Assembly: GCA_903893815.1 (NCBI GenBank)
Contig: CAITNS010000058.1
Span: 1-64,000, forward strand
Length of the DNA stretch: 64,000 nucleotides
From: an uncultured Bacteroidota bacterium
Lineage (GTDB): Bacteria; Bacteroidota; Bacteroidia; B-17B0; Aurantibacillaceae
Direction: 5' to 3'
Shown piece after piece: positions 1 to 64,000 of the stretch. The translations under genes were made by a program, and so were the position numbers. Under the pieces are notes generated by a model. The model had not been told where the DNA came from. It saw only the letters and a program-made list of their open reading frames with translations, and ran no database searches. Positions within the stretch are counted from its first letter, which is position 1. Each line of letters starts with the position of its first letter.

Positions 1-1179
1 AAACAATTTAACGCTTTACAAAAACTAAAAAAGCAATTAGAAGAACTTACTGCTCAAGAAATACAAGCAAAAAAAGAATTAGATTATTTTCAGTTTCAGT
101 TTAATGAATTAGAAGAAGCCAATTTAAAAGTTGGTGAACAACAACAATTAGAAGAAGAAAGCGAAACCCTAGAAAATGCTGAATTCATAAAAGGTAGTTT
201 AGTGAAATCATCTTTAGCTATTAATGGTGGTGATGAAAACATTGTTTCGGCATTAGCATTAGTAAAACAACAATTGCAATCCGTCTCAAAATTCGGGAAA
301 CAGTTTAACGAATTATTTGAGCGTATCAATTCTGTATCTATTGAATTAAAAGAACTATCCAAAGATATTGATGCTTGCGAGGAAGATGTGGTATACGACA
401 ATTCGCGCTTAGAAGAAGTAAATGCCCAGCTAGATAAATTAAATCGCTTATTAAAAAAACATGGCGTTAATAGTGGAGAAGAACTATTAACTATTAAAAC
501 GGATATTGAAGCCAAGTTGCAACAGTTTTCATCTTTAGAAGTAGCGATTGAAAAAACACAAAAAGAAATTTTCGCATCGGAAAAACAATGTAAAGCTTTA
601 GCCAAAGATTTATCTGATAAGCGACAAAAATCCACCGCTGGTATTGAGCAAAATATTAAAACCATGCTTACCAGCTTATCCATGGCTAATGCGCAATTTA
701 AAATAGAATTTAAACCATTAGATGCATTAACCATTAACGGACAAGATGCTATTTCGTTTTTATTTACGGCTAACAAAGGTGCTGAATTTAAAGAATTACA
801 TAAAACAGCCTCAGGTGGAGAGCTTTCTCGTTTGATGTTATGTTTAAAAGCACTATTAGCAGAACGCACAGCATTACCAACTATTATTTTTGATGAAATA
901 GACACAGGAGTAAGTGGTGATGTAGCCGACAAAATTGGAAACATTTTATTTGCCATGGGTAAAACTATGCAGGTGATTACGATCACCCATTTACCGCAAA
1001 TGGCAAGTAAAGGTGGTAATCATTTATTTGTTTATAAATCAGATTCAAAAGATAAAACGACATCAAGTATTAAAGCATTAAATAAAGAAGAACGTATTGC
1101 AGAAATTGCTAAAATGTTAAGCACAGGTACTCCAACCGAAACTGCTTTAAAAAATGCCAAAGAGTTATTGAATGCTTAA
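1..1179 (+). CDS. recN: DNA repair protein RecN, 3' part (5' end outside window)
   Basis: RecN is an SMC-like ATPase used in double-strand break repair by homologous recombination. The reading frame is open from base 1, so this is the C-terminal ~392 residues of a protein usually near 550. Residues 1 to ~220 (window numbering) are coiled coil rich in Glu, Lys and Gln. The ABC signature follows (SGGELSRLMLCL), then Walker B (TIIFDEIDTGVSGDVADKIG) and the switch histidine segment (VITITHLPQMASKG). The Walker A end lies outside the window. A shorter ATG exists at 202, but coding similarity continues upstream of it. fabI follows after 41 bp and appears to have its own promoter. The family call is very secure. 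Confidence 0.96.
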   Translation, partial: KQFNALQKLKKQLEELTAQEIQAKKELDYFQFQFNELEEANLKVGEQQQLEEESETLENAEFIKGSLVKSSLAINGGDENIVSALALVKQQLQSVSKFGKQFNELFERINSVSIELKELSKDIDACEEDVVYDNSRLEEVNAQLDKLNRLLKKHGVNSGEELLTIKTDIEAKLQQFSSLEVAIEKTQKEIFASEKQCKALAKDLSDKRQKSTAGIEQNIKTMLTSLSMANAQFKIEFKPLDALTINGQDAISFLFTANKGAEFKELHKTASGGELSRLMLCLKALLAERTALPTIIFDEIDTGVSGDVADKIGNILFAMGKTMQVITITHLPQMASKGGNHLFVYKSDSKDKTTSSIKALNKEERIAEIAKMLSTGTPTETALKNAKELLNA

Positions 1180-1195
1180 TTTAAAGCATAATTAG

Positions 1196-1203
1196 TATAT
1201 TTG
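1196..1203 (+). promoter_or_regulatory. Bacteroidota -7 promoter box ahead of fabI
   Basis: TATATTTG matches the Bacteroidota -7 consensus TAnnTTTG and lies 17 bp before the fabI ATG, giving a leader of about 10 nt. No convincing -33 TTTG is seen at the usual spacing, so the call rests on the -7 box and its position. Confidence 0.5.
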
Positions 1204-1220
1204 AACAAAAAATAAATACT

Positions 1221-2033
1221 ATGGCTTACAACTTATTAAAAGGAAAACGCGGAATTATTACAGGTGCATTAGATGAAAATTCTATTGCTTGGAAAGTAGC
1301 ACAAAAATGCCACGAAGAAGGCGCTACATTTACCTTGACAAATGCTCCAATCGCTATGCGTTTAGGAGAAATTAATAAATTATCCGAAGAAACTGGTGCT
1401 AAAATTATTCCAGCTGATGCAACCAATATGGAAGACATTACCAAATTATATACTGAATCTATGGATGTATTAGGTGGTAAAATTGACTTCGTATTACATT
1501 CTATTGGAATGAGTGTGAACATTCGTAAGAATATTCCATATACAGAATTGAATTACGATTTTTATCAAAAAGGAATTGATGTATCTGCTTTATCATTTCA
1601 TAAAATGTTAGCGGCTGCTCATAAATTAGATGCATTAAACGAACATGCTTCTGTTGTAGCGTTATCTTATATTGGTGCTCAACGTACCTATCCATTTTAT
1701 ACAGATATGGCTGACATTAAAGCAATGTTAGAAAGTATTGCTCGTACATTTGGGTACCATTATGGTAAACAAAAGAAAGTACGTATCAATACCATTTCTC
1801 AATCACCAACTAAAACATCAGCTGGTAATGGAATTAAAGGTTTTTCTGACTTTTATGATTTTGCTGATTTGCAATCTCCATTAGGTAATGCAAGTGCTGA
1901 CGATTGTGCTGCATTCACCGTAAGTATGTTTTCTGATTTAACGCGTATGGTTACTATGCAGAATTTATATCATGATGGCGGTTACAGCAACACGGGTATC
2001 AGTACTGAATTATTAGAGAAAATTCAAGGATAA
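1221..2033 (+). CDS. fabI: enoyl-[acyl-carrier-protein] reductase FabI
   Basis: Catalyses the last reductive step of each fatty-acid elongation cycle, trans-2-enoyl-ACP to acyl-ACP, with NAD(P)H in the cytoplasm. The 270-residue length is typical of this short-chain dehydrogenase subgroup. The N-terminal nucleotide-binding segment (GIITGALDENSIAWKVA, residues 11-27) carries the FabI-type spacing. The active site is Tyr150 and Tyr160 with Lys167 (Y-x6-K, YTDMADIK). TISQSPTKTSAGNGIKGF is the substrate-loop region. The start is the only ATG near a well-placed -7 box. It follows recN and precedes the IPExxxVDY gene by 39 bp. That gap begins a strong hairpin that could also affect the fabI mRNA 3' end. 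Confidence 0.96.
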   Translation: MAYNLLKGKRGIITGALDENSIAWKVAQKCHEEGATFTLTNAPIAMRLGEINKLSEETGAKIIPADATNMEDITKLYTESMDVLGGKIDFVLHSIGMSVNIRKNIPYTELNYDFYQKGIDVSALSFHKMLAAAHKLDALNEHASVVALSYIGAQRTYPFYTDMADIKAMLESIARTFGYHYGKQKKVRINTISQSPTKTSAGNGIKGFSDFYDFADLQSPLGNASADDCAAFTVSMFSDLTRMVTMQNLYHDGGYSNTGISTELLEKIQG

Positions 2034-2049
2034 AATAACACAGATATAT

Positions 2050-2113
2050 AAATGCTCTTCAGCTTAAACTAAATGAAAACATACAGTTTAGATATTAATG
2101 CTGAAGAGCATTT
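2050..2113 (+). promoter_or_regulatory. hairpin enclosing the start codon of the IPExxxVDY gene
   Basis: AAATGCTCTTCAGC (2050-2063) and GCTGAAGAGCATTT (2100-2113) are a perfect 14-bp inverted repeat. Inside it TAAACT (2065-2070) pairs with AGTTTA (2085-2090). The ATG of the downstream gene (2073-2075) lies in the apical loop, and the right arm is coding (residues 10-14). This geometry suggests translational control or mRNA processing; function is inferred. Confidence 0.55.
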
Positions 2114-2570
2114 TGATTTTGATATCTTTTCGATTACTTGTACCGAAAGCATTTACAGAGTGGTACACGAATTAAATCAAGCTTTAAATATTGATTTACA
2201 ACTCAACGACTTATTAGATTTTACGCATAAAGAAGGCGAAGATTTTTATTTTCCCCTTTATGGTTTTATACACGACGAATTAAATATTGAATTTAATTTA
2301 TTGCCTAATCAAACTTCTTTTCAACCCAAGAAAGAAGATGCCCAACCAAAAGAATTAGATTTATTTGCAGGCGATATAGAACAAACTACGAAGCTATTGC
2401 CTGAATTAGAAAATTCAGATTATTTTTTAATTATTAAAGGCGACAACCGTTATTTACACAATCACACTATTTTTGAAGCCATTAAATTAAACCCTGCTTT
2501 TATTATTGTGCACGAAATTTTTGTGGAAGACTTAAAAGATAAAAAGGCAAAGGGTAATTTATTGTTTTAG
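2073..2570 (+). CDS. IPExxxVDY family protein
   Basis: A small, acidic, cytoplasmic protein (165 aa) of a Bacteroidota-restricted family of unknown function. It has no signal peptide or membrane segment. The recognisable features are the N-terminal YSLDINAEEHFDFDIFSI region, a FYFPLYGFIHDELNIEFNLL core and the C-terminal DYFLIIKGDNRY segment. The start codon sits inside a perfect 14-bp-stem hairpin at 2050-2113. Its 3' end overlaps by 12 bp the convergent broken CBU_0592-type gene on the other strand. Members are often found near fatty-acid or pyruvate kinase genes in this phylum; here fabI is upstream. The family name rests on recall of sequence pattern; biochemical role is unknown. Confidence 0.8.
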   Translation: MKTYSLDINAEEHFDFDIFSITCTESIYRVVHELNQALNIDLQLNDLLDFTHKEGEDFYFPLYGFIHDELNIEFNLLPNQTSFQPKKEDAQPKELDLFAGDIEQTTKLLPELENSDYFLIIKGDNRYLHNHTIFEAIKLNPAFIIVHEIFVEDLKDKKAKGNLLF

Positions 2571-2795
2571 TGATTTTATCAATCCAAACAAAGCCACGAC
2601 ACTCCAAGTGCCTTCTAAAATAATAAAAGGTAAAGAGTTAAGCAATACGCTTCCATAGCAAGCAAAGGCGCCTCCAACTATATTTAATACAAAATATAAC
2701 TTACTATTATCAGATACTTACTTAAAGGTATTTAAGAAAAATGCCAAAAGAATCAATGAAACTCCTATTGTACTTACTATATCTGTATAGCTCAT
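2559..2795 (-). pseudogene. CBU_0592-type small membrane protein gene with one in-frame stop
   Basis: Reading the minus strand from ATG at 2795 gives MSYTDIVSTIGVSLILLAFF, then TAA at 2718-2720, then in the same frame another ~52 codons including VSDNSKLYFVLNIVGGAFAC and FIILEGTWSVVALFGLIK. The total is 78 sense codons, the size of the two- or three-helix CBU_0592 family. At the stop a lysine codon (AAA) would be expected, so a single A-to-T change explains the break. Its ATG overlaps the aroA stop (ATGA, 2792-2795), which suggests translational coupling. It could be a true nonsense mutation, a sequencing error, or readthrough. Confidence 0.75.
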
Positions 2796-4033
2796 ATTGA
2801 AATTTGATTAATTCCAATAGATTTTAAATGTTCCCAAAATAATGGGTAAGATTTTGAAACCACATTGGCGTCTTCAATAATTACCTCATCTAACAACACG
2901 CTTAATGTAGCAAAACTCATAGCCATACGGTGATCATTGTAGGCAGCAATAGAAACGTTTGAGTTGTTTAAACTCTTTGTTACTAGCCATTGAATAGAAT
3001 TATCAGAAACAACTAATTCAATACCGAATTTCGCGAATTCATTTTTTAAAGCCACAATTCTATCGGTTTCTTTTACTTTTAAAGTTTGAAGTCCGGTAAA
3101 TGTAAATGAAATTTGTAAACCAACACTTGTGCACACTACTGTTTGTGTTATATCTGGACATTCAATAAAACTGTACTCTAATTCCGATTTTAAAACTGTA
3201 GTAGATTTAGTAATAGTAATTTCGTTTTCTGAATAAGAGGTCGTTACTCCAAAATTTTTATAAATCTCCGCACAAACAGAATCGGCTTGCAAACTCTTTT
3301 GAAACAAACCATTAATAGGCAAGGATGTATTTAATTTTGATAGTGCCACGATACTATAATAATAAGAGGCAGCGCTCCAATCACTTTCCACCAAAAATTC
3401 TTTTTTAGTGTAAGTATAAGGAACAGGTTGAACGCATATTTCATGATCTTTCCAAATGACTGATGCTCCAAATTCTTTCATCAACTCAATCGTCATGTTC
3501 ACATAAGGCTTAGAAACTAAATCACCAATAATGGTGAGTTCCAATCCATTAGTATAATAAGGAGCAACTAATAATAAAGCAGTAATAAACTGACTACTCA
3601 CACTACCACTAATTTCTACATTGCCGCCACTTAATTGTTTTCCGCTAATCAATAATGGAGGATACCCTTCTTTATTTTTGTAGCTAATATCAGCGCCTAA
3701 GGTTTTTAAAACTTCTACTAAATCTTTTACAGGACGTTGTTGCAATCTATCAGAACCTGTTAATTCATAACTCCCATTTTTTAAAGACAAAAATGCTGTT
3801 AAAAACCGCATGTCTGTTCCTGCATGTCCAACATTAATAAGGTTTGAGTTTTTGTAATGCTCCAACGCCTCATTTAAATGCTTCGTATCATCTGAATCGG
3901 AACTATTCTTAATTTCAAAATCCAAACCTGATAAGGCTTTAATAATTAAGATACGATTACTAATGCTTTTAGAGCCAGGTAAATGAATGGTAGTATGATT
4001 TATACTTGAAGCCTTATGTAATTTTAAGTTCAT
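2792..4033 (-). CDS. aroA: 3-phosphoshikimate 1-carboxyvinyltransferase (EPSP synthase)
   Basis: Condenses shikimate-3-phosphate with phosphoenolpyruvate in the chorismate pathway. The 413-residue length is normal for Bacteroidota AroA. Visible motifs are LPGSKSISNR near the N terminus, the modified inhibitor-binding loop GHAGTDMRFLTAFL, the GSVSSQFITALLL segment, ESDWSAASYYYS, KETDRIVALKNEFAKFG and NDHRMAMSFA. It starts 3 bp after the stop of an outer-membrane barrel gene and its TGA overlaps the ATG of the broken CBU_0592-type gene, so the three were probably co-transcribed. The pairing with a barrel gene is recurrent in this phylum by recollection, but no functional link is known. Confidence 0.95.
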   Translation of the reverse strand: MNLKLHKASSINHTTIHLPGSKSISNRILIIKALSGLDFEIKNSSDSDDTKHLNEALEHYKNSNLINVGHAGTDMRFLTAFLSLKNGSYELTGSDRLQQRPVKDLVEVLKTLGADISYKNKEGYPPLLISGKQLSGGNVEISGSVSSQFITALLLVAPYYTNGLELTIIGDLVSKPYVNMTIELMKEFGASVIWKDHEICVQPVPYTYTKKEFLVESDWSAASYYYSIVALSKLNTSLPINGLFQKSLQADSVCAEIYKNFGVTTSYSENEITITKSTTVLKSELEYSFIECPDITQTVVCTSVGLQISFTFTGLQTLKVKETDRIVALKNEFAKFGIELVVSDNSIQWLVTKSLNNSNVSIAAYNDHRMAMSFATLSVLLDEVIIEDANVVSKSYPLFWEHLKSIGINQISI

Positions 4034-4036
4034 AAA

Positions 4037-4792
4037 CTAAATTTTAAAGCCAACGGTTAGCATAATAAAATGACTATTTGTAAACATACTACTTGGCGCA
4101 AAGGATTCATTAAAATAAAATGGTGATAAGCCATATCTAAATTGTATTTCGGCATATACTGCATTATGCATTAAGGTGGTATTTTTTTGAAAACCTGCAC
4201 CAATATTAAAAAAAGAGCTGTTTACAGGATTAAAAGCAGGGCTTTTAAATTTTAATGGCTCTCGCTGATTAACTAATTCATTGCCGTTTTCGGATACTTT
4301 CAAATTACTTTCAATCAACCATCTATAGCAATAGCCTGCAAAAATATAACTCGAAAAAATAGTATTCGTTTCTTTCTGAAAAGAGTGTTTTAATTGAATG
4401 GGGAAATCCACTTCATGAATAGTTAAACTATATTTATATCTTAATCTATCGGCAGTATATAATTGTAAACTATCGCTATAAAAATAATAAGAGTTAAAAT
4501 TAAGAGCATGAAACATATACTCTGCTCCTATCATCAAAAAATCTTTATTGTTTCTATCTAAACGAATTTCTTCCTTTAAAGAAATATTAAAGGCCATTTT
4601 TGGTCGAGTATCTGCAGTATGGTTTTTATTAGTTTTATACAACCCAATAACTGGAGAAATACCAATACGAGTTTTAACTCTAGGATTTTTACGAGAATTA
4701 CGTAGCCTTTTACCTCCGTCTTCTTGTGCCGAACCTACAAGAAAAGTGAAAGCAAATAAAATGGTAATCAAATATTTAACTTGGTAAATCAA
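4037..4792 (-). CDS. outer-membrane beta-barrel protein (PorT-like)
   Basis: A 251-residue secreted protein with an N-terminal hydrophobic signal (ITILFAFTFLVGSAQ, cleavage after GSA likely). A basic stretch follows, then alternating hydrophobic strands ending in LTVGFKI, as expected for an outer-membrane barrel. Strand-like repeats (GISPVIGLYKTN, SLTIHEVDFPIQLKH, NIGAGFQKN, AEIQFRYGLSPF) resemble the PorT family associated with type IX secretion, but similarity is at fold level and the PorT name is not certain. No ATG exists at the 5' end; translation must start at TTG (4792) or the TTG at 4771. A TATATTTA box lies only a few bases upstream. aroA follows after 3 bp. Confidence 0.7.
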   Translation of the reverse strand: MIYQVKYLITILFAFTFLVGSAQEDGGKRLRNSRKNPRVKTRIGISPVIGLYKTNKNHTADTRPKMAFNISLKEEIRLDRNNKDFLMIGAEYMFHALNFNSYYFYSDSLQLYTADRLRYKYSLTIHEVDFPIQLKHSFQKETNTIFSSYIFAGYCYRWLIESNLKVSENGNELVNQREPLKFKSPAFNPVNSSFFNIGAGFQKNTTLMHNAVYAEIQFRYGLSPFYFNESFAPSSMFTNSHFIMLTVGFKI

Positions 4793-4825
4793 GGTATAAA
4801 TATACGAATCAAAAACAATTAAAAC

Positions 4826-4845
4826 AGAACGCAGATATAGCTGAT
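4826..4845 (+). repeat. solo half-copy of the GAACGCAGAT intergenic repeat
   Basis: AGAACGCAGATATAGCTGAT matches the terminal arm of the dispersed inverted-repeat family seen at 15841, 40026 and 44911. No opposite arm is found in this 95-bp gap, so it is a solo end. Confidence 0.5.
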
Positions 4846-4887
4846 GTCTATGGTTAATTATGCTTTTTTGAAAAAATGTAAATTATA

Positions 4888-5403
4888 CTATTTTATAGAG
4901 GGCGCTTTATACAAAGGCACTGTACTGCATGGCTCACCATACATAATAGATTTTGCAAAAGGTCTTAGTCCTCGAACTAATTCAACATACGCATTTGTAG
5001 ATACTGGCAAATTACTACAACCTTTAATCACCACGCGTTTATCTTGATAATCGGAATATGTAATTGAATGTAAAACCTCACTAAACAAAATTGCTTCTAA
5101 GGTTTCTAAATTTCCAAACACTATCTTTTTAGCAAAAGGTTCTAAGGCAATACTCACCAACATATAAGCCCAAGTTGGCACGACTGCATCAGTGGTACAA
5201 GTAATTGCTACCATCTTATCTTGGTAAGAAGACCAATCATGTTGCTTGATAAACTCTCTAAAATCTTTTTCCTTTAAAATTAATTCGTGAAATAACAAAG
5301 GCTTTATATCAAACAGCACGCGTTCTCCTTTTGGATAAAACTCTTCCAAATCAATGGTAATTAAACCACTATTAGCTACTTTATTTAAGATTTCGTCTGA
5401 CAT
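4888..5403 (-). CDS. DUF2480 family protein
   Basis: A 171-residue cytoplasmic protein of a Bacteroidota family without an assigned function. It is recognised by the conserved run NKVANSGLITIDLEEFYPKG near the N terminus, the segment KEKDFREFIKQHDWSSYQDK, the central VPTWAYMLVSIALEPFAK and the C-terminal RVVIKGCSNLPVSTNAYVEL with SIMYGEPCSTVPLYK. Two conserved cysteines (in IKGCSN and GEPCST) are the most obvious candidate functional residues. It starts 4 bp after the MIP18-type Fe-S assembly gene; this pairing is common in the phylum and hints at a role near Fe-S maturation, but that is inference. Confidence 0.85.
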   Translation of the reverse strand: MSDEILNKVANSGLITIDLEEFYPKGERVLFDIKPLLFHELILKEKDFREFIKQHDWSSYQDKMVAITCTTDAVVPTWAYMLVSIALEPFAKKIVFGNLETLEAILFSEVLHSITYSDYQDKRVVIKGCSNLPVSTNAYVELVRGLRPFAKSIMYGEPCSTVPLYKAPSIK

Positions 5404-5407
5404 ATTG

Positions 5408-5737
5408 TTACATAAATCCTAACTCTAACTGAGCCACTTCACTCATCATATCTTTGGTCCAAGTTGGCTCAAAGGTTAAAGTTAAAACTGCTGATTTAAT
5501 TCCTTGTACTAACTTTAATTTATTTTCTACTTCGGCAGGTAACGTTTCGGCAACCGGGCAATTTGGCGAAGTTAATGTCATGGTGATTTTTAATTCGCTT
5601 TCATCATTTAAATCTAATTCATAAATCAATCCCAGCTCCCAAATATCCACAGGTATTTCGGGGTCGTAACAGGTTTTGATCTCATCAATTACCCGTTGCA
5701 TTAATTCTGTGTTCTTTGTAATTATTATGGCGCTCAT
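5408..5737 (-). CDS. MIP18/DUF59-type Fe-S cluster assembly factor
   Basis: A 109-residue single-domain protein of the MIP18/DUF59 (PF01883) family, which helps mature Fe-S proteins. The family pattern is clear: CYDPEIPVDIWELGLIYELD, the LTSPNCPVAETLPAEVENKL segment with the reactive cysteine, and the C-terminal FEPTWTKDMMSEVAQLELG. In Bacteroidota this gene often belongs to the SUF set as a SufT-like factor; the rest of SUF is not adjacent here, although sufE lies at 42.2 kb. It sits between the DUF1571 gene (28 bp upstream) and DUF2480 (4 bp downstream) in an apparent operon. Confidence 0.88.
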   Translation of the reverse strand: MSAIIITKNTELMQRVIDEIKTCYDPEIPVDIWELGLIYELDLNDESELKITMTLTSPNCPVAETLPAEVENKLKLVQGIKSAVLTLTFEPTWTKDMMSEVAQLELGFM

Positions 5738-5765
5738 GATTTAGAAAAATCTAAAATGAAATTAA

Positions 5766-6626
5766 TTAAAATTTATAGTCTTTATAAGTTTTTGTAAACT
5801 CAGCATCATCAATCTTTGGATTTACTTGTAAAAAATGATAATCATATTGTTCAAATAATCCTTTATCATCTAATATTTTTATACTGATTGGCAAAAAGTA
5901 CAATTGATCAATATATAGTGTAACGTGCTTTGCGTAGGCGTTTGGCACTTTTAACTTTTGTCCTTTTTTTAATATGTCAAAATAATCATTCAATTTAGGA
6001 TTCACTTCCAAAATCATATATTCACTAATATGCAATTTACGCGCAATGGAAGTAATGCTTTCGTTATCACCAACGGTGTAGGTTTCGTAAGCAAAATCTT
6101 TATTATCAATAATAACTTTGTAGCATGGTCTGTTATTAATTCTTTCTTCTGCTGCTAAAGACACATAATCATCAAACTTATCACCATATTTTAATGCAAT
6201 GTATTCAATCACACTTCCAAAATAATCAACTCCCATTTCGTTTAAGGTGTGATGTTGATCTTGGCGCATTAAATAACCTAAAGGATCTAAACTTAAATTA
6301 ACGTAAGGAAATGAATTTGGTTTCACATACGCTTTATTGTTGTTCCAACCAGTAACCCATAAAAGCTCAATTCCCTTTATATATAAATAAATTTTACGTG
6401 GCTTTCTGCTTAATTTAACAGAGGACTCATAATGATTAAATCCTTTTTTTCCACGTTCTACTATTTTTAAACTATACTTCAATCTTTCCAAATCTTGAAT
6501 AGATTTAATCATTTTAAAAATAACCTCTTTGGAGGTTGGCGATGTTGTTTTTTGTGCAAAGGAAGCACTCGCAAAAAAGAAACACCAGCAAATGGATATA
6601 TATATGAGAACACGAGTTTTAAACAT
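5766..6626 (-). CDS. secreted DUF1571-type protein with internal LysM domain
   Basis: A 286-residue exported protein. Residues 1-25 are a signal peptide (cleavage near SFA-Q). Residues ~30-175 form the DUF1571-like domain (IQDLERLKYSLKIVERG, ESSVKLSRKPRKIYLYIKG, NPLGY-like SLDPLGYLMRQDQHHTLNEM). Residues ~182-228 are a LysM repeat (YTVGDNESITSIARKLHIS to KKGQKLKVP), inserted before a last DUF1571-like piece (YIDQLYFLPISIKILDDKG). LysM predicts peptidoglycan binding, so a periplasmic or lipoprotein-sorting-related job is likely but unproven. A TACCTTTA box at 6640-6633 lies 7 bp before the ATG. It probably leads the operon with the MIP18-type and DUF2480 genes. Confidence 0.75.
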   Translation of the reverse strand: MFKTRVLIYISICWCFFFASASFAQKTTSPTSKEVIFKMIKSIQDLERLKYSLKIVERGKKGFNHYESSVKLSRKPRKIYLYIKGIELLWVTGWNNNKAYVKPNSFPYVNLSLDPLGYLMRQDQHHTLNEMGVDYFGSVIEYIALKYGDKFDDYVSLAAEERINNRPCYKVIIDNKDFAYETYTVGDNESITSIARKLHISEYMILEVNPKLNDYFDILKKGQKLKVPNAYAKHVTLYIDQLYFLPISIKILDDKGLFEQYDYHFLQVNPKIDDAEFTKTYKDYKF

Positions 6627-6896
6627 GGAATGTAAAGGTAAAATAATCTTTAATAATATTAAACCAATTTAAAACATATCTAAATAAATAACAGCCTGTT
6701 TAACAATAATTTAGCGTTTTTAAATAGATATTTAAATGGTCTACTTTATTAAAACAACAAATAAATTAAAATATTAAGAAGATGTGTGTAAAATGTTCAT
6801 TTCTATTAACAATTCTTAATCGTTTGGTAATTAATAGATTAGTATAAAAGCCTTCTTTTTACTAAGTTTATAGGTAAATAGCTGTTAAAAAAACAG

Positions 6897-6904
6897 TAAT
6901 TTCG
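6897..6904 (+). promoter_or_regulatory. probable -7 box (TAATTTCG) ahead of the HU-SPOR gene
   Basis: TAATTTCG, one mismatch from TAnnTTTG, lies 10 bp before the ATG at 6915. The 288-bp gap 6627-6914 is otherwise AT-rich with no ORF, and serves as the divergent promoter region for the HU-SPOR gene and the DUF1571-type gene. Confidence 0.35.
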
Positions 6905-6914
6905 AGATCCAATA

Positions 6915-7994
6915 ATGCTACACTATACTCAAATAACTCATTTAATTGCTGAACTTTTGTTTAAGCATGATTGTGTTATTGTACCAAATTTTGGTGGTTT
7001 TGTAGCTAGAAACTACAATTCAAATTTTAGCAAAGGAAGTAATGTGCTTTACCCTCAATCAAAACACATTCTTTTCAATAAAAATCTAATTCATAATGAT
7101 GGCTTATTGATTTCTGCATTCATGCAAAAAACCGATATGCCGCTTACCGATGCTACTAAACAAATTGAAGATTATAAAGATTATGTTCAATCTTTATTAT
7201 CAGTCAAAAAACGTTTTGAGCTTGATAATATTGGCCTACTATATATTGATGCGGAAAACAGCTTACGTTTTGAAGCGAAAACAGATGTTAACTTTTTATT
7301 AGAGTCTTTTGGTTTTGAACCTGTAATTGCTAATGAGTTAGTAATTGAACCTGAAAAACAAATTAGTGTTAAACAGTTTGAAGACAGGAAAATTGTAGTT
7401 GAAACAATTATTTCAAAGAAAAGATCGTATGCTAAAATAGCAACCTTAGCTATTGGAATACCAGTAACCTTAGCATTTTTGTTATTTGCAGCTTATTCAA
7501 AACCGATGAAACCTTTATTAGAATCTTCTTTTAATCCGTTTTATACTCCAGAAAAAACATATACACCCAATACATTAAAAACTAATAAAGCAATTTTCAT
7601 TCCTTCAGTACAAAAACCATCCTTGTTAGTTGACGCTAATGGCTTTGCAACTTTTAAATTATCCGAATCGGGTAATGTGTTAGTTGCAAGTGTTAATGAT
7701 AGTGTTGCTAAAACAGACAAAACAACAGTTATTAAACCGTTATATGTTTCAACTAATAAACGCTCTTTTGATGGAAAATATCAAGTAGTAGTTGGTTGTT
7801 TTGGTGTAGAAGAAAATGCAGAAAAATTAGTAAAAGAGCTTGAACATAAAAATGTAAGCGCTGGTATTAGCGGCGTTAATAGTAGAGGCTTGCACGTTGT
7901 AAGTTGCGGCGGTTTTAATTCGAAAGAAGAAGCTACAAATTTGTTATTATCAGTGAAAACTGAATTCCCAAATGCTTGGGTAATGTCTAAATAA
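6915..7994 (+). CDS. CCDC81-type HU domain protein with SPOR domain
   Basis: A 359-residue inner-membrane protein. Residues 1-130 hold the two tandem HU-like modules of the CCDC81-type prokaryotic family (VIVPNFGGFVARNYNS; HNDGLLISAFMQK; NIGLLYIDAENSLRFEA). A single membrane helix lies at ~173-195, then a low-complexity linker, then a C-terminal SPOR domain (~285-359, YQVVVGCFGVEENAEKLVKE to GGFNSKEEATNLLLSVK) expected to bind denuded septal glycan. The layout places the HU module in the cytoplasm and SPOR in the periplasm, suggesting a link between nucleoid or a cytosolic partner and the division septum; this is inference. The last 8 bp overlap the convergent lipoprotein gene. Confidence 0.85.
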   Translation: MLHYTQITHLIAELLFKHDCVIVPNFGGFVARNYNSNFSKGSNVLYPQSKHILFNKNLIHNDGLLISAFMQKTDMPLTDATKQIEDYKDYVQSLLSVKKRFELDNIGLLYIDAENSLRFEAKTDVNFLLESFGFEPVIANELVIEPEKQISVKQFEDRKIVVETIISKKRSYAKIATLAIGIPVTLAFLLFAAYSKPMKPLLESSFNPFYTPEKTYTPNTLKTNKAIFIPSVQKPSLLVDANGFATFKLSESGNVLVASVNDSVAKTDKTTVIKPLYVSTNKRSFDGKYQVVVGCFGVEENAEKLVKELEHKNVSAGISGVNSRGLHVVSCGGFNSKEEATNLLLSVKTEFPNAWVMSK

Positions 7995-8499
7995 TTCTCT
8001 TTTTTGTTATTATAAAGTCCTCTTTCTTTTCTTTGCCATTTTTAAAACCACGCATCACTACATTAATAGTCGTATCTGTTAGTATTTTATAAGTAACAAT
8101 AGATGGATAATCTCTAAAAGGATTTTCAAATGTATAAGTTTGATTATCTTGTTTGGTTAATCTAAATTCCACATCCTTATTGTCATTCTGATTTTTGATA
8201 TTAAAAAACATAAATAAACCTTCGTGAGTTTGCTGAAGTTTCATACGTTGCCTAAGAAGGGTATCTTCATTATCAACGTCCATGAAATAGCCTAGACCGT
8301 AGTAAGTTGTGCTGTCCGATTTTTCCCAATTTTCATAATAATTACCATATTCTGATTTAAGCATATAGTTACCTATAATCCAGTTTAACGAAGCACTTTT
8401 ACCGATAGAATTATCCAAGGCAATTTTTTCTTCTGAACATGCAGCAAAAAAAACAACACAAATAAGACAATTAAATATAAATCTAAGCGTTTTCAACAT
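7987..8499 (-). CDS. lipoprotein, DUF6265-like
   Basis: A 170-residue lipoprotein: hydrophobic N terminus ending in the lipobox FFAAC (Cys21), followed by SEEKIALDNS. The mature part starts with SLNWIIGNYMLKSEYGNYYENWEKSD, the pattern of the DUF6265/lipocalin-like small beta-barrel domains found next to other surface proteins in Bacteroidota. The remainder is strand-rich. It converges on, and overlaps by 8 bp, the HU-SPOR gene. No transcription partner is evident. The substrate is unknown and the DUF assignment is tentative. Confidence 0.65.
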   Translation of the reverse strand: MLKTLRFIFNCLICVVFFAACSEEKIALDNSIGKSASLNWIIGNYMLKSEYGNYYENWEKSDSTTYYGLGYFMDVDNEDTLLRQRMKLQQTHEGLFMFFNIKNQNDNKDVEFRLTKQDNQTYTFENPFRDYPSIVTYKILTDTTINVVMRGFKNGKEKKEDFIITKKRII

Positions 8500-8656
8500 A
8501 TGAAATAGCTATGTTTGCTAAAACACAAACTCAAATGAAGATAAACTGGCTAAACCATATGACAACTAAAAAACAATAATATCTACATATGAAAGGTAGA
8601 CTATCTACTACACATATTCAAGAAATAGTTATTAGTTTTTTTATATATTCGTACCG

Positions 8657-9289
8657 TTGAAAACCTTATTCATACTTGTATCCTTTATATTTTTTGGAGG
8701 AAGTTACTTTGCTCAAAAAGACACGGTGATTGTTATAAACAAAAAAGACACGACGGCATACGACAAAAAAAAAGAAATTGCCTTAGATGGCAAACGTTAT
8801 AGAGTTTATAACAACTGGTTATCTGTTGGTGCTGGTGCAAATTACAATACTAGATGGCCTAAAGATGAAAAAAATATAGCTGTTGATTTCAGTTTTCATC
8901 TCAAAAAAAATTATTTTAGAGCTGGAGGTTTTTTAAGTGGTACTGATTTTACGGCTGCAAATAACTACAGTTTTCATTTAGGTTATGGATTAAGAAAAGA
9001 AGGAAATAAATACAATTTATCTGCCTTTGTAGGGCCATCATTATCGTATTTTAGAAGGCCGCTCAGCGATTCAAGCAACTATAACTTAGGTACGGTTTAT
9101 AGCCAAGTGGGTGGCTATGCGGTTATTGAAGCTGTATATAAATTAAAATACGACGTGGGAATTGGCGGACAACTATTTTGCGACTACAATCAAGTTCAAA
9201 TGATTTACGGCGCGAGAATTCTTCTTTATTTTTCGAGCGCTTATCGTGGCGTAAAATATGGTTACCATGATCCAACCAAAAAAAAATAA
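8657..9289 (+). CDS. secreted outer-membrane beta-barrel-like protein
   Basis: Not recognised as a named family. It is a 210-residue protein with a clear signal peptide (KTLFILVSFIFFGGSYFAQ) and strand-rich mature part with glycine/aromatic alternation (WLSVGAGANYNTRW, FHLKKNYFRAGGFLSG, LSAFVGPSLSYFRRP) typical of 8-stranded outer-membrane barrels. No ATG is available at the signal peptide start, so TTG at 8657 is chosen. A TATATTCG box (8644-8651) lies only 5 bp before it, implying a very short or absent leader. Its 3' end overlaps the next gene by up to 32 bp, so the two are likely co-transcribed. Confidence 0.65.
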   Translation: MKTLFILVSFIFFGGSYFAQKDTVIVINKKDTTAYDKKKEIALDGKRYRVYNNWLSVGAGANYNTRWPKDEKNIAVDFSFHLKKNYFRAGGFLSGTDFTAANNYSFHLGYGLRKEGNKYNLSAFVGPSLSYFRRPLSDSSNYNLGTVYSQVGGYAVIEAVYKLKYDVGIGGQLFCDYNQVQMIYGARILLYFSSAYRGVKYGYHDPTKKK

Positions 9290-10334
9290 TACCATAGATT
9301 TTATTATTGTTGGACAAGGTATTGCAGGCTCTGTTTTATCCTTATCATTAATTAATAGTGGCTTTACGGTATTAGTCATAAACACTCCAAATTTATCAAC
9401 TAGCTCAAAAATAGCCGCTGGCATTTGGAATCCAATTGTATTTAAACGCTTAACAAAAAGTTGGCTAGCCGATGACTTAGTTCCTGAGTTACAATCATTT
9501 TATGGATTTTGGGAAAACAAATTAAATACTACCCTCATACACCAGCGCTCTATCATTAAAGCGTTTACAGAAGAACAAGAAAAAAATTTATGGATCAAAA
9601 AATCTATTGAGGGGAATTTATTTTTAGATATAAACACATATGAAGATTTAGCAATTGATGAAAACTATACGGTTAAATCCTATTCAAAAGTGTTACAAGC
9701 TGGAAATTTAGATGTTGCACACTTTATAGAGAGTACAAAAACCTACTTAGAAAACAAGCAAAGTTATAAAGAAGAAATTTTTGATTATCATAAGTTGAAG
9801 GTTACTGAAAATGAAGTAACCTACAATTCTATAAGTGCTAGCAACATTATTTTTTGCGACGGTCACTTAATCACTCAAAACCCCTATTTTAATTGGATAC
9901 CTATGAAGCCTGCCAAAGGTGAAGTTTTAACAATACATTGCACAGCATTAAAATTAAAACAAGATATTTTTAATAAAGGTTTTTTTATTATGCCCTTAGG
10001 GCATGATTTATATAAAGTGGGCGCCACTTATGAATGGGAACAACTAAATGACATTCCCACTGAAAAAGGGAAAGACGAATTACTGAAAAAACTAAATTCT
10101 GTTCTGACTTCGCCTTATCAAATCATATCTCATGATGCGGGCGTCAGACCTTCTGTCATTGATAGGCGACCAGTTGTTGGCCATCACCCCCAATATAAAA
10201 ATGCATTTATATTTAATGGGTTTGGAACAAAAGCAGTGATGTTAGCACCCTATTTTGCAAAGCAATTAGTTAGTAATATTAAAAATAATTTTGCTATCAA
10301 TTCAGAAGTAAATCCTGAAAGATTTGTAAAATAA
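9258..10334 (+). CDS. FAD-dependent oxidoreductase (DAO family)
   Basis: A 358-residue flavoprotein of the D-amino-acid-oxidase fold (PF01266). The N-terminal Rossmann fingerprint is FIIVGQGIAGSVLSLSLINSG, followed at residue ~50 by SSKIAAGIWNPIVFKR, where an arginine/serine loop contacts FAD. The C-terminal FAD motif is GVRPSVIDRRPVVGHHP plus NGFGTKAVMLAPYFAKQL. The substrate cannot be told; glycine-oxidase-like or MnmC-like activities are family possibilities. ATGs exist at 9258 and 9267; both overlap the upstream barrel gene, consistent with coupling. The PF05618/RimK cluster begins 117 bp downstream but a functional link is not shown. Confidence 0.82.
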   Translation: MVTMIQPKKNNTIDFIIVGQGIAGSVLSLSLINSGFTVLVINTPNLSTSSKIAAGIWNPIVFKRLTKSWLADDLVPELQSFYGFWENKLNTTLIHQRSIIKAFTEEQEKNLWIKKSIEGNLFLDINTYEDLAIDENYTVKSYSKVLQAGNLDVAHFIESTKTYLENKQSYKEEIFDYHKLKVTENEVTYNSISASNIIFCDGHLITQNPYFNWIPMKPAKGEVLTIHCTALKLKQDIFNKGFFIMPLGHDLYKVGATYEWEQLNDIPTEKGKDELLKKLNSVLTSPYQIISHDAGVRPSVIDRRPVVGHHPQYKNAFIFNGFGTKAVMLAPYFAKQLVSNIKNNFAINSEVNPERFVK

Positions 10335-10450
10335 TCATTTTGCAAATCTTTATATTTTTAGTAAAACCCATAAAGATCTAATTTTTAAGAATAAATCATA
10401 GAAATTGTATCAAAATATATTTTTGTTTACCAATTAATTAATTAATTTGG

Positions 10451-10903
10451 ATGCAGGATAACATGCTTGACAAAAAACATAAAATAAAAATAATAGGTCG
10501 CAGAGAATTTGTAGCTTTTCCTTTACTTAGAATCGACAAGGTAGAAGCAAAAATTGATACGGGCGCGTATACATGTGCCATTCATTGCAATGATATTGTT
10601 TTAAAAACCATCAACGAAAAACAGATTTTAACTTTTCGATTATTCAATAATACCATTTACCAAGTAGATGAATTTACGCGCAAAAAAATAAAAAATTCTT
10701 TTGGTGAAATGGAAGAGCGCTACATCATTAAGACCTTAATTTCGATTGGAAAAAAACGCATTAAAACAACCATTTCTTTAAGCGACAGAGGAAATATGCG
10801 TTACCCTGTGCTTATTGGGAGGCGATTACTTAAAGGAAAATTCATCATAGATGTGAATTTAATTTACACAAATGGCTTACATTTAAATACTTTATTAAAA
10901 TAA
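10451..10903 (+). CDS. RimK-associated PF05618 peptidase (retropepsin-like)
   Basis: A 150-residue cytoplasmic protein of the family annotated as ATP-dependent zinc protease (PF05618), whose key motif looks like a retropepsin active site: AKIDTGAYTCAIHCNDI (Asp in D-T-G-A at residues 36-39). The C-terminal YPVLIGRRLLKGKFIIDVN is the second family signature. Genes of this family recur next to rimK and an AspA/AstE-type deacylase, as here, and are thought to act on products of the ATP-grasp ligase; direct proof is limited. ATGs at 10451 and 10463 are both possible. An 11-bp inverted repeat separates it from rimK. Confidence 0.82.
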   Translation: MQDNMLDKKHKIKIIGRREFVAFPLLRIDKVEAKIDTGAYTCAIHCNDIVLKTINEKQILTFRLFNNTIYQVDEFTRKKIKNSFGEMEERYIIKTLISIGKKRIKTTISLSDRGNMRYPVLIGRRLLKGKFIIDVNLIYTNGLHLNTLLK

Positions 10904-10928
10904 AATATTAAAAACATTAAAAATGAAA

Positions 10929-10973
10929 TATTCATCATACCTGCATACTTAAAACAAATGATTATGATGAATA
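10929..10973 (+). promoter_or_regulatory. 11-bp perfect inverted repeat between the PF05618 gene and rimK
   Basis: TATTCATCATA (10929-10939) and TATGATGAATA (10963-10973) are perfect complements with a 23-nt loop. The repeat lies 35 bp before the rimK ATG. There is no T-tract directly after the stem, so an operator or mRNA leader structure is more likely than a terminator. Confidence 0.4.
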
Positions 10974-11008
10974 AACCATTTGACAATTAAAAACAATAAA
11001 ATCAACAA

Positions 11009-11899
11009 ATGAAAATTGCTATTTTATCTCGAAACAAGAATCTTTACTCTACTAAACGTTTAATAGAAGCGGCAGAATTACGTGGACATGAAGTGTTATT
11101 ATTAGATCACATGAAATGTGTATTGGTAATTGAACAGAGTCGTCCTCATATTTATTATAACGGAAAAGAAGTAACGGATGTCAACGCTGTAATTCCTCGT
11201 ATTGGCGCAAGTGCAACATTTTATGGCTCTGCAGTTGTTCGTCAGTTTGAGATGATGAAAATTTTTACAGCAGTTGAATCTCAAGCTTTAGTTCGCTCAA
11301 GAGACAAATTACGCAGTTTACAAATATTAGCACGCGCTGGTATTGGTATGCCAAAATCTGCCTTTGCCAACGAGCCAAAAGATATTGAATCGGTGATTGC
11401 TAGCATTGGTGGCGCCCCTTGTGTGGTTAAATTATTAGAAGGCACACAAGGTATTGGTGTTATTTTAGCGGAAAATGATAAAGCCGCTAAATCAGTAATT
11501 GAAGCCTTTTTAAAACTAGATGCCAATATGTTGGTACAAGAATATATTAAAGAATCGAAAGGCGCTGATATACGTGTATTTGTAGTGGACGGACAAATTG
11601 TAGGCGCCATGAAACGCCAAGCAAAAGAAGGAGAATTTAGAAGTAATTTACATAGAGGGGGAACAGCCTCTTTAATTCAATTAACGGATGAAGAAAGAGC
11701 AACAGCTATAAAATCGGCTAAGAAATTAGGATTAGGAATTGCAGGTGTTGACTTATTGCAAAGCGATAGAGGTCCATTAGTAATGGAAGTAAATTCATCG
11801 CCAGGTTTAGAGGGCATTGAAGGTGCAACAGGCATTGATATCGCAAGCAAAATTATAGAGTATGTTGAGCGTAACGAATTTAATATTCCTGGCCAATAA
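11009..11899 (+). CDS. rimK: RimK-type ATP-grasp amino-acid ligase
   Basis: A 296-residue ATP-grasp ligase that adds amino acids, in E. coli glutamates, to a carboxyl end such as ribosomal protein S6. The N-terminal preATP-grasp domain begins [17 protein letters not shown]. The substrate segment [13 protein letters not shown], the ATP-binding run [19 protein letters not shown], the Arg/Lys motif [19 protein letters not shown] and the metal-binding [19 protein letters not shown] are all intact. Length matches E. coli RimK (300). Its stop overlaps the start of the deacylase gene by one base (TAATG). The target in this organism is unknown: S6 is one option, but the flanking peptidase and deacylase suggest a reversible modification. 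Confidence 0.92.
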
Positions 11900-12843
11900 T
11901 GGAAGATTTTATAATTAATTCACAAACCATTAAACCTGGTGAGTTTAAACAAATTGTATTAAATTCTTACGAACTTCATACCAAAACAAAAATAGAAATA
12001 CCTGTTTTTGTTTCTCGAAGCAAAAAAAAGGGGCCTACCCTATTACTTTGCGCAGGTATGCATGGCGAAGAAACGAATGGCATTGAAATTATCAGAAAAA
12101 TAATTACACGCGACGAAATAAAAAATTTGAATTGTGGAAACATCATTGCTATTCCTGTAATTAATAGTGTGTCCTTTTTATTTGGAAGTAGAGAATTACC
12201 CGATGGTAGAGATTTAAATCGCTGCTTTCCCGGCAATAAAAATGGCTCTTTTGGAAGTAGAATTGCTTACGACATTATGAAATACATCATTCCATTAATT
12301 GATTTTGGTGTTGATTTTCATACTGGTGGAGCAAAAATTAGTAACAGTCCGCAAATAAGATGCGTATTTGAATTTCCTGAAAATATTGCATTGGCAGAAA
12401 GTTTTTCGGCGCCATTAATCATTGATAGTAAATACAGAGAAGGAACATTTAGAAAGGAAGCCGCTAAAAAAAACAAACCGATTTTAGTTTACGAAGGTGG
12501 AGAAAGTATGCGCTTTGATTACACAGCAATAAATGAAGGTGTAAATGGTTGTTTGCGTTTAATGAAAAGTTATCAAATGATTGATATAGATGTTCCTAAT
12601 AACCATGCTGTAAAAATTACTAAAGATAATTGGATACGAGCCAATAGCAGTGGGCTATTTCACATGAATAAGTTAAATGGATCTTATGTATCAAAAAACG
12701 ATTTATTGGGTGTTATTTGTAATCCTTTTGGCGTTATTGAACACAAGGTACTTTCAACAGCGGATGGCTACATTGTAGGTATTAACAACCAACCAGTAGT
12801 TAATCAAGGGGATGCTTTGATTCATATTGGGATGGAAGGGTAA
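11899..12843 (+). CDS. succinylglutamate desuccinylase/aspartoacylase-family deacylase
   Basis: A 314-residue zinc carboxypeptidase-fold protein (AstE/AspA family, PF04952). The metal site is visible as His55 and Glu58 (AGMHGEETNG) and His141 (DFHTGG). Substrate binding is suggested by DGRDLNRCFPG (Arg108). The C-terminal ~70 residues (HMNKLNGSYVSKNDLLGVI onward) form the usual beta domain. It follows rimK with start-stop overlap and completes the PF05618-rimK-deacylase set. The name RimC-like is used for some homologues; whether it cleaves amide-linked amino acids added by RimK is an inference from clustering. Its stop is 1 bp from the convergent gene's stop. Confidence 0.85.
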   Translation: MEDFIINSQTIKPGEFKQIVLNSYELHTKTKIEIPVFVSRSKKKGPTLLLCAGMHGEETNGIEIIRKIITRDEIKNLNCGNIIAIPVINSVSFLFGSRELPDGRDLNRCFPGNKNGSFGSRIAYDIMKYIIPLIDFGVDFHTGGAKISNSPQIRCVFEFPENIALAESFSAPLIIDSKYREGTFRKEAAKKNKPILVYEGGESMRFDYTAINEGVNGCLRLMKSYQMIDIDVPNNHAVKITKDNWIRANSSGLFHMNKLNGSYVSKNDLLGVICNPFGVIEHKVLSTADGYIVGINNQPVVNQGDALIHIGMEG

Positions 12844-12844
12844 T

Positions 12845-13459
12845 TTACTCCGCCACAACTTTATCTCTTAAACCATTGGCATCAATCCAATTTTCTAAAG
12901 CTAATTTAAATTCAGTGTTTTCGTTCATCATATCGGTGCGAAGGGTAATGGTTTTTTTATTATAGTTTACAAAATACATCAAGCCGTGGCGCGCTTCAAT
13001 TTTTTGAATTTCTTTAGCGCTGGTCATGTCAATTTTATTAGTCGACAAAACCAACTGATCGTCTTCAAGAGCTACAAAACAAAGGTGTTTCATGTATCTC
13101 CAAGTCGTTACAACAATCTCTGTAAAAGCAATTAAAAAACACACAAAGGCCATATACTTGATGATGCTACGTCCTGAATAAAACAACAAAACGCCAATAC
13201 ATATAAATGAAATTATTTTAATAATACGTTTCGCTAAAAAACCATCGGTGAAATAAATAAATTTCTTCGTTTCTTTTTTTATCTGAGATAATGCGTAAGC
13301 TTCGTAACAAGATGATAAGACATATAAGGTTCCCAGTCCATAAAATAAATACCAAATTTCTTTAAAGCCAATGTGCTGTGTAAACATAAACACTAAACTG
13401 ATGGTGATTAAAGTCAACAGAATACTATTTTTTAAAAGAATTGCGAAAAGAGATTTCAT
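12845..13459 (-). CDS. four-helix integral membrane protein with C-terminal PH-like part
   Basis: Not assigned to a named family. The 204-residue protein has about four hydrophobic helices (ILLTLITISLVFMFTQHIGF; IWYLFYGLGTLYVLSSCYEA; IIKIISFICIGVLLFYSG; IKYMAFVCFLIAFTEIVVT). A soluble tail of ~70 residues follows, with strand pattern LVLSTNKIDMTSAKEIQKIE and TITLRTDMM, resembling the bacterial PH domain seen in small membrane proteins of Bacteroidota. It converges tail to tail with the deacylase gene with a 1-bp gap and no terminator. A 139-bp inverted-repeat element lies upstream of its start. Confidence 0.6.
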   Translation of the reverse strand: MKSLFAILLKNSILLTLITISLVFMFTQHIGFKEIWYLFYGLGTLYVLSSCYEAYALSQIKKETKKFIYFTDGFLAKRIIKIISFICIGVLLFYSGRSIIKYMAFVCFLIAFTEIVVTTWRYMKHLCFVALEDDQLVLSTNKIDMTSAKEIQKIEARHGLMYFVNYNKKTITLRTDMMNENTEFKLALENWIDANGLRDKVVAE

Positions 13460-13500
13460 TAGTTTTTTATTTCTTAATAGTTAAACTATTTGCATTTATT

Positions 13501-13640
13501 AAAGACATAGACACATAGTTTATATTTGTGGTTAATCCAATGTTGTTTTAATTGTTGCAGATAAAGTTACATATAGTATTGAAGCTTCGCTTCAATTTTT
13601 ACACTTAGTAAAATTACTCCAACTATGTGGCTATGTGTTT
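13501..13640. repeat. inverted-repeat element with ACATAG arms
   Basis: The left arm AAAGACATAGACACATAGTT (13501-13520) and the reverse complement of the right arm (13621-13640), AAACACATAGCCACATAGTT, match at 18 of 20 positions. The interior holds a second small hairpin, ATTGAAGC/GCTTCAAT (13578-13596). It fills the gap upstream of the membrane-protein gene and ends 12 bp from the lipA stop. Confidence 0.65.
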
Positions 13641-13651
13641 TAAAATAAAAA

Positions 13652-14524
13652 TTAAAACACATGCTTCTCTGCATGATAAGACGAACGTACTAACGCTCCG
13701 CTCTCTACATATCTAAATCCTTTTGATAAAGCAATTTCGCCCCATTTTTTAAATTCATCAGGATGCACATATCTAGCCACAGGTAAATGTTTTGGTGTTG
13801 GCTGCAAATATTGTCCAATGGTCATCACATCACAATGAACCGCCGTTAAATCATCAATTGTTTCTAAAACTTCTTCCTCTGTTTCACCCAAGCCAACCAT
13901 TAAACCGCATTTTGTTCTAACTCCTGCTTCGTGTAGGCGTTTAAGCACTTCCATACTTCTGTCGTATTTGGCTTGAATGCGCACTTGTGGGGTTAATCGG
14001 CGAACGGTTTCAATATTATGCGAAACAATATCCGGTTTTACATCAATGATGCGTTGTAAATTTTCCCATTTGCCAGCAAAGTCTGGAATTAAACATTCAA
14101 ACTTAGTTTCAGGACTAATTTCACGAATAGCTTTAATGGTTTCTGCCCAAATAATAGAACCACCATCTTTTAAATCATCTCTATCAACAGATGTAATCAC
14201 GCAGTGTTTTACTCCCATTAATTTTACAGAATTAGCAACGCGCTTTGGTTCATCCCAATCTGCTGGTTTTGGTTTACCAGTAGCCACCGCACAAAATCCG
14301 CAGGAGCGTGTGCAGATATTCCCTAAAATCATAAAAGTGGCAGTACCTGCGCCCCAGCACTCACCCATATTAGGGCAATTGCCACTTTCGCAAATAGTAT
14401 GTAGTTTATGATCTGCTACTATTTTTCTTACTTTTAAATATTCTTCGCCAATAGGTAATTTTACTCTCAACCAATCAGGTTTACGGGACTTTTCAAGAAT
14501 TATATCTTTGTTGGAATTTTCCAT
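13652..14524 (-). CDS. lipA: lipoyl synthase
   Basis: Radical-SAM enzyme that inserts two sulfurs into protein-bound octanoyl groups to form lipoyl cofactors, needed by pyruvate dehydrogenase (its E1 beta gene is at 33.2 kb). Counting from MENSNKD, the auxiliary cluster cysteines are Cys45, Cys50 and Cys56 ([12 protein letters not shown]), and the radical-SAM cluster is Cys71, Cys75, Cys78 (CTRSCGFC). The C-terminal [11 protein letters not shown] supplies the conserved serine of the auxiliary cluster. Another ATG at 14536 would add four residues but overlap the upstream gene; the ATG at 14524 fits family starts better. The upstream barrel gene ends 2 bp away, so they are likely co-transcribed. 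Confidence 0.96.
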
Positions 14525-14526
14525 TT

Positions 14527-15282
14527 TTAGAACCATTTTTTGCCAAACACAAATGCAACATATAATGTTACAATAAAATTTTCTGCTGGATTTTTTGCCA
14601 TAATTGGCAAAGCCTTAGGGTAATAATCAAATATCACTCCTGTCTCAATTGCTTTTACTTTATTAGAAAAAGGAGCGTACTCAAAACTTAAATTAAATTT
14701 AGCATAAGCTCCAGGATATATTTTAATTTCTCCCAATCCATCAACTAAAGGTCCTCTCCCAGAAATACTATCAATCGTATAAACTTCAGGATCATATTTC
14801 ACGGATTCCTGATATTTAGTTCCAGTACTATTCTCTCTAAATACCAAAATATAATTTGGTTTAGCAAAGGTTAAATTTCCACCCAAATAATATGAGGTTC
14901 TAATTTCAACCGATTTTCTATCAGAACGTTTAAAAATAGTTGTTTGATAACCTACCCCTACTCTAAATAATAATATGTTATTTAATTTTCCGTAAATAAA
15001 TTTTTTAGAGTTATCTGAGTTATTTGAAATTTTAATTTCTTTTGGATGCTTCATATTAAGAGCCTGGACTTCGAACAAACGTTTTCTAGTTCCTGTAACA
15101 TGCTTGGCTCTCATAAAATTTAAACCAAACCCTCTGCTATGAGCAAATATACCAAACGACATTTCATTACGATATAATACATTAGGATCTTGTCCATTGG
15201 CAATAGCTTGACTAGTACTTTGTGAAAAGCACAAACTACTTATAAAAAGTAATAAAAAACTATAGTAAAAACGTTTTGCCAT
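14527..15282 (-). CDS. secreted outer-membrane beta-barrel-like protein upstream of lipA
   Basis: Family not recognised. The 251-residue product has a signal peptide ([17 protein letters not shown]) and strand-rich mature sequence with periodic aromatic residues ([81 protein letters not shown]), ending in a terminal aromatic as outer-membrane barrels do. Its stop is 2 bp upstream of the preferred lipA start, so it leads a bicistronic unit. The role is unknown; a link to lipoate synthesis is not implied by the sequence. Confidence 0.65.
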
Positions 15283-15394
15283 TGAGTAACAAAAATAGTT
15301 ATAATTTTTGTTTAAATTAATGAATAAATAGGGCTTATTTACTGTAAATAATGCTAATTCTCTATAGTAAATTAAATGGTTTTGCCAAAAAAGT

Positions 15395-15402
15395 TATCTT
15401 TG
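15395..15402 (+). promoter_or_regulatory. -7 box that fixes the OsmC start
   Basis: TATCTTTG matches TAnnTTTG and lies 18 bp before the ATG at 15420. It falls inside the 5' part of a longer reading frame that begins at 15351, so it argues for the shorter OsmC start. Confidence 0.55.
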
Positions 15403-15419
15403 AGTTTAAATTTAACATT

Positions 15420-15827
15420 ATGATTACCAGTAAAGTAACTTATTTAGGAGAATTGAGAACAGAAGCCACTCATCTTCAATCCAATACTGCCATCTACACG
15501 GATGCCCCAAAAGATAACCACGGAAAGGGTGAAATGTTTTCGCCAACCGATTTAGTGGCAACAGCTTTAGCAAGCTGTATGATTTCTATTATGGGAATTG
15601 TAGCTATGAAGGATGGAATTACTTCAGTTGAAGGAACAACTGCCGAAGTGACCAAAATAATGTTTGCCGAACCGCGACGCATTGGCGAAATTCATATCAC
15701 AATTACCTTCCCAAAAGGAAATTATACAGATAAAGAAAAGAAAATATACGAGCATGCTGCTTTTACTTGTCCCGTTGCCAAAAGTTTGCATCCTGATTTA
15801 AAACAAGTGATTGAGTTTATTTGGTAA
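15420..15827 (+). CDS. OsmC/Ohr family protein
   Basis: A ~135-residue OsmC-type protein (counted from MITSKVTYLGEL), a family of thiol peroxidases that reduce organic hydroperoxides, or related proteins. The first cysteine region is LVATALASCMISIMGIVAMK and the second is FTCPVAKSLHPDLKQ, both in the expected places. The GEMFSPTDL segment before the first helix is typical of the YhfA/OsmC branch rather than Ohr. The longer frame from 15351 adds 23 residues not seen in the family and would span a promoter-like TATCTTTG, so it was rejected. Substrate specificity cannot be read from the sequence. Confidence 0.88.
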   Translation: MITSKVTYLGELRTEATHLQSNTAIYTDAPKDNHGKGEMFSPTDLVATALASCMISIMGIVAMKDGITSVEGTTAEVTKIMFAEPRRIGEIHITITFPKGNYTDKEKKIYEHAAFTCPVAKSLHPDLKQVIEFIW

Positions 15828-15840
15828 TGTTTAGTTTTTT

Positions 15841-15947
15841 AATGAAACGCCGATAACGCAGATGGTTATGATTTTATAAGAAAAAAAGCATAAAATGTAT
15901 TTAATCAAAATCAAATCAAAAATAAGCAGCGGTATCTGCGTTCTATG
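15841..15947. repeat. inverted-repeat element, GAACGCAGAT family
   Basis: The left arm AATGAAACGCCGATAACGCA (from 15841) faces the right arm AGCAGCGGTATCTGCGTTCT (15924-15943), which reads AGAACGCAGATACCGCTGCT in reverse. The element occupies the whole gap between the convergent OsmC and ytxJ genes, and its right end supplies the TAG stop of ytxJ. Confidence 0.6.
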
Positions 15948-16293
15948 AATTAGCAGCTTCTAAAATATCCGCAGCAGAAATATCAGTATGCGAAGCGTTA
16001 TAAACACAAACGCCATTTTTAATTAATAATACTTGAGGAGACGCGTGTTCAACCGAAAACACATGAGCAATTTCATTTGAAATATCACGGTGGTTAAGTA
16101 AATCTAAATAATAGGTGGGAATTTTTTCATTGTCAGTCCATCTAGATTCCAAGCGATTTAATGCCATTGAACTAATGGAACATCTTGTACTATGCTTAAA
16201 AATAAGAACAGTCAACCCATTGAGCGACTGTTCTTTAGAAAGATTTATAATATCTTGTAACTGACTAATATCGTTTAACTTATGCCAAAGCAT
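15943..16293 (-). CDS. ytxJ: YtxJ-type bacillithiol-system redox protein
   Basis: A 116-residue thioredoxin-like protein (BrxC/YtxJ family) thought to act in removing bacillithiol from proteins. The active-site segment is FKHSTRCSISSMALNRLESRW with one cysteine (T-R-C-S form), as in the family. EIAHVFSVEHASPQVLLIKNG is the cis-proline region of the fold. The gene begins 5 bp after a 43-residue lipoprotein gene and probably shares its promoter. Its TAG stop lies within the end of an intergenic repeat element, so the last codons may have been set by that insertion. Confidence 0.85.
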   Translation of the reverse strand: MLWHKLNDISQLQDIINLSKEQSLNGLTVLIFKHSTRCSISSMALNRLESRWTDNEKIPTYYLDLLNHRDISNEIAHVFSVEHASPQVLLIKNGVCVYNASHTDISAADILEAANS

Positions 16294-16298
16294 AAAGA

Positions 16299-16430
16299 TT
16301 AAACTGATTTTTTAGCAGAGATAGTTGTATTAGCTTTAGAGTAAGCTGGACATTTCTCGCGCGATTTGCATGAAGAGATTGTTACACAAAAAGCGAAAGA
16401 AAGTGCTATTAATAAAGCTAATTTTTTCAT
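16299..16430 (-). CDS. 43-residue putative lipoprotein upstream of ytxJ
   Basis: A very short gene read from ATG 16430 to TAA 16299. The product begins MKKLALLIALSFAFCVTISS, then a lipobox-like cysteine (Cys21, TISSC) and a 22-residue mature tail with a second cysteine (KSREKCPAYSKAN). The signal is strongly hydrophobic with a KK start, and a TATATTTG promoter box lies 32 bp upstream. The KCPAYSKA core is reminiscent of tiny lipoproteins in other Bacteroidota. It precedes ytxJ by 5 bp. Function unknown; the free cysteine and thiol-redox neighbour are suggestive only. Confidence 0.65.
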   Translation of the reverse strand: MKKLALLIALSFAFCVTISSCKSREKCPAYSKANTTISAKKSV

Positions 16431-16462
16431 AATTTTAATTTTTAAAAAAGTAAATAGAGCAA

Positions 16463-16470
16463 CAAATATA
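16463..16470 (-). promoter_or_regulatory. -7 box of the lipoprotein-ytxJ unit
   Basis: On the minus strand TATATTTG (16470-16463) lies 32 bp before the ATG at 16430, with a TTTG in a T-rich run about 21 bp further upstream. It matches the Bacteroidota promoter pattern. Confidence 0.55.
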
Positions 16471-16557
16471 TAGTAATTTCGCTTACAACAACAAAAAAAG
16501 ACTGAGAAAAATCATTTTTTATTACACACAATTCATTAACAAGTCGCTAACAATCTA

Positions 16558-17247
16558 ATGACTACAAATTTATTACATAATTCATGGTCAAAAATGCTCG
16601 AAATTGAATTTGATAAGTCATACATGAACACTTTAGATGCGTTTTTGGAAAAAGAACGAGCCGCGAACACTATTTACCCAAAAGAAACCGAGGTATTTAA
16701 TGCATTTAACCTTACACCTTTTGAAAACACAAAGGTTATTATTTTAGGTCAAGATCCCTATCACGGGCCTAATCAGGCTCATGGTCTAAGCTTTTCTGTA
16801 AATTACGGAGTAAAAACACCACCATCCTTAGCTAATATTTATAAAGAACTAAAAACTGATATTAGTTTTAATGTTCCAAGCCATGGAAATTTAACAACTT
16901 GGGCAACACAAGGTGTATTACTATTAAATGCTACTTTAACAGTTAGGGCTGGAGAACCAGGAAGTCATCACAAAAAGGGTTGGGAAACATTTACAGACAC
17001 AGTTATTAAACTCATTTCAGATAAAAAAAAACATTGTGTGTTTTTGTTATGGGGAAATTTTGCTAAAAACAAAGCGCACTTAATCGATTTAGAAAAACAT
17101 TTAGTATTAACAGCGGCTCATCCGTCTCCTTTAGCTGGCGGAGCTTTTTATGGCTCTAAGCACTTTTCTAAAACAAATGAATACTTGATTTCAAAACAAT
17201 TAGAACCCATTAAATGGGCATTGCCAAACGATACATTATTTGATTGA
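16558..17247 (+). CDS. ung: uracil-DNA glycosylase
   Basis: Family 1 uracil-DNA glycosylase, removing uracil from DNA at the start of base-excision repair. The 229-residue length equals E. coli Ung. The water-activating loop GQDPYHGPNQAHGLSFSV has catalytic Asp66. The Pro-rich loop is KTPPSLANIYKEL. LLLNATLTVRAGEPGSH and the DNA-intercalation loop HPSPLAGGAFYGSKHFSKTN with catalytic histidine are intact. It stands alone between the divergent ytxJ unit and the 498-residue gene. Assignment is secure. Confidence 0.97.
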   Translation: MTTNLLHNSWSKMLEIEFDKSYMNTLDAFLEKERAANTIYPKETEVFNAFNLTPFENTKVIILGQDPYHGPNQAHGLSFSVNYGVKTPPSLANIYKELKTDISFNVPSHGNLTTWATQGVLLLNATLTVRAGEPGSHHKKGWETFTDTVIKLISDKKKHCVFLLWGNFAKNKAHLIDLEKHLVLTAAHPSPLAGGAFYGSKHFSKTNEYLISKQLEPIKWALPNDTLFD

Positions 17248-17356
17248 TAATGTGTTTAAATTTCATCAAATATTTTAACATTTTATAGATTAAGTTTGTA
17301 TTAGTAAAACATTATTTATAGGTTTAAGAAAAATCTTTGTCCAATATAACGACGTC

Positions 17357-18853
17357 ATGATTAGTATTCAAAAACAAATTCTTTTACTATCCGAATTTCA
17401 CTTTAAAGAATTTTCTGATTATTTACTAAATACAAATGCTGATTTACCTTACAAATTAGTAACAACCATTCGTTATGCAAAAACACCTCATGAATCGGAT
17501 GAATTATGTAAACAAACTTATGGGGACTCACAAGAAAAAACAAAAAAGAAATTTTTACAGTTAACACATCATACTTTTAAATTAAGTGGTTTTTTAAGTA
17601 GAAATTATCCCAATTATTTAAAACACAATCTTCAAACAATTGAAGAATTGCTTAGTAAGGGAGAAAAACAAAAAGCAAATGATATTGCCGAATGGTTATC
17701 TGATGTTGCAGAAAAAATTGAAGATTACACAACGCTTATAGAAGTTACTAAGTTTTTTGCGCAACAATGTTTTATTACAGAGTCAAAAGATGCTAATAAA
17801 TATCATAAAAAAGTAAAAGAATACATTGAATTAGAGCAAATCAAAAACTCTATCTATTTATACTTACGCGAAAATTTATTTTTTAAAGGAAAAGAAAATA
17901 TATCGAAAGCTCAAGCTAATAAAGACCTAGAATTTTTTAATCAATACACATCCCATCCATCTAACTCTATCAACATTTTAGCGCGATTTGGAAAATACTA
18001 TGAACTAAGTTTTTTAAGTCACACCGATTTTTTTAGAAAAGAAACGATTAAAGAATTAGATGATTTAGAACGTGACTTTTTAAATAGTGCGCATGTGTGC
18101 TTTCACTATTTGGATGACATGTATTTCAAAATTTTGGGATTACGTTTGCAACTAGACGTAAACAATAACAATACTGAATCCATGCTACAGGAAGTTAAAA
18201 AAATGAACGGCATTAGTTCTTTTTTAAAATTTTGGAAAAGCTACATTAATATCCCAGAAATATTTTCGTTTTCGGCACAAGCAAGTCATTATTTGAGTTC
18301 GTATGCATTTATATTTAGAGCTGATTATCACAAAACTTTACCCTCAGATATAAAAGAAAACATACAGTTTCTTAAACAAAAACTAGAATCTGAGTTAGCT
18401 AAAAATATTTGGGATGATGGAGAATATATTATTAAACTGATCAACTTAAAATGCTTTTATTCAGCTATTTTACTAACAGGAGATACTGCTGATAAAAATA
18501 AATCCATTAAAATTTTAGAAGACACCTTGGTTTCATACCAACAAATACCGTTTCAGAAATTTTTAGATGGGATGTTTGTTGCTTTAATTATGGGTTACTT
18601 TAGTTTAGAGCAATACGATAAAGTAATTTCTACTTACAAACGCTACAAAAAAATCACTTCCGATCAAATTGTTGTTAAAGAAAATGATTTAACCATTGAC
18701 TCCTATTATTTTACTTCTCAATACTTAACTAACCAGCGTAAACAATACACCGAAAAGTTAAAAGTAACTCTCGACAACTCAAATGACTTTGTTCATGTGA
18801 GGCTATTAATCGCTGAATTGATTAGTTATTATAAAATTCCTGTTAAACTTTAA
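17357..18853 (+). CDS. uncharacterised helical-repeat protein upstream of hemW
   Basis: Not recognised. The 498-residue product has no signal peptide, membrane helix or catalytic motif; it is almost wholly alpha-helical with repeated amphipathic pairs (for example ELLSKGEKQKANDIAEWLSD, ATLLTGDTADKNKS-like AILLTGDTADKNKSIKILED, MGYFSLEQYDKVISTYKRYK), suggesting a TPR-like solenoid for protein binding. A TAAGTTTG promoter-like box lies at 17291-17298, 59 bp before the ATG. It ends 3 bp before hemW, so the two are probably co-transcribed and translationally linked. Codon use and AT content look like the neighbours, with no sign of transfer. Confidence 0.6.
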   Translation: MISIQKQILLLSEFHFKEFSDYLLNTNADLPYKLVTTIRYAKTPHESDELCKQTYGDSQEKTKKKFLQLTHHTFKLSGFLSRNYPNYLKHNLQTIEELLSKGEKQKANDIAEWLSDVAEKIEDYTTLIEVTKFFAQQCFITESKDANKYHKKVKEYIELEQIKNSIYLYLRENLFFKGKENISKAQANKDLEFFNQYTSHPSNSINILARFGKYYELSFLSHTDFFRKETIKELDDLERDFLNSAHVCFHYLDDMYFKILGLRLQLDVNNNNTESMLQEVKKMNGISSFLKFWKSYINIPEIFSFSAQASHYLSSYAFIFRADYHKTLPSDIKENIQFLKQKLESELAKNIWDDGEYIIKLINLKCFYSAILLTGDTADKNKSIKILEDTLVSYQQIPFQKFLDGMFVALIMGYFSLEQYDKVISTYKRYKKITSDQIVVKENDLTIDSYYFTSQYLTNQRKQYTEKLKVTLDNSNDFVHVRLLIAELISYYKIPVKL

Positions 18854-18856
18854 ATT

Positions 18857-19984
18857 GTGAGTGGAATATACATTCACATTCCGTTTTGTAAACAGGCCTG
18901 TCATTATTGTGACTTCCATTTTTCAACCTCGTTGCAAAATAAAGGATTATTAGTAAATAGTATTCTTTCGGAAATTGATTTAAGACTAAACTATTTGCCT
19001 AATAAAAAAATTGAATCCATTTATTTTGGTGGCGGCACACCGAGTTTACTTTCAGAAAAAGAAACATTTTTAATTTTAGAAAAAATCTACAAATTGTATA
19101 ACGTTTCAAAGGATGCTGAAATTACTTTAGAATGCAACCCAGATGATTTAACAGATGAAAAGCTTAAAGAATTAAAACGTTTAGAAGTAAATAGATTAAG
19201 CATTGGTTTGCAAAGTTTTGATGAAGAAGAACTAATTTGGATGAACAGAGCGCACACTGCTAAAGAAAGCGAATCATCGGTAAAAAGAGCACAAGACAGA
19301 GGTTTTGAGAATATTACCATTGATTTAATTTATGGTTCGAAATTTTCGAATTTAGCAAACTGGAAAAAAACACTTAATAAAGCAATTGCGTTAGATGTGA
19401 AACATATTTCGAGTTACAATTTAACGATTGAAGAAAAAACAAAATTAGGTCACGACTTTAAACTCAAAAAAGAAGTAGCAATTGATGATGAAAAAAGTTC
19501 AGAACTATTTTTAGAAATGATTAATCGCTTAGAGAAAAATAATTTTATCCATTACGAAATATCCAATTTTGGCCAGGAAGGTTTTTTTAGTTTGCACAAC
19601 TCTAACTACTGGAAAGGTGAACACTATTTAGGCCTTGGTCCATCGGCCCATTCATTTGATGGACAATCAAGACAATGGAATGTATCGAATAATAACATCT
19701 ATATAAAGCGTATTTCAGAAAAAAACGAAAGCTATTTTGAAAAAGAAATACTTACTGAGAAGGAACGTTTTAACGAATATGTTTTAACGTCACTAAGAAC
19801 CATTTGGGGAATTGACTTAAATTACTTGAGCGCAAATTTTAATACTGAATTTGTAAAACACTATTTAAATCAAATAGAAAAATACATCAAACAAGAAACT
19901 GTTGTTATAAACGATACAACTTACACTTTAACAGAAAAAGGAAAATTATTTGCCGACAAAATTGCTAGTGAATTGTTTGTGTAA
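18857..19984 (+). CDS. hemW: radical SAM heme chaperone HemW
   Basis: HemW (formerly called HemN-like) binds heme and a 4Fe-4S cluster and delivers heme to membrane cytochromes. The cluster motif is CKQACHYCDF (Cys11, Cys15, Cys18) after IYIHIPF, the HemW form that lacks the fourth cysteine of true HemN. The SAM-binding YFGGGTPSLLS, the NRLSIGLQSFDEEELIWMNR segment and the C-terminal HemN_C-like region are present. The start is GTG at 18857, 3 bp after the upstream stop; SGIYIHIPF fits family N termini. Length 375 is typical. Confidence 0.93.
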   Translation: MSGIYIHIPFCKQACHYCDFHFSTSLQNKGLLVNSILSEIDLRLNYLPNKKIESIYFGGGTPSLLSEKETFLILEKIYKLYNVSKDAEITLECNPDDLTDEKLKELKRLEVNRLSIGLQSFDEEELIWMNRAHTAKESESSVKRAQDRGFENITIDLIYGSKFSNLANWKKTLNKAIALDVKHISSYNLTIEEKTKLGHDFKLKKEVAIDDEKSSELFLEMINRLEKNNFIHYEISNFGQEGFFSLHNSNYWKGEHYLGLGPSAHSFDGQSRQWNVSNNNIYIKRISEKNESYFEKEILTEKERFNEYVLTSLRTIWGIDLNYLSANFNTEFVKHYLNQIEKYIKQETVVINDTTYTLTEKGKLFADKIASELFV

Positions 19985-19987
19985 TAA

Positions 19988-20071
19988 AACAAAGATGACG
20001 CTGATCTTTATGAGTTAAAATGATTTTTTCTCTGCGTTTATCTTCCTAATCCGAATTATCTGTGTTCTATA
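19988..20071. repeat. inverted-repeat element, GAACGCAGAT family (diverged)
   Basis: Immediately behind the hemW stop, GATGACGCTGATCTTTATGA (about 19993-20012) opposes TAATCCGAATTATCTGTGTT with CTATA (20047-20071). The arms are imperfect. The remaining bases to 20183 show no gene; this is part of a 380-bp gap made up of repeats. Confidence 0.5.
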
Positions 20072-20183
20072 ATTCTTTAGAAATGGAGCAATGATAGCAT
20101 TGATTCATTAAGAATTTGTGTGATTTTTTAAATCGAGTGGCTAAGGAATTTTCACAAGTATAAACATTATCAAATTTTTATCT

Positions 20184-20366
20184 TTTTTAATCTTAATAAT
20201 CAGCGTTTTCTGCGTTCTATTTTTTTAAATGTATTAGAGTTAACTAATCTTTAAAAAAATCATTTTTAATCTTAATAATCCGCGTCATCTGCGTTCTATT
20301 ATTTTTAAATGTATTACTTTAAAAATCATTTTTAATCTTAATAATCCGCGTCATCTGCGTTCTATT
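20184..20366. repeat. tandem right-end copies of the GAACGCAGAT family
   Basis: Three copies of a ~37-bp unit whose core is TTTTTAATCTTAATAATC followed by CGCGTCATCTGCGTTCTAT end at 20220, 20300 and 20366. The second and third are nearly identical and share the flanking AAATGTATTA. The last copy abuts the recX stop codon. Spacing is uneven and copy number low, so this is not a CRISPR array. Confidence 0.7.
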
Positions 20367-20856
20367 AATCCTCCTTATTATTCAAGATATCAAATACCAA
20401 ATCTTTTTCGTAACCTTTTGATAAAACATAATTCATTAACTTGTAGTTTAATTTGATGGGACTTTTTTCTTTAATCAATTTGCGTTTACTGTCAATTAAT
20501 TTTTTTAAAGTAGCCATGTATTCCGTTTCATCAATTTGCTGCATGGCTTTTTTTAAACAATAGTCGCCAACACGTTTTTGTTTTAACTCTTGCTTAATTT
20601 TAATTCGCCCCCATTTTTTAATAGTGAATTTTCCTCTTGCAAAAGTAGTTGCGAAGCGTTCTTCATTTAAAAAATTATCTTCAATTAATTTCACAATAAT
20701 ATTTTCCACAGCTTCGGGCCATAAACCCAATTCAAATAATTTATTGCGAGCATCTTGCTGGCAGCGCTCCTGGTATGCGCACCAACTCTGCATTTTCATT
20801 AATGCTAAGTGAGGATCTGTTATTTTAATTGCTGGTTTTTTTTCGAACACAAACAA
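20365..20856 (-). CDS. recX: regulatory protein RecX
   Basis: RecX inhibits and tunes RecA filaments. The 163-residue product shows the three-helix repeats of the family: AYQERCQQDARNKLFELGLW, VENIIVKLIEDNFLNEERFA, FTIKKWGRIKIKQELKQKRV and CLKKAMQQIDETEYMATLKK. Length matches E. coli RecX (166). recA is not in view. The TAA stop lies against the end of an intergenic repeat, and the promoter side holds a 174-bp element with perfect 15-bp terminal repeats. Confidence 0.88.
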   Translation of the reverse strand: MFVFEKKPAIKITDPHLALMKMQSWCAYQERCQQDARNKLFELGLWPEAVENIIVKLIEDNFLNEERFATTFARGKFTIKKWGRIKIKQELKQKRVGDYCLKKAMQQIDETEYMATLKKLIDSKRKLIKEKSPIKLNYKLMNYVLSKGYEKDLVFDILNNKED

Positions 20857-20876
20857 AAATAGTGTTTTATAATTGG

Positions 20877-21050
20877 AATAGGAACACGGATTTAAATGAT
20901 AAAACAGATTTTATTAACTCACGAAAGTAAAAATAAATTTATTTACATTTGAATACATTAAATTAAACAGTAATACGTATAAACTAATTTAAAAATTTTA
21001 CAATTTAATCTGTGTAAAACTGATTAATCTGTCTGATCCGTGTTCCTATT
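20877..21050. repeat. 174-bp element with perfect 15-bp terminal inverted repeats
   Basis: AATAGGAACACGGAT (20877-20891) is the exact reverse complement of ATCCGTGTTCCTATT (21036-21050). Further inside, AAACAGATTTTATTA faces TAATCTGT. It sits in the divergent promoter gap between recX and the RsmF-like gene, so any promoters must lie in or beside it. Related by sequence to the GAACGCAGAT family. Confidence 0.7.
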
Positions 21051-21064
21051 GAAAAAAAAAGCAA

Positions 21065-22423
21065 ATGCTAAAACTACCTACCCAATTTATACAATCTGTT
21101 TCCTGCTGCACTGGTTTTGATGAGGAAGCATTTTTAGAGGCACATCAAAAACCATCACCAACTAGTATTCGCATCAATCCATTTAAAACAACAACACTTA
21201 ATTTTAATTTGGATAGCCAAGTTCAATGGAGTGACAAAGGTTTTTACTTAAATGAGCGTCCTAATTTTACATACGATGTTTTATTTCAGTCTGGTTGTTA
21301 TTATGTTCAAGAGGCAGGATCGATGTTTATTGAACATGCCTTAAAATCGTGTATTGATTTTGATGCAACCTTATTAGCATTTGATGTGTGTGCATCGCCA
21401 GGCGGAAAAAGCACTTTACTGAATTCACTATTAAATAACGAAAGTGCATTAATAGCCAACGAAGTTGTTAAACAAAGAGCTGATGTATTAGCGCAAAACA
21501 TAAGTAAATGGGGAACTAGCAATGTGGTAGTAACTAATAATGATCCAAGTTCATATTCGGAAATGGCAAATGTGTTTGATATTATTTTAGTTGATGCACC
21601 TTGCAGTGGCTCAGGCTTATTTAGAAAGCAACATGATGCCGTTGATGAATGGAGTTTGGATAATGTAAATTTATGTTGCCAACGACAAAAACGAATTTTA
21701 TCGGATGTTATAGGAAGTTTAAAGCAAGGCGGTACTTTAGTATACTCAACCTGCTCCTACTCTCAGCAAGAAAATGAAGATATTGCCGATTGGCTGATGA
21801 CTGAATTTGAGTTAACCTCCTTTGAAATACCAACACAAAAAACCTGGGGCATTGTAGAAACTCAAAGCGAAAAACATCAAGCATTTGGCTATCGCTTTTA
21901 TCCAGATAAAACTAAGTCTGAAGGATTTTTTTGTGCTGTATTTAAAAAACCAGGGGCACTAGATGATCACCGACAATACAGAAAATATAAAACAGAATCT
22001 TTTTCACCTATTAAACCAAAAGAAAAAGAATTATTTGCAAATTGGATTGATAATTTAAACCACCATGTTATTACAAAATTTAAAGATGATTACTTATTAA
22101 CTAATCAAACTGTTTTAGATTTTATTAATAGATACCCTAAATTATATTTAAAAAAGGTAGGTACAACAATTGGCAGTTTAATAAAAGAAGACGTTATTCC
22201 GCATCATGATTTAGCTTTAAGTATTCATAAATCAAAGCAAATACAAACTATTGAATGCACACAGGAACAATCGATTCAGTTTTTAAAAAAAGAATTACAA
22301 ATTATAGATGGCCAAAAAGGTTGGAACTTAATGACTTTTAATGGTTTTGGTTTTGGATGGATAAAACATTTAGGGAACAGATTGAATAATTACTTGCCAA
22401 ATGAATGCAGAATTTTAAAATAA
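21065..22423 (+). CDS. RsmF-like rRNA (cytosine-C5) methyltransferase
   Basis: A 452-residue NOL1/NOP2/Sun-family RNA m5C methyltransferase. The SAM-binding motif is FDVCASPGGKSTLL (residues ~107-120). The two catalytic cysteines are Cys180 (DAPCSGSGLF) and Cys230 (LVYSTCSYS). A C-terminal ~150-residue region (FANWIDNL onward, ending with the FNGFGFGWIKHLGNRLNNYL segment) resembles the RsmF_B-type PUA-like tail, which favours RsmF (16S C1407) over RsmB. The start is the ATG at 21065 just after a repeat element. ybaB follows. Confidence 0.88.
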   Translation: MLKLPTQFIQSVSCCTGFDEEAFLEAHQKPSPTSIRINPFKTTTLNFNLDSQVQWSDKGFYLNERPNFTYDVLFQSGCYYVQEAGSMFIEHALKSCIDFDATLLAFDVCASPGGKSTLLNSLLNNESALIANEVVKQRADVLAQNISKWGTSNVVVTNNDPSSYSEMANVFDIILVDAPCSGSGLFRKQHDAVDEWSLDNVNLCCQRQKRILSDVIGSLKQGGTLVYSTCSYSQQENEDIADWLMTEFELTSFEIPTQKTWGIVETQSEKHQAFGYRFYPDKTKSEGFFCAVFKKPGALDDHRQYRKYKTESFSPIKPKEKELFANWIDNLNHHVITKFKDDYLLTNQTVLDFINRYPKLYLKKVGTTIGSLIKEDVIPHHDLALSIHKSKQIQTIECTQEQSIQFLKKELQIIDGQKGWNLMTFNGFGFGWIKHLGNRLNNYLPNECRILK

Positions 22424-22428
22424 ATATG

Positions 22429-22502
22429 TCCCGCAAATCTCGCTGATATGCGCAGATTTTTTCTTAATTTTATATCTGCGGTTATCTGTGAAATCTGCGG
22501 GA
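22429..22502. repeat. inverted-repeat element with TCCCGCA ends
   Basis: The 29-nt left arm (22429-22457) and the reverse complement of the 29-nt right arm (22474-22502) agree at 23 of 29 positions; both begin TCCCGCA and end GCAGAT. The spacer is 16 nt. It occupies most of the gap between the RsmF-like gene and ybaB and could form a long RNA hairpin on read-through. Confidence 0.7.
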
Positions 22503-22523
22503 AAACAATTTAAATAAAAAACA

Positions 22524-22829
22524 ATGTTCGGGAAATTAGGAGACATGATGGGCAAGCTTCAAGAAATGAAGCAAAAAGCCGATGAAATTAAATTAAAATT
22601 AGATTCAACCATTATTAATGTTGAAGGAGCTGGCGGCGATATCAAAATTGCCATTTCAGGAAATCGAGAAATTAAATCCTTAACCATTGCTCCAGCTTTA
22701 CAGCACGGAGATAAAGAAGAATTAGAAGACCAACTCGTTGTTACATTAAACAAAGCATTACTAAAAGCCAATGAATTAAATGATAACGAAATGAAATCGG
22801 TAGCAAGCGGCATGTTACCTGGGATGTAG
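22524..22829 (+). CDS. ybaB: YbaB/EbfC nucleoid-associated protein
   Basis: Small DNA-binding dimer of the YbaB/EbfC family (101 aa). The N terminus (MFGKLGDMMGKLQEMKQKAD) forms the long first helix. The core VEGAGGDIKIAISGNREIKSLTI is diagnostic, and the last helix is ELNDNEMKSVASGMLPGM. ybaB often travels with recR or dnaX; neither is here. It converges on the PhoH gene with a 41-bp gap containing only a weak ATTCTT/AAGAAT stem. Confidence 0.93.
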   Translation: MFGKLGDMMGKLQEMKQKADEIKLKLDSTIINVEGAGGDIKIAISGNREIKSLTIAPALQHGDKEELEDQLVVTLNKALLKANELNDNEMKSVASGMLPGM

Positions 22830-22870
22830 TAATATTCTTGAAAACAAAAAAGAATTTACGGTATTAGAAC

Positions 22871-24220
22871 CTATAACAAATCATTCGCCAAATTAGCAAG
22901 TTCACTACGCTCCCCTTTTTGTAAAGTAATATGAGCATATAACGACTGACCTTTTACTTTATCAATTAAATAACTTAAACCGTTACTTTGTGCATCTAAG
23001 TATGGTGTATCAATTTGATAAATATCTCCAGTGAAAATAATTTTTGTGTTTTCACCTGCACGCGTAATAATCGTTTTTACTTCATGCGGAGTTAAGTTTT
23101 GTGCCTCATCCACAATAAAAAACATATTACTTAAACTACGTCCACGAATAAATGCTAAAGGACAAATCACAATTTTTTCGTTCTCTATCATTTCGTTAAT
23201 AGCCTTAAACTCTTTGTCTTTTTCAGAGAACTGACTCTTAATGTATTTTAAATTATCCCATAATGGTTCCATGTAGGGGTTTAATTTAGAAGTCACATCG
23301 CCTGGTAAGTAACCAATATCTTTATTACTTAATGGCACAATTGGACGAGCTAAATAAATTTGATGGTAATTACGACGCTGCTCTAAAGCACCAGCTAAAG
23401 ACAATAGTGTTTTTCCAGTTCCTGCCACACCTTGTATACTCACTAAACGAATATCAGGATTCATAATCGCATCTAGAGCAAAAGATTGTTCGGCATTTTT
23501 CGGAATAATACCATAAGACGATGTTTTAGTAACACGTTTTAACGATTTTGAAGAATCTTCGTAACGAGCCAACACAGATGCGTTTCCGTTTTTCAATACA
23601 TAGTAATGATTAGATTCTGGTGTTTCTTTTTTCAAAACATCCTTTGCTAAACAACTACCTTTTTCGTAAATCTGATTAATGATGGTTGGATTTACTTTAT
23701 CTAAAAGAGTATTGCCAGTATATAATTCATCAACCGTTAAAATTTTACCAGTTGTATAATCTTCGGCATGTAAGTTTAAAGATTTAGCTTTGATACGAAG
23801 ATTAATATCTTTAGTTACTAAAATTACTTTTCTATCAGGATTCGTATCTGCTGTATATAAAGCCGCATTTAAAATACGGTGATCTCCTTTACGTTCTTGA
23901 AAAATTTTCTCCGCATCTAACTTTGAAGAATTATGCATTTCAATTTTAAAATGGCCGTGAGATTTGCCGTTAATTGGTGTCCACTCTTGCAGAGAATTAT
24001 TGCCCGACATATTATCTACATAACGTGTAAATTCTCTAGCAGCAAAATTTTTAGTGTCGTTTCCCTTTTTAAAATTATCTAATTCTTCTAAAACAGTAAT
24101 CGGAATAACAACATCATGTTCTTGAAAATTTTTAATTGCTGTATGATCATAAATAATCACGGAAGTATCGAGAACAAATATCTTTTTTTCTGTACTTTTT
24201 GAAACTGCTTTCTTTGCCAT
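22871..24220 (-). CDS. PIN-domain PhoH family ATPase (PhoH2-like)
   Basis: A 449-residue fusion of an N-terminal PIN ribonuclease domain and a C-terminal PhoH ATPase. The PIN domain starts IFVLDTSVIIYDHTAI (Asp18) and continues with VTVLEELDNF-like ITVLEELDNFKKG and VILVTKDINLRIKAK. The PhoH part has Walker A GVAGTGKT (264-271), Walker B FFIVDEAQNLTPHEVKTIIT and TGDIYQID. PhoH2 proteins studied elsewhere are RNA helicase/RNases. No antitoxin-like partner is adjacent, so this is the housekeeping form rather than a toxin pair. It stands alone with its own upstream region. Confidence 0.92.
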   Translation of the reverse strand: MAKKAVSKSTEKKIFVLDTSVIIYDHTAIKNFQEHDVVIPITVLEELDNFKKGNDTKNFAAREFTRYVDNMSGNNSLQEWTPINGKSHGHFKIEMHNSSKLDAEKIFQERKGDHRILNAALYTADTNPDRKVILVTKDINLRIKAKSLNLHAEDYTTGKILTVDELYTGNTLLDKVNPTIINQIYEKGSCLAKDVLKKETPESNHYYVLKNGNASVLARYEDSSKSLKRVTKTSSYGIIPKNAEQSFALDAIMNPDIRLVSIQGVAGTGKTLLSLAGALEQRRNYHQIYLARPIVPLSNKDIGYLPGDVTSKLNPYMEPLWDNLKYIKSQFSEKDKEFKAINEMIENEKIVICPLAFIRGRSLSNMFFIVDEAQNLTPHEVKTIITRAGENTKIIFTGDIYQIDTPYLDAQSNGLSYLIDKVKGQSLYAHITLQKGERSELANLANDLL

Positions 24221-24403
24221 AAAACTGAGATTTTGATTTACTATAAATCTATCTGTTTTAATAAATAAAAGCTAAAAAAACCATCAATAGAAATAAACAC
24301 TAAATTGTTTATACTTTGCATATGTTAAATTCTTTGGATATTTATTGCAGATATTGATTTATTATATCTCATTTATTATATTTACTGAAACAAAAAAATT
24401 CAT

Positions 24404-25167
24404 ATGAATAAAAAAATTACTAACCATTGCCATTATTGCAATTTCATTAATTCAGGTATCAGCACAGTGTATGCTATCTCCTGTTTTATTGCCTCAACGA
24501 ATTCAAAACTCTTCAGATGTAATTGAAGGAAAGGTGATTAATCAAATCTCTTTTTGGGATCCTGCTCATACCAATATCTATACCTCTAATTTAATAGAAG
24601 TTTATAAATCTTTCAAAAATAGCTCTCCAGTTTACCTTGAAGTAATTACTGAAGTCGGAACCGTAGGCAATGATAAAGATGAAGTTCACCCATCTTTAGA
24701 ATTAAGTATTGGTGATGTGGGCGTGTTTACCTTAAATTCAAAAAACTTCCCTAGTCAATATGGTAAACCAGTTTATGAAGCGTATGCTAGTTCACAAGGT
24801 TTTATTAGATATAATGTATCCGAAAACGAAGCAAATGAGCCTTTTAAAAAATACGTGAATTTATCAACTAGTTTGTATTCAGAAATTCAACAATCAACTC
24901 AAACAAACTACAGCGTTATAAAACCAATTAACCCATTTGTTATTTCTAATACGAATACAACACAAGCAGTTGCAGCCATTACTGGATTTTCTCCATCAAC
25001 TATTACAGCTGGAACATTTTCTGTGGTAACGATTAATGGCTCAGGCTTTGGAACAACTCAAGGCACTTCTTTTGTGGAATTTAAAAGGGCCGACGATGGC
25101 GGTGCTACTTTTTGTAGACCAGATGCTTTGTCATATCTATTATGGAGTGATACACAAATTCAAGTAA
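24404..25167 (+). pseudogene. truncated secreted protein with IPT/TIG domain (frameshifted and cut)
   Basis: From ATG 24404 the frame reads MNKK and then needs a one-base shift in a run of seven A (about 24410-24416) to continue as LLTIAIIAISLIQVSAQCML, a signal peptide. The rest runs to ~25165: a ~180-residue N-terminal domain (DVIEGKVINQISFWDPAHTN, LEVITEVGTVGNDKDEVHPS, LELSIGDVGVFTL) and an IPT/TIG beta-sandwich (ITGFSPSTITAGTFSVVTI to WSDTQIQV). The reading frame then enters a reversed transposase fragment. Intact relatives in this phylum are large secreted proteins with further domains, so the 3' part is lost. The poly-A shift could be a sequencing error; the 3' loss is not. Confidence 0.75.
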
Positions 25168-25481
25168 GAAACACAAGGCATATTGGCACTGAAAAACTGC
25201 TCTCCACTAAAGTATTGGTAATAGCTATTTTCAGACCATTGTTCTACAACTGACTCATCACTTAAATTACGCATTTGCTTTAATATTAGCAGTGCCACCA
25301 TTCGCCTTATTGGCTTTGCAGGCTTGCCCTGTGTGAGACTATAATGTTTTGCAAAGGCATCATCAAATATATGCCATCTTATTGCTAAACTTAATTTATA
25401 AAGTGGATGATTATGATTTAACTGTTCTTCAAATGTGCTATAAAACCCCATTTGATTTATGTTTTTTTGTTTTGGAAGCAT
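25165..25481 (-). pseudogene. IS5-type transposase, N-terminal fragment (DUF772)
   Basis: The minus frame reads MLPKQKNINQMGFYSTFEEQ, then HPLYKLSLAIRWHIFDDAFA, PIRRMVALLILKQMRNLSDE and WSENSYYQYFSGEQFFSANM. This is the DUF772 N-terminal domain of IS5/IS1182-group transposases. Homology stops after MPCVS, near 25166, where the sequence becomes the reverse of the TIG gene. The catalytic DDE domain is therefore missing. No intact terminal repeat was identified; the far end probably lies near 25590. The fragment and the TIG gene share one deletion junction. Confidence 0.8.
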
Positions 25482-25630
25482 ACACAAATCTCCCGCTTTT
25501 TTAAACCTTTTTTTACTTTTTCGGCATATTTTTATACCCCATTTTTTCAACAAAACCAATAATAGTAATAGTTATAGAGAATTTGAGGGGCGACTATTTA
25601 AATTGATTTTACAATAACCCTTCAAATAAT

Positions 25631-25669
25631 AAAGAAACTCCTGCCAATTTAATTGGTAGGAGTTTCTTT
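25631..25669. terminator. bidirectional terminator, 18-bp stem
   Basis: AAAGAAACTCCTGCCAAT (25631-25648) pairs with 25652-25669 with one G-U wobble and a 3-nt loop. A run flanks one side and T run the other, so it can stop the LytTR unit from the right and the remnant genes from the left. Confidence 0.85.
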
Positions 25670-25692
25670 ACTTAAAAATATTTAAAATAAAA

Positions 25693-26442
25693 TTAAACCG
25701 CATTCAATCTTTCTAAAAAGGCATCTTTTTTACGGCGACTAATTTCTAATTGTGTATTATCGCTCATGATGGCATAACCACCATCTACTTTTAAGAATCG
25801 AATAACATGGTTCATATTGATTAGATGGTGGTGGTGAATGCGGATAAAATCGTTTTCAGGCAATAAATCTTCGTAGTGTTTTAAACTAGCCGATACCATT
25901 AATTTTTTTCCGCCCACTAAATAAAAGTTTGTATAACTGCCATCGGCTTCACAACGGATAATATCTTTAATGCTTATAATTTCATAAGCATTACCAGTTG
26001 GCAACGTAATTTTATTATAATTATCGTCTGCTCGTTTTAAGTTTTGAATTAAGAACTGCAAATTATCCATACTAGGCATATTAGACGCTCTTTTTTCAAT
26101 CAATCGATTAATAGCAACTTTTAAATCGTCAATATCAATTGGTTTTAATAAATAATCGCAAGCACTATATTTAATAGCTTTTAGTGCATGTTTATCAGTA
26201 GCAGTTGTAAAAATAATATCAAACTTTGCTCCTTGTACTTTTTCAAGCACATCAAAACCAGTACCATCGGGCATACTAATATCCAAAAACAATAAATTAG
26301 GTTTTAAAGTTTGAATTAACTCAACACCTTCGGCTACATTTTTAGCCAAGCCCAAAATCGCAATTTGAGGAAAATTCTTTTTCAAGATATCCGCCAACAT
26401 ATCACGGCTCTTTTGTTCGTCTTCTATAATTACTGCTTTCAT
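25693..26442 (-). CDS. LytTR-family response regulator
   Basis: A 249-residue two-component response regulator. The receiver domain (1-120) has acidic residues EDE (7-9), phospho-acceptor Asp54 (LLFLDISMPDG), a conserved TTAT and Lys (LLKPID). The C-terminal LytTR DNA-binding domain (~140-245) shows ISIKDIIRCEADGSYTNFYL, FIRIHHHHLINMNHV and LEISRRKKDAFLERL. It lies directly downstream of the YYY-type kinase, separated only by a ~95-bp repeat element, and is its obvious partner. The target genes are unknown. Confidence 0.92.
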   Translation of the reverse strand: MKAVIIEDEQKSRDMLADILKKNFPQIAILGLAKNVAEGVELIQTLKPNLLFLDISMPDGTGFDVLEKVQGAKFDIIFTTATDKHALKAIKYSACDYLLKPIDIDDLKVAINRLIEKRASNMPSMDNLQFLIQNLKRADDNYNKITLPTGNAYEIISIKDIIRCEADGSYTNFYLVGGKKLMVSASLKHYEDLLPENDFIRIHHHHLINMNHVIRFLKVDGGYAIMSDNTQLEISRRKKDAFLERLNAV

Positions 26443-26444
26443 AA

Positions 26445-26540
26445 TATAGTTATTAGTGTTTGGTTTTTAGTTGTTTGATTTAGCTGCTATAATAAATATT
26501 GGTTTTTCTAACAACCAATAACTCAAAACTAACAACTATT
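26445..26540. repeat. inverted-repeat element, AGTTATTRGTTG family
   Basis: The left part TAGTTATTAGTGTTTGGTTT (about 26448-26467) opposes the right part ending AATAACTCAAAACTAACAAC with TATT (26517-26540). The element fills the gap between the kinase and regulator genes and provides the TAG stop of the kinase. Similar elements lie at 35157 and 36213. Confidence 0.55.
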
Positions 26541-29514
26541 TTACATACGGAATAAACAAATCTACTTGTGTTCCAATGGCTTCATTTTTTTCGTTATACA
26601 AATCTATAATATTTACGTTTAAATTAGATTGATGAATCGTATTTAAAATACGAACCCTATCTTTTGTGATTTTCATTCCTAATGATTTATGACGAGCTGC
26701 CGGCTGAAGGCTTTGTACCGACTTGGATTTTTCTCTTCCAATACCGTCATCCTTTATCGAAATTTTGATGAATTGGTTTACTATTTTCATGCTAATATCA
26801 ATATCTCCATTTCCATCTTTAGGATTAATGCCATGTAAAATAGCATTTTCTAAATAAGGTTGAATTAACATGGGAGGTATTTCATCGTAATCTCCGTCAA
26901 TAGAAGAATCAATATGAATTGCATAATCGAATTTATTTTCAAAACGCATACGTTCTAATTCTAAATACAATTTCAAAGCTTCAATATCTTCGTTAATAGT
27001 AACAATTTGTTTTTCTGAATTACTTAAAATCAAACGAATTAATTTTGCAAACTTACTCAAGTACCTTACCGCTTCGTCACCTTTGCTATTTAAAATATAA
27101 TGTTGTATTGAATTTAAAGCATTAAATACAAAATGCGGATTCATTTGCGCTCTTAAGGCTGTTAACTCTGCTTTTGATACTTCAACTAAATGTTCAAATT
27201 CGGCTTGTTGTTTCTTTTTAATTTGCCTTACCCTCAATCTAAAAATCACAATCACAATACCAGATAATCCAATAATACAAAGTAAAATAAACCACCATGT
27301 TTTATAAAATGGTGTTTTTATAATAAACGAAAACGTGACAGGTTCTATATTCCAAATTCCTTCGTTATTACAACTTTTTACCTTAAATGTATATTTTCCA
27401 GGAGGTAAATTATCATACTTCGTATTATTAACATCGGTATAAGGGCTCCAATCTTTATCGTAGCCTTCAAGCTTGTATGAGTACAATACTTTTTCGGGCG
27501 CGGTTAAACAAATGCCATCAAAATAAAAACTAATATTGTTTAATGAATAAGGTAAAATTGAACCATCTGCTAATAAGGTATCTGCATAACCTAACTTAAT
27601 AGTTGTAATATTAGTTTTTGATAAATTATCGTTTTCGATAAACTCTTTAGGAGAATATTTAATTAAACCATTTACCGTTCCAAACCAAATGGTGCTATCT
27701 ATATCTTCGTAAATACCGTGGGAGTTTGACTCAACTCCTGAAAATCCATCAGCTCTAACATATTTTGTAATGTCAATAAAATCATACTGTAGTTTTTTAA
27801 TGTCTATTCTGTTGACACCTTGGTTAGTTCCTGCCCATAAATAATGGTTATCTTTTGTTATTCCAATAGCATACACTAATTCAGAGCTTAACCCATCTTT
27901 TTCAGAAATAAATTTATAATTATGTTTATCAGGATTAAACATGAGCACTCCATTTAAGGTAGCCGCATACAAATTACCATAGTTATCTTTACATAAATCA
28001 AGGGCAGTTGTTACTTCATTTGGAGAAGAAATAGCTTGCTGTTTAAAATGATCACCCTCTAATTTAAACAATCCTGATAAATACGTTCCTGCCCAAATAT
28101 TTCCTTTATGATCTTCAATAATACTCCACACTTGATATGTTTCGTTTTCATTATTTTTTACAGGAAGTTTATAATAAGTAATCGCATACGAGTTTCCGTT
28201 TTTTTTCATGGAACATAAGCCGTTTTCTCCACCAACCCAAATAACATTTTTACTATCCTTATAAAGGCAATTAATGGGGGCTTCTTGCTTAAAGCCTTTT
28301 CCAAAAGGTGCGTTTTGAATGACTTCGTTTTTAAAAACAGAAATTCCTTTGTCTCCGCCAAACCAAACAGAGCCATCATCTTGTGGAAGAATCGCATAAA
28401 TTAAATTACTTGGCAAACCTTGTTTATATGAATAATTTTTAAAAAAACCATTCGAGTATTTATATACACCATTATTTTCGGTAGCTATCCATAAATTTTG
28501 ATTAACATCATTTATAATTTGATAAATAAAGGCACTACCCAAGCCATGCTGCCTATCATAAACAGTAAAACCTTTGCCGCGATATTTATACAACCCACTA
28601 TGAGTTCCAATCCATAAATTATCTTCGTAATCAATTAATAAAGATCGAATATGGTTTGAATTGTTATCAAAGCCAATATTATAGTAAAAAAATTCTTTAC
28701 CATTAAAACTTATTAAGCCAGTTTTAGAGCCAATCCAAACTGTCCCATTCTTTTGACATAACACAGCTGTAATGTTTTCGTCAATTAAACCGTTGTTCAC
28801 ATGGAATATGTGTTGGATATGCTTTGCTAAATCCAGCAAATACAATCCATTATCTGAACCAATATACAGTTTATCATTACTTTGAGATACACAAGTAATA
28901 TTAACTGAATCTAAAAGTGTATTAAAGTTTTTTGAAGTTTTGTTTTGTATAAACAACCCTTTTGTTGTTCCAACTACTACTCCATACTTTTCGGTATATA
29001 ATAAACATGTTATATGTTGATTATTAAAATATGGGACAGCTAACACATTTTTCCCATCCCAAATACATAAACCTTTTGTTGTTCCTGTCCACAGGCCAGT
29101 TTGAGGCTCCAAACAAAAACTAGTCACGTTATTTGATGGTAACCCATCTTTTATGTAAAAATTACTAATGGTTCCTTTTACTTTATCAATCACACTTAAC
29201 CCATCAATTGTTCCAACAGTAATTAAATGAAATTGATCTTCGATAATTGCATTGACATAATGATTTGCTAATCCATTTTTTGGAGAATAATTTTTAAATG
29301 TTTTACCATTAAATTTGCTAGCGCCACCATATCCTCCGCTCCACAAATTACCTTTACTATCTTGGCACATAGCAAAAATTTGCACATAAGGCAACCCACT
29401 TTCTACGGAATAGTTTTTAAAATTATATTGCTGAGAAAACTGTTTTAAAGGAACTAGAAATAAAAGTCCTAAAACGAAAAATTGTTTGAAATATCTTTTA
29501 AAATAAACTTTCAT
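26536..29514 (-). CDS. Reg_prop/Y_Y_Y sensor histidine kinase
   Basis: A membrane sensor kinase of ~992 residues from MKVYFKRYF. A signal/anchor (FVLGLLFLVPLKQFSQ) is followed by about a dozen Reg_prop beta-propeller repeats (pattern GLWTGTTKGLCIWDGK, NLWIGTHSGLYKYRGKG, TIWFGTVNGLIKYSPKE), a Y_Y_Y domain (EGYDKDWSPYTDVNNTKYDN, LPPGKYTFKVKSCN), one membrane helix (WFILLCIIGLSGIVIVIF) and a His_kinase/HATPase module (QMNPHFVFNALNSIQHYIL; ENAILHGINPKDG; ISIKDDGIGREKS). The longer frame to 29589 adds 25 residues before the signal and is unlikely. Unlike SusR-type hybrids it lacks a receiver; the LytTR gene downstream serves that role. The ligand is unknown. Confidence 0.92.
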   Translation of the reverse strand: MKVYFKRYFKQFFVLGLLFLVPLKQFSQQYNFKNYSVESGLPYVQIFAMCQDSKGNLWSGGYGGASKFNGKTFKNYSPKNGLANHYVNAIIEDQFHLITVGTIDGLSVIDKVKGTISNFYIKDGLPSNNVTSFCLEPQTGLWTGTTKGLCIWDGKNVLAVPYFNNQHITCLLYTEKYGVVVGTTKGLFIQNKTSKNFNTLLDSVNITCVSQSNDKLYIGSDNGLYLLDLAKHIQHIFHVNNGLIDENITAVLCQKNGTVWIGSKTGLISFNGKEFFYYNIGFDNNSNHIRSLLIDYEDNLWIGTHSGLYKYRGKGFTVYDRQHGLGSAFIYQIINDVNQNLWIATENNGVYKYSNGFFKNYSYKQGLPSNLIYAILPQDDGSVWFGGDKGISVFKNEVIQNAPFGKGFKQEAPINCLYKDSKNVIWVGGENGLCSMKKNGNSYAITYYKLPVKNNENETYQVWSIIEDHKGNIWAGTYLSGLFKLEGDHFKQQAISSPNEVTTALDLCKDNYGNLYAATLNGVLMFNPDKHNYKFISEKDGLSSELVYAIGITKDNHYLWAGTNQGVNRIDIKKLQYDFIDITKYVRADGFSGVESNSHGIYEDIDSTIWFGTVNGLIKYSPKEFIENDNLSKTNITTIKLGYADTLLADGSILPYSLNNISFYFDGICLTAPEKVLYSYKLEGYDKDWSPYTDVNNTKYDNLPPGKYTFKVKSCNNEGIWNIEPVTFSFIIKTPFYKTWWFILLCIIGLSGIVIVIFRLRVRQIKKKQQAEFEHLVEVSKAELTALRAQMNPHFVFNALNSIQHYILNSKGDEAVRYLSKFAKLIRLILSNSEKQIVTINEDIEALKLYLELERMRFENKFDYAIHIDSSIDGDYDEIPPMLIQPYLENAILHGINPKDGNGDIDISMKIVNQFIKISIKDDGIGREKSKSVQSLQPAARHKSLGMKITKDRVRILNTIHQSNLNVNIIDLYNEKNEAIGTQVDLFIPYVK

Positions 29515-29802
29515 ATAAGTGGCATTACTAAAGTACAGATTAATCATTAGTTTGCAATCATCTTTTTGTAAGTGGTGGCTTTTTAGCAATAACTGGAGAA
29601 AATTACTTTATACTATAGCAAGCCTCATAAGACTATGACGTCATGGCTAGAACATTATTCTTTATGACTAATATGGTTAAAAATACTAAAACCGAAATGA
29701 TAAGAGTTAAACGCACTGAAAATCAAGCTATTATTTAGTAAAATTTATCATTTACGAACGTGTATTTTTTGTATTTTCGTTAGCTTAAATTAAAAACACA
29801 TT

Positions 29803-32800
29803 ATGTTAACGTTCCTAAAGAAATTTTTTGGCACTAAATCAGAAAAAGATATTAAATCCATTCAACCTCAGGTTGATCAAATATTAGAGATTTATCCAAC
29901 CCTTGCTAGTTTATCAAACGACCAATTACGCGCTAAAGTTGATGCATTAAAACAAAAAATACAAGACGCTATAAAAACTGAACAAACTCAAATTAATGAG
30001 ATTAAATCTCGAGTAGAGAGTGATTTCAGTATGGATGTTGATTCAAAAGAAGAGTTGTATAAAGAGGTTGATGAATTTGAAAAAGAAATCACTAAAAAAA
30101 TTGAGGAAGTTTTAAACGAAATTTTACCTGAAGCATATGCTATTTTAAAAGACACTTCTCGCCGTTTTTCTGAAAATGAAGAGTTAGTAGTTATAGCAAA
30201 TGAATTTGACACGAAATTATCAAAAACTCAAAAAAATATTGAGATTCGTGGTAACCAAGCTGCTTGGAAAAACAAGTGGATTGCTGCTGGCACCGAAGTT
30301 TTATGGAACATGGTGCACTACGATGTTCAATTAATTGGTGGTGCTGTTTTGCATTCAGGTAAAATATCTGAAATGGCAACTGGTGAAGGAAAAACCTTAG
30401 TATCAACTTTACCCGTTTTCTTAAATGCATTATCAGGGCGTGGTGTGCACGTTGTAACAGTAAATAATTACTTAGCCAAACGTGATAGCGAATGGAATGC
30501 CCCATTATTTCAGTTTCATGGATTATCAGTAGATTGTATTGATAAACATGAGCCAAATACAGAAAATCGTCGTCAGGCTTATTTAGCAGATATTACTTAC
30601 GGAACAAATAACGAATTTGGTTTCGATTATTTACGTGATAATATGGCGCGCGAAGTATCTGACTTAGTGCAACGTAAACATAATTTTGCCATTGTGGATG
30701 AGGTCGATTCAGTATTAATTGATGATGCTCGTACACCATTAATTATTTCTGGTCCAACACCAACTGGCGATAAGCATGAGTTTATGGAATTTAAACCTCG
30801 TGTAGAAAAATTATTAGCTGCACAAAAAGCAGTTGTACAAGTTTTTTTAACGGATGCTAAACGTTTGTTTGCAGAAGGGAATGAAAAAGAAGCTGGAATA
30901 CCTTTGTTGCGTGCTTACAGAGGTTTGCCAAAAAGCGGTTCTATCATTAAATTTTTAAGCGAGCCTGGGGTTAAAGCTTTATTGCAAAAAACAGAAAACT
31001 ATTACATGCAGGACCAACAAAAGGAAATGCATAAAATTGATGTGGAATTATTTTTTGTAATTGACGAAAAACATAATTCAGTTGATATGACTGAAAAGGG
31101 AATTGACTTAATTACTGGAACAACCGATGATCCGCATTTCTTTGTGATTCCAAATGTTGGTGGAGAAATTGCTGACTTAGAAAAACGAGTATTTACAGAT
31201 CCAAAAGAAAAAATATTACTTAAAGAATCGTTAATGCGTGATTTTAGTGTGAAAAGCGAACGCATTCACACAGTAAATCAATTATTAAAAGCTTACTCTT
31301 TATTTGAAATTGATCAAGAATATGTAATTGCTGAAGGACAAATTAAAATTGTTGATGAGCAAACTGGTCGTATCATGGAAGGCCGTCGTTATAGCGATGG
31401 ATTACACCAGGCTTTAGAAGCAAAAGAAAATGTGAAGATTGAAGCAGCTACTCAAACTTACGCTACCATTACATTACAGAATTATTTCCGTATGTATAAT
31501 AAGTTAGCTGGTATGACTGGTACTGCTGAAACGGAAGCAAATGAGTTTTGGGATATTTATAAATTAGATGTGGTTGTTATTCCTACTAACCGCGCTATAT
31601 CTCGTAAAGATGAGCAAGATTTAGTTTACAAAACTAAACGTGAAAAATATAATGCGGTAATTGAAGCTACTGCAAAATTAGTGGCTGAAGGCCGTCCTGT
31701 TTTAATTGGTACAACTACGGTTGATATTTCTGAATTATTAAGCCGAATGCTTAAACTAAGAAACATTAAGCATAACGTTTTAAATGCTAAGTTACATCAA
31801 AAAGAAGCCGACATTGTAGCAGAAGCTGGTCAAGCAGGAACTGTAACCATTGCTACTAACATGGCAGGTCGTGGTACCGATATTAAATTAGGTGCAGGTG
31901 TAAAAGATGCAGGTGGTTTAGCAATTATTGGTACAGAGCGTCATGAGTCTCGTCGTGTTGACAGACAGTTACGTGGTCGTGCTGGTCGTCAAGGAGATCC
32001 AGGTAGTTCTCAGTTCTTCGTGTCTCTTGAAGATAACTTAATGCGTTTATTTGGTAGCGAGCGTATTGCTAGTTTAATGGACAGAATGGGTTTACAAGAA
32101 GGCGAAGTGATTCAACATTCTATGATTTCTAAATCTATTGAAAGAGCTCAGAAAAAAGTAGAAGAAAATCATTTTGGTACTCGTAAGCGTTTAATTGAAT
32201 ATGATGATGTGATGAATGCGCAGCGTGATGTTGTTTACAAACGTCGTCGTAATGCCTTAAACGGAGATAGAATTAGCATTGATATTGCCAACATGATTTT
32301 TGAAGTAGCAGAAAGTCTAGTTTCTGAATATCATGTTTTAAAAGATTTTGAAAGCTTTAATGTAGAGTGTATTAAATATTTTGGAATTGAATCTCCTTTT
32401 ACTGAGCAAGAATTCAAATCAGGAAGAGAAGAAGATTTAGCACAACGTTTATTTGAATCTGCAGAACAACATTATAGAGTTAAATCAAGTCAAATTGCGG
32501 AAATGGTTTTCCCCGTTATAAAAGATGTATATACAAATCCAAATAACAATTTCGAAAACATTGTAACACCTTTCACGGATGGAATTCGTTCTATTCAAGT
32601 AATGGCTAATTTAAAGAAATCATTTGAAACTAACGGTCGCGAAATGGTTTCCGTGTTTGAAAAAACAGTGATTTTAGCAATGATTGACGATAGTTGGAAA
32701 GAGCATTTACGTGAAATGGATGATTTAAAACAATCGGTTCAAAATGCCTCTTTAGAACAAAAGGATCCTTTAGTAATTTACAAACTAGAGTCGTTTAACC

Positions 32801-33114
32801 TGTTTAGATCAATGATTGCTAAAACAAGTAAAGATATTATTTCCTTCTTAATGAAAGGCGGTTTGCCAATTGAAGAAAATAATAATCATAAACCTCAGTT
32901 ACAGCAAGCACGTTTTACACAAGAACCCATTCAACAAAAACCAAAAGAAAAATTAGTTGAAAGCAGAAGCGAAGACGAAGCTCAGGAACAACAAGAGATT
33001 CAAAAGCCAAAGCAACAACCTATAAGAGTTGAACAAAAAATAGGACGTAATGACCCTTGCCCTTGTGGAAGTGGTAAAAAATATAAAAGTTGTCATGGAA
33101 TTGGTGTAGCATAA
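29803..33114 (+). CDS. secA: preprotein translocase subunit SecA
   Basis: The ATPase motor of general protein export. Its 1103 residues are the long Bacteroidota form (E. coli 901). Extra segments are a coiled insertion at ~55-108 within the N-terminal region and another before VELFFVIDEKHNSVDMTEKG. Walker A is MATGEGKT (191-198), with helicase motifs VDEVDSVLIDDARTPLIISG, GRIMEGRRYSDGLHQALEAK, NMAGRGTDIKLG and RQLRGRAGRQGDPGSSQFFV. The C-terminal zinc/SecB site PCPCGSGKKYKSCHG is intact. It has its own upstream gap with a TATTTTCG box (29772-29779) and a strong terminator. Confidence 0.97.
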   Translation: MLTFLKKFFGTKSEKDIKSIQPQVDQILEIYPTLASLSNDQLRAKVDALKQKIQDAIKTEQTQINEIKSRVESDFSMDVDSKEELYKEVDEFEKEITKKIEEVLNEILPEAYAILKDTSRRFSENEELVVIANEFDTKLSKTQKNIEIRGNQAAWKNKWIAAGTEVLWNMVHYDVQLIGGAVLHSGKISEMATGEGKTLVSTLPVFLNALSGRGVHVVTVNNYLAKRDSEWNAPLFQFHGLSVDCIDKHEPNTENRRQAYLADITYGTNNEFGFDYLRDNMAREVSDLVQRKHNFAIVDEVDSVLIDDARTPLIISGPTPTGDKHEFMEFKPRVEKLLAAQKAVVQVFLTDAKRLFAEGNEKEAGIPLLRAYRGLPKSGSIIKFLSEPGVKALLQKTENYYMQDQQKEMHKIDVELFFVIDEKHNSVDMTEKGIDLITGTTDDPHFFVIPNVGGEIADLEKRVFTDPKEKILLKESLMRDFSVKSERIHTVNQLLKAYSLFEIDQEYVIAEGQIKIVDEQTGRIMEGRRYSDGLHQALEAKENVKIEAATQTYATITLQNYFRMYNKLAGMTGTAETEANEFWDIYKLDVVVIPTNRAISRKDEQDLVYKTKREKYNAVIEATAKLVAEGRPVLIGTTTVDISELLSRMLKLRNIKHNVLNAKLHQKEADIVAEAGQAGTVTIATNMAGRGTDIKLGAGVKDAGGLAIIGTERHESRRVDRQLRGRAGRQGDPGSSQFFVSLEDNLMRLFGSERIASLMDRMGLQEGEVIQHSMISKSIERAQKKVEENHFGTRKRLIEYDDVMNAQRDVVYKRRRNALNGDRISIDIANMIFEVAESLVSEYHVLKDFESFNVECIKYFGIESPFTEQEFKSGREEDLAQRLFESAEQHYRVKSSQIAEMVFPVIKDVYTNPNNNFENIVTPFTDGIRSIQVMANLKKSFETNGREMVSVFEKTVILAMIDDSWKEHLREMDDLKQSVQNASLEQKDPLVIYKLESFNLFRSMIAKTSKDIISFLMKGGLPIEENNNHKPQLQQARFTQEPIQQKPKEKLVESRSEDEAQEQQEIQKPKQQPIRVEQKIGRNDPCPCGSGKKYKSCHGIGVA

Positions 33115-33125
33115 ACTAAAAAAAT

Positions 33126-33165
33126 AAAAAAGAGGCTGTCTCTCTTTTGAGACAGCCTCTTTTTT
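33126..33165 (+). terminator. secA terminator, 17-bp perfect stem
   Basis: AAAAAAGAGGCTGTCTC (33126-33142) pairs perfectly with 33149-33165, loop of 6 nt, ending in a T run. It is symmetric enough to serve the convergent E1 beta gene as well. Confidence 0.9.
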
Positions 33166-33184
33166 ATTGCTAAATATTTACTTT

Positions 33185-34168
33185 TTATTTCGTAGCGTAC
33201 ATCACATCCTTCACTGCTTTAACTGTTTTTGCAACGTTAGGCAACGAAGCTTCAATTAAAGTTGGAGCATAAGGTAATGGAACATCTGCAGTTGTTATAC
33301 GACGGATAGGTGCATCTAAATAATCAAAAGCATCTTTCTGAACTCTGAATGCAATTTCAGAAGAGATGCTTGCCAATGGCCAAGCTTCTTCAACTACCAC
33401 TAAACGATTTGTTTTCTTTACGGAAGTAATTACGGTGTCATAATCAATCGGACGAACGGTTCTTAAATCTATTACCTCTGCACTAATGCCTTCTTTCTCT
33501 AATTCTGCCGCAGCTGCTAAAGCCACTTTCATAATTTTTCCGAAAGAAACAATTGTAACGTCAGTTCCTTGTCTTTTAATATCAGCTACTCCGATTGGAA
33601 TTAAATATTCTCCGTCAGGAATTTCACATTTATCTCCATACATCTGCTCACTTTCCATAAAAATAACAGGGTCATTATCACGAATCGCAGATTTCATTAG
33701 TCCTTTAGCGTCATATCCATTAGATGGAACAATTACCTTTAAACCTGGGCAGTTTGCGAACCAATTTTCAAAAGCTTGAGAGTGCTGAGAACTTAACATT
33801 CCCGCACTAGCCGTTGGCCCTCTAAATACAATTGGGCAATTATATTGACCGCCACTCATACTTAAAAATTTAGCGGCTGCATTAATCACTTGATCAATCG
33901 CTACTAAAGAAAAGTTGAAAGTCATGAATTCAATAATTGGGCGTAACCCGTTTACAGCTGCTCCTACTCCAATACCAGCAAAACCAAGCTCTGCAATAGG
34001 TGTATCAATAATACGTTTCGGGCCAAATTCAGCCAACATACCTTTACTAACTTTGTAAGCTCCATTATATTCAGCCACTTCTTCTCCCATTAAAAAAATG
34101 GTTTCATCGCGACGCATTTCTTCGTTCATTGCTTCGCGTAGGGCTTCTCTAAATTCTATTGTCCTCAT
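33185..34168 (-). CDS. pdhB: pyruvate dehydrogenase E1 component subunit beta
   Basis: Beta chain of the thiamine-dependent E1 enzyme that decarboxylates pyruvate (or another 2-oxoacid) and acetylates lipoyl-E2. Counting from MRTIEFREAL gives 327 residues, the usual size. Motifs include IFLMGEEVAEYNGAYKVSKG (with the Glu that activates TPP), RIIDTPIAELGFAGIGVGAA, SSQHSQAFENWFANCPGLKV and the C-terminal VVVEEAWPLASISSEIAFRV. The ten-residue longer frame from 34198 would cross the TACATTTG promoter box at 34193-34186, so the ATG at 34168 is preferred. The alpha chain is not adjacent. Lipoate for E2 would come from lipA at 13.6 kb. Confidence 0.93.
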   Translation of the reverse strand: MRTIEFREALREAMNEEMRRDETIFLMGEEVAEYNGAYKVSKGMLAEFGPKRIIDTPIAELGFAGIGVGAAVNGLRPIIEFMTFNFSLVAIDQVINAAAKFLSMSGGQYNCPIVFRGPTASAGMLSSQHSQAFENWFANCPGLKVIVPSNGYDAKGLMKSAIRDNDPVIFMESEQMYGDKCEIPDGEYLIPIGVADIKRQGTDVTIVSFGKIMKVALAAAAELEKEGISAEVIDLRTVRPIDYDTVITSVKKTNRLVVVEEAWPLASISSEIAFRVQKDAFDYLDAPIRRITTADVPLPYAPTLIEASLPNVAKTVKAVKDVMYATK

Positions 34169-34185
34169 AATAAGATATAAAGTTT

Positions 34186-34193
34186 CAAATGTA
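34186..34193 (-). promoter_or_regulatory. -7 box of the E1 beta gene
   Basis: Minus-strand TACATTTG (34193-34186) matches TAnnTTTG and ends 17 bp before the ATG at 34168, supporting the shorter start. A clear -33 was not found. Confidence 0.5.
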
Positions 34194-34353
34194 AACAAAA
34201 AGCAATGGAATTAAAAGCGATTGTAAAAATTATAGAAACGAGGTCGAAACCCTAAAAACAGACTCTTTTTTTGTCTTTTTATAAACTTAAAACCCTAGCT
34301 TACAAGTGGTTATATTTTCGTCAAAACAAAGTAAAAAAACGGTTGTTTATCAC

Positions 34354-34383
34354 TTGATTTAAAGCCATATTTTTATAAATTTG
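34354..34383 (+). promoter_or_regulatory. full Bacteroidota promoter of etfB
   Basis: TTG (34354-34356), a 19-bp spacer and TAAATTTG (34376-34383) match the TTTG-N19-TAnnTTTG pattern. The box ends 27 bp before the etfB ATG at 34411 and overlaps an alternative TTG start at 34381, which is therefore rejected. Confidence 0.7.
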
Positions 34384-34410
34384 TTCACCTTTTTAAAAAA
34401 TCAAAACCCA

Positions 34411-35154
34411 ATGAAGATATTAGTTCCAATTAGTAACGTACCTGATACAACTACTAAAATAGCTTTTACTAACGGCGATACAGAATTTAACGCTGCTGGT
34501 GTACAATTTATCATTAACCCATACGACGAGTGGTATGCTCTAGTTCGTGCGTTAGAATTAAAAGAGGCTGGTAAGGCTGAAAAAGTAACCTTGATTCATG
34601 TTGGTTTAACAGACAGCGATGCAACCATTCGTAAAGGATTTGCTTTAGGTGCGGATGATGGTGTTCGTATTGATGCAGAAGGACCAGATGCTTACTTCGT
34701 AGCGGAGCAAATTGCAAAATATGCTAAAGAAAATACCTATGATTTAATTATGACAGGTAAAGAAACGATTAGCTTTAATGGCTCATCAGTTGGCGCAATG
34801 ATTGCTGGCTTTATGGATTTACCTTTAGTTTCGTTAGCTACTAAATTTGATTTGGAAGCAAACAAAGCTACGGTTGAACATGATGTAGATGGCGGAACTC
34901 AAGTAGTAGAATGTGAATTACCATTAGTAGTTTCTTGTGCTAAAGGAATGGCAGAACAACGCATCCCTAATATGAAAGGAATTATGAGTGCTCGCACAAA
35001 ACCATTAACTGTGGTAGCGGCAAATGGTGCTGAAAAATTAACCAACATTAAATCATACACATTATCAGCAGGAAGAACTAATGTGAAAATGATTGATGAA
35101 AATAATATGGATGAGTTAGTGAACTTGTTACACACTGAAGCAAAAGTTATTTAA
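34411..35154 (+). CDS. etfB: electron transfer flavoprotein subunit beta
   Basis: Small AMP-binding subunit of ETF, which shuttles electrons from acyl-CoA dehydrogenases and related flavoenzymes. Starting at MKILVPISNVPDTTTK gives ~247 residues, normal for the family. The signature GFALGADDGVRID, the NYDLIMTGKETI-like TYDLIMTGKETISFNGSSVG segment and LPLVVSCAKGMAEQRIPNMK with the RTKPL tail are present. etfA follows after an 83-bp gap containing an inverted-repeat element. The promoter and start are well supported. Confidence 0.93.
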   Translation: MKILVPISNVPDTTTKIAFTNGDTEFNAAGVQFIINPYDEWYALVRALELKEAGKAEKVTLIHVGLTDSDATIRKGFALGADDGVRIDAEGPDAYFVAEQIAKYAKENTYDLIMTGKETISFNGSSVGAMIAGFMDLPLVSLATKFDLEANKATVEHDVDGGTQVVECELPLVVSCAKGMAEQRIPNMKGIMSARTKPLTVVAANGAEKLTNIKSYTLSAGRTNVKMIDENNMDELVNLLHTEAKVI

Positions 35155-35156
35155 AA

Positions 35157-35233
35157 AGTTATTCGATATGAGTTATTAGTTGTTTGAAAACAATCCTCAA
35201 CTAAAAACTAAAAAACAACAACTAAAAACTTAA
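35157..35233. repeat. inverted-repeat element between etfB and etfA, AGTTATTRGTTG family
   Basis: GAGTTATTAGTTGTTTG (about 35168-35184) opposes CTCAACTAAAAACTAAAAAA and CAACAACTAAAAACTT (to 35231). The arms are imperfect but of the same composition as the copies at 26445 and 36213. Confidence 0.55.
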
Positions 35234-35237
35234 TAAA

Positions 35238-36212
35238 ATGATCTTAGTATATACAGAAATCAATAAAGGAAAAGTAAAAAAAGCATCTTTAGAGGCAGTA
35301 AACTACGCTGCTAAAATTGCTGAATTAACAGGTTCTAGCGTAACTGCTGTAGCTATTAATGCAGATGCTGCTCAATTAGAAGATATTGGGAAAGCAGGTG
35401 CTAAAAAAATATTATCTGTTAAAAATGATGCTTTAGCATCTTTAGACAGTATGTTAATCTCTTCGGCGGTTGAACAAGCTGCTAAAGCAGAAGGTGCAAA
35501 AATCATTATCTTCTCTTTCGACATTACAGGTAAGGCTGCAGCTCCGCGTTTATCCGCTCGTTTAAAAGCTGGCTTAGTTGCTGGTGCAGTTGATTACCCA
35601 ACAGTAAATGGAGGAAGTTTAGAAGTAAAGAAAAATGTATTCTCTGGAAAAGCAACAGCAATTTATTCTATCAATAGCGATATCAAAATCATTTCTTTAT
35701 TGCCAAATTCATTCCCAGTAAAATTAGGAGATAACGCTGCAACTGTAGTTGACTTTACAGTTGAATTAGCAGCTTCTAAAATTGTGGTGAAAGAAAAAAA
35801 ATCAACAGATGTTGCTGGTATGGTTCCATTACCTGAAGCAGAATTAGTAGTATCTGCTGGCCGTGGAATGAAAGGGCCAGAGAATTGGGGAATTATTGAA
35901 GAATTAGCAAAAGAATTAAAAGCAACAACTGCTTGTTCTCGTCCGGTTGCTGATATGCACTGGAGACCACATCATGAGCATGTTGGACAAACGGGTGTAG
36001 CGATTCGTCCAAACTTATATATTGCAATTGGTATTTCGGGAGCTATCCAACATTTAGCAGGTGTTAACGGAAGTAAAACAATTGTGGTTATTAATAGCGA
36101 CAAAGAAGCGCCTTTCTTTAAATCTGCTGATTATGGTGTGATTGGAGATGCGGCTATTATTGTTCCGAAATTGATAGAAGCGGTGAAAAAATTCAAAGTA
36201 AATCAAAACTAA
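35238..36212 (+). CDS. etfA: electron transfer flavoprotein subunit alpha
   Basis: Large FAD-binding subunit of ETF, 324 residues. The N-terminal domain resembles etfB. The C-terminal FAD domain has LVVSAGRGMKGPENWGIIEE, ATTACSRPVADMHWRPHHEH, VGQTGVAIRPNLYIAIGISG and AIQHLAGVNGSKTIVVINSD, with the conserved Arg, Ser and His/Gln positions around the flavin. Together with etfB it forms an operon interrupted only by a repeat. A dehydrogenase partner is not adjacent. Confidence 0.94.
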   Translation: MILVYTEINKGKVKKASLEAVNYAAKIAELTGSSVTAVAINADAAQLEDIGKAGAKKILSVKNDALASLDSMLISSAVEQAAKAEGAKIIIFSFDITGKAAAPRLSARLKAGLVAGAVDYPTVNGGSLEVKKNVFSGKATAIYSINSDIKIISLLPNSFPVKLGDNAATVVDFTVELAASKIVVKEKKSTDVAGMVPLPEAELVVSAGRGMKGPENWGIIEELAKELKATTACSRPVADMHWRPHHEHVGQTGVAIRPNLYIAIGISGAIQHLAGVNGSKTIVVINSDKEAPFFKSADYGVIGDAAIIVPKLIEAVKKFKVNQN

Positions 36213-36325
36213 AAAAAGTTACTGGTTACTAGTTATTGGTTGCTAGTTTTTTGAGAAATAATTATTAAATTTATAATTAATAGTATTTAAACAAGAAACT
36301 AGAAACAACAAAAACCCAATAACAC
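36213..36325. repeat. inverted-repeat element behind etfA, AGTTATTRGTTG family
   Basis: AGTTACTGGTTACTAGTTAT with TGGTTGCTAG (36219-36250) faces CAAGAAACTAGAAACAACAA and AACCCAATAACAC (36292-36325). It begins at the etfA stop and ends just before the nuclease gene. Confidence 0.55.
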
Positions 36326-36332
36326 ACTAAAA

Positions 36333-36944
36333 ATGGGTATGAAGAAAGTTAGATTAGAAATTGTTGGTTTATCTTACAGTCAAACACAAAGTGGTGCTTA
36401 CGCCCTTGTTTTAGGAGAAAGTACAGGAAGCCGCCGTTTACCAATTATTATTGGAGGTTTTGAAGCTCAGGCAATTGCTATTGAGTTAGAAAAAATGACT
36501 CCTACTCGCCCATTAACTCACGATTTATTTAAAGCCTTTTCAAAAAACTTCTCTGTTGAAGTAACTGAAATTTTAATATACAATTTAGTAGAAGGTATTT
36601 TTTATGCGAAACTAGTTTGTACAGATGGAACTCGTGAAGTTGAAATTGATGCGCGCACAAGTGATGCTATCGCATTAGCTGTTCGATTTAACTGTCCAAT
36701 TTATACTTACGAATTTATTTTAAAATCTGCTGGTATTGTATTGGATGATGAAACTTTACCTACTAATGAAAGTTCTATGTCATCCGCACCCGTTGAAGAA
36801 ATTTCATCACCAAACCTTGAAGGCGAATACAAATCAAAATCAACCGAAGAATTAAAAAATTTATTAGAAACCGCTTTGGATGAAGAACAATACGAATTAG
36901 CCTCTAAAATAAGAGACGAAATTAATACCAGAAAAGAATCTTAA
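36333..36944 (+). CDS. bifunctional nuclease family protein with UvrB/UvrC motif
   Basis: A 203-residue protein of the PF02577 bifunctional nuclease (BFN) family. The BFN domain covers residues ~5-140 (VRLEIVGLSYSQTQSGAYAL, LPIIIGGFEAQAIAIELEKM, PTRPLTHDLFKAFSKNF, DARTSDAIALAVRFNCPIY). After a Ser/Glu-rich linker a UVR-type helix pair follows (LKNLLETALDEEQYELASKI RDEI), a combination common in Bacteroidota. The cellular role is unresolved. ATGs at 36333 and 36339 are equivalent choices. A strong terminator follows. Confidence 0.85.
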   Translation: MGMKKVRLEIVGLSYSQTQSGAYALVLGESTGSRRLPIIIGGFEAQAIAIELEKMTPTRPLTHDLFKAFSKNFSVEVTEILIYNLVEGIFYAKLVCTDGTREVEIDARTSDAIALAVRFNCPIYTYEFILKSAGIVLDDETLPTNESSMSSAPVEEISSPNLEGEYKSKSTEELKNLLETALDEEQYELASKIRDEINTRKES

Positions 36945-36949
36945 TAATA

Positions 36950-36981
36950 AAAAAAGTCCGAAAACATTTTCGGACTTTTTT
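36950..36981. terminator. bidirectional terminator after the nuclease gene
   Basis: AAAAAAGTCCGAAAA (36950-36964) pairs with TTTTCGGACTTTTTT (36967-36981). It stops the nuclease gene and abuts the 3' end of the convergent kinase gene. Confidence 0.88.
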
Positions 36982-36982
36982 A

Positions 36983-38488
36983 TTACCCTCTCTTCAAAAT
37001 AATTCTAAAAGTTGTACCCTTTCCTTCTTCGCTATGTAACACAAATATTTTACCATTATGGTAATTTTCGATGATGCGTTTGCATAATGATAATCCAAGA
37101 CCCCAGCCACGTTTTTTAGTGGTGTAGCCTGGTTTAAAAACAGATTTGTGTTTTGATTTTGGAATACCTTTTCCCGTGTCTGCTAAATCAATAGCAACGC
37201 CTTCTGGTATATCAATAATAGTGACTTTAAATTCACCTTTACCATCCATCGCATCCACCGCATTTTTACAAAGGTTTTCAATCACCCATTCAAATAATGG
37301 CACTGAGAGTTGTGCGTGTATTTCAGTTTCTGGAATTTCTAAAACATAATTAACGTTTTTAGACGTGCGCTGCTTTAGATAATCCATGGCATTTTTTACT
37401 ACCAAACAAACATCTTCATCTTGCAAAGTAGGTTGAGAACCGATTTTAGAAAAACGCTCAGTAATCATATTCAAACGCATCACATCACGGTTCATTTCTG
37501 TCACAATCATGTCATCCGTTCCATTTCCTTTTAAATAGTCGATCCAAGCCATTAAGGATGATAAAGGTGTTCCTAATTGATGGGCGGTTTCCTTACTCAT
37601 GCCCACCCACACTTGATCTTGTTCTGCTTTGCGTGAGGTACTGAATAAAATGTAAGCGATTAAAAAGAAAATGCCTATCACTCCAAACTGCACATAAGGA
37701 TAATATTGCAATTGTGTTAGCAATGGCGATTGCTCATAGAAAATATAATTTTTAGAACCATTACCTAAGTCAATTAAAATAGGTGTGTTTTGTTTTTCCA
37801 TTTCATAAATGGTAGTTTTTAATTTTTCAGGAGTACTAATTTTTACAGAGTCAATATTACCAACAGCAATGATAGACGTTTTAGAAGAGTCGGTATAGAT
37901 GACTGGCACAGCAGCGCTATTAATGGCTACATCCGAAATAAAAGATTTGATAATACTATCAAATACAACTTTAATATCTGAAAATAAACGACTGTCTTTA
38001 TGATACAAGTAATTTTTCTTGCCTCTATAAACATCAATCACAACAGGCTCATACAAAGCCTTCATTTTAATCAATTCGTTTTTTAAAGCTTCGTTATTAT
38101 GTTCCACTGCCGAATCTAAATTTCTGCTGGCGGTAATATTATCTTTGTCGTCTGTTAATATTACTGGCACCGTTGTATTGTCTTGCAGTACTTTTAAAAC
38201 AAATTCTGAAATAGTGAACACATCAGAACTTAATTCTTTTGTAGCTAAAGCATATAGCTCTGCTTTTTTAAGCTCTTCGGTTTGCAATTTTTGAAATAAA
38301 TCGTTGGTAAATTTCACTAGCCCTGCTTTTTTCTGAACGGCTTGGGCCCATAATCTTACTTTTTTCTCTTCATCGCTTTTAATACTGTTCACTAGTTTAG
38401 TGGTGTACCATAGCGACGTGAATACAATAATAATAGCTACTATAAATAGCGCCCATTTCCATTGTTGTTTTTGAGAGTAAATATTCAT
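36983..38488 (-). CDS. sensor histidine kinase with duplicated periplasmic sensor segment
   Basis: A 501-residue kinase: membrane helix at ~11-32, periplasmic region ~33-263, second helix ~264-283, then HisKA (MSKETAHQLGTPLSSLMAW, His303) and HATPase (WVIENLCKNAVDAMDGKG, IDLADTGKGIPKSKH, GWGLGLSLCKRI). The periplasmic part contains two similar units: residues ~95-172 (VPVILTDDKDNITASRNLDS, VVIDVYRGKKNYLYHKDS) and ~182-260 (VPVIYTDSSKTSIIAVGNID, ILIDLGNGSKNYIFYEQS). Relatives recalled from this phylum have one such unit and are ~120 residues shorter. No response regulator is adjacent, so it is an orphan. The ligand is unknown. Confidence 0.88.
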   Translation of the reverse strand: MNIYSQKQQWKWALFIVAIIIVFTSLWYTTKLVNSIKSDEEKKVRLWAQAVQKKAGLVKFTNDLFQKLQTEELKKAELYALATKELSSDVFTISEFVLKVLQDNTTVPVILTDDKDNITASRNLDSAVEHNNEALKNELIKMKALYEPVVIDVYRGKKNYLYHKDSRLFSDIKVVFDSIIKSFISDVAINSAAVPVIYTDSSKTSIIAVGNIDSVKISTPEKLKTTIYEMEKQNTPILIDLGNGSKNYIFYEQSPLLTQLQYYPYVQFGVIGIFFLIAYILFSTSRKAEQDQVWVGMSKETAHQLGTPLSSLMAWIDYLKGNGTDDMIVTEMNRDVMRLNMITERFSKIGSQPTLQDEDVCLVVKNAMDYLKQRTSKNVNYVLEIPETEIHAQLSVPLFEWVIENLCKNAVDAMDGKGEFKVTIIDIPEGVAIDLADTGKGIPKSKHKSVFKPGYTTKKRGWGLGLSLCKRIIENYHNGKIFVLHSEEGKGTTFRIILKRG

Positions 38489-38546
38489 TGATACTAAAGT
38501 AGAAATTATATAACGCTATTGCAAGTGAGATATTGTTTTAGAGACA

Positions 38547-38679
38547 TTTAACCGCAGAGAATGCAAAGAAAATGCAAAAAGCGCAAGGAATATTACCTTG
38601 CGCTCTCTTATTTTGTTTTATTGCTTCTCTCTTTTTATTTTTGCTCACTGCAAAAAACTTAGCATTCTTTGCGGTTAAA
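38547..38679. repeat. inverted-repeat element with TTTAACCGC ends and inner hairpin
   Basis: TTTAACCGCAGAGAATG (38547-38563) and the reverse complement of 38663-38679 (TTTAACCGCAAAGAATG) differ at one of 17 positions. Inside, GCGCAAGG (38581-38588) pairs perfectly with CCTTGCGC (38596-38603). It fills the gap between serS (3' side) and the kinase start, and the inner stem could end serS transcripts. Confidence 0.65.
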
Positions 38680-38687
38680 AAATCAAC

Positions 38688-39962
38688 CTAACTAATCATA
38701 TCAAAACCAGTATAAGGCACTAACACCTTAGGGATTTTAATACCTGCTTCTGTTTGATTGTTTTCTAATAAAGAAGCAACAATACGAGGCAATGCTAATG
38801 CACTACCATTTAAACTATGTGCTAATTGTGTTTTACCACTCGTATCTTTGTAACGGCATTTTAAACGGTTAGTTTGAAAGGTTTCGAAATTAGAAACAGA
38901 ACTCACTTCTAACCAACGCGCTTGAGCAGTACTCCACACTTCTAAATCGTAAGTTAAAGCAGATCCAAAACTCATATCGCCTCCGCATAATTTTAAGGTG
39001 CGGTAAGGCAATTCTAATTCTTGCAATAAACTACATACGAACTCACGCATAGTTTCTAATGTTTTGTAAGAATTTTCTGGTGCGGTAATTTGTACAATCT
39101 CCACTTTATCAAATTGATGTAAGCGATTTAAACCACGCACATCTTTTCCATAGCTTCCTGCTTCTCTTCTAAAACAAGGCGTGTACCCGCAATTTTTAAT
39201 TGGCAAATCACTTTCCTTTAACATTACGTCACGATACATGTTTGTAATAGGCACCTCAGCGGTTGGAATTAAATACAAATCATCGACTTGGCAATGGTAC
39301 ATTTGTCCTTCTTTATCAGGTAACTGGCCTGTTCCGTAACCACTTTCTGCATTGACTAAAATTGGTGGTTGCACTTCATTATATCCAGCAGCTGTTGCTT
39401 TATCTAAAAAATAATTTATTAAAGCGCGTTGTAATCTTGCACCTTTACCTTTGTATACTGGGAAACCAGCACCAGTTAATTTAACACCTAATTCAAAATC
39501 AATTAAATCATATTTTGTGGTTAATTCCCAATGAGGAGTTGCACCTGCATGTAATTTAGGAATTACACCGTGCTCATTAACCACTTCATTATCTTCGGGA
39601 GTTTTACCAACTGGAACTGTTAAGTTAGGCAAATTGGGAACCGTTACTAATAGTTTTTGAATCTCTGCTTCAATATTTTTTAATGTTTCATCAAAGTTTT
39701 TTTCACTTGCCTTAAGTTCAGCGGTTTTTGCCTTTAATGTTTCTGCTTCATCTTTCTTTCCCGATTTCATTAACTCACCAATTTGCTTCGCTAAGGTATT
39801 AGCTTCTGCTTTAGTATCGTCTGCCTGACGCTGAGCCGCCTTACGACTATTATCTAATTCTATTACCGAATTGATAATGCTTTCCGCATCTTTAAAATTT
39901 TTAATTGCTAAACGTTTTAAAACGTCTGCTTTATTCTCTTGAATGTAACTAAGTTGTAACAT
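38688..39962 (-). CDS. serS: serine--tRNA ligase
   Basis: Class II aminoacyl-tRNA synthetase charging tRNA-Ser, 424 residues. The N-terminal coiled-coil arm (residues ~30-105) is rich in Ala, Lys and Glu. The catalytic core shows VQPPILVNAESGYGTGQLPD-like motif 1 region, TAEVPITNMYRD, motif 2 FRREAGSYGKDVRGLNRLHQ and motif 3 LNGSALALPRIVASLLENNQ. The last residues are PYTGFDMIS. It stands alone with repeat elements on both sides. Confidence 0.96.
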   Translation of the reverse strand: MLQLSYIQENKADVLKRLAIKNFKDAESIINSVIELDNSRKAAQRQADDTKAEANTLAKQIGELMKSGKKDEAETLKAKTAELKASEKNFDETLKNIEAEIQKLLVTVPNLPNLTVPVGKTPEDNEVVNEHGVIPKLHAGATPHWELTTKYDLIDFELGVKLTGAGFPVYKGKGARLQRALINYFLDKATAAGYNEVQPPILVNAESGYGTGQLPDKEGQMYHCQVDDLYLIPTAEVPITNMYRDVMLKESDLPIKNCGYTPCFRREAGSYGKDVRGLNRLHQFDKVEIVQITAPENSYKTLETMREFVCSLLQELELPYRTLKLCGGDMSFGSALTYDLEVWSTAQARWLEVSSVSNFETFQTNRLKCRYKDTSGKTQLAHSLNGSALALPRIVASLLENNQTEAGIKIPKVLVPYTGFDMIS

Positions 39963-40025
39963 GGTATTTTATTTGAAAGAGTAAATTTAATCTTTGTAAT
40001 GTATTAATAAAAAATATTATTTTAA

Positions 40026-40210
40026 ATATGGAACGTAAATGACGCTGATAATTATGATAAAAAATGATTTTTGTGTTTTGTGATTTTTAATTATCTCAAC
40101 TCATCGTTAATTTTCTAAAATCCTACTATGTGTTGGCATTACAAAATTTAAAACTAATTTAAAAAAATCTTAACTAATCATAAAAAAATCTGCGTTATCA
40201 GCGTTCTATA
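40026..40210. repeat. 185-bp inverted-repeat element, GAACGCAGAT family
   Basis: ATATGGAACGTAAATGACGC with TGAT (from 40026) opposes ATCTGCGTTATCAGCGTTCT with ATA (40188-40210), whose reverse is TATAGAACGCTGATAACGCA. The 345-bp gap between serS and rpmA contains this element and a terminator but no gene. Confidence 0.6.
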
Positions 40211-40241
40211 AATAAATTAAAAAACTTCACTAAAACACAAA

Positions 40242-40271
40242 AAGCCCATCCGCCAAATGGCGGAAGGGCTT
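40242..40271 (-). terminator. terminator of the rplU-rpmA unit
   Basis: AAGCCC and TCCGCC (40242-40254, one bulged A) pair with GGCGGA and GGGCTT (40259-40271), loop AAAT. On the minus strand it follows the rpmA stop and is trailed by a T-rich stretch. Confidence 0.75.
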
Positions 40272-40304
40272 CAAGTACTTAATAAATTAAGTTTCTATTA
40301 TCCC

Positions 40305-40559
40305 TTATGCAGGAACAACCGAAACGTATGATCTGTCGTCTGCTTTCTTTTTGAAAACAACTTTACCATCTACTAAAGCAAATAAAGTATGGTCTTTTCC
40401 CATTCCTACATTTACTCCTGGATTATGTTTTGTACCACGCTGACGAACAATAATGTTCCCAGAGATACACGCCTGACCACCAAAAATTTTAACGCCTAAA
40501 CGTTTACTGTGTGATTCACGACCGTTGTTTGTGGAGCCGGCTCCTTTTTTATGTGCCAT
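40305..40559 (-). CDS. rpmA: 50S ribosomal protein L27
   Basis: Component of the large ribosomal subunit that reaches into the peptidyl-transferase centre. The 84-residue sequence [20 protein letters not shown] followed by [20 protein letters not shown] and [20 protein letters not shown] is unmistakable. The N terminus has no cleavable extension of the Firmicutes kind. It follows rplU by 85 bp in the universal rplU-rpmA order and shares its promoter. Confidence 0.98.
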
Positions 40560-40644
40560 TTTCTACTAATTTTAAATTATTAATTTTAAATTTTAAATGA
40601 AATATGCTAATTCAAAATTTTACATTTATCATTTAACATTTCTT

Positions 40645-41133
40645 TTATTCTTCCGTTTTTTTAACTGCTTTTTTTGCAGGTGCTTTTTTAGCTGCTGCTT
40701 TTTTTGCAGGTGCTTTTTCCTCAACCACAACTTCTTCTCTAACTACAGGATTTCTGTGGCTTGGAGCTAAGAATTCGCGAACTGATTTTTCGGCTTTTAA
40801 TTCGTCTTTTAAAGTATCACCTTTACCAAGTACACCTTGAATTAATAACTGAGTCAAATGTTGACGGTGGTTATTCCATTTTTGGTATCCTTTACGACGT
40901 AATTTCTTAAATACGATAACTTTATCGCCTTTTAAGTGTTCGATTACAGTGGCTACAACTTTTGCGCCATCAACAGTTGGGGCTCCAACAGAGATTTTTC
41001 CGCCGTTATCTAATAAGAAAACTTTGTCAAACTCTACTTTAGCACCCTCATTAGCATCTAGGCGGTGAACGTAAACTTTATTGCCTCGTTCCACTTTAAA
41101 TTGTTGCCCTGCTATTTCTACAATTGCATACAT
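40645..41133 (-). CDS. rplU: 50S ribosomal protein L21 with long Ala/Lys tail
   Basis: Large-subunit protein binding 23S rRNA. Residues 1-103 are canonical ([57 protein letters not shown]). Beyond the usual C terminus (~103) there is an extra ~60 residues: a linker [19 protein letters not shown] and then an Ala/Lys/Pro repeat ([19 protein letters not shown]). The tail resembles histone H1-like low-complexity sequence and is encoded by a short DNA repeat containing TTTTTTGCAGGTGC twice. Such extensions occur in other Bacteroidota. A textbook promoter lies 42 bp upstream. Confidence 0.96.
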
Positions 41134-41174
41134 GAGTGTTAAATTTTAATTGTTAATAATTTTTTTAAGGACTG

Positions 41175-41205
41175 CAAAGATAGGTGGTTTTTTGTATCTG
41201 CCAAA
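41175..41205 (-). promoter_or_regulatory. canonical promoter of rplU-rpmA
   Basis: On the minus strand TTTG (41205-41202), a 19-bp spacer and TATCTTTG (41182-41175) match the Bacteroidota consensus exactly. The -7 box is followed by CAG and a ~36-nt leader to the rplU ATG. Confidence 0.85.
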
Positions 41206-41297
41206 GATTTTGAGTAATTTTTAAACTAAATAGCAGTAAATTTGAGGGATTTAACACACTTAAATTTTACATTATTATATAAATAACTGAATATCAA

Positions 41298-42206
41298 TTA
41301 TTTATCAATTATCTCTTCAGCAGGCTTATTAACCGAATTAATCATCCAAATCCCTGCAATGATGACGATTACTGCCAATACTTGAAACAAATTAATCACC
41401 TCATCATCAAATAAACCCCAACCAATGGCCACTATAGGAATTAAATAGGTGCAACTGGCCGCAAATACAGTTCCCGATAACTTAATCAACGTATTATAAA
41501 CTACTACCGAAAGAGCAGAACCAACTATAGCCAAAATACTGATAAAACCTAAAGAACGTAAAGCCTCGGGATGATGTGTGGCATGCTCTACCACATCGGT
41601 AAACCCAAATAAATAAATAGCGGCCATTGGGCCAATAATAGTAAAAGACCAAACAGTAGCCGTTAACGAATTCACATGGCCCAAATACGCTTTAATACCA
41701 TTTACGCTAATAGCATAGCACAATGTTGCTGCTGCTACTAATAAACTATACATGATGTTTTTTGTTTGATCATTCTCTTGATTATCTCCTAAAGCAACCA
41801 AAGCAATGGCTCCTACAAAACCTACCAAAACACCGATAATTTGTGACTTGGTAATTTTATGATTAAAAGCAATCATACCAATCATAATAGTAAACATAGG
41901 TGTTAGGGCGTTTAACATTCCTGTTAAGCTACTACTGATTTGTGTTTCGGCTTTGGTAAATAAAAAGGCTGGAATTAAATTTCCAAAAACACCCATCAAC
42001 AGCAAGCCTTTTAAATTTGTTTTTAAATCTATTTTATAATGTTTGATTAAAAATGGCAACATAAAAGCCGAGGCAATTGTAATTCTTAAACCTGCTACTT
42101 CATCGCTGCTAAAGGCTTTTAAACCTTGCTTCATCAACATAAAAGAGCTACCCCAAACTAAGGAAAGTGCAATTAAAATAATCCAAGAGATGGCTTTTTT
42201 GTTCAT
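41298..42206 (-). CDS. EamA-family (DMT) transporter
   Basis: A 302-residue inner-membrane protein with about ten hydrophobic helices arranged as two EamA repeats (PF00892). The first begins AISWIILIALSLVWGSSFML with the typical W-G-S-S-F motif. The second starts near NIMYSLLVAAATLCYAISVN and ends AVIVIIAGIWMI. The family exports metabolites or amino acids; the substrate cannot be inferred. It begins 6 bp after the sufE stop, so it is probably transcribed with sufE. Confidence 0.9.
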   Translation of the reverse strand: MNKKAISWIILIALSLVWGSSFMLMKQGLKAFSSDEVAGLRITIASAFMLPFLIKHYKIDLKTNLKGLLLMGVFGNLIPAFLFTKAETQISSSLTGMLNALTPMFTIMIGMIAFNHKITKSQIIGVLVGFVGAIALVALGDNQENDQTKNIMYSLLVAAATLCYAISVNGIKAYLGHVNSLTATVWSFTIIGPMAAIYLFGFTDVVEHATHHPEALRSLGFISILAIVGSALSVVVYNTLIKLSGTVFAASCTYLIPIVAIGWGLFDDEVINLFQVLAVIVIIAGIWMINSVNKPAEEIIDK

Positions 42207-42212
42207 ACAGGT

Positions 42213-42656
42213 TTAGCTTAATGCCATCGCATCTAATTTCATTTGTTTAATCATGCTCACTAAACCGTTAGCGCGCGTAGGAGATAAATGTTCTGTTAAT
42301 CCAATTTTATTAATAAAATCCAAATTAGCTGATAAAATAGTTTGTGGTTTTTGATGCGACAAAACACGTATCATTAAAGCTACCATGCCTTTCGTAATAA
42401 TAGCATCGCTATCGGCTGTGTAAACAATTTCATTACCTAGTTTTTCAGAATGTAACCAAACCTTACTTTGACAGCCTTTGATGATGCGGTCGTCCGTTTT
42501 TAATTCTTCTTTTACTTTTGGTAAGGACTTTCCTAGTTCAATTAAATGCTCGTATTTCCCTTCCCAATCGTCGCCAAACAATTCAAACTCCTCAATAATT
42601 TCGTTTTCTATTTCTTCAATTGTCATATGCAGATATTTATTGTTTTTACTTGCCAT
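42213..42656 (-). CDS. sufE: SufE family cysteine desulfuration protein
   Basis: SufE accepts persulfide from the SufS cysteine desulfurase for Fe-S cluster assembly. The 147-residue frame shows the family N terminus MTIEEIENEIIEEFELFGDD at residue 11, the HLIELGKSLPKVKEELKTDD segment, the reactive cysteine in RIIKGCQSKVWL and ANGLVSMIKQMKLDAMAL at the end. Either ATG 42656 or ATG 42626 may start translation; the latter matches family length, the former follows a hairpin directly. sufS is not adjacent. The MIP18-type factor at 5.4 kb belongs to the same process. Confidence 0.9.
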   Translation of the reverse strand: MASKNNKYLHMTIEEIENEIIEEFELFGDDWEGKYEHLIELGKSLPKVKEELKTDDRIIKGCQSKVWLHSEKLGNEIVYTADSDAIITKGMVALMIRVLSHQKPQTILSANLDFINKIGLTEHLSPTRANGLVSMIKQMKLDAMALS

Positions 42657-42661
42657 ATGGT

Positions 42662-42710
42662 ATAGTCATGTTATCTTCACTCGCGTTTGCACTGAAAGCA
42701 ACATGACTAT
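42662..42710 (-). promoter_or_regulatory. hairpin leader in the sufE 5' untranslated region
   Basis: On the minus strand ATAGTCATGTT (42710-42700) is perfectly complementary to AACATGACTAT (42672-42662) with a 27-nt loop. A 12-codon ORF starts at the ATG in the first arm (42704) and stops at the TGA in the second arm (42666). It sits between the sufE -7 box and start codon. Confidence 0.45.
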
Positions 42711-42719
42711 TTCATGGAT

Positions 42720-42727
42720 CAAAAGTA
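42720..42727 (-). promoter_or_regulatory. -7 box of sufE
   Basis: Minus-strand TACTTTTG (42727-42720) fits TAnnTTTG and would start transcription near 42714, placing the whole 42662-42710 hairpin in the leader. Confidence 0.5.
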
Positions 42728-42845
42728 CAATCAATATTTTATAAAAATCATTTTCGTATTAGTTTTATCTTTCACATTATCAACATATTAGATACAACAT
42801 GACAATCTATAGAAAGTTTAAACACAATTATCTAATCAAGGTTAA

Positions 42846-42853
42846 TAACTTTG
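42846..42853 (+). promoter_or_regulatory. -7 box of plsX-fabH
   Basis: TAACTTTG followed by CACC, 102 bp before the plsX ATG. It implies a leader of about 95 nt. The 299-bp gap 42657-42955 otherwise holds only the divergent sufE signals. Confidence 0.55.
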
Positions 42854-42955
42854 CACCCTAATTATTGCATATTAACTCATAAATTAGTTGCTTAGTTGCT
42901 TGATTTTGGCTCGTTTGAATTAAGATTATAGGGCTTAAAATAACATAATACGCGT

Positions 42956-43894
42956 ATGAAAATTGGATTAGATATAATGGGGGGAGATTTTGCCCCAGCA
43001 AATTGCATGGATGGTGCTATTATGGCTCTCGATTCATTACCAGCTGACGTTATCATGGTATTGATTGGTGATAGCGAAAAAGCAAAACAGCATTTAAAAG
43101 AAAAAGGCGTTTCAGAAGATCAATTTGAGTTTGTGCATGCACCCGATGTTATTGAAATGGGTGAACATCCTACGAAGGCTTTGGCGCAAAAACCACAAAG
43201 TAGTATTGCAGTTGGTTATAAATTATTAAAAGAAAACGAGATTCAATGTTTTGCAAGTGCTGGTAATACTGGCGCTATGCTAGTTGGAGCTATGTTTAGC
43301 GTAAAAGCCGTGCCTGGCGTTATTCGTCCGTGTATTACATCAATCGTTCCAAAACTTAATGGTGGTTTTGGTATTATTTTAGACGTTGGCACTAACGCCG
43401 ACTGCAAGCCAGATGTGCTATACCAGTTTGCTATTTTAGGTTCTACTTTTGCCAAAGAAGTATATAAAATGAACAACCCAAAAGTGGGCTTGTTAAATAT
43501 CGGAGAAGAACCTGAAAAAGGAAATTTAGTAGCACAAGCAGCACACGCTTTAATGAAAGATACCAAAGACTTTAACTTTGTTGGGAACGTAGAAGGGCAA
43601 GAAGTTTTTGAAGACAAAGCAGACGTTATTGTTTGTGAAGGTTTTACTGGAAATGTGTTTTTAAAAACAGCCGAAGCATTTTACTCGATGATTAAGAAAC
43701 GCAACCGTAGCGATGAGTATTTTGATCAATTCAATTACGAATTATACGGCGGTACTCCAATATTAGGAATCAATTCAAACGTGATGATTGCTCACGGAAA
43801 ATCAACGCCATTAGCATTTAAAAATATGATGGTGTTAAGCAAAGACATCGTTGAAGCAGACTTAAACGGAAAAATAAAAACAGTATTTCAATAA
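42956..43894 (+). CDS. plsX: phosphate acyltransferase PlsX
   Basis: Makes acyl-phosphate from acyl-ACP for PlsY-dependent phospholipid synthesis. The 312-residue product starts MKIGLDIMGGDFAPANCMDG and shows PTKALAQKPQSSIAVGYKLL, AFASAGNTGAML-like CFASAGNTGAMLVGAMF and VCEGFTGNVFLKTAEA. The stop overlaps the fabH ATG by one base, so both are translated together. In most bacteria rpmF (L32) precedes plsX; no rpmF ORF is found in the upstream gap. Confidence 0.95.
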   Translation: MKIGLDIMGGDFAPANCMDGAIMALDSLPADVIMVLIGDSEKAKQHLKEKGVSEDQFEFVHAPDVIEMGEHPTKALAQKPQSSIAVGYKLLKENEIQCFASAGNTGAMLVGAMFSVKAVPGVIRPCITSIVPKLNGGFGIILDVGTNADCKPDVLYQFAILGSTFAKEVYKMNNPKVGLLNIGEEPEKGNLVAQAAHALMKDTKDFNFVGNVEGQEVFEDKADVIVCEGFTGNVFLKTAEAFYSMIKKRNRSDEYFDQFNYELYGGTPILGINSNVMIAHGKSTPLAFKNMMVLSKDIVEADLNGKIKTVFQ

Positions 43895-44898
43895 TGATTA
43901 AAGCAGCAATTACTGCCGTTGGTGGCTACGTTCCCGATTTTGTAATGACGAATGATGAGTTAGCAAAATTTGTAGACACTAACGACGAATGGATTACATC
44001 ACGCACCGGAATTAAAGAAAGACGCGTTTTAAATATACCAGGCAAAGCAACTTCGGATATGATGGTGTTTGCTGTAGAAGAGCTACTAAAAAAACGTGGT
44101 ATCACTGCTTTAGATATCGACCTATTAATTGTTGGTACTATTACAGGCGATTACGTTTTCCCTAGTACATCAAACATTATTTGCGATAAAATTGGCGCCA
44201 AAAATGCTTGGGGTTACGATTTATCTGCTGCTTGTTCAGGCTTTATTTATGCGCTTGCAACAGGTTCACAATTTATTGAAACTGGTCGCTATAAAAAAGT
44301 TGTGGTTATTGGTGTAGATAAAATGAGTGCAATTTTAAATTACGAAGATCGTGCAACCTGTGTGATTTTTGGTGATGGTGGTGGAGCTGTTTTATTAGAG
44401 CCATCAGAAGACGATTGCGGAATTCAAGATTTTATTTTAAAAGCTGATGGTTCTGGTCGTAATTTTTTATACCAAGTTGCTGGCGGTTCATTTATGCCTC
44501 CTTCAAAAGAAAGCGTTGAGCAAAAATTACACTACGTTCATCAAGAAGGACAAACGGTATTTAAACACGCTGTGGTAAACATGGCCGAAGTAAGTGCAGA
44601 AATAATGGCTAAAAATAATTTGACATCTGATGATATCACTTATTTATTGCCACATCAAGCTAACAAACGTATTTGCGAAGCAACTGCTAATCGTATGGGT
44701 TTAAGTCCTGATAAAATGTTGATGAACATTGAACGTTACGGAAATACCACAGCCGGTACTATTCCATTATTATTATGGGATTACGAAAAACAATTCAAAA
44801 AAGGCGATAACTTAATTTTATCCGCCTTTGGTGGCGGCTTTACCTGGGGTTCTATTTGGATTAAATGGGCTTACGATGGAAGTAAGGTAGGGAAGTAG
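43894..44898 (+). CDS. fabH: 3-oxoacyl-[acyl-carrier-protein] synthase III (KAS III)
   Basis: Starts fatty-acid synthesis by condensing a short acyl-CoA with malonyl-ACP. Catalytic residues are visible: Cys114 (SAACSGFIYAL), His254 (LLPHQANKRI) and Asn284 (RYGNTTAGT). DEWITSRTGIKERR near the N terminus and SAFGGGFTWGSIWIKW at the C terminus complete the family pattern. The 334-residue length is normal. Acyl-primer preference (acetyl versus branched) cannot be read reliably. Its partner FabI lies at 1.2 kb. Confidence 0.95.
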   Translation: MIKAAITAVGGYVPDFVMTNDELAKFVDTNDEWITSRTGIKERRVLNIPGKATSDMMVFAVEELLKKRGITALDIDLLIVGTITGDYVFPSTSNIICDKIGAKNAWGYDLSAACSGFIYALATGSQFIETGRYKKVVVIGVDKMSAILNYEDRATCVIFGDGGGAVLLEPSEDDCGIQDFILKADGSGRNFLYQVAGGSFMPPSKESVEQKLHYVHQEGQTVFKHAVVNMAEVSAEIMAKNNLTSDDITYLLPHQANKRICEATANRMGLSPDKMLMNIERYGNTTAGTIPLLLWDYEKQFKKGDNLILSAFGGGFTWGSIWIKWAYDGSKVGK

Positions 44899-44910
44899 TT
44901 TTTTATTTTT

Positions 44911-45034
44911 ATAGAACGCTGATACCGCTGATTTTGTATGATTAGTATGATTTTTTGTTTTAAGTAATCCATTCTTATCAATCCCCTATTTTTATCATAA
45001 TTAATCACAACCATCCGCGTCATCTGCGTTCCAT
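44911..45034. repeat. 124-bp inverted-repeat element, GAACGCAGAT family
   Basis: ATAGAACGCTGATACCGCTG with AT (44911-44932) matches the reverse complement of 45013-45034 at 17 of 22 positions. It lies between fabH and the groES promoter region and is one of the clearest members of the family. Confidence 0.65.
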
Positions 45035-45189
45035 TGCTTACTACATTCTCTGCCACTAAACTGACATTTTTTATCCCATCTCAGCCAAAAACGGTAATAT
45101 TGTCGCCTTAATGGCGAAAATCAGGCATTGGCACATTTTTAGACGATTAGCCACCGTAAAAAATTTAAATTAACCAAAATCACATAATT

Positions 45190-45480
45190 ATGGCAAAATC
45201 AAGTACAAATGTAAATGTAAAGCCTTTAGCTGATAGAGTATTAGTTGAAGCAGCTCCAGCAGAAACAAAAACAGCAGGTGGATTAATTATCCCTGACACT
45301 GCAAAAGAAAAACCAATGAAAGGTAAAGTATTAGCTGTAGGAAACGGTAAAGTAGATGAACCAATGACTGTAAAAGTTGGTGATACTGTTTTATACGGAA
45401 AATACGCAGGAACTGAAATCCAGGTAGATGGAAAAGATTTATTAATTATGCGCGAAAGCGATATCTACGCTATTATTTAA
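45190..45480 (+). CDS. groES: co-chaperonin GroES
   Basis: Heptameric lid of the GroEL folding chamber. The 96-residue sequence has [20 protein letters not shown], the mobile loop [13 protein letters not shown], and [20 protein letters not shown]. groEL follows after 124 bp that contains a degenerate repeat. Upstream (45061-45189) there is no CIRCE operator and no TAnnTTTG box; a TTGGCAC at 45128-45134 resembles a sigma-54 -24 element but its -12 half is poor. Confidence 0.97.
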
Positions 45481-47242
<1,762 letters not shown>

Positions 47243-47267
47243 TCTTCGACTCAAAATATAATTTATA

Positions 47268-47297
47268 AAAACGCCCCGCAGAAATGTGGGGCGTTTT
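47268..47297 (+). terminator. groEL terminator
   Basis: AAAACGCCCCGCA (47268-47280), loop GAAA, TGTGGGGCGTTTT (47285-47297); the stem has one G-U wobble and ends in T residues. A GC-rich stem is unusual in this AT-rich window. Confidence 0.9.
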
Positions 47298-47443
47298 GTT
47301 GCTAAACGTTATAAACTATTTAACAAAAGCGGTTAACAACTCTAAACCAAAAAGTAAATAAGTTGAAAAGTAAACCTGTTAAAAAACGTTGAGGTAATAA
47401 TTGTGTAACATTGTACAAAAATTAATGTCGTAAATTTATATCA

Positions 47444-47562
47444 GTAACCACAACCCGACATCTTAGCTTAAGCGACAGATGGGATACGGGGAGCCATGTC
47501 ACACATATTAGTTAATTTAGTTAATCGAAAAGCTGCTTTTAAAGAGTAGCTTTTTGGTTTTT
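47444..47562 (+). ncRNA. candidate stand-alone small RNA downstream of groEL
   Basis: A promoter-like TTG (47411-47413), 17-bp spacer and TAAATTTA (47431-47438) precede a GC-enriched core at 47450-47505. The core can fold with CCCG (47454-47457)/CGGG (47487-47490) and CATCT (47459-47463)/AGATG (47477-47481); the loop carries the palindrome GCTTAAGC. GACAT (47457-47461) can alternatively pair with ATGTC (47496-47500). It ends in a hairpin AAAAGCTGCT/AGTAGCTTTT (47528-47554) with a T-rich tail. No ORF fits. The neighbouring gene is convergent, so this is not its leader. No known RNA family was recognised. Confidence 0.45.
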
Positions 47563-47568
47563 AAACAT

Positions 47569-47600
47569 ATCGTCATTGCTTCGTGCCTCGCAATGACGAT
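47569..47600. repeat. ATCGTCATTGC inverted repeat
   Basis: ATCGTCATTGC (47569-47579) is the perfect complement of GCAATGACGAT (47590-47600). The reverse reading, CGTCATTGCGAGGCACGAAG, matches a well-known dispersed intergenic repeat found in several bacterial groups. It may also end the minus-strand gene that stops at 47608. Confidence 0.7.
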
Positions 47601-47607
47601 AATGCAA

Positions 47608-48339
47608 TTAAAAATTAAATCCAAAGGTTACGGCGTTTTGTAAATAAAAGTCCTTTCTGTTCGCCATTTTCATTTCTTCGCTGTTTGTTTCGGCAGCAGC
47701 TGTTTCGGCAGTAATGCCTTTAATGCCATTTGAAGAATACACATGTTTCTTGGTCACAAAACAACCAACTGCCAAATTGTAGCCAATGTTAAAACGCTCA
47801 TTGAAATTATATTTTACGCCTACTCCAGCGTTTACCGAAAAGTGTTTTCCAACATTTACACAATTGCGTCGCATATTATCCGATAAGCGGTTGATGCCTG
47901 CACCAACATATACGTATGGAGCTATCTTAGAGTTTTCTTTTAAAAAAATACCATTTGCAAACTTATACTTAACAGCAATGTTTCCAGCAATCATTAAAGA
48001 TCTTAATTCTCCCATACCACGTTCTTCACCCGGACAGCCTGGGCATTTTTGTTCGATAGGAACAATTCGTTTTTTGTCTTCATCTGTTTGGCAATATCCA
48101 AAATGGCCTACGGTACCGCCCACGTTTACATCAAACGACTTCGTTAAATACAAGCCTGCGTTTCCACTAAATCCACCAAAGGCAGTTGTATTGAATTTAA
48201 AAAAGCTATTACCTAAATTGCCACTATAGTGAGAAAGATAAGCGCCTGCTTCAATACCAATTTTGTGGTTTTTGTTTTGTGCAATGGCACTAAATGCAGA
48301 TAATACTACTGCTGCTGAAATTAATAATTGATTTTTCAT
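47608..48339 (-). CDS. outer-membrane beta-barrel porin-like protein
   Basis: A 243-residue exported protein with signal peptide (LLISAAVVLSAFSAIAQ). The mature part is a strand-rich barrel with glycine-aromatic alternation (KIGIEAGAYLSHYSGNLGN, GGFSGNAGLYLTKSFDVNVG, VGAGINRLSDN, FSVNAGVGVKYNFNERFNIG, AVTFGFNF) ending in Phe. A loop contains two closely spaced cysteines (EQKCPGCPGEE), which could bind metal or form a disulfide. There is no OmpA-like peptidoglycan domain. It converges on the candidate small RNA and precedes nothing obvious; function unknown. Confidence 0.75.
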   Translation of the reverse strand: MKNQLLISAAVVLSAFSAIAQNKNHKIGIEAGAYLSHYSGNLGNSFFKFNTTAFGGFSGNAGLYLTKSFDVNVGGTVGHFGYCQTDEDKKRIVPIEQKCPGCPGEERGMGELRSLMIAGNIAVKYKFANGIFLKENSKIAPYVYVGAGINRLSDNMRRNCVNVGKHFSVNAGVGVKYNFNERFNIGYNLAVGCFVTKKHVYSSNGIKGITAETAAAETNSEEMKMANRKDFYLQNAVTFGFNF

Positions 48340-48395
48340 AATGTTTGTTTTTTAAGGATTATTAAATTGATTTATTGAGTTTTAAGATTGAGGCA

Positions 48396-49349
48396 TTAAA
48401 ATCTGTAGCCAACACTCCACGCAAAGTTGACGTATGGCATAACATTGTCTTTAGGCTTCACTTGGTATTTGGCAGTTTTATTCATTTCTTCAATTCCAAA
48501 AGGATCTTTCTCATTATAAGAATCTTGTTTATAGCCAAACGTAATCAACATATTCATATTTACTTTTTCGGAGATGCGCGCTAAAAAACCAATGTTCATT
48601 CCGTAATGTTGTCTTCGTAATGTAAAGCTATTAGTAAAGGTGGCGTTGCTATTTTGATATGGCTGAGCATCAACCGTGGTGTATTTTGTTTCAACACTCA
48701 TGCGGTATTCCGATAAATTAAATGCTGGCCCCATTAAAAAATTAACTTCTCTATTCATTGATGGTGCAAACAAAGCGTTAATACCAATTTGATATTTCAT
48801 CAATTCATATTTTGTTGTTGAGGTTCCGTCCAAATATACATTTCTGTATAATGAGTTAGTAATTGCTGGGCTTCCCAAACCAAAAGCAAAAGGCACATTG
48901 ATAATTAAGTTTGCCTTTTTTATATCGCGCATATAATTAAAACCTAAAGCTGTATTTAAAAAAGCGATGTAATTAAATCCTATAAAGTTTTTCTTTTTGT
49001 AAAGTTTCTCACACTTTTTTATTTTATCTTCTGGATTATATCTCGTAACAGGCACAACATCTAAATTATATCTGTTAGGATTATAAGTTTGTGTTTGAGT
49101 AATTTTAGTTTCGGGTTTTGTAAAACGTTCTACTGCTCCACTTTTAAACGTGATATAAGCAACCTCTTCTTTACTAATTGAAATGATTGGTCCATCGGGA
49201 TAATTAAATAACTTGTATTTTATTTCCCGTGGGTTAATTTCAATGACCGTTGCTTTCACTTGACTACTGTCATTTCTGGTAATGACATCCTGTGCCTTAC
49301 AAAAATTAATAAGAAATAGCGCTAATAGAATGAATGATACTTTTTTCAT
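48396..49349 (-). CDS. secreted protein with barrel-like C-terminal part
   Basis: Family not named with confidence. From MKKVSFILLALFLINFCKAQ the product has ~317 residues: signal peptide, a small N-terminal domain of a type common in Bacteroidota (ITRNDSSQVKATVIEINPRE, IISISKEEVAYITFKSG) and a barrel-like region (FIGFNYIAFLNTALGFNYMR to PYVNFAWSVGYRF). The longer frame from 49418 adds 23 residues and would overlap the upstream gene, so the ATG at 49349 is preferred. It follows a small membrane-linked gene by 34 bp and probably shares its transcript. Confidence 0.7.
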   Translation of the reverse strand: MKKVSFILLALFLINFCKAQDVITRNDSSQVKATVIEINPREIKYKLFNYPDGPIISISKEEVAYITFKSGAVERFTKPETKITQTQTYNPNRYNLDVVPVTRYNPEDKIKKCEKLYKKKNFIGFNYIAFLNTALGFNYMRDIKKANLIINVPFAFGLGSPAITNSLYRNVYLDGTSTTKYELMKYQIGINALFAPSMNREVNFLMGPAFNLSEYRMSVETKYTTVDAQPYQNSNATFTNSFTLRRQHYGMNIGFLARISEKVNMNMLITFGYKQDSYNEKDPFGIEEMNKTAKYQVKPKDNVMPYVNFAWSVGYRF

Positions 49350-49383
49350 GATACTTAATTTTAATGGTGATTTATAAATTAGT

Positions 49384-49923
49384 TTATGGTTGCAATTCAA
49401 CATATTGATTATAAGCAATGGGCAAATCTTGAAACAAAACGGCTTTTCGTTTTTGATGAGGAATGCTAGAGTAAATAGCAGCAGCTGGAATTGCTAAAAG
49501 ACCCACAACTCCCAAACAAACTAAAGAACCCGTCAACACTTCGTTTCCTTGAGCACCAGATGCCGCGGTTGCTGCTGCACTACCAAACAAACCAATGGCA
49601 GAAAAACCACCTAGTAATGCAATAGCGCCTAATCGTTCTTTATCTTTAGTAAAGGCATCATATCTGGCAACTTGCATCTGGATCGCACTATCATTAATCG
49701 TACGACATAAGTGTAAAAATGCTAAAGGCTGAATGGTCTTTTGTTGGTCGTCTTTTAATTGACGGCGGCGAAAATTAAAATAAACAGGTTTTAATTTTCC
49801 CTGAGAAAGTACTTGTTCATCTTCTATACTGTATTTATTTGGCTGATGAGATATAGTAAAAACTTGAGCTTTACATATCAAAGAGCTTACGATAAAAGCG
49901 AGAGGTAAAAATAGAATCTTCAT
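49384..49923 (-). CDS. exported protein with two hydrophobic segments, unknown
   Basis: A 179-residue protein with signal peptide (ILFLPLAFIVSSLICKAQ), a charged N-terminal half (YFNFRRRQLKDDQQKTIQPL) and two small-residue-rich hydrophobic stretches near 100-155 (ALLGGFSAIGLFGSAAATAA; GSLVCLGVVGLLAIPAAAIY) that look like paired membrane helices. No catalytic motif is seen. It leads a two-gene unit with the downstream secreted protein. A 208-bp AT-rich gap separates it from the divergent HTH gene. Confidence 0.6.
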   Translation of the reverse strand: MKILFLPLAFIVSSLICKAQVFTISHQPNKYSIEDEQVLSQGKLKPVYFNFRRRQLKDDQQKTIQPLAFLHLCRTINDSAIQMQVARYDAFTKDKERLGAIALLGGFSAIGLFGSAAATAASGAQGNEVLTGSLVCLGVVGLLAIPAAAIYSSIPHQKRKAVLFQDLPIAYNQYVELQP

Positions 49924-50131
49924 TTGCTTATTGTTTTTCTTGACTCAAAAGTATTTCAAGACAAAAGAAAGGACACGATTTTGAAAGCGTATAATGCGAT
50001 AACAATATTTTTTTGGTATATTTTTATCACATAATAAATAAAATAAACAATAATTATCATTTTTTGATAAAATATAATCAATTTATTATCGTATTTTTAA
50101 ATAAAAATAGAATATACTATCATTTTACACT

Positions 50132-51130
50132 ATGAAGAATTTAAAATTGTTTTTAGAATCCATTGAAAAAACGTTGCCAAGTCATGTTACTTTAAACCAA
50201 GCCTTAATTAAGACTTTGAAACTAAATAAAGATGCTGCTAGCCGACGCATTAATGGCAAAACACCTTTCACCTACTCTGAAGCCTGCGCTTTATCAAAAG
50301 CTTATGGCATAAATTTAACTCCCGCACAATCCAACCAATTCTCTAATGTGGTGTTTGGCTACGTGCCATTTAAGAGCAAGCATGTAGACTCGAAACACTT
50401 TTTTCAAACCATATCGGGCTTACTACTCGAAATGACCACTCAAAAAAAAGCACACTTATTACATGTTGCTCCCGAAGTGCCAGTATATCATTGCTATAAC
50501 TATCCAAAGCTTTTAAATTTCAGGTTATTTTACTGGGGGAAATATTTATTAAATAATCCACATTACTCCAAGCGCGTTTTTAATGAAGTAGAGATAGATG
50601 CTACCATTACCAAACATGCTAAAAAAGCTTACGAAAATTATTGCCTAGTGCCTAGTACAGAAATATGGACGCCTCAAACCATACAAAGTATTTTATCGCA
50701 ATTGCATTTTTGCATTGAAACGGGAGATTTTTCAAATCAATCAGAAGTAGAATCTGTTTTACAAGAAGTTAGTCAAATGATGCAACAAATCAAACAAATG
50801 GCCGAAGAAAATAATAAAGCATTTGATCATGATAAAAAAATAAATGTACCTTTTTTGTTTTACAAAATTGATGTGAACATCAATACTTCTAATTTACTAG
50901 CGATTATGGATACACAGAAGGTTTCTTACCAACAGTTTAACGCTATTAATTTTATGAGCACCACTCAATCAGATTTTTGTGAAGAAAACTTAGAGTGGAT
51001 TCAAAATATACAATCTAAATCATCTTTATTAAGTGGCGCTGGTATTGTTGAAAGGCAACGTTTTTTTAATTCGGTAACCAAGCAAATTAATGAGTTTAAA
51101 GAAGGATTAAGCAAATTAGATTTTGGTTAA
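50132..51130 (+). CDS. HTH-type (BetR/XRE-like) regulator, putative
   Basis: A 332-residue cytoplasmic protein. Residues ~1-65 resemble the degenerate helix-turn-helix of a Bacteroidota regulator group: VTLNQALIKTLKLNKDAASR then RINGKTPFTYSEACALSKAY, with the phase of XRE recognition helices. The remainder is mixed helix with a coiled segment (SEVESVLQEVSQMMQQIKQM) and no obvious ligand domain. It is divergent from the exported-protein pair at 48.4-49.9 kb, which makes those genes candidate targets; this is only context. A TTCGACTACGCTC repeat follows its stop. Confidence 0.6.
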   Translation: MKNLKLFLESIEKTLPSHVTLNQALIKTLKLNKDAASRRINGKTPFTYSEACALSKAYGINLTPAQSNQFSNVVFGYVPFKSKHVDSKHFFQTISGLLLEMTTQKKAHLLHVAPEVPVYHCYNYPKLLNFRLFYWGKYLLNNPHYSKRVFNEVEIDATITKHAKKAYENYCLVPSTEIWTPQTIQSILSQLHFCIETGDFSNQSEVESVLQEVSQMMQQIKQMAEENNKAFDHDKKINVPFLFYKIDVNINTSNLLAIMDTQKVSYQQFNAINFMSTTQSDFCEENLEWIQNIQSKSSLLSGAGIVERQRFFNSVTKQINEFKEGLSKLDFG

Positions 51131-51150
51131 GTGAATTTTATTTCATCGTT

Positions 51151-51172
51151 TTCGACTACGCTCGAGCTGACA
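51151..51172. repeat. TTCGACTACGCTC intergenic repeat, short copy
   Basis: TTCGACTACGCTCGAGCTGA plus CA corresponds to one arm of the TTCGACTACGCTCAGNNTGACA repeat common in Bacteroidota intergenic DNA. No opposite arm is present. Confidence 0.55.
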
Positions 51173-51183
51173 GCTAATTATTA

Positions 51184-51816
51184 TTACTTCTTAATATTCT
51201 TTCCTGTAGTTCCTTTGAATCGGTCTTTGTAATCCAATCGCTCTTCGATCGGAATAAAATTTTTCTTTACAGTTAAAGTAGTATCAATTACCAAATTCAT
51301 TCCCATCTTTGGTTTTATACTATCATAAATAATCGGAATAAAGTAAATAGTTTCTTTAAAATTTTTCTTTGCATATTTATGCAACATTGCACACTGAAAG
51401 GGATCGGTAGCAATGGCAATGGTTTTATAGCCCATGTTTTTTGCTTGATAATAGCCGTAAAATAAATTCTCCGTACTATGTTCCGCAATAGTATCAATCA
51501 CAATGTTTTTATCTTCTATCCCTAATTGATTTGCAAATAAAGCCATCGAAGACCCTTCAATCCAAGGCGTATAAACGGCATTGCCTGAATATAACACATT
51601 AGATACAATACCTTTTTTAAATAAATAATGCGACCATAATACCCTTGATTTTAATAAAGTATCCAATTTACCATGATATAAAGGCAAGCCTGGAACAATT
51701 ACAATATCAATAGGTTTAGCAGCTTCGGCTGTTTGCAATAGTTTTCGAGGAGTTGGACCAAGAAAAAAACAAGAAGACAACAACAACGAACAAAAAATAA
51801 AAACAACTAGTCTCAT
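51184..51816 (-). CDS. ElyC/SanA/YdcF (DUF218) lipoprotein
   Basis: A 210-residue lipoprotein with lipobox LLSSC (Cys16). The DUF218 domain shows IDIVIVPGLPLYHGKLDTLL, GIVSNVLYSGNAVYTPWIEG, SSMALFANQLGIEDKNIVID and HSTENLFYGYYQAKNMGYKT, the pattern of ElyC/SanA/YdcF proteins linked to envelope integrity and undecaprenyl-lipid handling. Its ATG overlaps the stop of the upstream lipoprotein by 4 bp (ATGA), so they are coupled. The two genes follow rsmI on the same strand and may be one transcription unit. Confidence 0.82.
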   Translation of the reverse strand: MRLVVFIFCSLLLSSCFFLGPTPRKLLQTAEAAKPIDIVIVPGLPLYHGKLDTLLKSRVLWSHYLFKKGIVSNVLYSGNAVYTPWIEGSSMALFANQLGIEDKNIVIDTIAEHSTENLFYGYYQAKNMGYKTIAIATDPFQCAMLHKYAKKNFKETIYFIPIIYDSIKPKMGMNLVIDTTLTVKKNFIPIEERLDYKDRFKGTTGKNIKK

Positions 51817-52598
51817 GGCTTTTTCTCTTTTTGTTTTTTAAACACAAAATTATATTGCAAGCCAAAGCTCATTAAAAAAACTGGACTAAAATTAGCGTAA
51901 TGCAAATCAATCTCACTAGCCATAGGTACAATAAACTGTCCCTGAATAACTGCATAAACATTTCTTAACCCCACTTTATTAACGAAACATGGTTCTAAAA
52001 TAAGAATGTTTTTATTCTTATAGTCTCTGTTTACAATGTATGGATTAGGGCTATTTACCAATAAACTATCTCTATCAATTTCTTTGTACACATATTTTTT
52101 AAAATCTAAATATGAAGCTCTGCAAGAAAAAGCAAAAGAATAAGATAGTTTATACATTTCTATTTTAGAGAAAAACCCAATAGATGGCTGCACAAAATAT
52201 TTACTGTAAATAGAATAGGTTTCATAATTCACATTTTCTTTTTTTACAGCCGCCATCCATGCATTATTTTGCTGAAAGAAATTAGAATTATAGCCGCCAC
52301 CGCCAGTTATTTCGGCCCTCCATTTTGCATTTTTTTTAGAATAACCATAAACACCAATCATTCCTTCGTAACACGATAATCCAGTTCCGTAATTAACATG
52401 TAACCCAGCTACAAAATGATTTACTGGATTATGCGCAACTTGTAATTCAACATGATTACCTCCCACATACCCATTTGCCTGAATTTGTTTTTTATCATCA
52501 AATAATACCACATTTTGGCTTGTGGGAACATAAACAGAACGTACCGCACAACTTGACATAATCAAACCAATAATCGCTATGATGAGAAACCTGAACAT
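51813..52598 (-). CDS. outer-membrane lipoprotein with barrel-like sequence
   Basis: A 261-residue lipoprotein (lipobox LIMSSC, Cys17) whose mature part begins AVRSVYVPTSQNVVLFDDKK and continues in strand-like blocks (VGGNHVELQVAHNPVNHFVA, GLHVNYGTGLS, FSPVFLMSFGLQYNFVF). The opening YVPTSQNV-LF pattern is shared by a group of Bacteroidota outer-surface lipoproteins by recollection. Function unknown. It is translated with the downstream SanA-like gene and begins 16 bp after the rsmI stop. Confidence 0.65.
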   Translation of the reverse strand: MFRFLIIAIIGLIMSSCAVRSVYVPTSQNVVLFDDKKQIQANGYVGGNHVELQVAHNPVNHFVAGLHVNYGTGLSCYEGMIGVYGYSKKNAKWRAEITGGGGYNSNFFQQNNAWMAAVKKENVNYETYSIYSKYFVQPSIGFFSKIEMYKLSYSFAFSCRASYLDFKKYVYKEIDRDSLLVNSPNPYIVNRDYKNKNILILEPCFVNKVGLRNVYAVIQGQFIVPMASEIDLHYANFSPVFLMSFGLQYNFVFKKQKEKKP

Positions 52599-52614
52599 TT
52601 AATATAAATAAGAA

Positions 52615-53292
52615 TTAATCTTCTTTGCCAGCCAACACAACTACAATCTCACCCTTTACCGTCTTGGCTTTAAAATGCGCAATTAGTTCATCAACCGTAC
52701 CACGAGCGTTTTCTTCGTATAATTTTGAAAGCTCTCGAGAAACTGATACTTGTCTGTCGCCACTTAAATATTCTTTAAACTCTTCTAATAATTTTACTAA
52801 GCGAAAAGGAGATTCGTAAAAAATCATCGTACGTGTTTCTTCTTTTAAAGAAAGCAGCTTGGTATGTCTTCCTTTTTTTTGAGGTAAGAATCCATAGAAC
52901 ACAAAACTATCGCAAGGTAAACCACTATTGACTAATGCAGGAACAAAAGCTGTGGCACCTGGTAACGTTTCGACAGCAACGTTATGCTTTAAACATTCGC
53001 GCACCAATAAAAAACCAGGATCAGAAATAGCAGGTGTACCTGCATCGGAAATTAAAGCCACTGATTTATTAGAAGCAATCATTTCTACAATTTGCTCAAC
53101 GGTAGCGTGTTCGTTATGTGCATGGTAAGAACGTAACGGTTTATCAATTTTAAAATGACGCAATAAATGAATACTATTGCGTGTGTCTTCTGCTAAAATT
53201 AAATCAACCGAATTTAAAACCGTAATGGCTCTAAAGGTCATGTCTTCTAAATTACCAATTGGCGTGGGTACTATGTAAAGTTTTGGTGTCAT
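52615..53292 (-). CDS. rsmI: 16S rRNA (cytidine(1402)-2'-O)-methyltransferase
   Basis: Methylates the ribose of C1402 in the ribosomal decoding centre. The 225-residue tetrapyrrole-methylase-fold protein begins KLYIVPTPIGNLEDMTFRAI and contains DLILAEDTRNSIHLLRHF, VALISDAGTPAISDPGFLL, LPGATAFVPALVNSGLPCDS, TMIFYESPFRLVKLLEEF and SVSRELSKLYEENARGTVDE. The usual C-terminal helical domain is short, as in other Bacteroidota. It heads a unit with two lipoprotein genes. Upstream is a 228-bp inverted-repeat element. Confidence 0.95.
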   Translation of the reverse strand: MTPKLYIVPTPIGNLEDMTFRAITVLNSVDLILAEDTRNSIHLLRHFKIDKPLRSYHAHNEHATVEQIVEMIASNKSVALISDAGTPAISDPGFLLVRECLKHNVAVETLPGATAFVPALVNSGLPCDSFVFYGFLPQKKGRHTKLLSLKEETRTMIFYESPFRLVKLLEEFKEYLSGDRQVSVSRELSKLYEENARGTVDELIAHFKAKTVKGEIVVVLAGKED

Positions 53293-53339
53293 ACAATAGT
53301 TAAAAATACAATTTTTTATTTAAATAAATAATACTATTT

Positions 53340-53567
53340 GGGTGTGCCGGCGCAAAGAGACAGCGCCGTCGTGCTGCCCGCTTCAATCTTTTGCAAGATG
53401 CAGGCAAAAGGATTTTCGCTCACATCCCTCACACAAGCTTTTTGCATTCAGAAAAATAAATTCTATTTTGAAAGTATAACCGCGTGAGGGATTGTATTGA
53501 AAATCCTTTTACGAAACGAAGTGGAGTAAAAGATTGAAACGAAAGCCCGACCCTCAGGGTCACGCCC
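53340..53567. repeat. 228-bp composite inverted-repeat element
   Basis: Three nested perfect blocks pair across the element: TTCAATCTTTT (53382-53392) with 53528-53538, AAAAGGATTTTC (53406-53417) with 53499-53510, and ATCCCTCAC (53424-53432) with 53484-53492. The outer parts are GC-rich (GGTGTGCCGGCGC; AAGCCCGACCCTCAGGGTCA) unlike the surroundings. It fills the gap between rsmI and the cytochrome gene. The block order resembles a large repeat class in Flavobacteria. Confidence 0.75.
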
Positions 53568-53572
53568 AAATC

Positions 53573-55006
53573 TTAATTTGCCTTATTCAAATCCAAATGC
53601 TCGTCACCTGTTTGGTAAGGCATGTAGGTAAAAATAAATTGAAACATTTCTTCCGTCGTTTGCATACTTCTCACTCCTTCGCCTTGCCACACTAATTTTG
53701 GTGGATGATTTGGGTTATTGGGATTTTGAGCTGTATTGTCAAACGTTCCGTAAACATGAATAACCGTACCTTTTTTAATAATAACCGGATTCTTAAATGT
53801 ATAATAATACTGCCACCTAAAATCCCATTTATTGATTTTTATTAAAGGAATAGTATCGCCAGAAGGTGTTAGTGCAAAAGCCCAAAATGATTTTCCCAAT
53901 AGATGCATATGAGGATTAATGGATAAAATAGTAGCGTCGCCATTTAAAGATGCTTGCGTGTGAAAGGTTTGAATTTGATTGGGTTGCAAAATTAATTCTG
54001 GTTCAATTTTAGAAATGCCAAAAGTTCCCATTTGTGTTTCAAATACTGGTCTTTTAGGTTTAGCACCGTAAAATATATTGATGTAAGAGCTATCCATCAC
54101 ATCTTTAGAACTAGGTCCATAATGAATATTACTCAATAAAATAGCGGCAGTTTTATTCATCTTATAACCGCCAATACCGTTAGGGTACACTGGAGGCGTA
54201 AAGCCTGGTAAATAATAAACCGTGTTTGGTGTAAGCACCGGAAATGTTCCGTCATCGTTCAATACATTCATTTCTTTGTAAAGCGGAGTATAATCTTTAT
54301 AATTATCTAAAGCATAAGTTTTCCCTAAATCAATATCCTTTTTATTTCCAACTTCATAATTAATGAGATGCCCGTTTACATGATGCGCTAACTTACGCTG
54401 CGATGGCACAAATTCAAAGTAACTCACAAAGGTATCTTTAGGCATTTGTGCTGAAATTTTTACTATATAAAAATGATCAGCGCCATTTCCTTTAATAGGA
54501 ACAGCCTCTTTCATTTTAATTACAGCGTCTGGCTTTTTGAAAAAAGAACCAGTGTAAAAAATGGGTGATGCAGGGATTTTCGCTTCATCGCCTTTTGGTG
54601 CACCGCTATCAACCCATGTCTTAATCAATTCAATTTCTTCTGGAGTTAAAGTACGTTCGCCAATAAAATGACTATAGCTTGGGTCGGCTGGCCAAGGTGG
54701 CATGTATTTAGTTTGCGTGACGAATTTTATTTTATTTTTATTTTTAAAGGCGTCTTCATAAGTCATTAATTCAAAAGGACCGCTCTCCCCTGCTCTATGA
54801 CACGACGTACAATTTTTATAGATAATAGGAGCAATTTCTACGAAAGTTGGATTAGAGTTTTTTGTTGTTTGAGATTTGTTATTTGAATCAGTAGTACAAG
54901 AATTCAGAAATAACAATATGCATGAGAATTGAAAAAATAAAACAAATGTTGCTTTATTCAAACAACTAAAAACCAAAAACTTTGCTCTGATATTACTCTT
55001 GAACAT
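53573..55006 (-). CDS. lipoprotein with c-type heme site and copper-monooxygenase-like domain
   Basis: A 477-residue surface protein. The N terminus is hydrophobic and ends in lipobox FLNSC (near Cys37). Residues ~55-135 form a cytochrome c-like domain with CTSCH, GPFELMTYEDAFKNKNKIKF and a distal-ligand candidate in YMPPWPADP. The C-terminal ~300 residues look like the ascorbate-dependent type II copper monooxygenase (PHM) fold: KLAHHVNGHLINYE corresponds to the first copper site and INPHMHLLGKSF to the second. Electron delivery from heme to copper is a reasonable inference. The first 14 bp overlap the 3' end of murF-alr. Confidence 0.75.
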   Translation of the reverse strand: MFKSNIRAKFLVFSCLNKATFVLFFQFSCILLFLNSCTTDSNNKSQTTKNSNPTFVEIAPIIYKNCTSCHRAGESGPFELMTYEDAFKNKNKIKFVTQTKYMPPWPADPSYSHFIGERTLTPEEIELIKTWVDSGAPKGDEAKIPASPIFYTGSFFKKPDAVIKMKEAVPIKGNGADHFYIVKISAQMPKDTFVSYFEFVPSQRKLAHHVNGHLINYEVGNKKDIDLGKTYALDNYKDYTPLYKEMNVLNDDGTFPVLTPNTVYYLPGFTPPVYPNGIGGYKMNKTAAILLSNIHYGPSSKDVMDSSYINIFYGAKPKRPVFETQMGTFGISKIEPELILQPNQIQTFHTQASLNGDATILSINPHMHLLGKSFWAFALTPSGDTIPLIKINKWDFRWQYYYTFKNPVIIKKGTVIHVYGTFDNTAQNPNNPNHPPKLVWQGEGVRSMQTTEEMFQFIFTYMPYQTGDEHLDLNKAN

Positions 55007-57455
55007 ACACTCTTTTTACGCGTGACGAAATACTGGTTAATACTTCATAAGGAATCGTTTCCATGGCTTTTGATAAGGTCATTAATTGATCTGTTGTATC
55101 AAATACAATTACCTCATCGCCTTCTTTGCAATCAATTTCAGTTACATCAACCATACACATATCCATGCAAATATTTCCAATGGTTTTACAAGCTTGTTTA
55201 TTAATAAACACTCCGTAATTTCCATTACCCAATTTGCGACTAAAGCCGTCCGCATAACCAATTGGAATTGTGGCAATTTTTGTGTGTTTGGCGGCTACAC
55301 CTTTTCTATTGTAACCAACGGTTTCTCCAACTTCTAATTCTTTAATTTGAGAAACACGTGTTTTCAAAGAACTGATATTCTCTAAATGAATTTTTTCGCC
55401 TTCATTAAACCCAACGCCATACATGCCAATTCCCAAACGTACCATATTATAATGTGCATTTTTAAATCGTGAAATGGCGCCCGAATTACAAATATGCTTT
55501 AAAGCATGATAACCAACTGCATGTTCAATTTGCGCAGTATTTTTTTCGAATAAAGCAATTTGAGAATTGGTGAATTCATCGAAAGTTTTATCATCACTAG
55601 CTACTAAATGCGAGAAAATACTTTTTACTCTTAGTAAAGGTTCGCTTTTTAATAAATCACATAACTCATTTAATTGAGCTGATTCAAAGCCCAAGCGTTT
55701 CATGCCTGTGTCTAATTTTATATGCACAGGGTAAGATTCTGAAATTGCTTTTGATTGCAAGGCTTGTAAAAAATCTTGTGCAATTTTAAACGAATAAATT
55801 TCAGGTTCTAAACGATACTCAATAATATCATCATACGATGATTCTTCGGGACTCATGACCATAATTGGCAAATGAATTCCTGCTTTGCGCAACTCAACAC
55901 CTTCGTCGGCATAAGCTACCGCTAAATAATCGACGTGATGATGTTGAAGTGTAAATGCAATTTCGGCACTTCCACTTCCATAACCTGTTGCTTTTACCAT
56001 ACACATCAACATCACCTCTTTAGTTACTTGAGCACGATAAAAATTAATATTATGAATTAAGCGATTTAAATTAATTTCTAAAACCGTATCGTGGCTTTTT
56101 TGTTGAAGTTGTTTGCTGATTATTTCAAAACCGTAACTGCGAGCACCTTTTAATAAGATAATGGCATTATGAAATTGCAGAGCAGTATTGGTTTTACTTT
56201 CATGAATAAATTCAGAAGTGCTTTCAAAAAAATGAGCATCGAGTTCAAATAAATCCTTTTGAGAAGAAATTTCTTTTCCAATACCGATTAATGTATCGAT
56301 ATGAAATTGCGCCATTAATTTGGCTACATGTTCGTATAACTCCCAACTTAATTTACCACTTTGCTCAATGTCAGAAAGTATCACCACCTTCTTACCGCCA
56401 CGATGCTGTTGCTTTTGGTGATGCAGAGCGATTTCCAAAGCATTGATATCTGAATTATAAAAATCATTAATCAACACGCAATTATTATTTCCTAGCTTCA
56501 ATTCTAAACGCATCGCAACAGCTTGTAATAACTGCATTCTCTTTTCAATATCTTGTTGCGAAATATTTAAATGCAATAAGGTTGCCCAACAAGTAATGGC
56601 ATTATCCACACTGGCTGAATCAGTAAATGGGATATTAATGGAAATTTGCTCGTTATTGTGTTTTGCAATAATTACCGAATGCGTAAATAAATTTTCTATT
56701 TCAATAATTTGAAGCTGAGCATTGGCTTCTTTAGAAATTAAAAAAACATTTTTAGGTAGTAAATCTAAATGCTCATTCTTTAAAGACAAAGCATTAATGA
56801 TAACCGTTTCGCAATTTGCAAACAGTTGTAATTTCTCTTGTAATTTTTGTGTATTATTTTTAAACCCTTCGTCGTGCGCCGATCCTAAAGACGTAAACAC
56901 GCCAATAGTTGGTTGAATGATTTGATTTAATAAAGACATTTCTCCAACTTCAGAAATTCCCGCTTCAAAAATACCCATTGTGTGTTTATTATTTAATTGC
57001 CAAACAGAAAGTGGAACTCCCACTTGCGAGTTATAACTTTTAGGACTACGCGCAATCGTATCATCTGATTTTAGTAATTGATATAACCATTCTTTGACAA
57101 TAGTTTTTCCGTTACTGCCAGTAACACCAATAACAGGTAAAGTAAATTGTTGTCGGTGATGAATGGCTAATTGCTGCAAAGCTTTTAAAGTATTTTTTAC
57201 AATTAAAAAACAAACATCATCTAAGCCAACACACTTTTCGGGAACATGCGTCACAATAAATGCTTTTACGCCTTTTTGATGCAAGCCAAAAATATATTGA
57301 TGCGCATCGTTTCTATTAGAAGTTAATGCTATAAAAACACTATGAGCAGGTTCTGTTAGTTGTCTACTATCCGTTAATAAATAGTGGATGCTATTATTTT
57401 GATTCCCAACTAAATTGGCATTAATAATTTGGGATATATGTTGGGTAGTGTACAA
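54993..57455 (-). CDS. fused MurF ligase and alanine racemase
   Basis: An 820-residue bifunctional enzyme characteristic of Bacteroidota. Residues 1 to ~450 are MurF (UDP-MurNAc-tripeptide:D-Ala-D-Ala ligase): PVIGVTGSNGKTIVKEWLY is the ATP loop, SPKSYNSQVGVPLSVWQLNN and LINDFYNSDINALEIALHH the partner motifs. Residues ~455-820 are alanine racemase: VLEINLNRLIHNINFYRAQV, PLP-lysine region CMVKATGYGSGSAEIA, HIKLDTGMKRLGFE, CNSGAISRF, and catalytic Tyr in VGYNRKG. The fusion joins supply of D-Ala with its use in the wall. It is the first gene of a pair with the cytochrome lipoprotein. Confidence 0.96.
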   Translation of the reverse strand: MYTTQHISQIINANLVGNQNNSIHYLLTDSRQLTEPAHSVFIALTSNRNDAHQYIFGLHQKGVKAFIVTHVPEKCVGLDDVCFLIVKNTLKALQQLAIHHRQQFTLPVIGVTGSNGKTIVKEWLYQLLKSDDTIARSPKSYNSQVGVPLSVWQLNNKHTMGIFEAGISEVGEMSLLNQIIQPTIGVFTSLGSAHDEGFKNNTQKLQEKLQLFANCETVIINALSLKNEHLDLLPKNVFLISKEANAQLQIIEIENLFTHSVIIAKHNNEQISINIPFTDSASVDNAITCWATLLHLNISQQDIEKRMQLLQAVAMRLELKLGNNNCVLINDFYNSDINALEIALHHQKQQHRGGKKVVILSDIEQSGKLSWELYEHVAKLMAQFHIDTLIGIGKEISSQKDLFELDAHFFESTSEFIHESKTNTALQFHNAIILLKGARSYGFEIISKQLQQKSHDTVLEINLNRLIHNINFYRAQVTKEVMLMCMVKATGYGSGSAEIAFTLQHHHVDYLAVAYADEGVELRKAGIHLPIMVMSPEESSYDDIIEYRLEPEIYSFKIAQDFLQALQSKAISESYPVHIKLDTGMKRLGFESAQLNELCDLLKSEPLLRVKSIFSHLVASDDKTFDEFTNSQIALFEKNTAQIEHAVGYHALKHICNSGAISRFKNAHYNMVRLGIGMYGVGFNEGEKIHLENISSLKTRVSQIKELEVGETVGYNRKGVAAKHTKIATIPIGYADGFSRKLGNGNYGVFINKQACKTIGNICMDMCMVDVTEIDCKEGDEVIVFDTTDQLMTLSKAMETIPYEVLTSISSRVKRVYVQE

Positions 57456-57460
57456 AATAA

Positions 57461-57496
57461 AAAAGTGGTTTATCTCTTACAAAATAAACCACTTTT
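57461..57496. terminator. bidirectional terminator between the response regulator and murF-alr
   Basis: AAAAGTGGTTTA (57461-57472) pairs perfectly with TAAACCACTTTT (57485-57496), 12-nt loop. It terminates the two-component operon on the minus strand and lies just upstream of murF-alr. Confidence 0.75.
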
Positions 57497-57527
57497 AAGT
57501 GAATTCCCTAATTTTTAGGTATTTAAA

Positions 57528-58229
57528 CTAGGAGTTTACTAATAGTTTAAATCCTTTGCCATGTATGTTAACGATTTCTACTTTAGAATCGTCTTTTAAG
57601 TACTTACGAAGTTTAGCAATGTAAACATCCATACTACGACCGTTAAAGTAATTATCATCATGCCAAATGGTTTTTAAGGCAAAATTCCTATCTAATACAT
57701 CATTTTTATGAACGCATAATAAACGCATTAATTGACTTTCTTTAGTGGTTAATTTTTGCTCAGCACCACCATTAATTAAGGCTTGAGTTTCTGAGTTAAA
57801 GGTATAATTACCAATAGTGAAGTTTACATCTTCTGTGTTATGTACACGTTGTTTATTACTTCTACGTAAAACGGCAGTTACACGTGCTAGTAACTCATCC
57901 ATGCTAAACGGTTTAGTAATATAATCATCAGCCCCAGCGTTAAAGCCTTCAATCGTATCTTCTTTCATGCTTTTGGCAGTTAAAAAGATAATAGGCACGT
58001 GTTTATCTGTTACTCTAATTTCTTTAGCCAAGGTCAAACCATCTTTAACTGGCATCATGACATCTAGTAACAATAAATCAAATTCTTGCTTGCAAAATGC
58101 ATCAAAGCCTTTTTTTCCGTCAGTAGCTAATTTTGTTTCAAACCCTTTTGCTTCTAAATATTCTTGTAATAATGTTCCCAAATTTGGATCATCTTCTACT
58201 AATAATATTTGTGTTTTTACATTTTCCAT
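57528..58229 (-). CDS. OmpR-family response regulator (RprY-like)
   Basis: A 233-residue regulator: receiver domain 1-120 (ILLVEDDPNLGTLLQEYL, Asp56 in DLLLLDVMMPVKDG, conserved Lys in DDYITKPFSMDELLARV) and winged-helix Trans_reg_C domain (~135-230, LTTKESQLMRLLCVHKND-like LTTKESQLMRLL, NGRSMDVYIAKLRKYLKDD, NIHGKGFKLLV). It follows its kinase gene by 24 bp. Order and sequence resemble the RprX-RprY system of Bacteroides; the regulon here is unknown. Confidence 0.92.
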   Translation of the reverse strand: MENVKTQILLVEDDPNLGTLLQEYLEAKGFETKLATDGKKGFDAFCKQEFDLLLLDVMMPVKDGLTLAKEIRVTDKHVPIIFLTAKSMKEDTIEGFNAGADDYITKPFSMDELLARVTAVLRRSNKQRVHNTEDVNFTIGNYTFNSETQALINGGAEQKLTTKESQLMRLLCVHKNDVLDRNFALKTIWHDDNYFNGRSMDVYIAKLRKYLKDDSKVEIVNIHGKGFKLLVNS

Positions 58230-58253
58230 AATCTATATTCTATTTATGTTTTT

Positions 58254-59831
58254 TTAATCTACGTTTTTATAAGGCATTACAATTTTAAAGGTACTGCCCT
58301 TTCCTATTTCACTCTCTACATTAATTGTGCCATTGTGCTTTTGTACCACTGCTAGCACATAACTAAGCCCTAAACCAAAGCCTTTTACGTTGTGAACATT
58401 GCCTGTTGGAACCCTATAAAATTTATCAAAAATTTTACGTTGATTTTCTTTGCTAATGCCTATTCCGTTGTCTTTCACGCTAATCTGTATACCTTCTAAC
58501 GTATCTTTGGTACTAATTAGTATGTTTGGACTGTCTTTTGTGTATTTTATGGCGTTATCTATCAAATTAAATATAATATTAGTCAAATGCACCTTATCAG
58601 CATTAATTAAACAATTAGTAGCCCCTAATTGTTTAGTAATGCTTCCTTGACGTTGATCAATTAATAATTGCGTATTTTGTATAGCCTGATTAATAATTTC
58701 GTGTAAATCTATGTCGCTTCTTTTGAGCTTAAACTCTCCCTTATCCAAAATAGAGGTTTGAAGAATACTTTCCACTAAAATGCTCAATCTTTTATTTTCA
58801 TCCCTAATCATCTTTACAAAACGCTGCTGTTTTTCGGGAGTCTTAATTATTGAATCATCATTAAGCATCTCCGCAGCTAAAGAAATGGTGCTTATAGGGG
58901 TCTTAAACTCATGGGTCATGTTGCTGATAAAGTCGTTTTTAATAACCGAAAGCTTTTTTTGCTTAGAAATAGTGGCAATCGTATAATAAAAGGCCACCAC
59001 TAAAATTAAAATAATCATTAAAGATACGCCCAACATCATCCACATGGTTTTTAGAAGGTAACTTTTTTGGTCGGGGAAGTTGACGCTTAAATACTGAGGA
59101 GTAACAAATACATTATTAGGCGATAAATTGATTTTCATAGAGCAGCCTAAAGAGTCACAATCTTTTTGGGCTTCTCTATAATTACCATTTGCTTTAGCAT
59201 TTGATAAACGACTGGTAACTGAATAAACAAAATGAGTGGTAATTCCTTCTGCTAATAATTCTTGACGAAGAATCGTATCTAACATCAAAGAATCTACTCT
59301 AGGTTTATAATCCTTGTAAACATTTATACTAATTAACTCATCAAATAAATCATTTACAATTTCTTTTTTGGTCTGAAACAATTCGTCTCTTAAACTCTGA
59401 ATACTTTTGGATGTGGATTGTGATGAGTTTAATAATTCATAAGGCAAAAAATGATTTTGAGAATTAACAGAATCTCCAATAAATTCTTTTTGCGACATTT
59501 TACTAGTAATGACTCCTGAAGAATCTGTACTTAATTCTTCAAAAATACGCACCTGCACATCACTCCCGCTAGGATTACCAACAGTTACTAAGCCTGGTTT
59601 TGTAATACGAACTCCTTGTTTACGTAACTTGATTTTCTTGGCAATTTTATTAGCCGTCGCAATTTTTTCGAGTTTATTAGATGTAGATTTTAATGCTTCT
59701 TTTACGGAACGTTCAAACTCTTCTTCTTTTAATTTTACAGAACTTTTAATCCAATAGATTTGCACCGCAATTAATGCGATTAATGCAATACCTACCAAAG
59801 TTGAAATAATTCCTAAATTGTGTTTATTCAT
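58254..59831 (-). CDS. sensor histidine kinase (RprX-like)
   Basis: A 525-residue membrane kinase. Helix 1 at ~8-28 (IISTLVGIALIALIAVQIYW), periplasmic sensor ~29-262 with two cysteines (KDCDSLGCSMKINL), helix 2 at ~263-285. HisKA has SNMTHEFKTPISTISLAAEM (His307). HATPase shows NLIDNAIKYTKDSPNI, VSVKDNGIGI-like ISVKDNGIGISKENQRKIFD and GFGLGLSYVLAVVQKHNG. It is the first gene of the pair with the OmpR-family regulator, which marks the cognate partner. The signal is unknown. Confidence 0.92.
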   Translation of the reverse strand: MNKHNLGIISTLVGIALIALIAVQIYWIKSSVKLKEEEFERSVKEALKSTSNKLEKIATANKIAKKIKLRKQGVRITKPGLVTVGNPSGSDVQVRIFEELSTDSSGVITSKMSQKEFIGDSVNSQNHFLPYELLNSSQSTSKSIQSLRDELFQTKKEIVNDLFDELISINVYKDYKPRVDSLMLDTILRQELLAEGITTHFVYSVTSRLSNAKANGNYREAQKDCDSLGCSMKINLSPNNVFVTPQYLSVNFPDQKSYLLKTMWMMLGVSLMIILILVVAFYYTIATISKQKKLSVIKNDFISNMTHEFKTPISTISLAAEMLNDDSIIKTPEKQQRFVKMIRDENKRLSILVESILQTSILDKGEFKLKRSDIDLHEIINQAIQNTQLLIDQRQGSITKQLGATNCLINADKVHLTNIIFNLIDNAIKYTKDSPNILISTKDTLEGIQISVKDNGIGISKENQRKIFDKFYRVPTGNVHNVKGFGLGLSYVLAVVQKHNGTINVESEIGKGSTFKIVMPYKNVD

Positions 59832-59873
59832 TACATCAAAAATAATAAAGTAAATGGTGGTTGTTTGTGGAGC

Positions 59874-60299
59874 TTAACGTTTTTTAACGCGCTGCTTTTC
59901 TTTCTCCTTTTCATCCTCTCTGTCTTTCCCTCCAAGTAATTCCAAAATACCGTTTACTAACCAAAGTACGATGCTAAACCATAAAGCTGTCCAAAAGCCA
60001 TCTACTTTAAAACCTACAACTAACTTATCAGCAAATAAAATCATTACTCCATTAATCACTAATAAAAACAATCCTAAAGTAAAAAAGGTAATTGGCAAAG
60101 ATAAGATGGTTAAAATTGGCTTAACAATAGTGTTTAGAAATGCTAATACAACCGCTACTAAAACCGCTGTCGTAAATTTATTTAATTCGGGCGGACCGCT
60201 ATTATAAAATTGGTTATCACCAATAGTAACTCCATCTAAGAAGTAAGCCGTAATAACAACGGCAATAGAGGAAATCAAAAGTTTAGTAATGAAGTTCAT
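59874..60299 (-). CDS. four-helix membrane protein, PF04020 (phage holin family)
   Basis: A 141-residue protein with four hydrophobic helices (LLISSIAVVITAYFLDGVTI; FTTAVLVAVVLAFLNTIVKP; LSLPITFFTLGLFLLVINGV; VDGFWTALWFSIVLWLVNGI) and a basic tail (KDREDEKEKEKQRVKKR). The FLNTIVKPILTILSLPITFF run is diagnostic of the PF04020 family, often called phage holin family IV-like although it is chromosomal and unrelated to lysis in most genomes. No phage genes are nearby. A good promoter lies upstream. Confidence 0.88.
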   Translation of the reverse strand: MNFITKLLISSIAVVITAYFLDGVTIGDNQFYNSGPPELNKFTTAVLVAVVLAFLNTIVKPILTILSLPITFFTLGLFLLVINGVMILFADKLVVGFKVDGFWTALWFSIVLWLVNGILELLGGKDREDEKEKEKQRVKKR

Positions 60300-60317
60300 A
60301 AAAGTTTTAATCTATAT

Positions 60318-60325
60318 CAAATATA
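60318..60325 (-). promoter_or_regulatory. -7 box of the PF04020 gene
   Basis: Minus-strand TATATTTG (60325-60318) with TTTA at a 19-bp spacing upstream (60348-60345) fits the Bacteroidota promoter pattern; leader of about 15 nt. Confidence 0.6.
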
Positions 60326-60355
60326 CGATTCTTTATGCTCAGTTTAAAACACAAA

Positions 60356-60380
60356 AAAGCCCGACAAAATATCGGGCTTT
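60356..60380 (-). terminator. terminator of the S46 peptidase gene
   Basis: AAAGCCCGA (60356-60364) pairs with TCGGGCTTT (60372-60380), 7-nt loop, flanked by A/T runs. It follows the peptidase stop on the minus strand. Confidence 0.8.
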
Positions 60381-60400
60381 AAAAAATTGAGTACTTACTT

Positions 60401-62563
60401 TTATTTTCTGATATCTAACTCAGCAATAATATTAGTTGCGCCCCCTAGTTTTTCAACAACCCATAATAAGTAGCGAACATCTAAGTTAATTGTACGATTT
60501 AAATCTTTGTCAAACTTAATTTTGTGGCTTAATGCCTCGTAGTTTCCATCAAAAGCCAAACCAATTAATTCACCATTACCATTAATTACTGGTGAACCTG
60601 AATTACCGCCAGTGATATCGTTTGAACTAATGAAAGAAACAACCACATCTTTTGCACCAGCATCAGCATACTGACCATAATCTTTTGCTTTTGCTAATTC
60701 AATTAATTTTACTGGAGCATCAAATTCGTAATCTCCTGGTTTGTATTTCTCTAAAATACCAGATAATGTACAAATGTGACTATATTTTACAGCGTCTTTT
60801 GGTGAATATGAACCAACTTTACCATAACTCACACGCATCGTAAAGTTTGCATCTGGGTACATTTTTTTACCCTTATTCATTTCTAAAACTCCTTTTAAAT
60901 AAGCTTTACCTAATACAAAGTTTTTAGCATTAAAATCTGCAAATAATTTAGCATACTTAGAATTGAAGTTTGTATTAAATGCATTTGCCATCATAAAAGC
61001 TGGGTCTTTATGAAGTGTTGCCGTATCAGGATTAGCCATCATCGCATCCCATTTAGCGTTATCTAAAATAGCAGTTGTGGTAAATACATAATTTGAAAAT
61101 GCTTCGTAAGTAGATTTTGTTTTTAAATCACCAAACTTTGAATTAATCATTGCATAAAAACCTGCAGGATGTTGAGCAGCATCAATAGCATTATAAAACG
61201 CTTGAGTAACAAATCCTAAAATATTCTTATCAGACACTACATTTTCGTCTTTGATAAAATTTGTGCGATCGGCTTTAGCAGCATCAATTGCTTTTGCAAT
61301 ATCTTCTTTAGAAACATCTTTTTTACTTAAGGCAGCATCTAATTTTTGAAGAGAAGAAGCAAACTTAATCAATGGAGAACCAAAAATGCCTTCTGTCATA
61401 TAAACACGCTGTTTAGCATATGGACGCCAAGCATCATACATTTTACTGTACTCATTAAATAGATTTTCGAATTCAGGTTTTCCTTTAGCCCAAGTTAAGA
61501 AAGCCGCTTCATTTGTTTGTTTTTCTTCAAAAGTTTTAAATTTCAATAACTGTTTTGACTCTCCATCAAAAAATTTCCAATAATTGGCAATACCTGCGTA
61601 GTTACCTGCTAATTGAATTTTTACGGCTGGATCTTTTTTCATTTCTTCCAACATGTATTTCAAACGTTGGTCGCGTAAATCTACTAAAGAAGGATTTTCG
61701 ATATCTGTTTTTAATTTTACACCATATGAAGTTTCGTAACGGTTTGTTCCGCCAGGATAACCCCAAATCATGGTGTAATCACCATCTTTAATACCTTTGA
61801 TAGAAACTGGTAAAGAATATTTTGCTTTTAAAGGAACGTTATCAGCTGCATAATCTGCAGCTTTTCCTTCTTTATTTGTGTATACACGGAAGATAGAAAA
61901 ATCACCTGTGTGACGAGGCCATTCCCAGTTATCTGTATCTCCACCAAATTTTCCAATACTTTCAGGAGGCGTACCAACTAAACGTACATCTTTATAACGC
62001 TCGTAAACAAATAATAAAAATTGATTTGCTTTAAACATAGAAGAAATACGACCTTCATAACCAGAGCCTTCTGTTTCTTTAGTAGCCATTTCAGCTAAAA
62101 TACCTGGCAATTTTTGAGTCAATTCCATTGCAGGAATGTCTTTAATTTTTTCATTTACTTTATCCGTTACATCCACAATTTTCATTAAAAACTGGGCGTG
62201 AACGCCTGGCGCATAAATTTCTTCTGATTTAGATTTTGACCAAAAACCATCTCTTAAATAGTTGTGATCTACCGTACTTGCAGCTGCAATAGCACTATAA
62301 CCACAGTGGTGATTAGTGAAAATTAATCCTTCTTTACTTACAATTTCACCTGTGCAACCTCCACCAAAAATAATAATGGCATCTTTAATACAGGCTTGGT
62401 TCATGCTGTATAATTGTTCTTTCGAAACTTTTAAGCCTTTTTTTACCATGTCGGCATACACTTGTTCGCCTAATAACATAGGCAACCACATACCTTCATC
62501 GGCTTTAGCAATTGGCTGAAATAAAAAGGATAGGAATAAAAAAGATAGTACGAGTTTTTTCAT
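60401..62563 (-). CDS. S46 family dipeptidyl-peptidase (DPP7-like)
   Basis: A secreted serine peptidase of ~720 residues counted from MKKLVLSFLFLSFLFQPIAK (signal peptide; cleavage near AKA-DEGMW). It removes dipeptides from peptide N termini in the periplasm. The catalytic histidine lies in IFTNHHCGYSAI (85-86), and the serine in TGGNSGSPVING. The residue that separates subtypes is glycine (GLAFDGNYEAL), as in DPP7, which prefers hydrophobic P1; DPP11 has Arg here. The 22-residue longer frame to 62629 is rejected because the signal peptide starts at the ATG 62563. Lone gene with its own terminator. Confidence 0.95.
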   Translation of the reverse strand: MKKLVLSFLFLSFLFQPIAKADEGMWLPMLLGEQVYADMVKKGLKVSKEQLYSMNQACIKDAIIIFGGGCTGEIVSKEGLIFTNHHCGYSAIAAASTVDHNYLRDGFWSKSKSEEIYAPGVHAQFLMKIVDVTDKVNEKIKDIPAMELTQKLPGILAEMATKETEGSGYEGRISSMFKANQFLLFVYERYKDVRLVGTPPESIGKFGGDTDNWEWPRHTGDFSIFRVYTNKEGKAADYAADNVPLKAKYSLPVSIKGIKDGDYTMIWGYPGGTNRYETSYGVKLKTDIENPSLVDLRDQRLKYMLEEMKKDPAVKIQLAGNYAGIANYWKFFDGESKQLLKFKTFEEKQTNEAAFLTWAKGKPEFENLFNEYSKMYDAWRPYAKQRVYMTEGIFGSPLIKFASSLQKLDAALSKKDVSKEDIAKAIDAAKADRTNFIKDENVVSDKNILGFVTQAFYNAIDAAQHPAGFYAMINSKFGDLKTKSTYEAFSNYVFTTTAILDNAKWDAMMANPDTATLHKDPAFMMANAFNTNFNSKYAKLFADFNAKNFVLGKAYLKGVLEMNKGKKMYPDANFTMRVSYGKVGSYSPKDAVKYSHICTLSGILEKYKPGDYEFDAPVKLIELAKAKDYGQYADAGAKDVVVSFISSNDITGGNSGSPVINGNGELIGLAFDGNYEALSHKIKFDKDLNRTINLDVRYLLWVVEKLGGATNIIAELDIRK

Positions 62564-62689
62564 AACGAAGTTATAATTGTTTGGTTTAAAATTTGGGACT
62601 AATTTAACAGAAATTGCTAAACAAACCATAGATTTTAGATAAACGACCTTTTAAATGGTTAACTAGCCAAAATTGGGGGATAAAACCTA

Positions 62690-63787
62690 TTATTTTTTTA
62701 AATAATGCAGTTCGGTTAGATAAATATAAGGCTCAAACATGTGGTGCAAGAACACATTTTCTCCATCATATTTAAACTTTTCGTTATAAGTACTATCAGG
62801 CTGTAAAATAATAGGAATACCTGCTGGCATATAAAAATTACTTTTCTCAATAGTTGGAGCTTCGTAATCTTTCAGCGATTTTTTAATGAATTTGTTTATG
62901 CGTTTGGTAAGATACTTTTTATACTTCCTATTTGTTTTTTGTGTTGAACCCTGCATATCATTTACCGCATGATTAATGTAACCGCGAATTAAAGGGTTTT
63001 TCACTCTACGCTGCATTATTTCTTTTCGTTTAGAAAAAGGATTCGTAGGATGCAAATCTTGGATGGCTTGAATTGTAAAGGGAGTTTCGGGTACCCAATC
63101 GTTGGAATTTACAATACGATAAGCCCAACCATTACGAGTGATAAAATCAAAATCATAAGCATAAAATAAATTGCCAGGCTTTGGCGCGGCACTACAATAT
63201 ACTTTGTAGGTGATATCTTTTGGCACAACTGATTCGGAGGCATATTGCAAATATGAACGCATTAAAAAAGATAAAGCCGCACCTTGACTATGACCCACAA
63301 TAATAAATTCTTTAACACCTTTTTTATAATACTCATTTATAGTTTTAGTTACTAAAGGCGCTAAATGAGCAATGCCAATAGTCCAGCCATGGTGCACTAA
63401 TGCTTTTTCATCATGAGAAAAAATGTAATTAAAATTTGTGCTGTCATTTAATTTTAAAGAGCCTTTGGCTTTTATTAATCCACTATAAAAATTTTCAAGC
63501 CAACTTGTTCCTCCAACGGTATACCTCAAACAAATAACTCCAACCGAATCGTTACGCATCCAAAAATCAACCTTATTTTTTAAGCCAACTTCAGGCGAAC
63601 GATAAACGCGGTTATAATTTTGAGGAATAGTTTTAGGTGTATATCTACTTCCGCTGTCTTGGTGAGCCCACTCTAAATGCAATACATCTAAAAACTCTTG
63701 GGCATCGAAGCCTGATTTTAATTTGCCTTGAGCTGATACTAAAAAGTTTGAAAAGAAAATAAATATAAAAAGAGAATATCTAAGCAT
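62690..63787 (-). CDS. secreted lipase (class 3 alpha/beta hydrolase)
   Basis: A ~365-residue exported hydrolase from MLRYSLFIFIFFSNFLVSAQ. The nucleophile elbow is IIVGHSQGAALSFLMRSYLQ (GHSQG), followed by YCSAAPKPGNLFYAYDFDF and VNSNDWVPETPFTIQA, where the acid and the region around the last His are expected; this matches the fungal-lipase-like class 3 family (PF01764). The substrate is probably a lipid ester but was not determined. The longer frame (to 63835) adds 16 residues before the signal peptide and is rejected. Its first 8 bp overlap the end of the thioesterase gene. Confidence 0.85.
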   Translation of the reverse strand: MLRYSLFIFIFFSNFLVSAQGKLKSGFDAQEFLDVLHLEWAHQDSGSRYTPKTIPQNYNRVYRSPEVGLKNKVDFWMRNDSVGVICLRYTVGGTSWLENFYSGLIKAKGSLKLNDSTNFNYIFSHDEKALVHHGWTIGIAHLAPLVTKTINEYYKKGVKEFIIVGHSQGAALSFLMRSYLQYASESVVPKDITYKVYCSAAPKPGNLFYAYDFDFITRNGWAYRIVNSNDWVPETPFTIQAIQDLHPTNPFSKRKEIMQRRVKNPLIRGYINHAVNDMQGSTQKTNRKYKKYLTKRINKFIKKSLKDYEAPTIEKSNFYMPAGIPIILQPDSTYNEKFKYDGENVFLHHMFEPYIYLTELHYLKK

Positions 63788-64000
63788 TAACAAATTTACT
63801 TTTAGGAATAATATTACATGTAAACCTTGACACACAAGTTAACTCATTGGCATCGTTGTATATTTTAATATCCCACACATGGTTTTTGCCTGAAACATTT
63901 AAAGGCGAGCAAACCCCTTTTACTTTTCCGCTTAGCACAGCTTTAATATGATTAGCATTAATTTCTACGCCAACTCCAATAAACACGTCACTATTTACTA
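63780..64000 (-). CDS. hotdog-fold thioesterase, C-terminal part (runs off window)
   Basis: The frame is open to the window end: VNSDVFIGVGVEINANHIKA, then VCSPLNVSGKNHVWDIKIYN and ELTCVSRFTCNIIPK. The VGVEINANHIKA motif and the WDIKIYNDANELTCVSRFT strand are diagnostic of PaaI/MenI-type hotdog thioesterases (PF03061), which hydrolyse aryl- or acyl-CoA esters. Only ~73 C-terminal residues are in view; the active-site Glu/Asp region is upstream of the window. A GTG at 63986 is not a real start. In other Bacteroidota such genes accompany menaquinone genes; that cannot be tested here. Confidence 0.85.
   Translation of the reverse strand, partial: VNSDVFIGVGVEINANHIKAVLSGKVKGVCSPLNVSGKNHVWDIKIYNDANELTCVSRFTCNIIPKSKFVNA

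Follow-up and report, generated by a model that had tools for sequence, protein, structure and literature searches.

The gap behind groEL in this genome raises the question of whether an RNA gene of its own lies there and, if so, how such an RNA would act. In the window (the whole 64,000-nt stretch of DNA that was analysed), groEL (45605-47242, + strand) is followed by the gap and then by a convergent gene (47608-48339, - strand). The terminator of groEL itself was placed at 47268-47297, and the candidate RNA begins about 150 nt further on. A novel, independent, terminator-ended small RNA had been proposed here in an initial annotation made from the letters alone; this was borne out, structure and sequence both being kept in relatives. 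The gap had also been described as free of reading frames, which held for the + strand at a length of at least 30 aa; two antisense frames in the window ORF list (47320-47418 and 47517-47624) touch the gap. Transcription would start near 47443, because the -7 promoter box lies at 47431-47438 and such boxes sit at -12 to -5; the accessible text of PMC9723704 gives this position for the TAnnTTTG box of Flavobacterium psychrophilum. The features of the locus are as follows.

47310-47410, no strand assigned: upstream stretch with repeated GTTAA/GTTGA motifs (alignment of own-genus copies)
47411-47413, + strand: possible, weak -33 element TTG (sequence reading; at about -32 from the predicted start)
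47431-47438, + strand: -7 promoter box TAAATTTA of the Bacteroidota TAnnTTTG type (own-genus conservation; consensus from the accessible text of PMC9723704)
47443-47562, + strand: predicted small RNA of about 120 nt (start from the position of the -7 box, end from the terminator)
47447-47450, + strand: conserved unpaired 5' ACCA motif, with CCA at 47448-47450 (65 aligned copies)
47447-47490, + strand: bulged-hairpin core (sequence and covariation)
47454-47458, + strand: 5' strand of helix P1 (C CCG A), with partners at 47485 and 47487-47490
47459-47462, + strand: 5' strand of helix P2 (CATC), forming four pairs with 47478-47481
47466-47473, + strand: apical hairpin P3 (GC TTAA GC), both pairs covarying
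47478-47481, + strand: 3' strand of helix P2 (GATG; covariation)
47482-47484, + strand: invariant GGA bulge (65 of 65 copies at each base)
47485-47490, + strand: 3' strand of helix P1 (T-A-CGGG), the T pairing and covarying with A47458, the bulged A at 47486 invariant
47491-47522, + strand: variable linker from core to terminator (terminator spacing among copies)
47523-47559, + strand: intrinsic terminator hairpin, with a U-rich tail to about 47562 (sequence; terminator scan of copies)

The region 47400-47565 folded at -36.2 kcal/mol (z -2.59) and the predicted transcript 47443-47562 at z -2.87; in each case 1 of 200 shuffles folded equally well. Judged from sequence, the candidate is almost certainly a genuine stand-alone RNA gene, and the small RNA is very likely functional. 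The possible -33 TTG was missing from some own-genus copies in the alignment. The approximately 100 nt before the RNA (47310-47410) were kept alongside it in several own-genus genomes and were missing where the RNA was missing; the GTTAA/GTTGA repeats in this stretch could be binding sites of a regulator.

Structure was analysed in 65 distinct aligned copies (alignment A6). The final alignment excludes L086 and L183 as well as the weak candidates L170 (25.4 bits) and L171 (20.9 bits). Counts given out of 56 refer to copies that matched a text pattern for the core in the fetched stretches, which are fewer than the 65 of A6. In A6, 96.8% of cells were paired and double-sided changes were found in 8 of 11 pairs; doubly changed (compensatory) cells numbered 103, against 23.3 after shuffling and no more than 16 with the partner slid by 1-3 columns. 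Because A6 had been fitted to the model and its copies are related, a tree-aware null was built, in which the substitutions of each column were re-placed on the branches of the tree (300 simulated alignments); the same null was also applied to alignment A4. The top six column pairs of the whole alignment were all pairs of the proposed structure. Three of these were never matched in the null (E 0 with 300 alignments), and the others had E values of 0.05, 0.10 and 0.69. The outermost pair (17-63) was without covariation support (E 9.7; unpaired in 17 of 65 copies), and pair 22-54 had too few changes (E 16).

Individual helices followed the same pattern. All four P2 pairs had double-sided changes, with 98.8% of cells paired; the apical P3 pairs occurred as GC in 38 and AU in 21 copies, and as CG in 54 and UA in 6; and the A47458-U47485 pair was exchanged for G-C in 9 of 65 copies. 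The CCG/CGG part of P1 was near-constant, CGG being kept in 65/65, and is hence uninformative by covariation. The three bases of the 5' CCA were found in 65, 62 and 65 of the 65 copies, the bulged A preceding CGG in all 65, and the spacing from CCA to CCG was 4-5 nt. The predicted hairpin design is constant: CCG-R opposite Y-A-CGG, followed by a covarying stem, with the GGA bulge and the bulged A. Both pairings first read from the window are present there as described (CCCG 47454-47457 with CGGG 47487-47490, and CATCT 47459-47463 with AGATG 47477-47481); the part conserved among relatives is CCCG/CGGG and CATC/GATG, and the A-U pair, the GGA bulge and the 5' CCA had been missed. The loop palindrome GCTTAAGC (47466-47473), which had been taken as suited to kissing or dimerisation, is present in the window but occurred in only 10 of 56 copies, and several own-genus copies carry the non-palindromic GCATGAGC in its place.

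When the core was folded in isolation, the CCG/CGG helix appeared in the minimum-energy structure of only 30 of 56 copies, which probably points to a partner or a tertiary contact that stabilises the core. The CC of the CCA may dock on the GG in the bulge; the result would be an H-type pseudoknot in which the covarying stem is an insertion and the core is kept compact. This docking lies beyond the reach of covariation, because both of its sides are nearly invariant.

The RNA was detected by blastn in 12 of 60 genomes, its own genome among them. A covariance model (R1) of the core from these 12 genomes matched 11 of the 20 genus genomes and 44 of the 87 family genomes. A second model (R2) from 54 copies matched 47 of 87 family genomes. 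Under stricter filters, which lose weak matches, a class draw of 395 genomes gave 7 matches, all in the own family, and a phylum draw of 395 genomes gave 1 match, the own genome; no match was found outside the own family in these two draws. An exact pattern run against 84,980 species genomes was found on 35 contigs, of which 33 were labelled Bacteroidota, one 'bacterium' (L098) and one Lachnospiraceae (L086). The Lachnospiraceae contig (23.6 bits) was judged by eye to be a chance match. As far as sampled, the RNA family is confined to one order-level group of Bacteroidota, the order being represented by one family alone in the genomes searched. All named records with the RNA are metagenome-assembled or uncultured genomes.

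The RNA was absent from 40 of 87 family genomes, nearly complete genomes among them, and inspection by eye of the legible groEL 3' flanks of 8 own-genus genomes without a match showed no such module after groEL. This clean absence at the groEL flank, together with the 40 genomes lacking the RNA, implies that it is dispensable. A variant group with CCGGC/GGGACACGG (L135, L140, L162) has two RNA copies separated by 0.9 to 3 kb on a single contig, and in most of its copies the motif GCGGTCCGGGATAGCT.CG.AGTAA, or a sequence near it, stands directly before ACCA. A tandem pair of diverged, GC-rich copies about 250 nt apart was seen in L167 (G031:C7).

Transcription signals were examined across the copies. 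The promoter-like sequence noted earlier stood as the Bacteroidota-type TAAATTTA box; an E. coli-type promoter scan of 47400-47565, with a consensus other than the Bacteroidota type, gave nothing. In the 75 nt preceding the core, TAnnTTT[GA] was found in 28 of 56 copies, against 5.3 by shuffling, and it lay 20 or 24 nt before CCG in 10 of the 10 own-genus copies examined. A sigma-54-like site (TGGCAC-N5-TTGC, at least 10 of 12 positions matching) was found within 150 nt upstream in 11 of 56 copies, with 0.05 expected by shuffling and 0.24 in genomic stretches; several of the 11 are at one shared locus, and the independent events are fewer than 11. The site replaces TAnnTTT[GA] in these copies, except for one having both, and no own-genus copy examined reached 10 of 12. 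These promoters of relatives had escaped the initial annotation. The exchange between vegetative and sigma-54-like promoters leads to testable predictions on the timing of RNA production.

The sigma-54 gene is present in 85 of 87 family genomes, and about 20 of 87 have two, a tally in which gene fragments were included and one genome with a sub-cut-off second match was scored as single. Genomes with the second gene carried the RNA more often (17 of 20 against 30 of 67, p 0.002), and the sigma-54-like promoter was likewise associated with that gene (9 of 11 against 8 of 36, p 0.0006); both associations were set aside as too loose, relatedness being uncorrected. The Qrr small RNAs of Vibrio, which need Hfq, are likewise small RNAs possibly behind sigma-54 promoters and in several copies. 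They differ in that none of the 87 genomes of the present family yielded Hfq, that a sigma-54-like site precedes only 11 of 56 copies, and that there is no homology.

At the 3' end, the hairpin 47523-47559 followed by T-rich sequence upheld the claim of an intrinsic terminator. The hairpin was absent from the list of a generic terminator scan of the window; a strong terminator was found within 130 nt past the core in 54 of 56 copies, against 4 of 56 when shuffled, and these terminators begin 6 to 80 nt beyond the core (median 31). Judged by sequence, the predicted RNA has both a promoter and an intrinsic terminator of its own.

Rfam 15 was searched with the whole window at the gathering threshold, and the sole match was a Flavo-1 element at 53474-53556. 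When 47250-47640 was scanned at E values up to 10, 17 weak matches were returned, all sub-threshold and none centred on the core; they coincide with the groEL terminator or lie elsewhere in the region, and no 6S family was among them. That no known class had been recognised by eye agreed with the scans at both settings. A search of the own genome for RF01685 gave no match, and its control was likewise silent. No description of the RNA was found among the openly accessible literature listed on Bacteroidota motifs, structured RNA candidates, conserved Bacteroidota small RNAs and Hfq, Sphingobacteriales small RNAs, sigma-54 small RNAs and groEL-flanking RNAs. The RNA is the first member of a family not listed in Rfam 15, of a kind, the bacterial regulatory small RNAs, that is already known. 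A tool-free reading of one gap after groEL can in this way reveal a family that Rfam 15 is missing. Flavo-1, Pedo-repair and the other motifs of Weinberg 2010 (accessible text of PMC2864571) are similarly Bacteroidota structured RNA candidates from comparative genomics, and none of them matched the present RNA in the Rfam scans. A passing likeness between the core and the 23S rRNA peptidyl-transferase region was dropped, as the letters concerned vary. The Flavo-1 element (RF01705) scored 44.5 bits against a threshold of 42 and lies about 6 kb from the RNA; Flavo-1 is widespread and its function is described as unclear in the accessible text of PMC9723704. In one relative (L004) a stretch resembling Flavo-1 by eye stands immediately behind the RNA.

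Hfq (PF17209) was detected in 0 of 87 family genomes; the same model gave matches in 5 of 14 controls. Most of what is understood of trans-acting small RNAs comes from bacteria having Hfq or ProQ, and the present RNA is a strongly covarying family in an order in which Hfq was not detected. The reading we prefer, at a probability of roughly 0.55, is that the RNA would be an Hfq-independent trans-acting regulator with a rigid protein- or target-binding core. A rigid core acting on a protein or on the translation machinery is suggested by analogy to FopS of Bacteroides and its partner RbpB. Transcription would start about 4 nt before ACCA, and the RNA, about 120 nt here and shorter in the shortest copies, would act in trans and without Hfq. 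The core could serve as a platform for an RNA-binding protein or make contact with the translation machinery, and target mRNAs would pair with the 5' end and/or the lineage-specific linker. The placing of the same RNA behind vegetative-type or sigma-54-like promoters in different lineages would fit a regulator whose expression is the input. The conserved architecture (5' CCA, GGA bulge and bulged A) makes a direct search for the partner attractive.

According to the accessible text of PMC11697453, Bacteroides small RNAs including FopS bind the RRM protein RbpB, and FopS combines a conserved single-stranded 5' region with a terminator, has 12-15 copies per genome and a canonical vegetative promoter, and is said to be deposited in Rfam. 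The present RNA resembles FopS/GibS, as described there, in belonging to Bacteroidota, in having paralogous copies in some genomes and in its conserved 5' single strand followed by an intrinsic terminator. It differs in the added covarying bulged hairpin, in its 1-3 copies and in its lineage; the two are set apart by description in that text and by the lack of an Rfam match. Qrr small RNAs are also named in the accessible text of PMC11697453.

The constancy of the bulge and the CCA would be explained by ligand or protein binding no less well than by base pairing, and protein titration and ligand sensing are the main rivals of the trans-acting reading. Under titration, the CCA/GGA/A core would bind and sequester one regulatory or housekeeping protein, like 6S or CsrB-type RNAs, without base pairing. 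The confinement of invariant positions to bulges and the 5' single strand, a linker free to vary and an outer helix marginally stable by itself (30 of 56) speak for this. CsrB-type sponges, however, carry many binding sites against one per RNA here. 6S RNA (including 6S-Flavo, RF01685), although also a small stand-alone RNA found in Bacteroidota, forms one long helix opened by a central bubble, whereas the present RNA has a short hairpin carrying a 3-nt bulge, and its core was without Rfam match, to 6S or otherwise, up to E 10. Titration is possible but rather improbable.

A further, slightly more doubtful proposal is that of a new RNA fold: an H-type pseudoknot with the 5' CCA on the GGA bulge, forming a stand-alone aptamer or protein platform in uncultured Bacteroidota that would be terminator-ended, Hfq-free and driven, depending on the lineage, by vegetative or sigma-54 promoters. 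In a ligand-sensing stand-alone RNA, the ligand state of a pseudoknotted aptamer, with the CCA docked on the GGA bulge, would set the stability or activity of the small RNA. The pattern is aptamer-like, with an invariant bulge, a freely covarying distal stem and a possible H-type topology, but no tie to a gene class was seen and the CC-GG contact is out of reach of covariation. The switch that had been proposed, GACAT (47457-47461) with ATGTC (47496-47500) as an alternative pairing, also failed to hold: it is present in the window but not conserved, since 2 of 56 copies have a complement of the five bases from G47457 in the next 60 nt, with 2.5 expected. A ligand-sensing RNA is considered unlikely.

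The position behind groEL on the same strand could also suggest a cis-acting element, whether leader, attenuator or part of the 3' UTR, that belongs to groEL or to the gene after it. groEL, however, terminates on its own at 47268-47297. The following gene is convergent here and in many mapped loci, which argues against a leader, and beyond the own genus the neighbours are different and vary among genera. A constant position upstream of a same-strand gene was not found in the window and mapped loci, nor was a conserved mutually exclusive pairing among the 56 copies (2 against 2.5 expected), both being traits of riboswitches and leaders. The cis-acting explanation is largely refuted and very improbable, and the statement that the RNA is not a leader stood. 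Its description as lying behind groEL held for most loci of the own genus, 8 of the 10 mapped having groEL upstream in the same orientation within the fetched stretch, but not for the family; a groEL-linked element was ruled out as a family trait by the different neighbours seen in other genera.

A dispersed repeat or mobile element is equally improbable, since the patchy presence of the RNA and its several copies in some genomes, sometimes on one contig 250 nt to 3 kb apart, are set against a single copy in the own genome and 1-3 per genome elsewhere, covariation limited to RNA pairs, a terminator on one strand, and no match in plasmids or phages, the sole viral pattern hit (L183) being rejected as a copy because it lies inside an 1102-aa reading frame.

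Some further observations concern the surroundings of the RNA. A possible chaperone theme was seen among the neighbours, with groEL in the own genus and Hsp20- and FKBP-like neighbours, named by eye from translations, in another genus. Right after the terminator, at 47568-47601, stands a perfect 12-bp inverted repeat (TATCGTCATTGC/GCAATGACGATA), which occurs once in the window and resembles a REP-type repeat. One own-genus genome (G010; L154, L160) has two complete copies of groEL, with 91% and 81% identity to that of the window.
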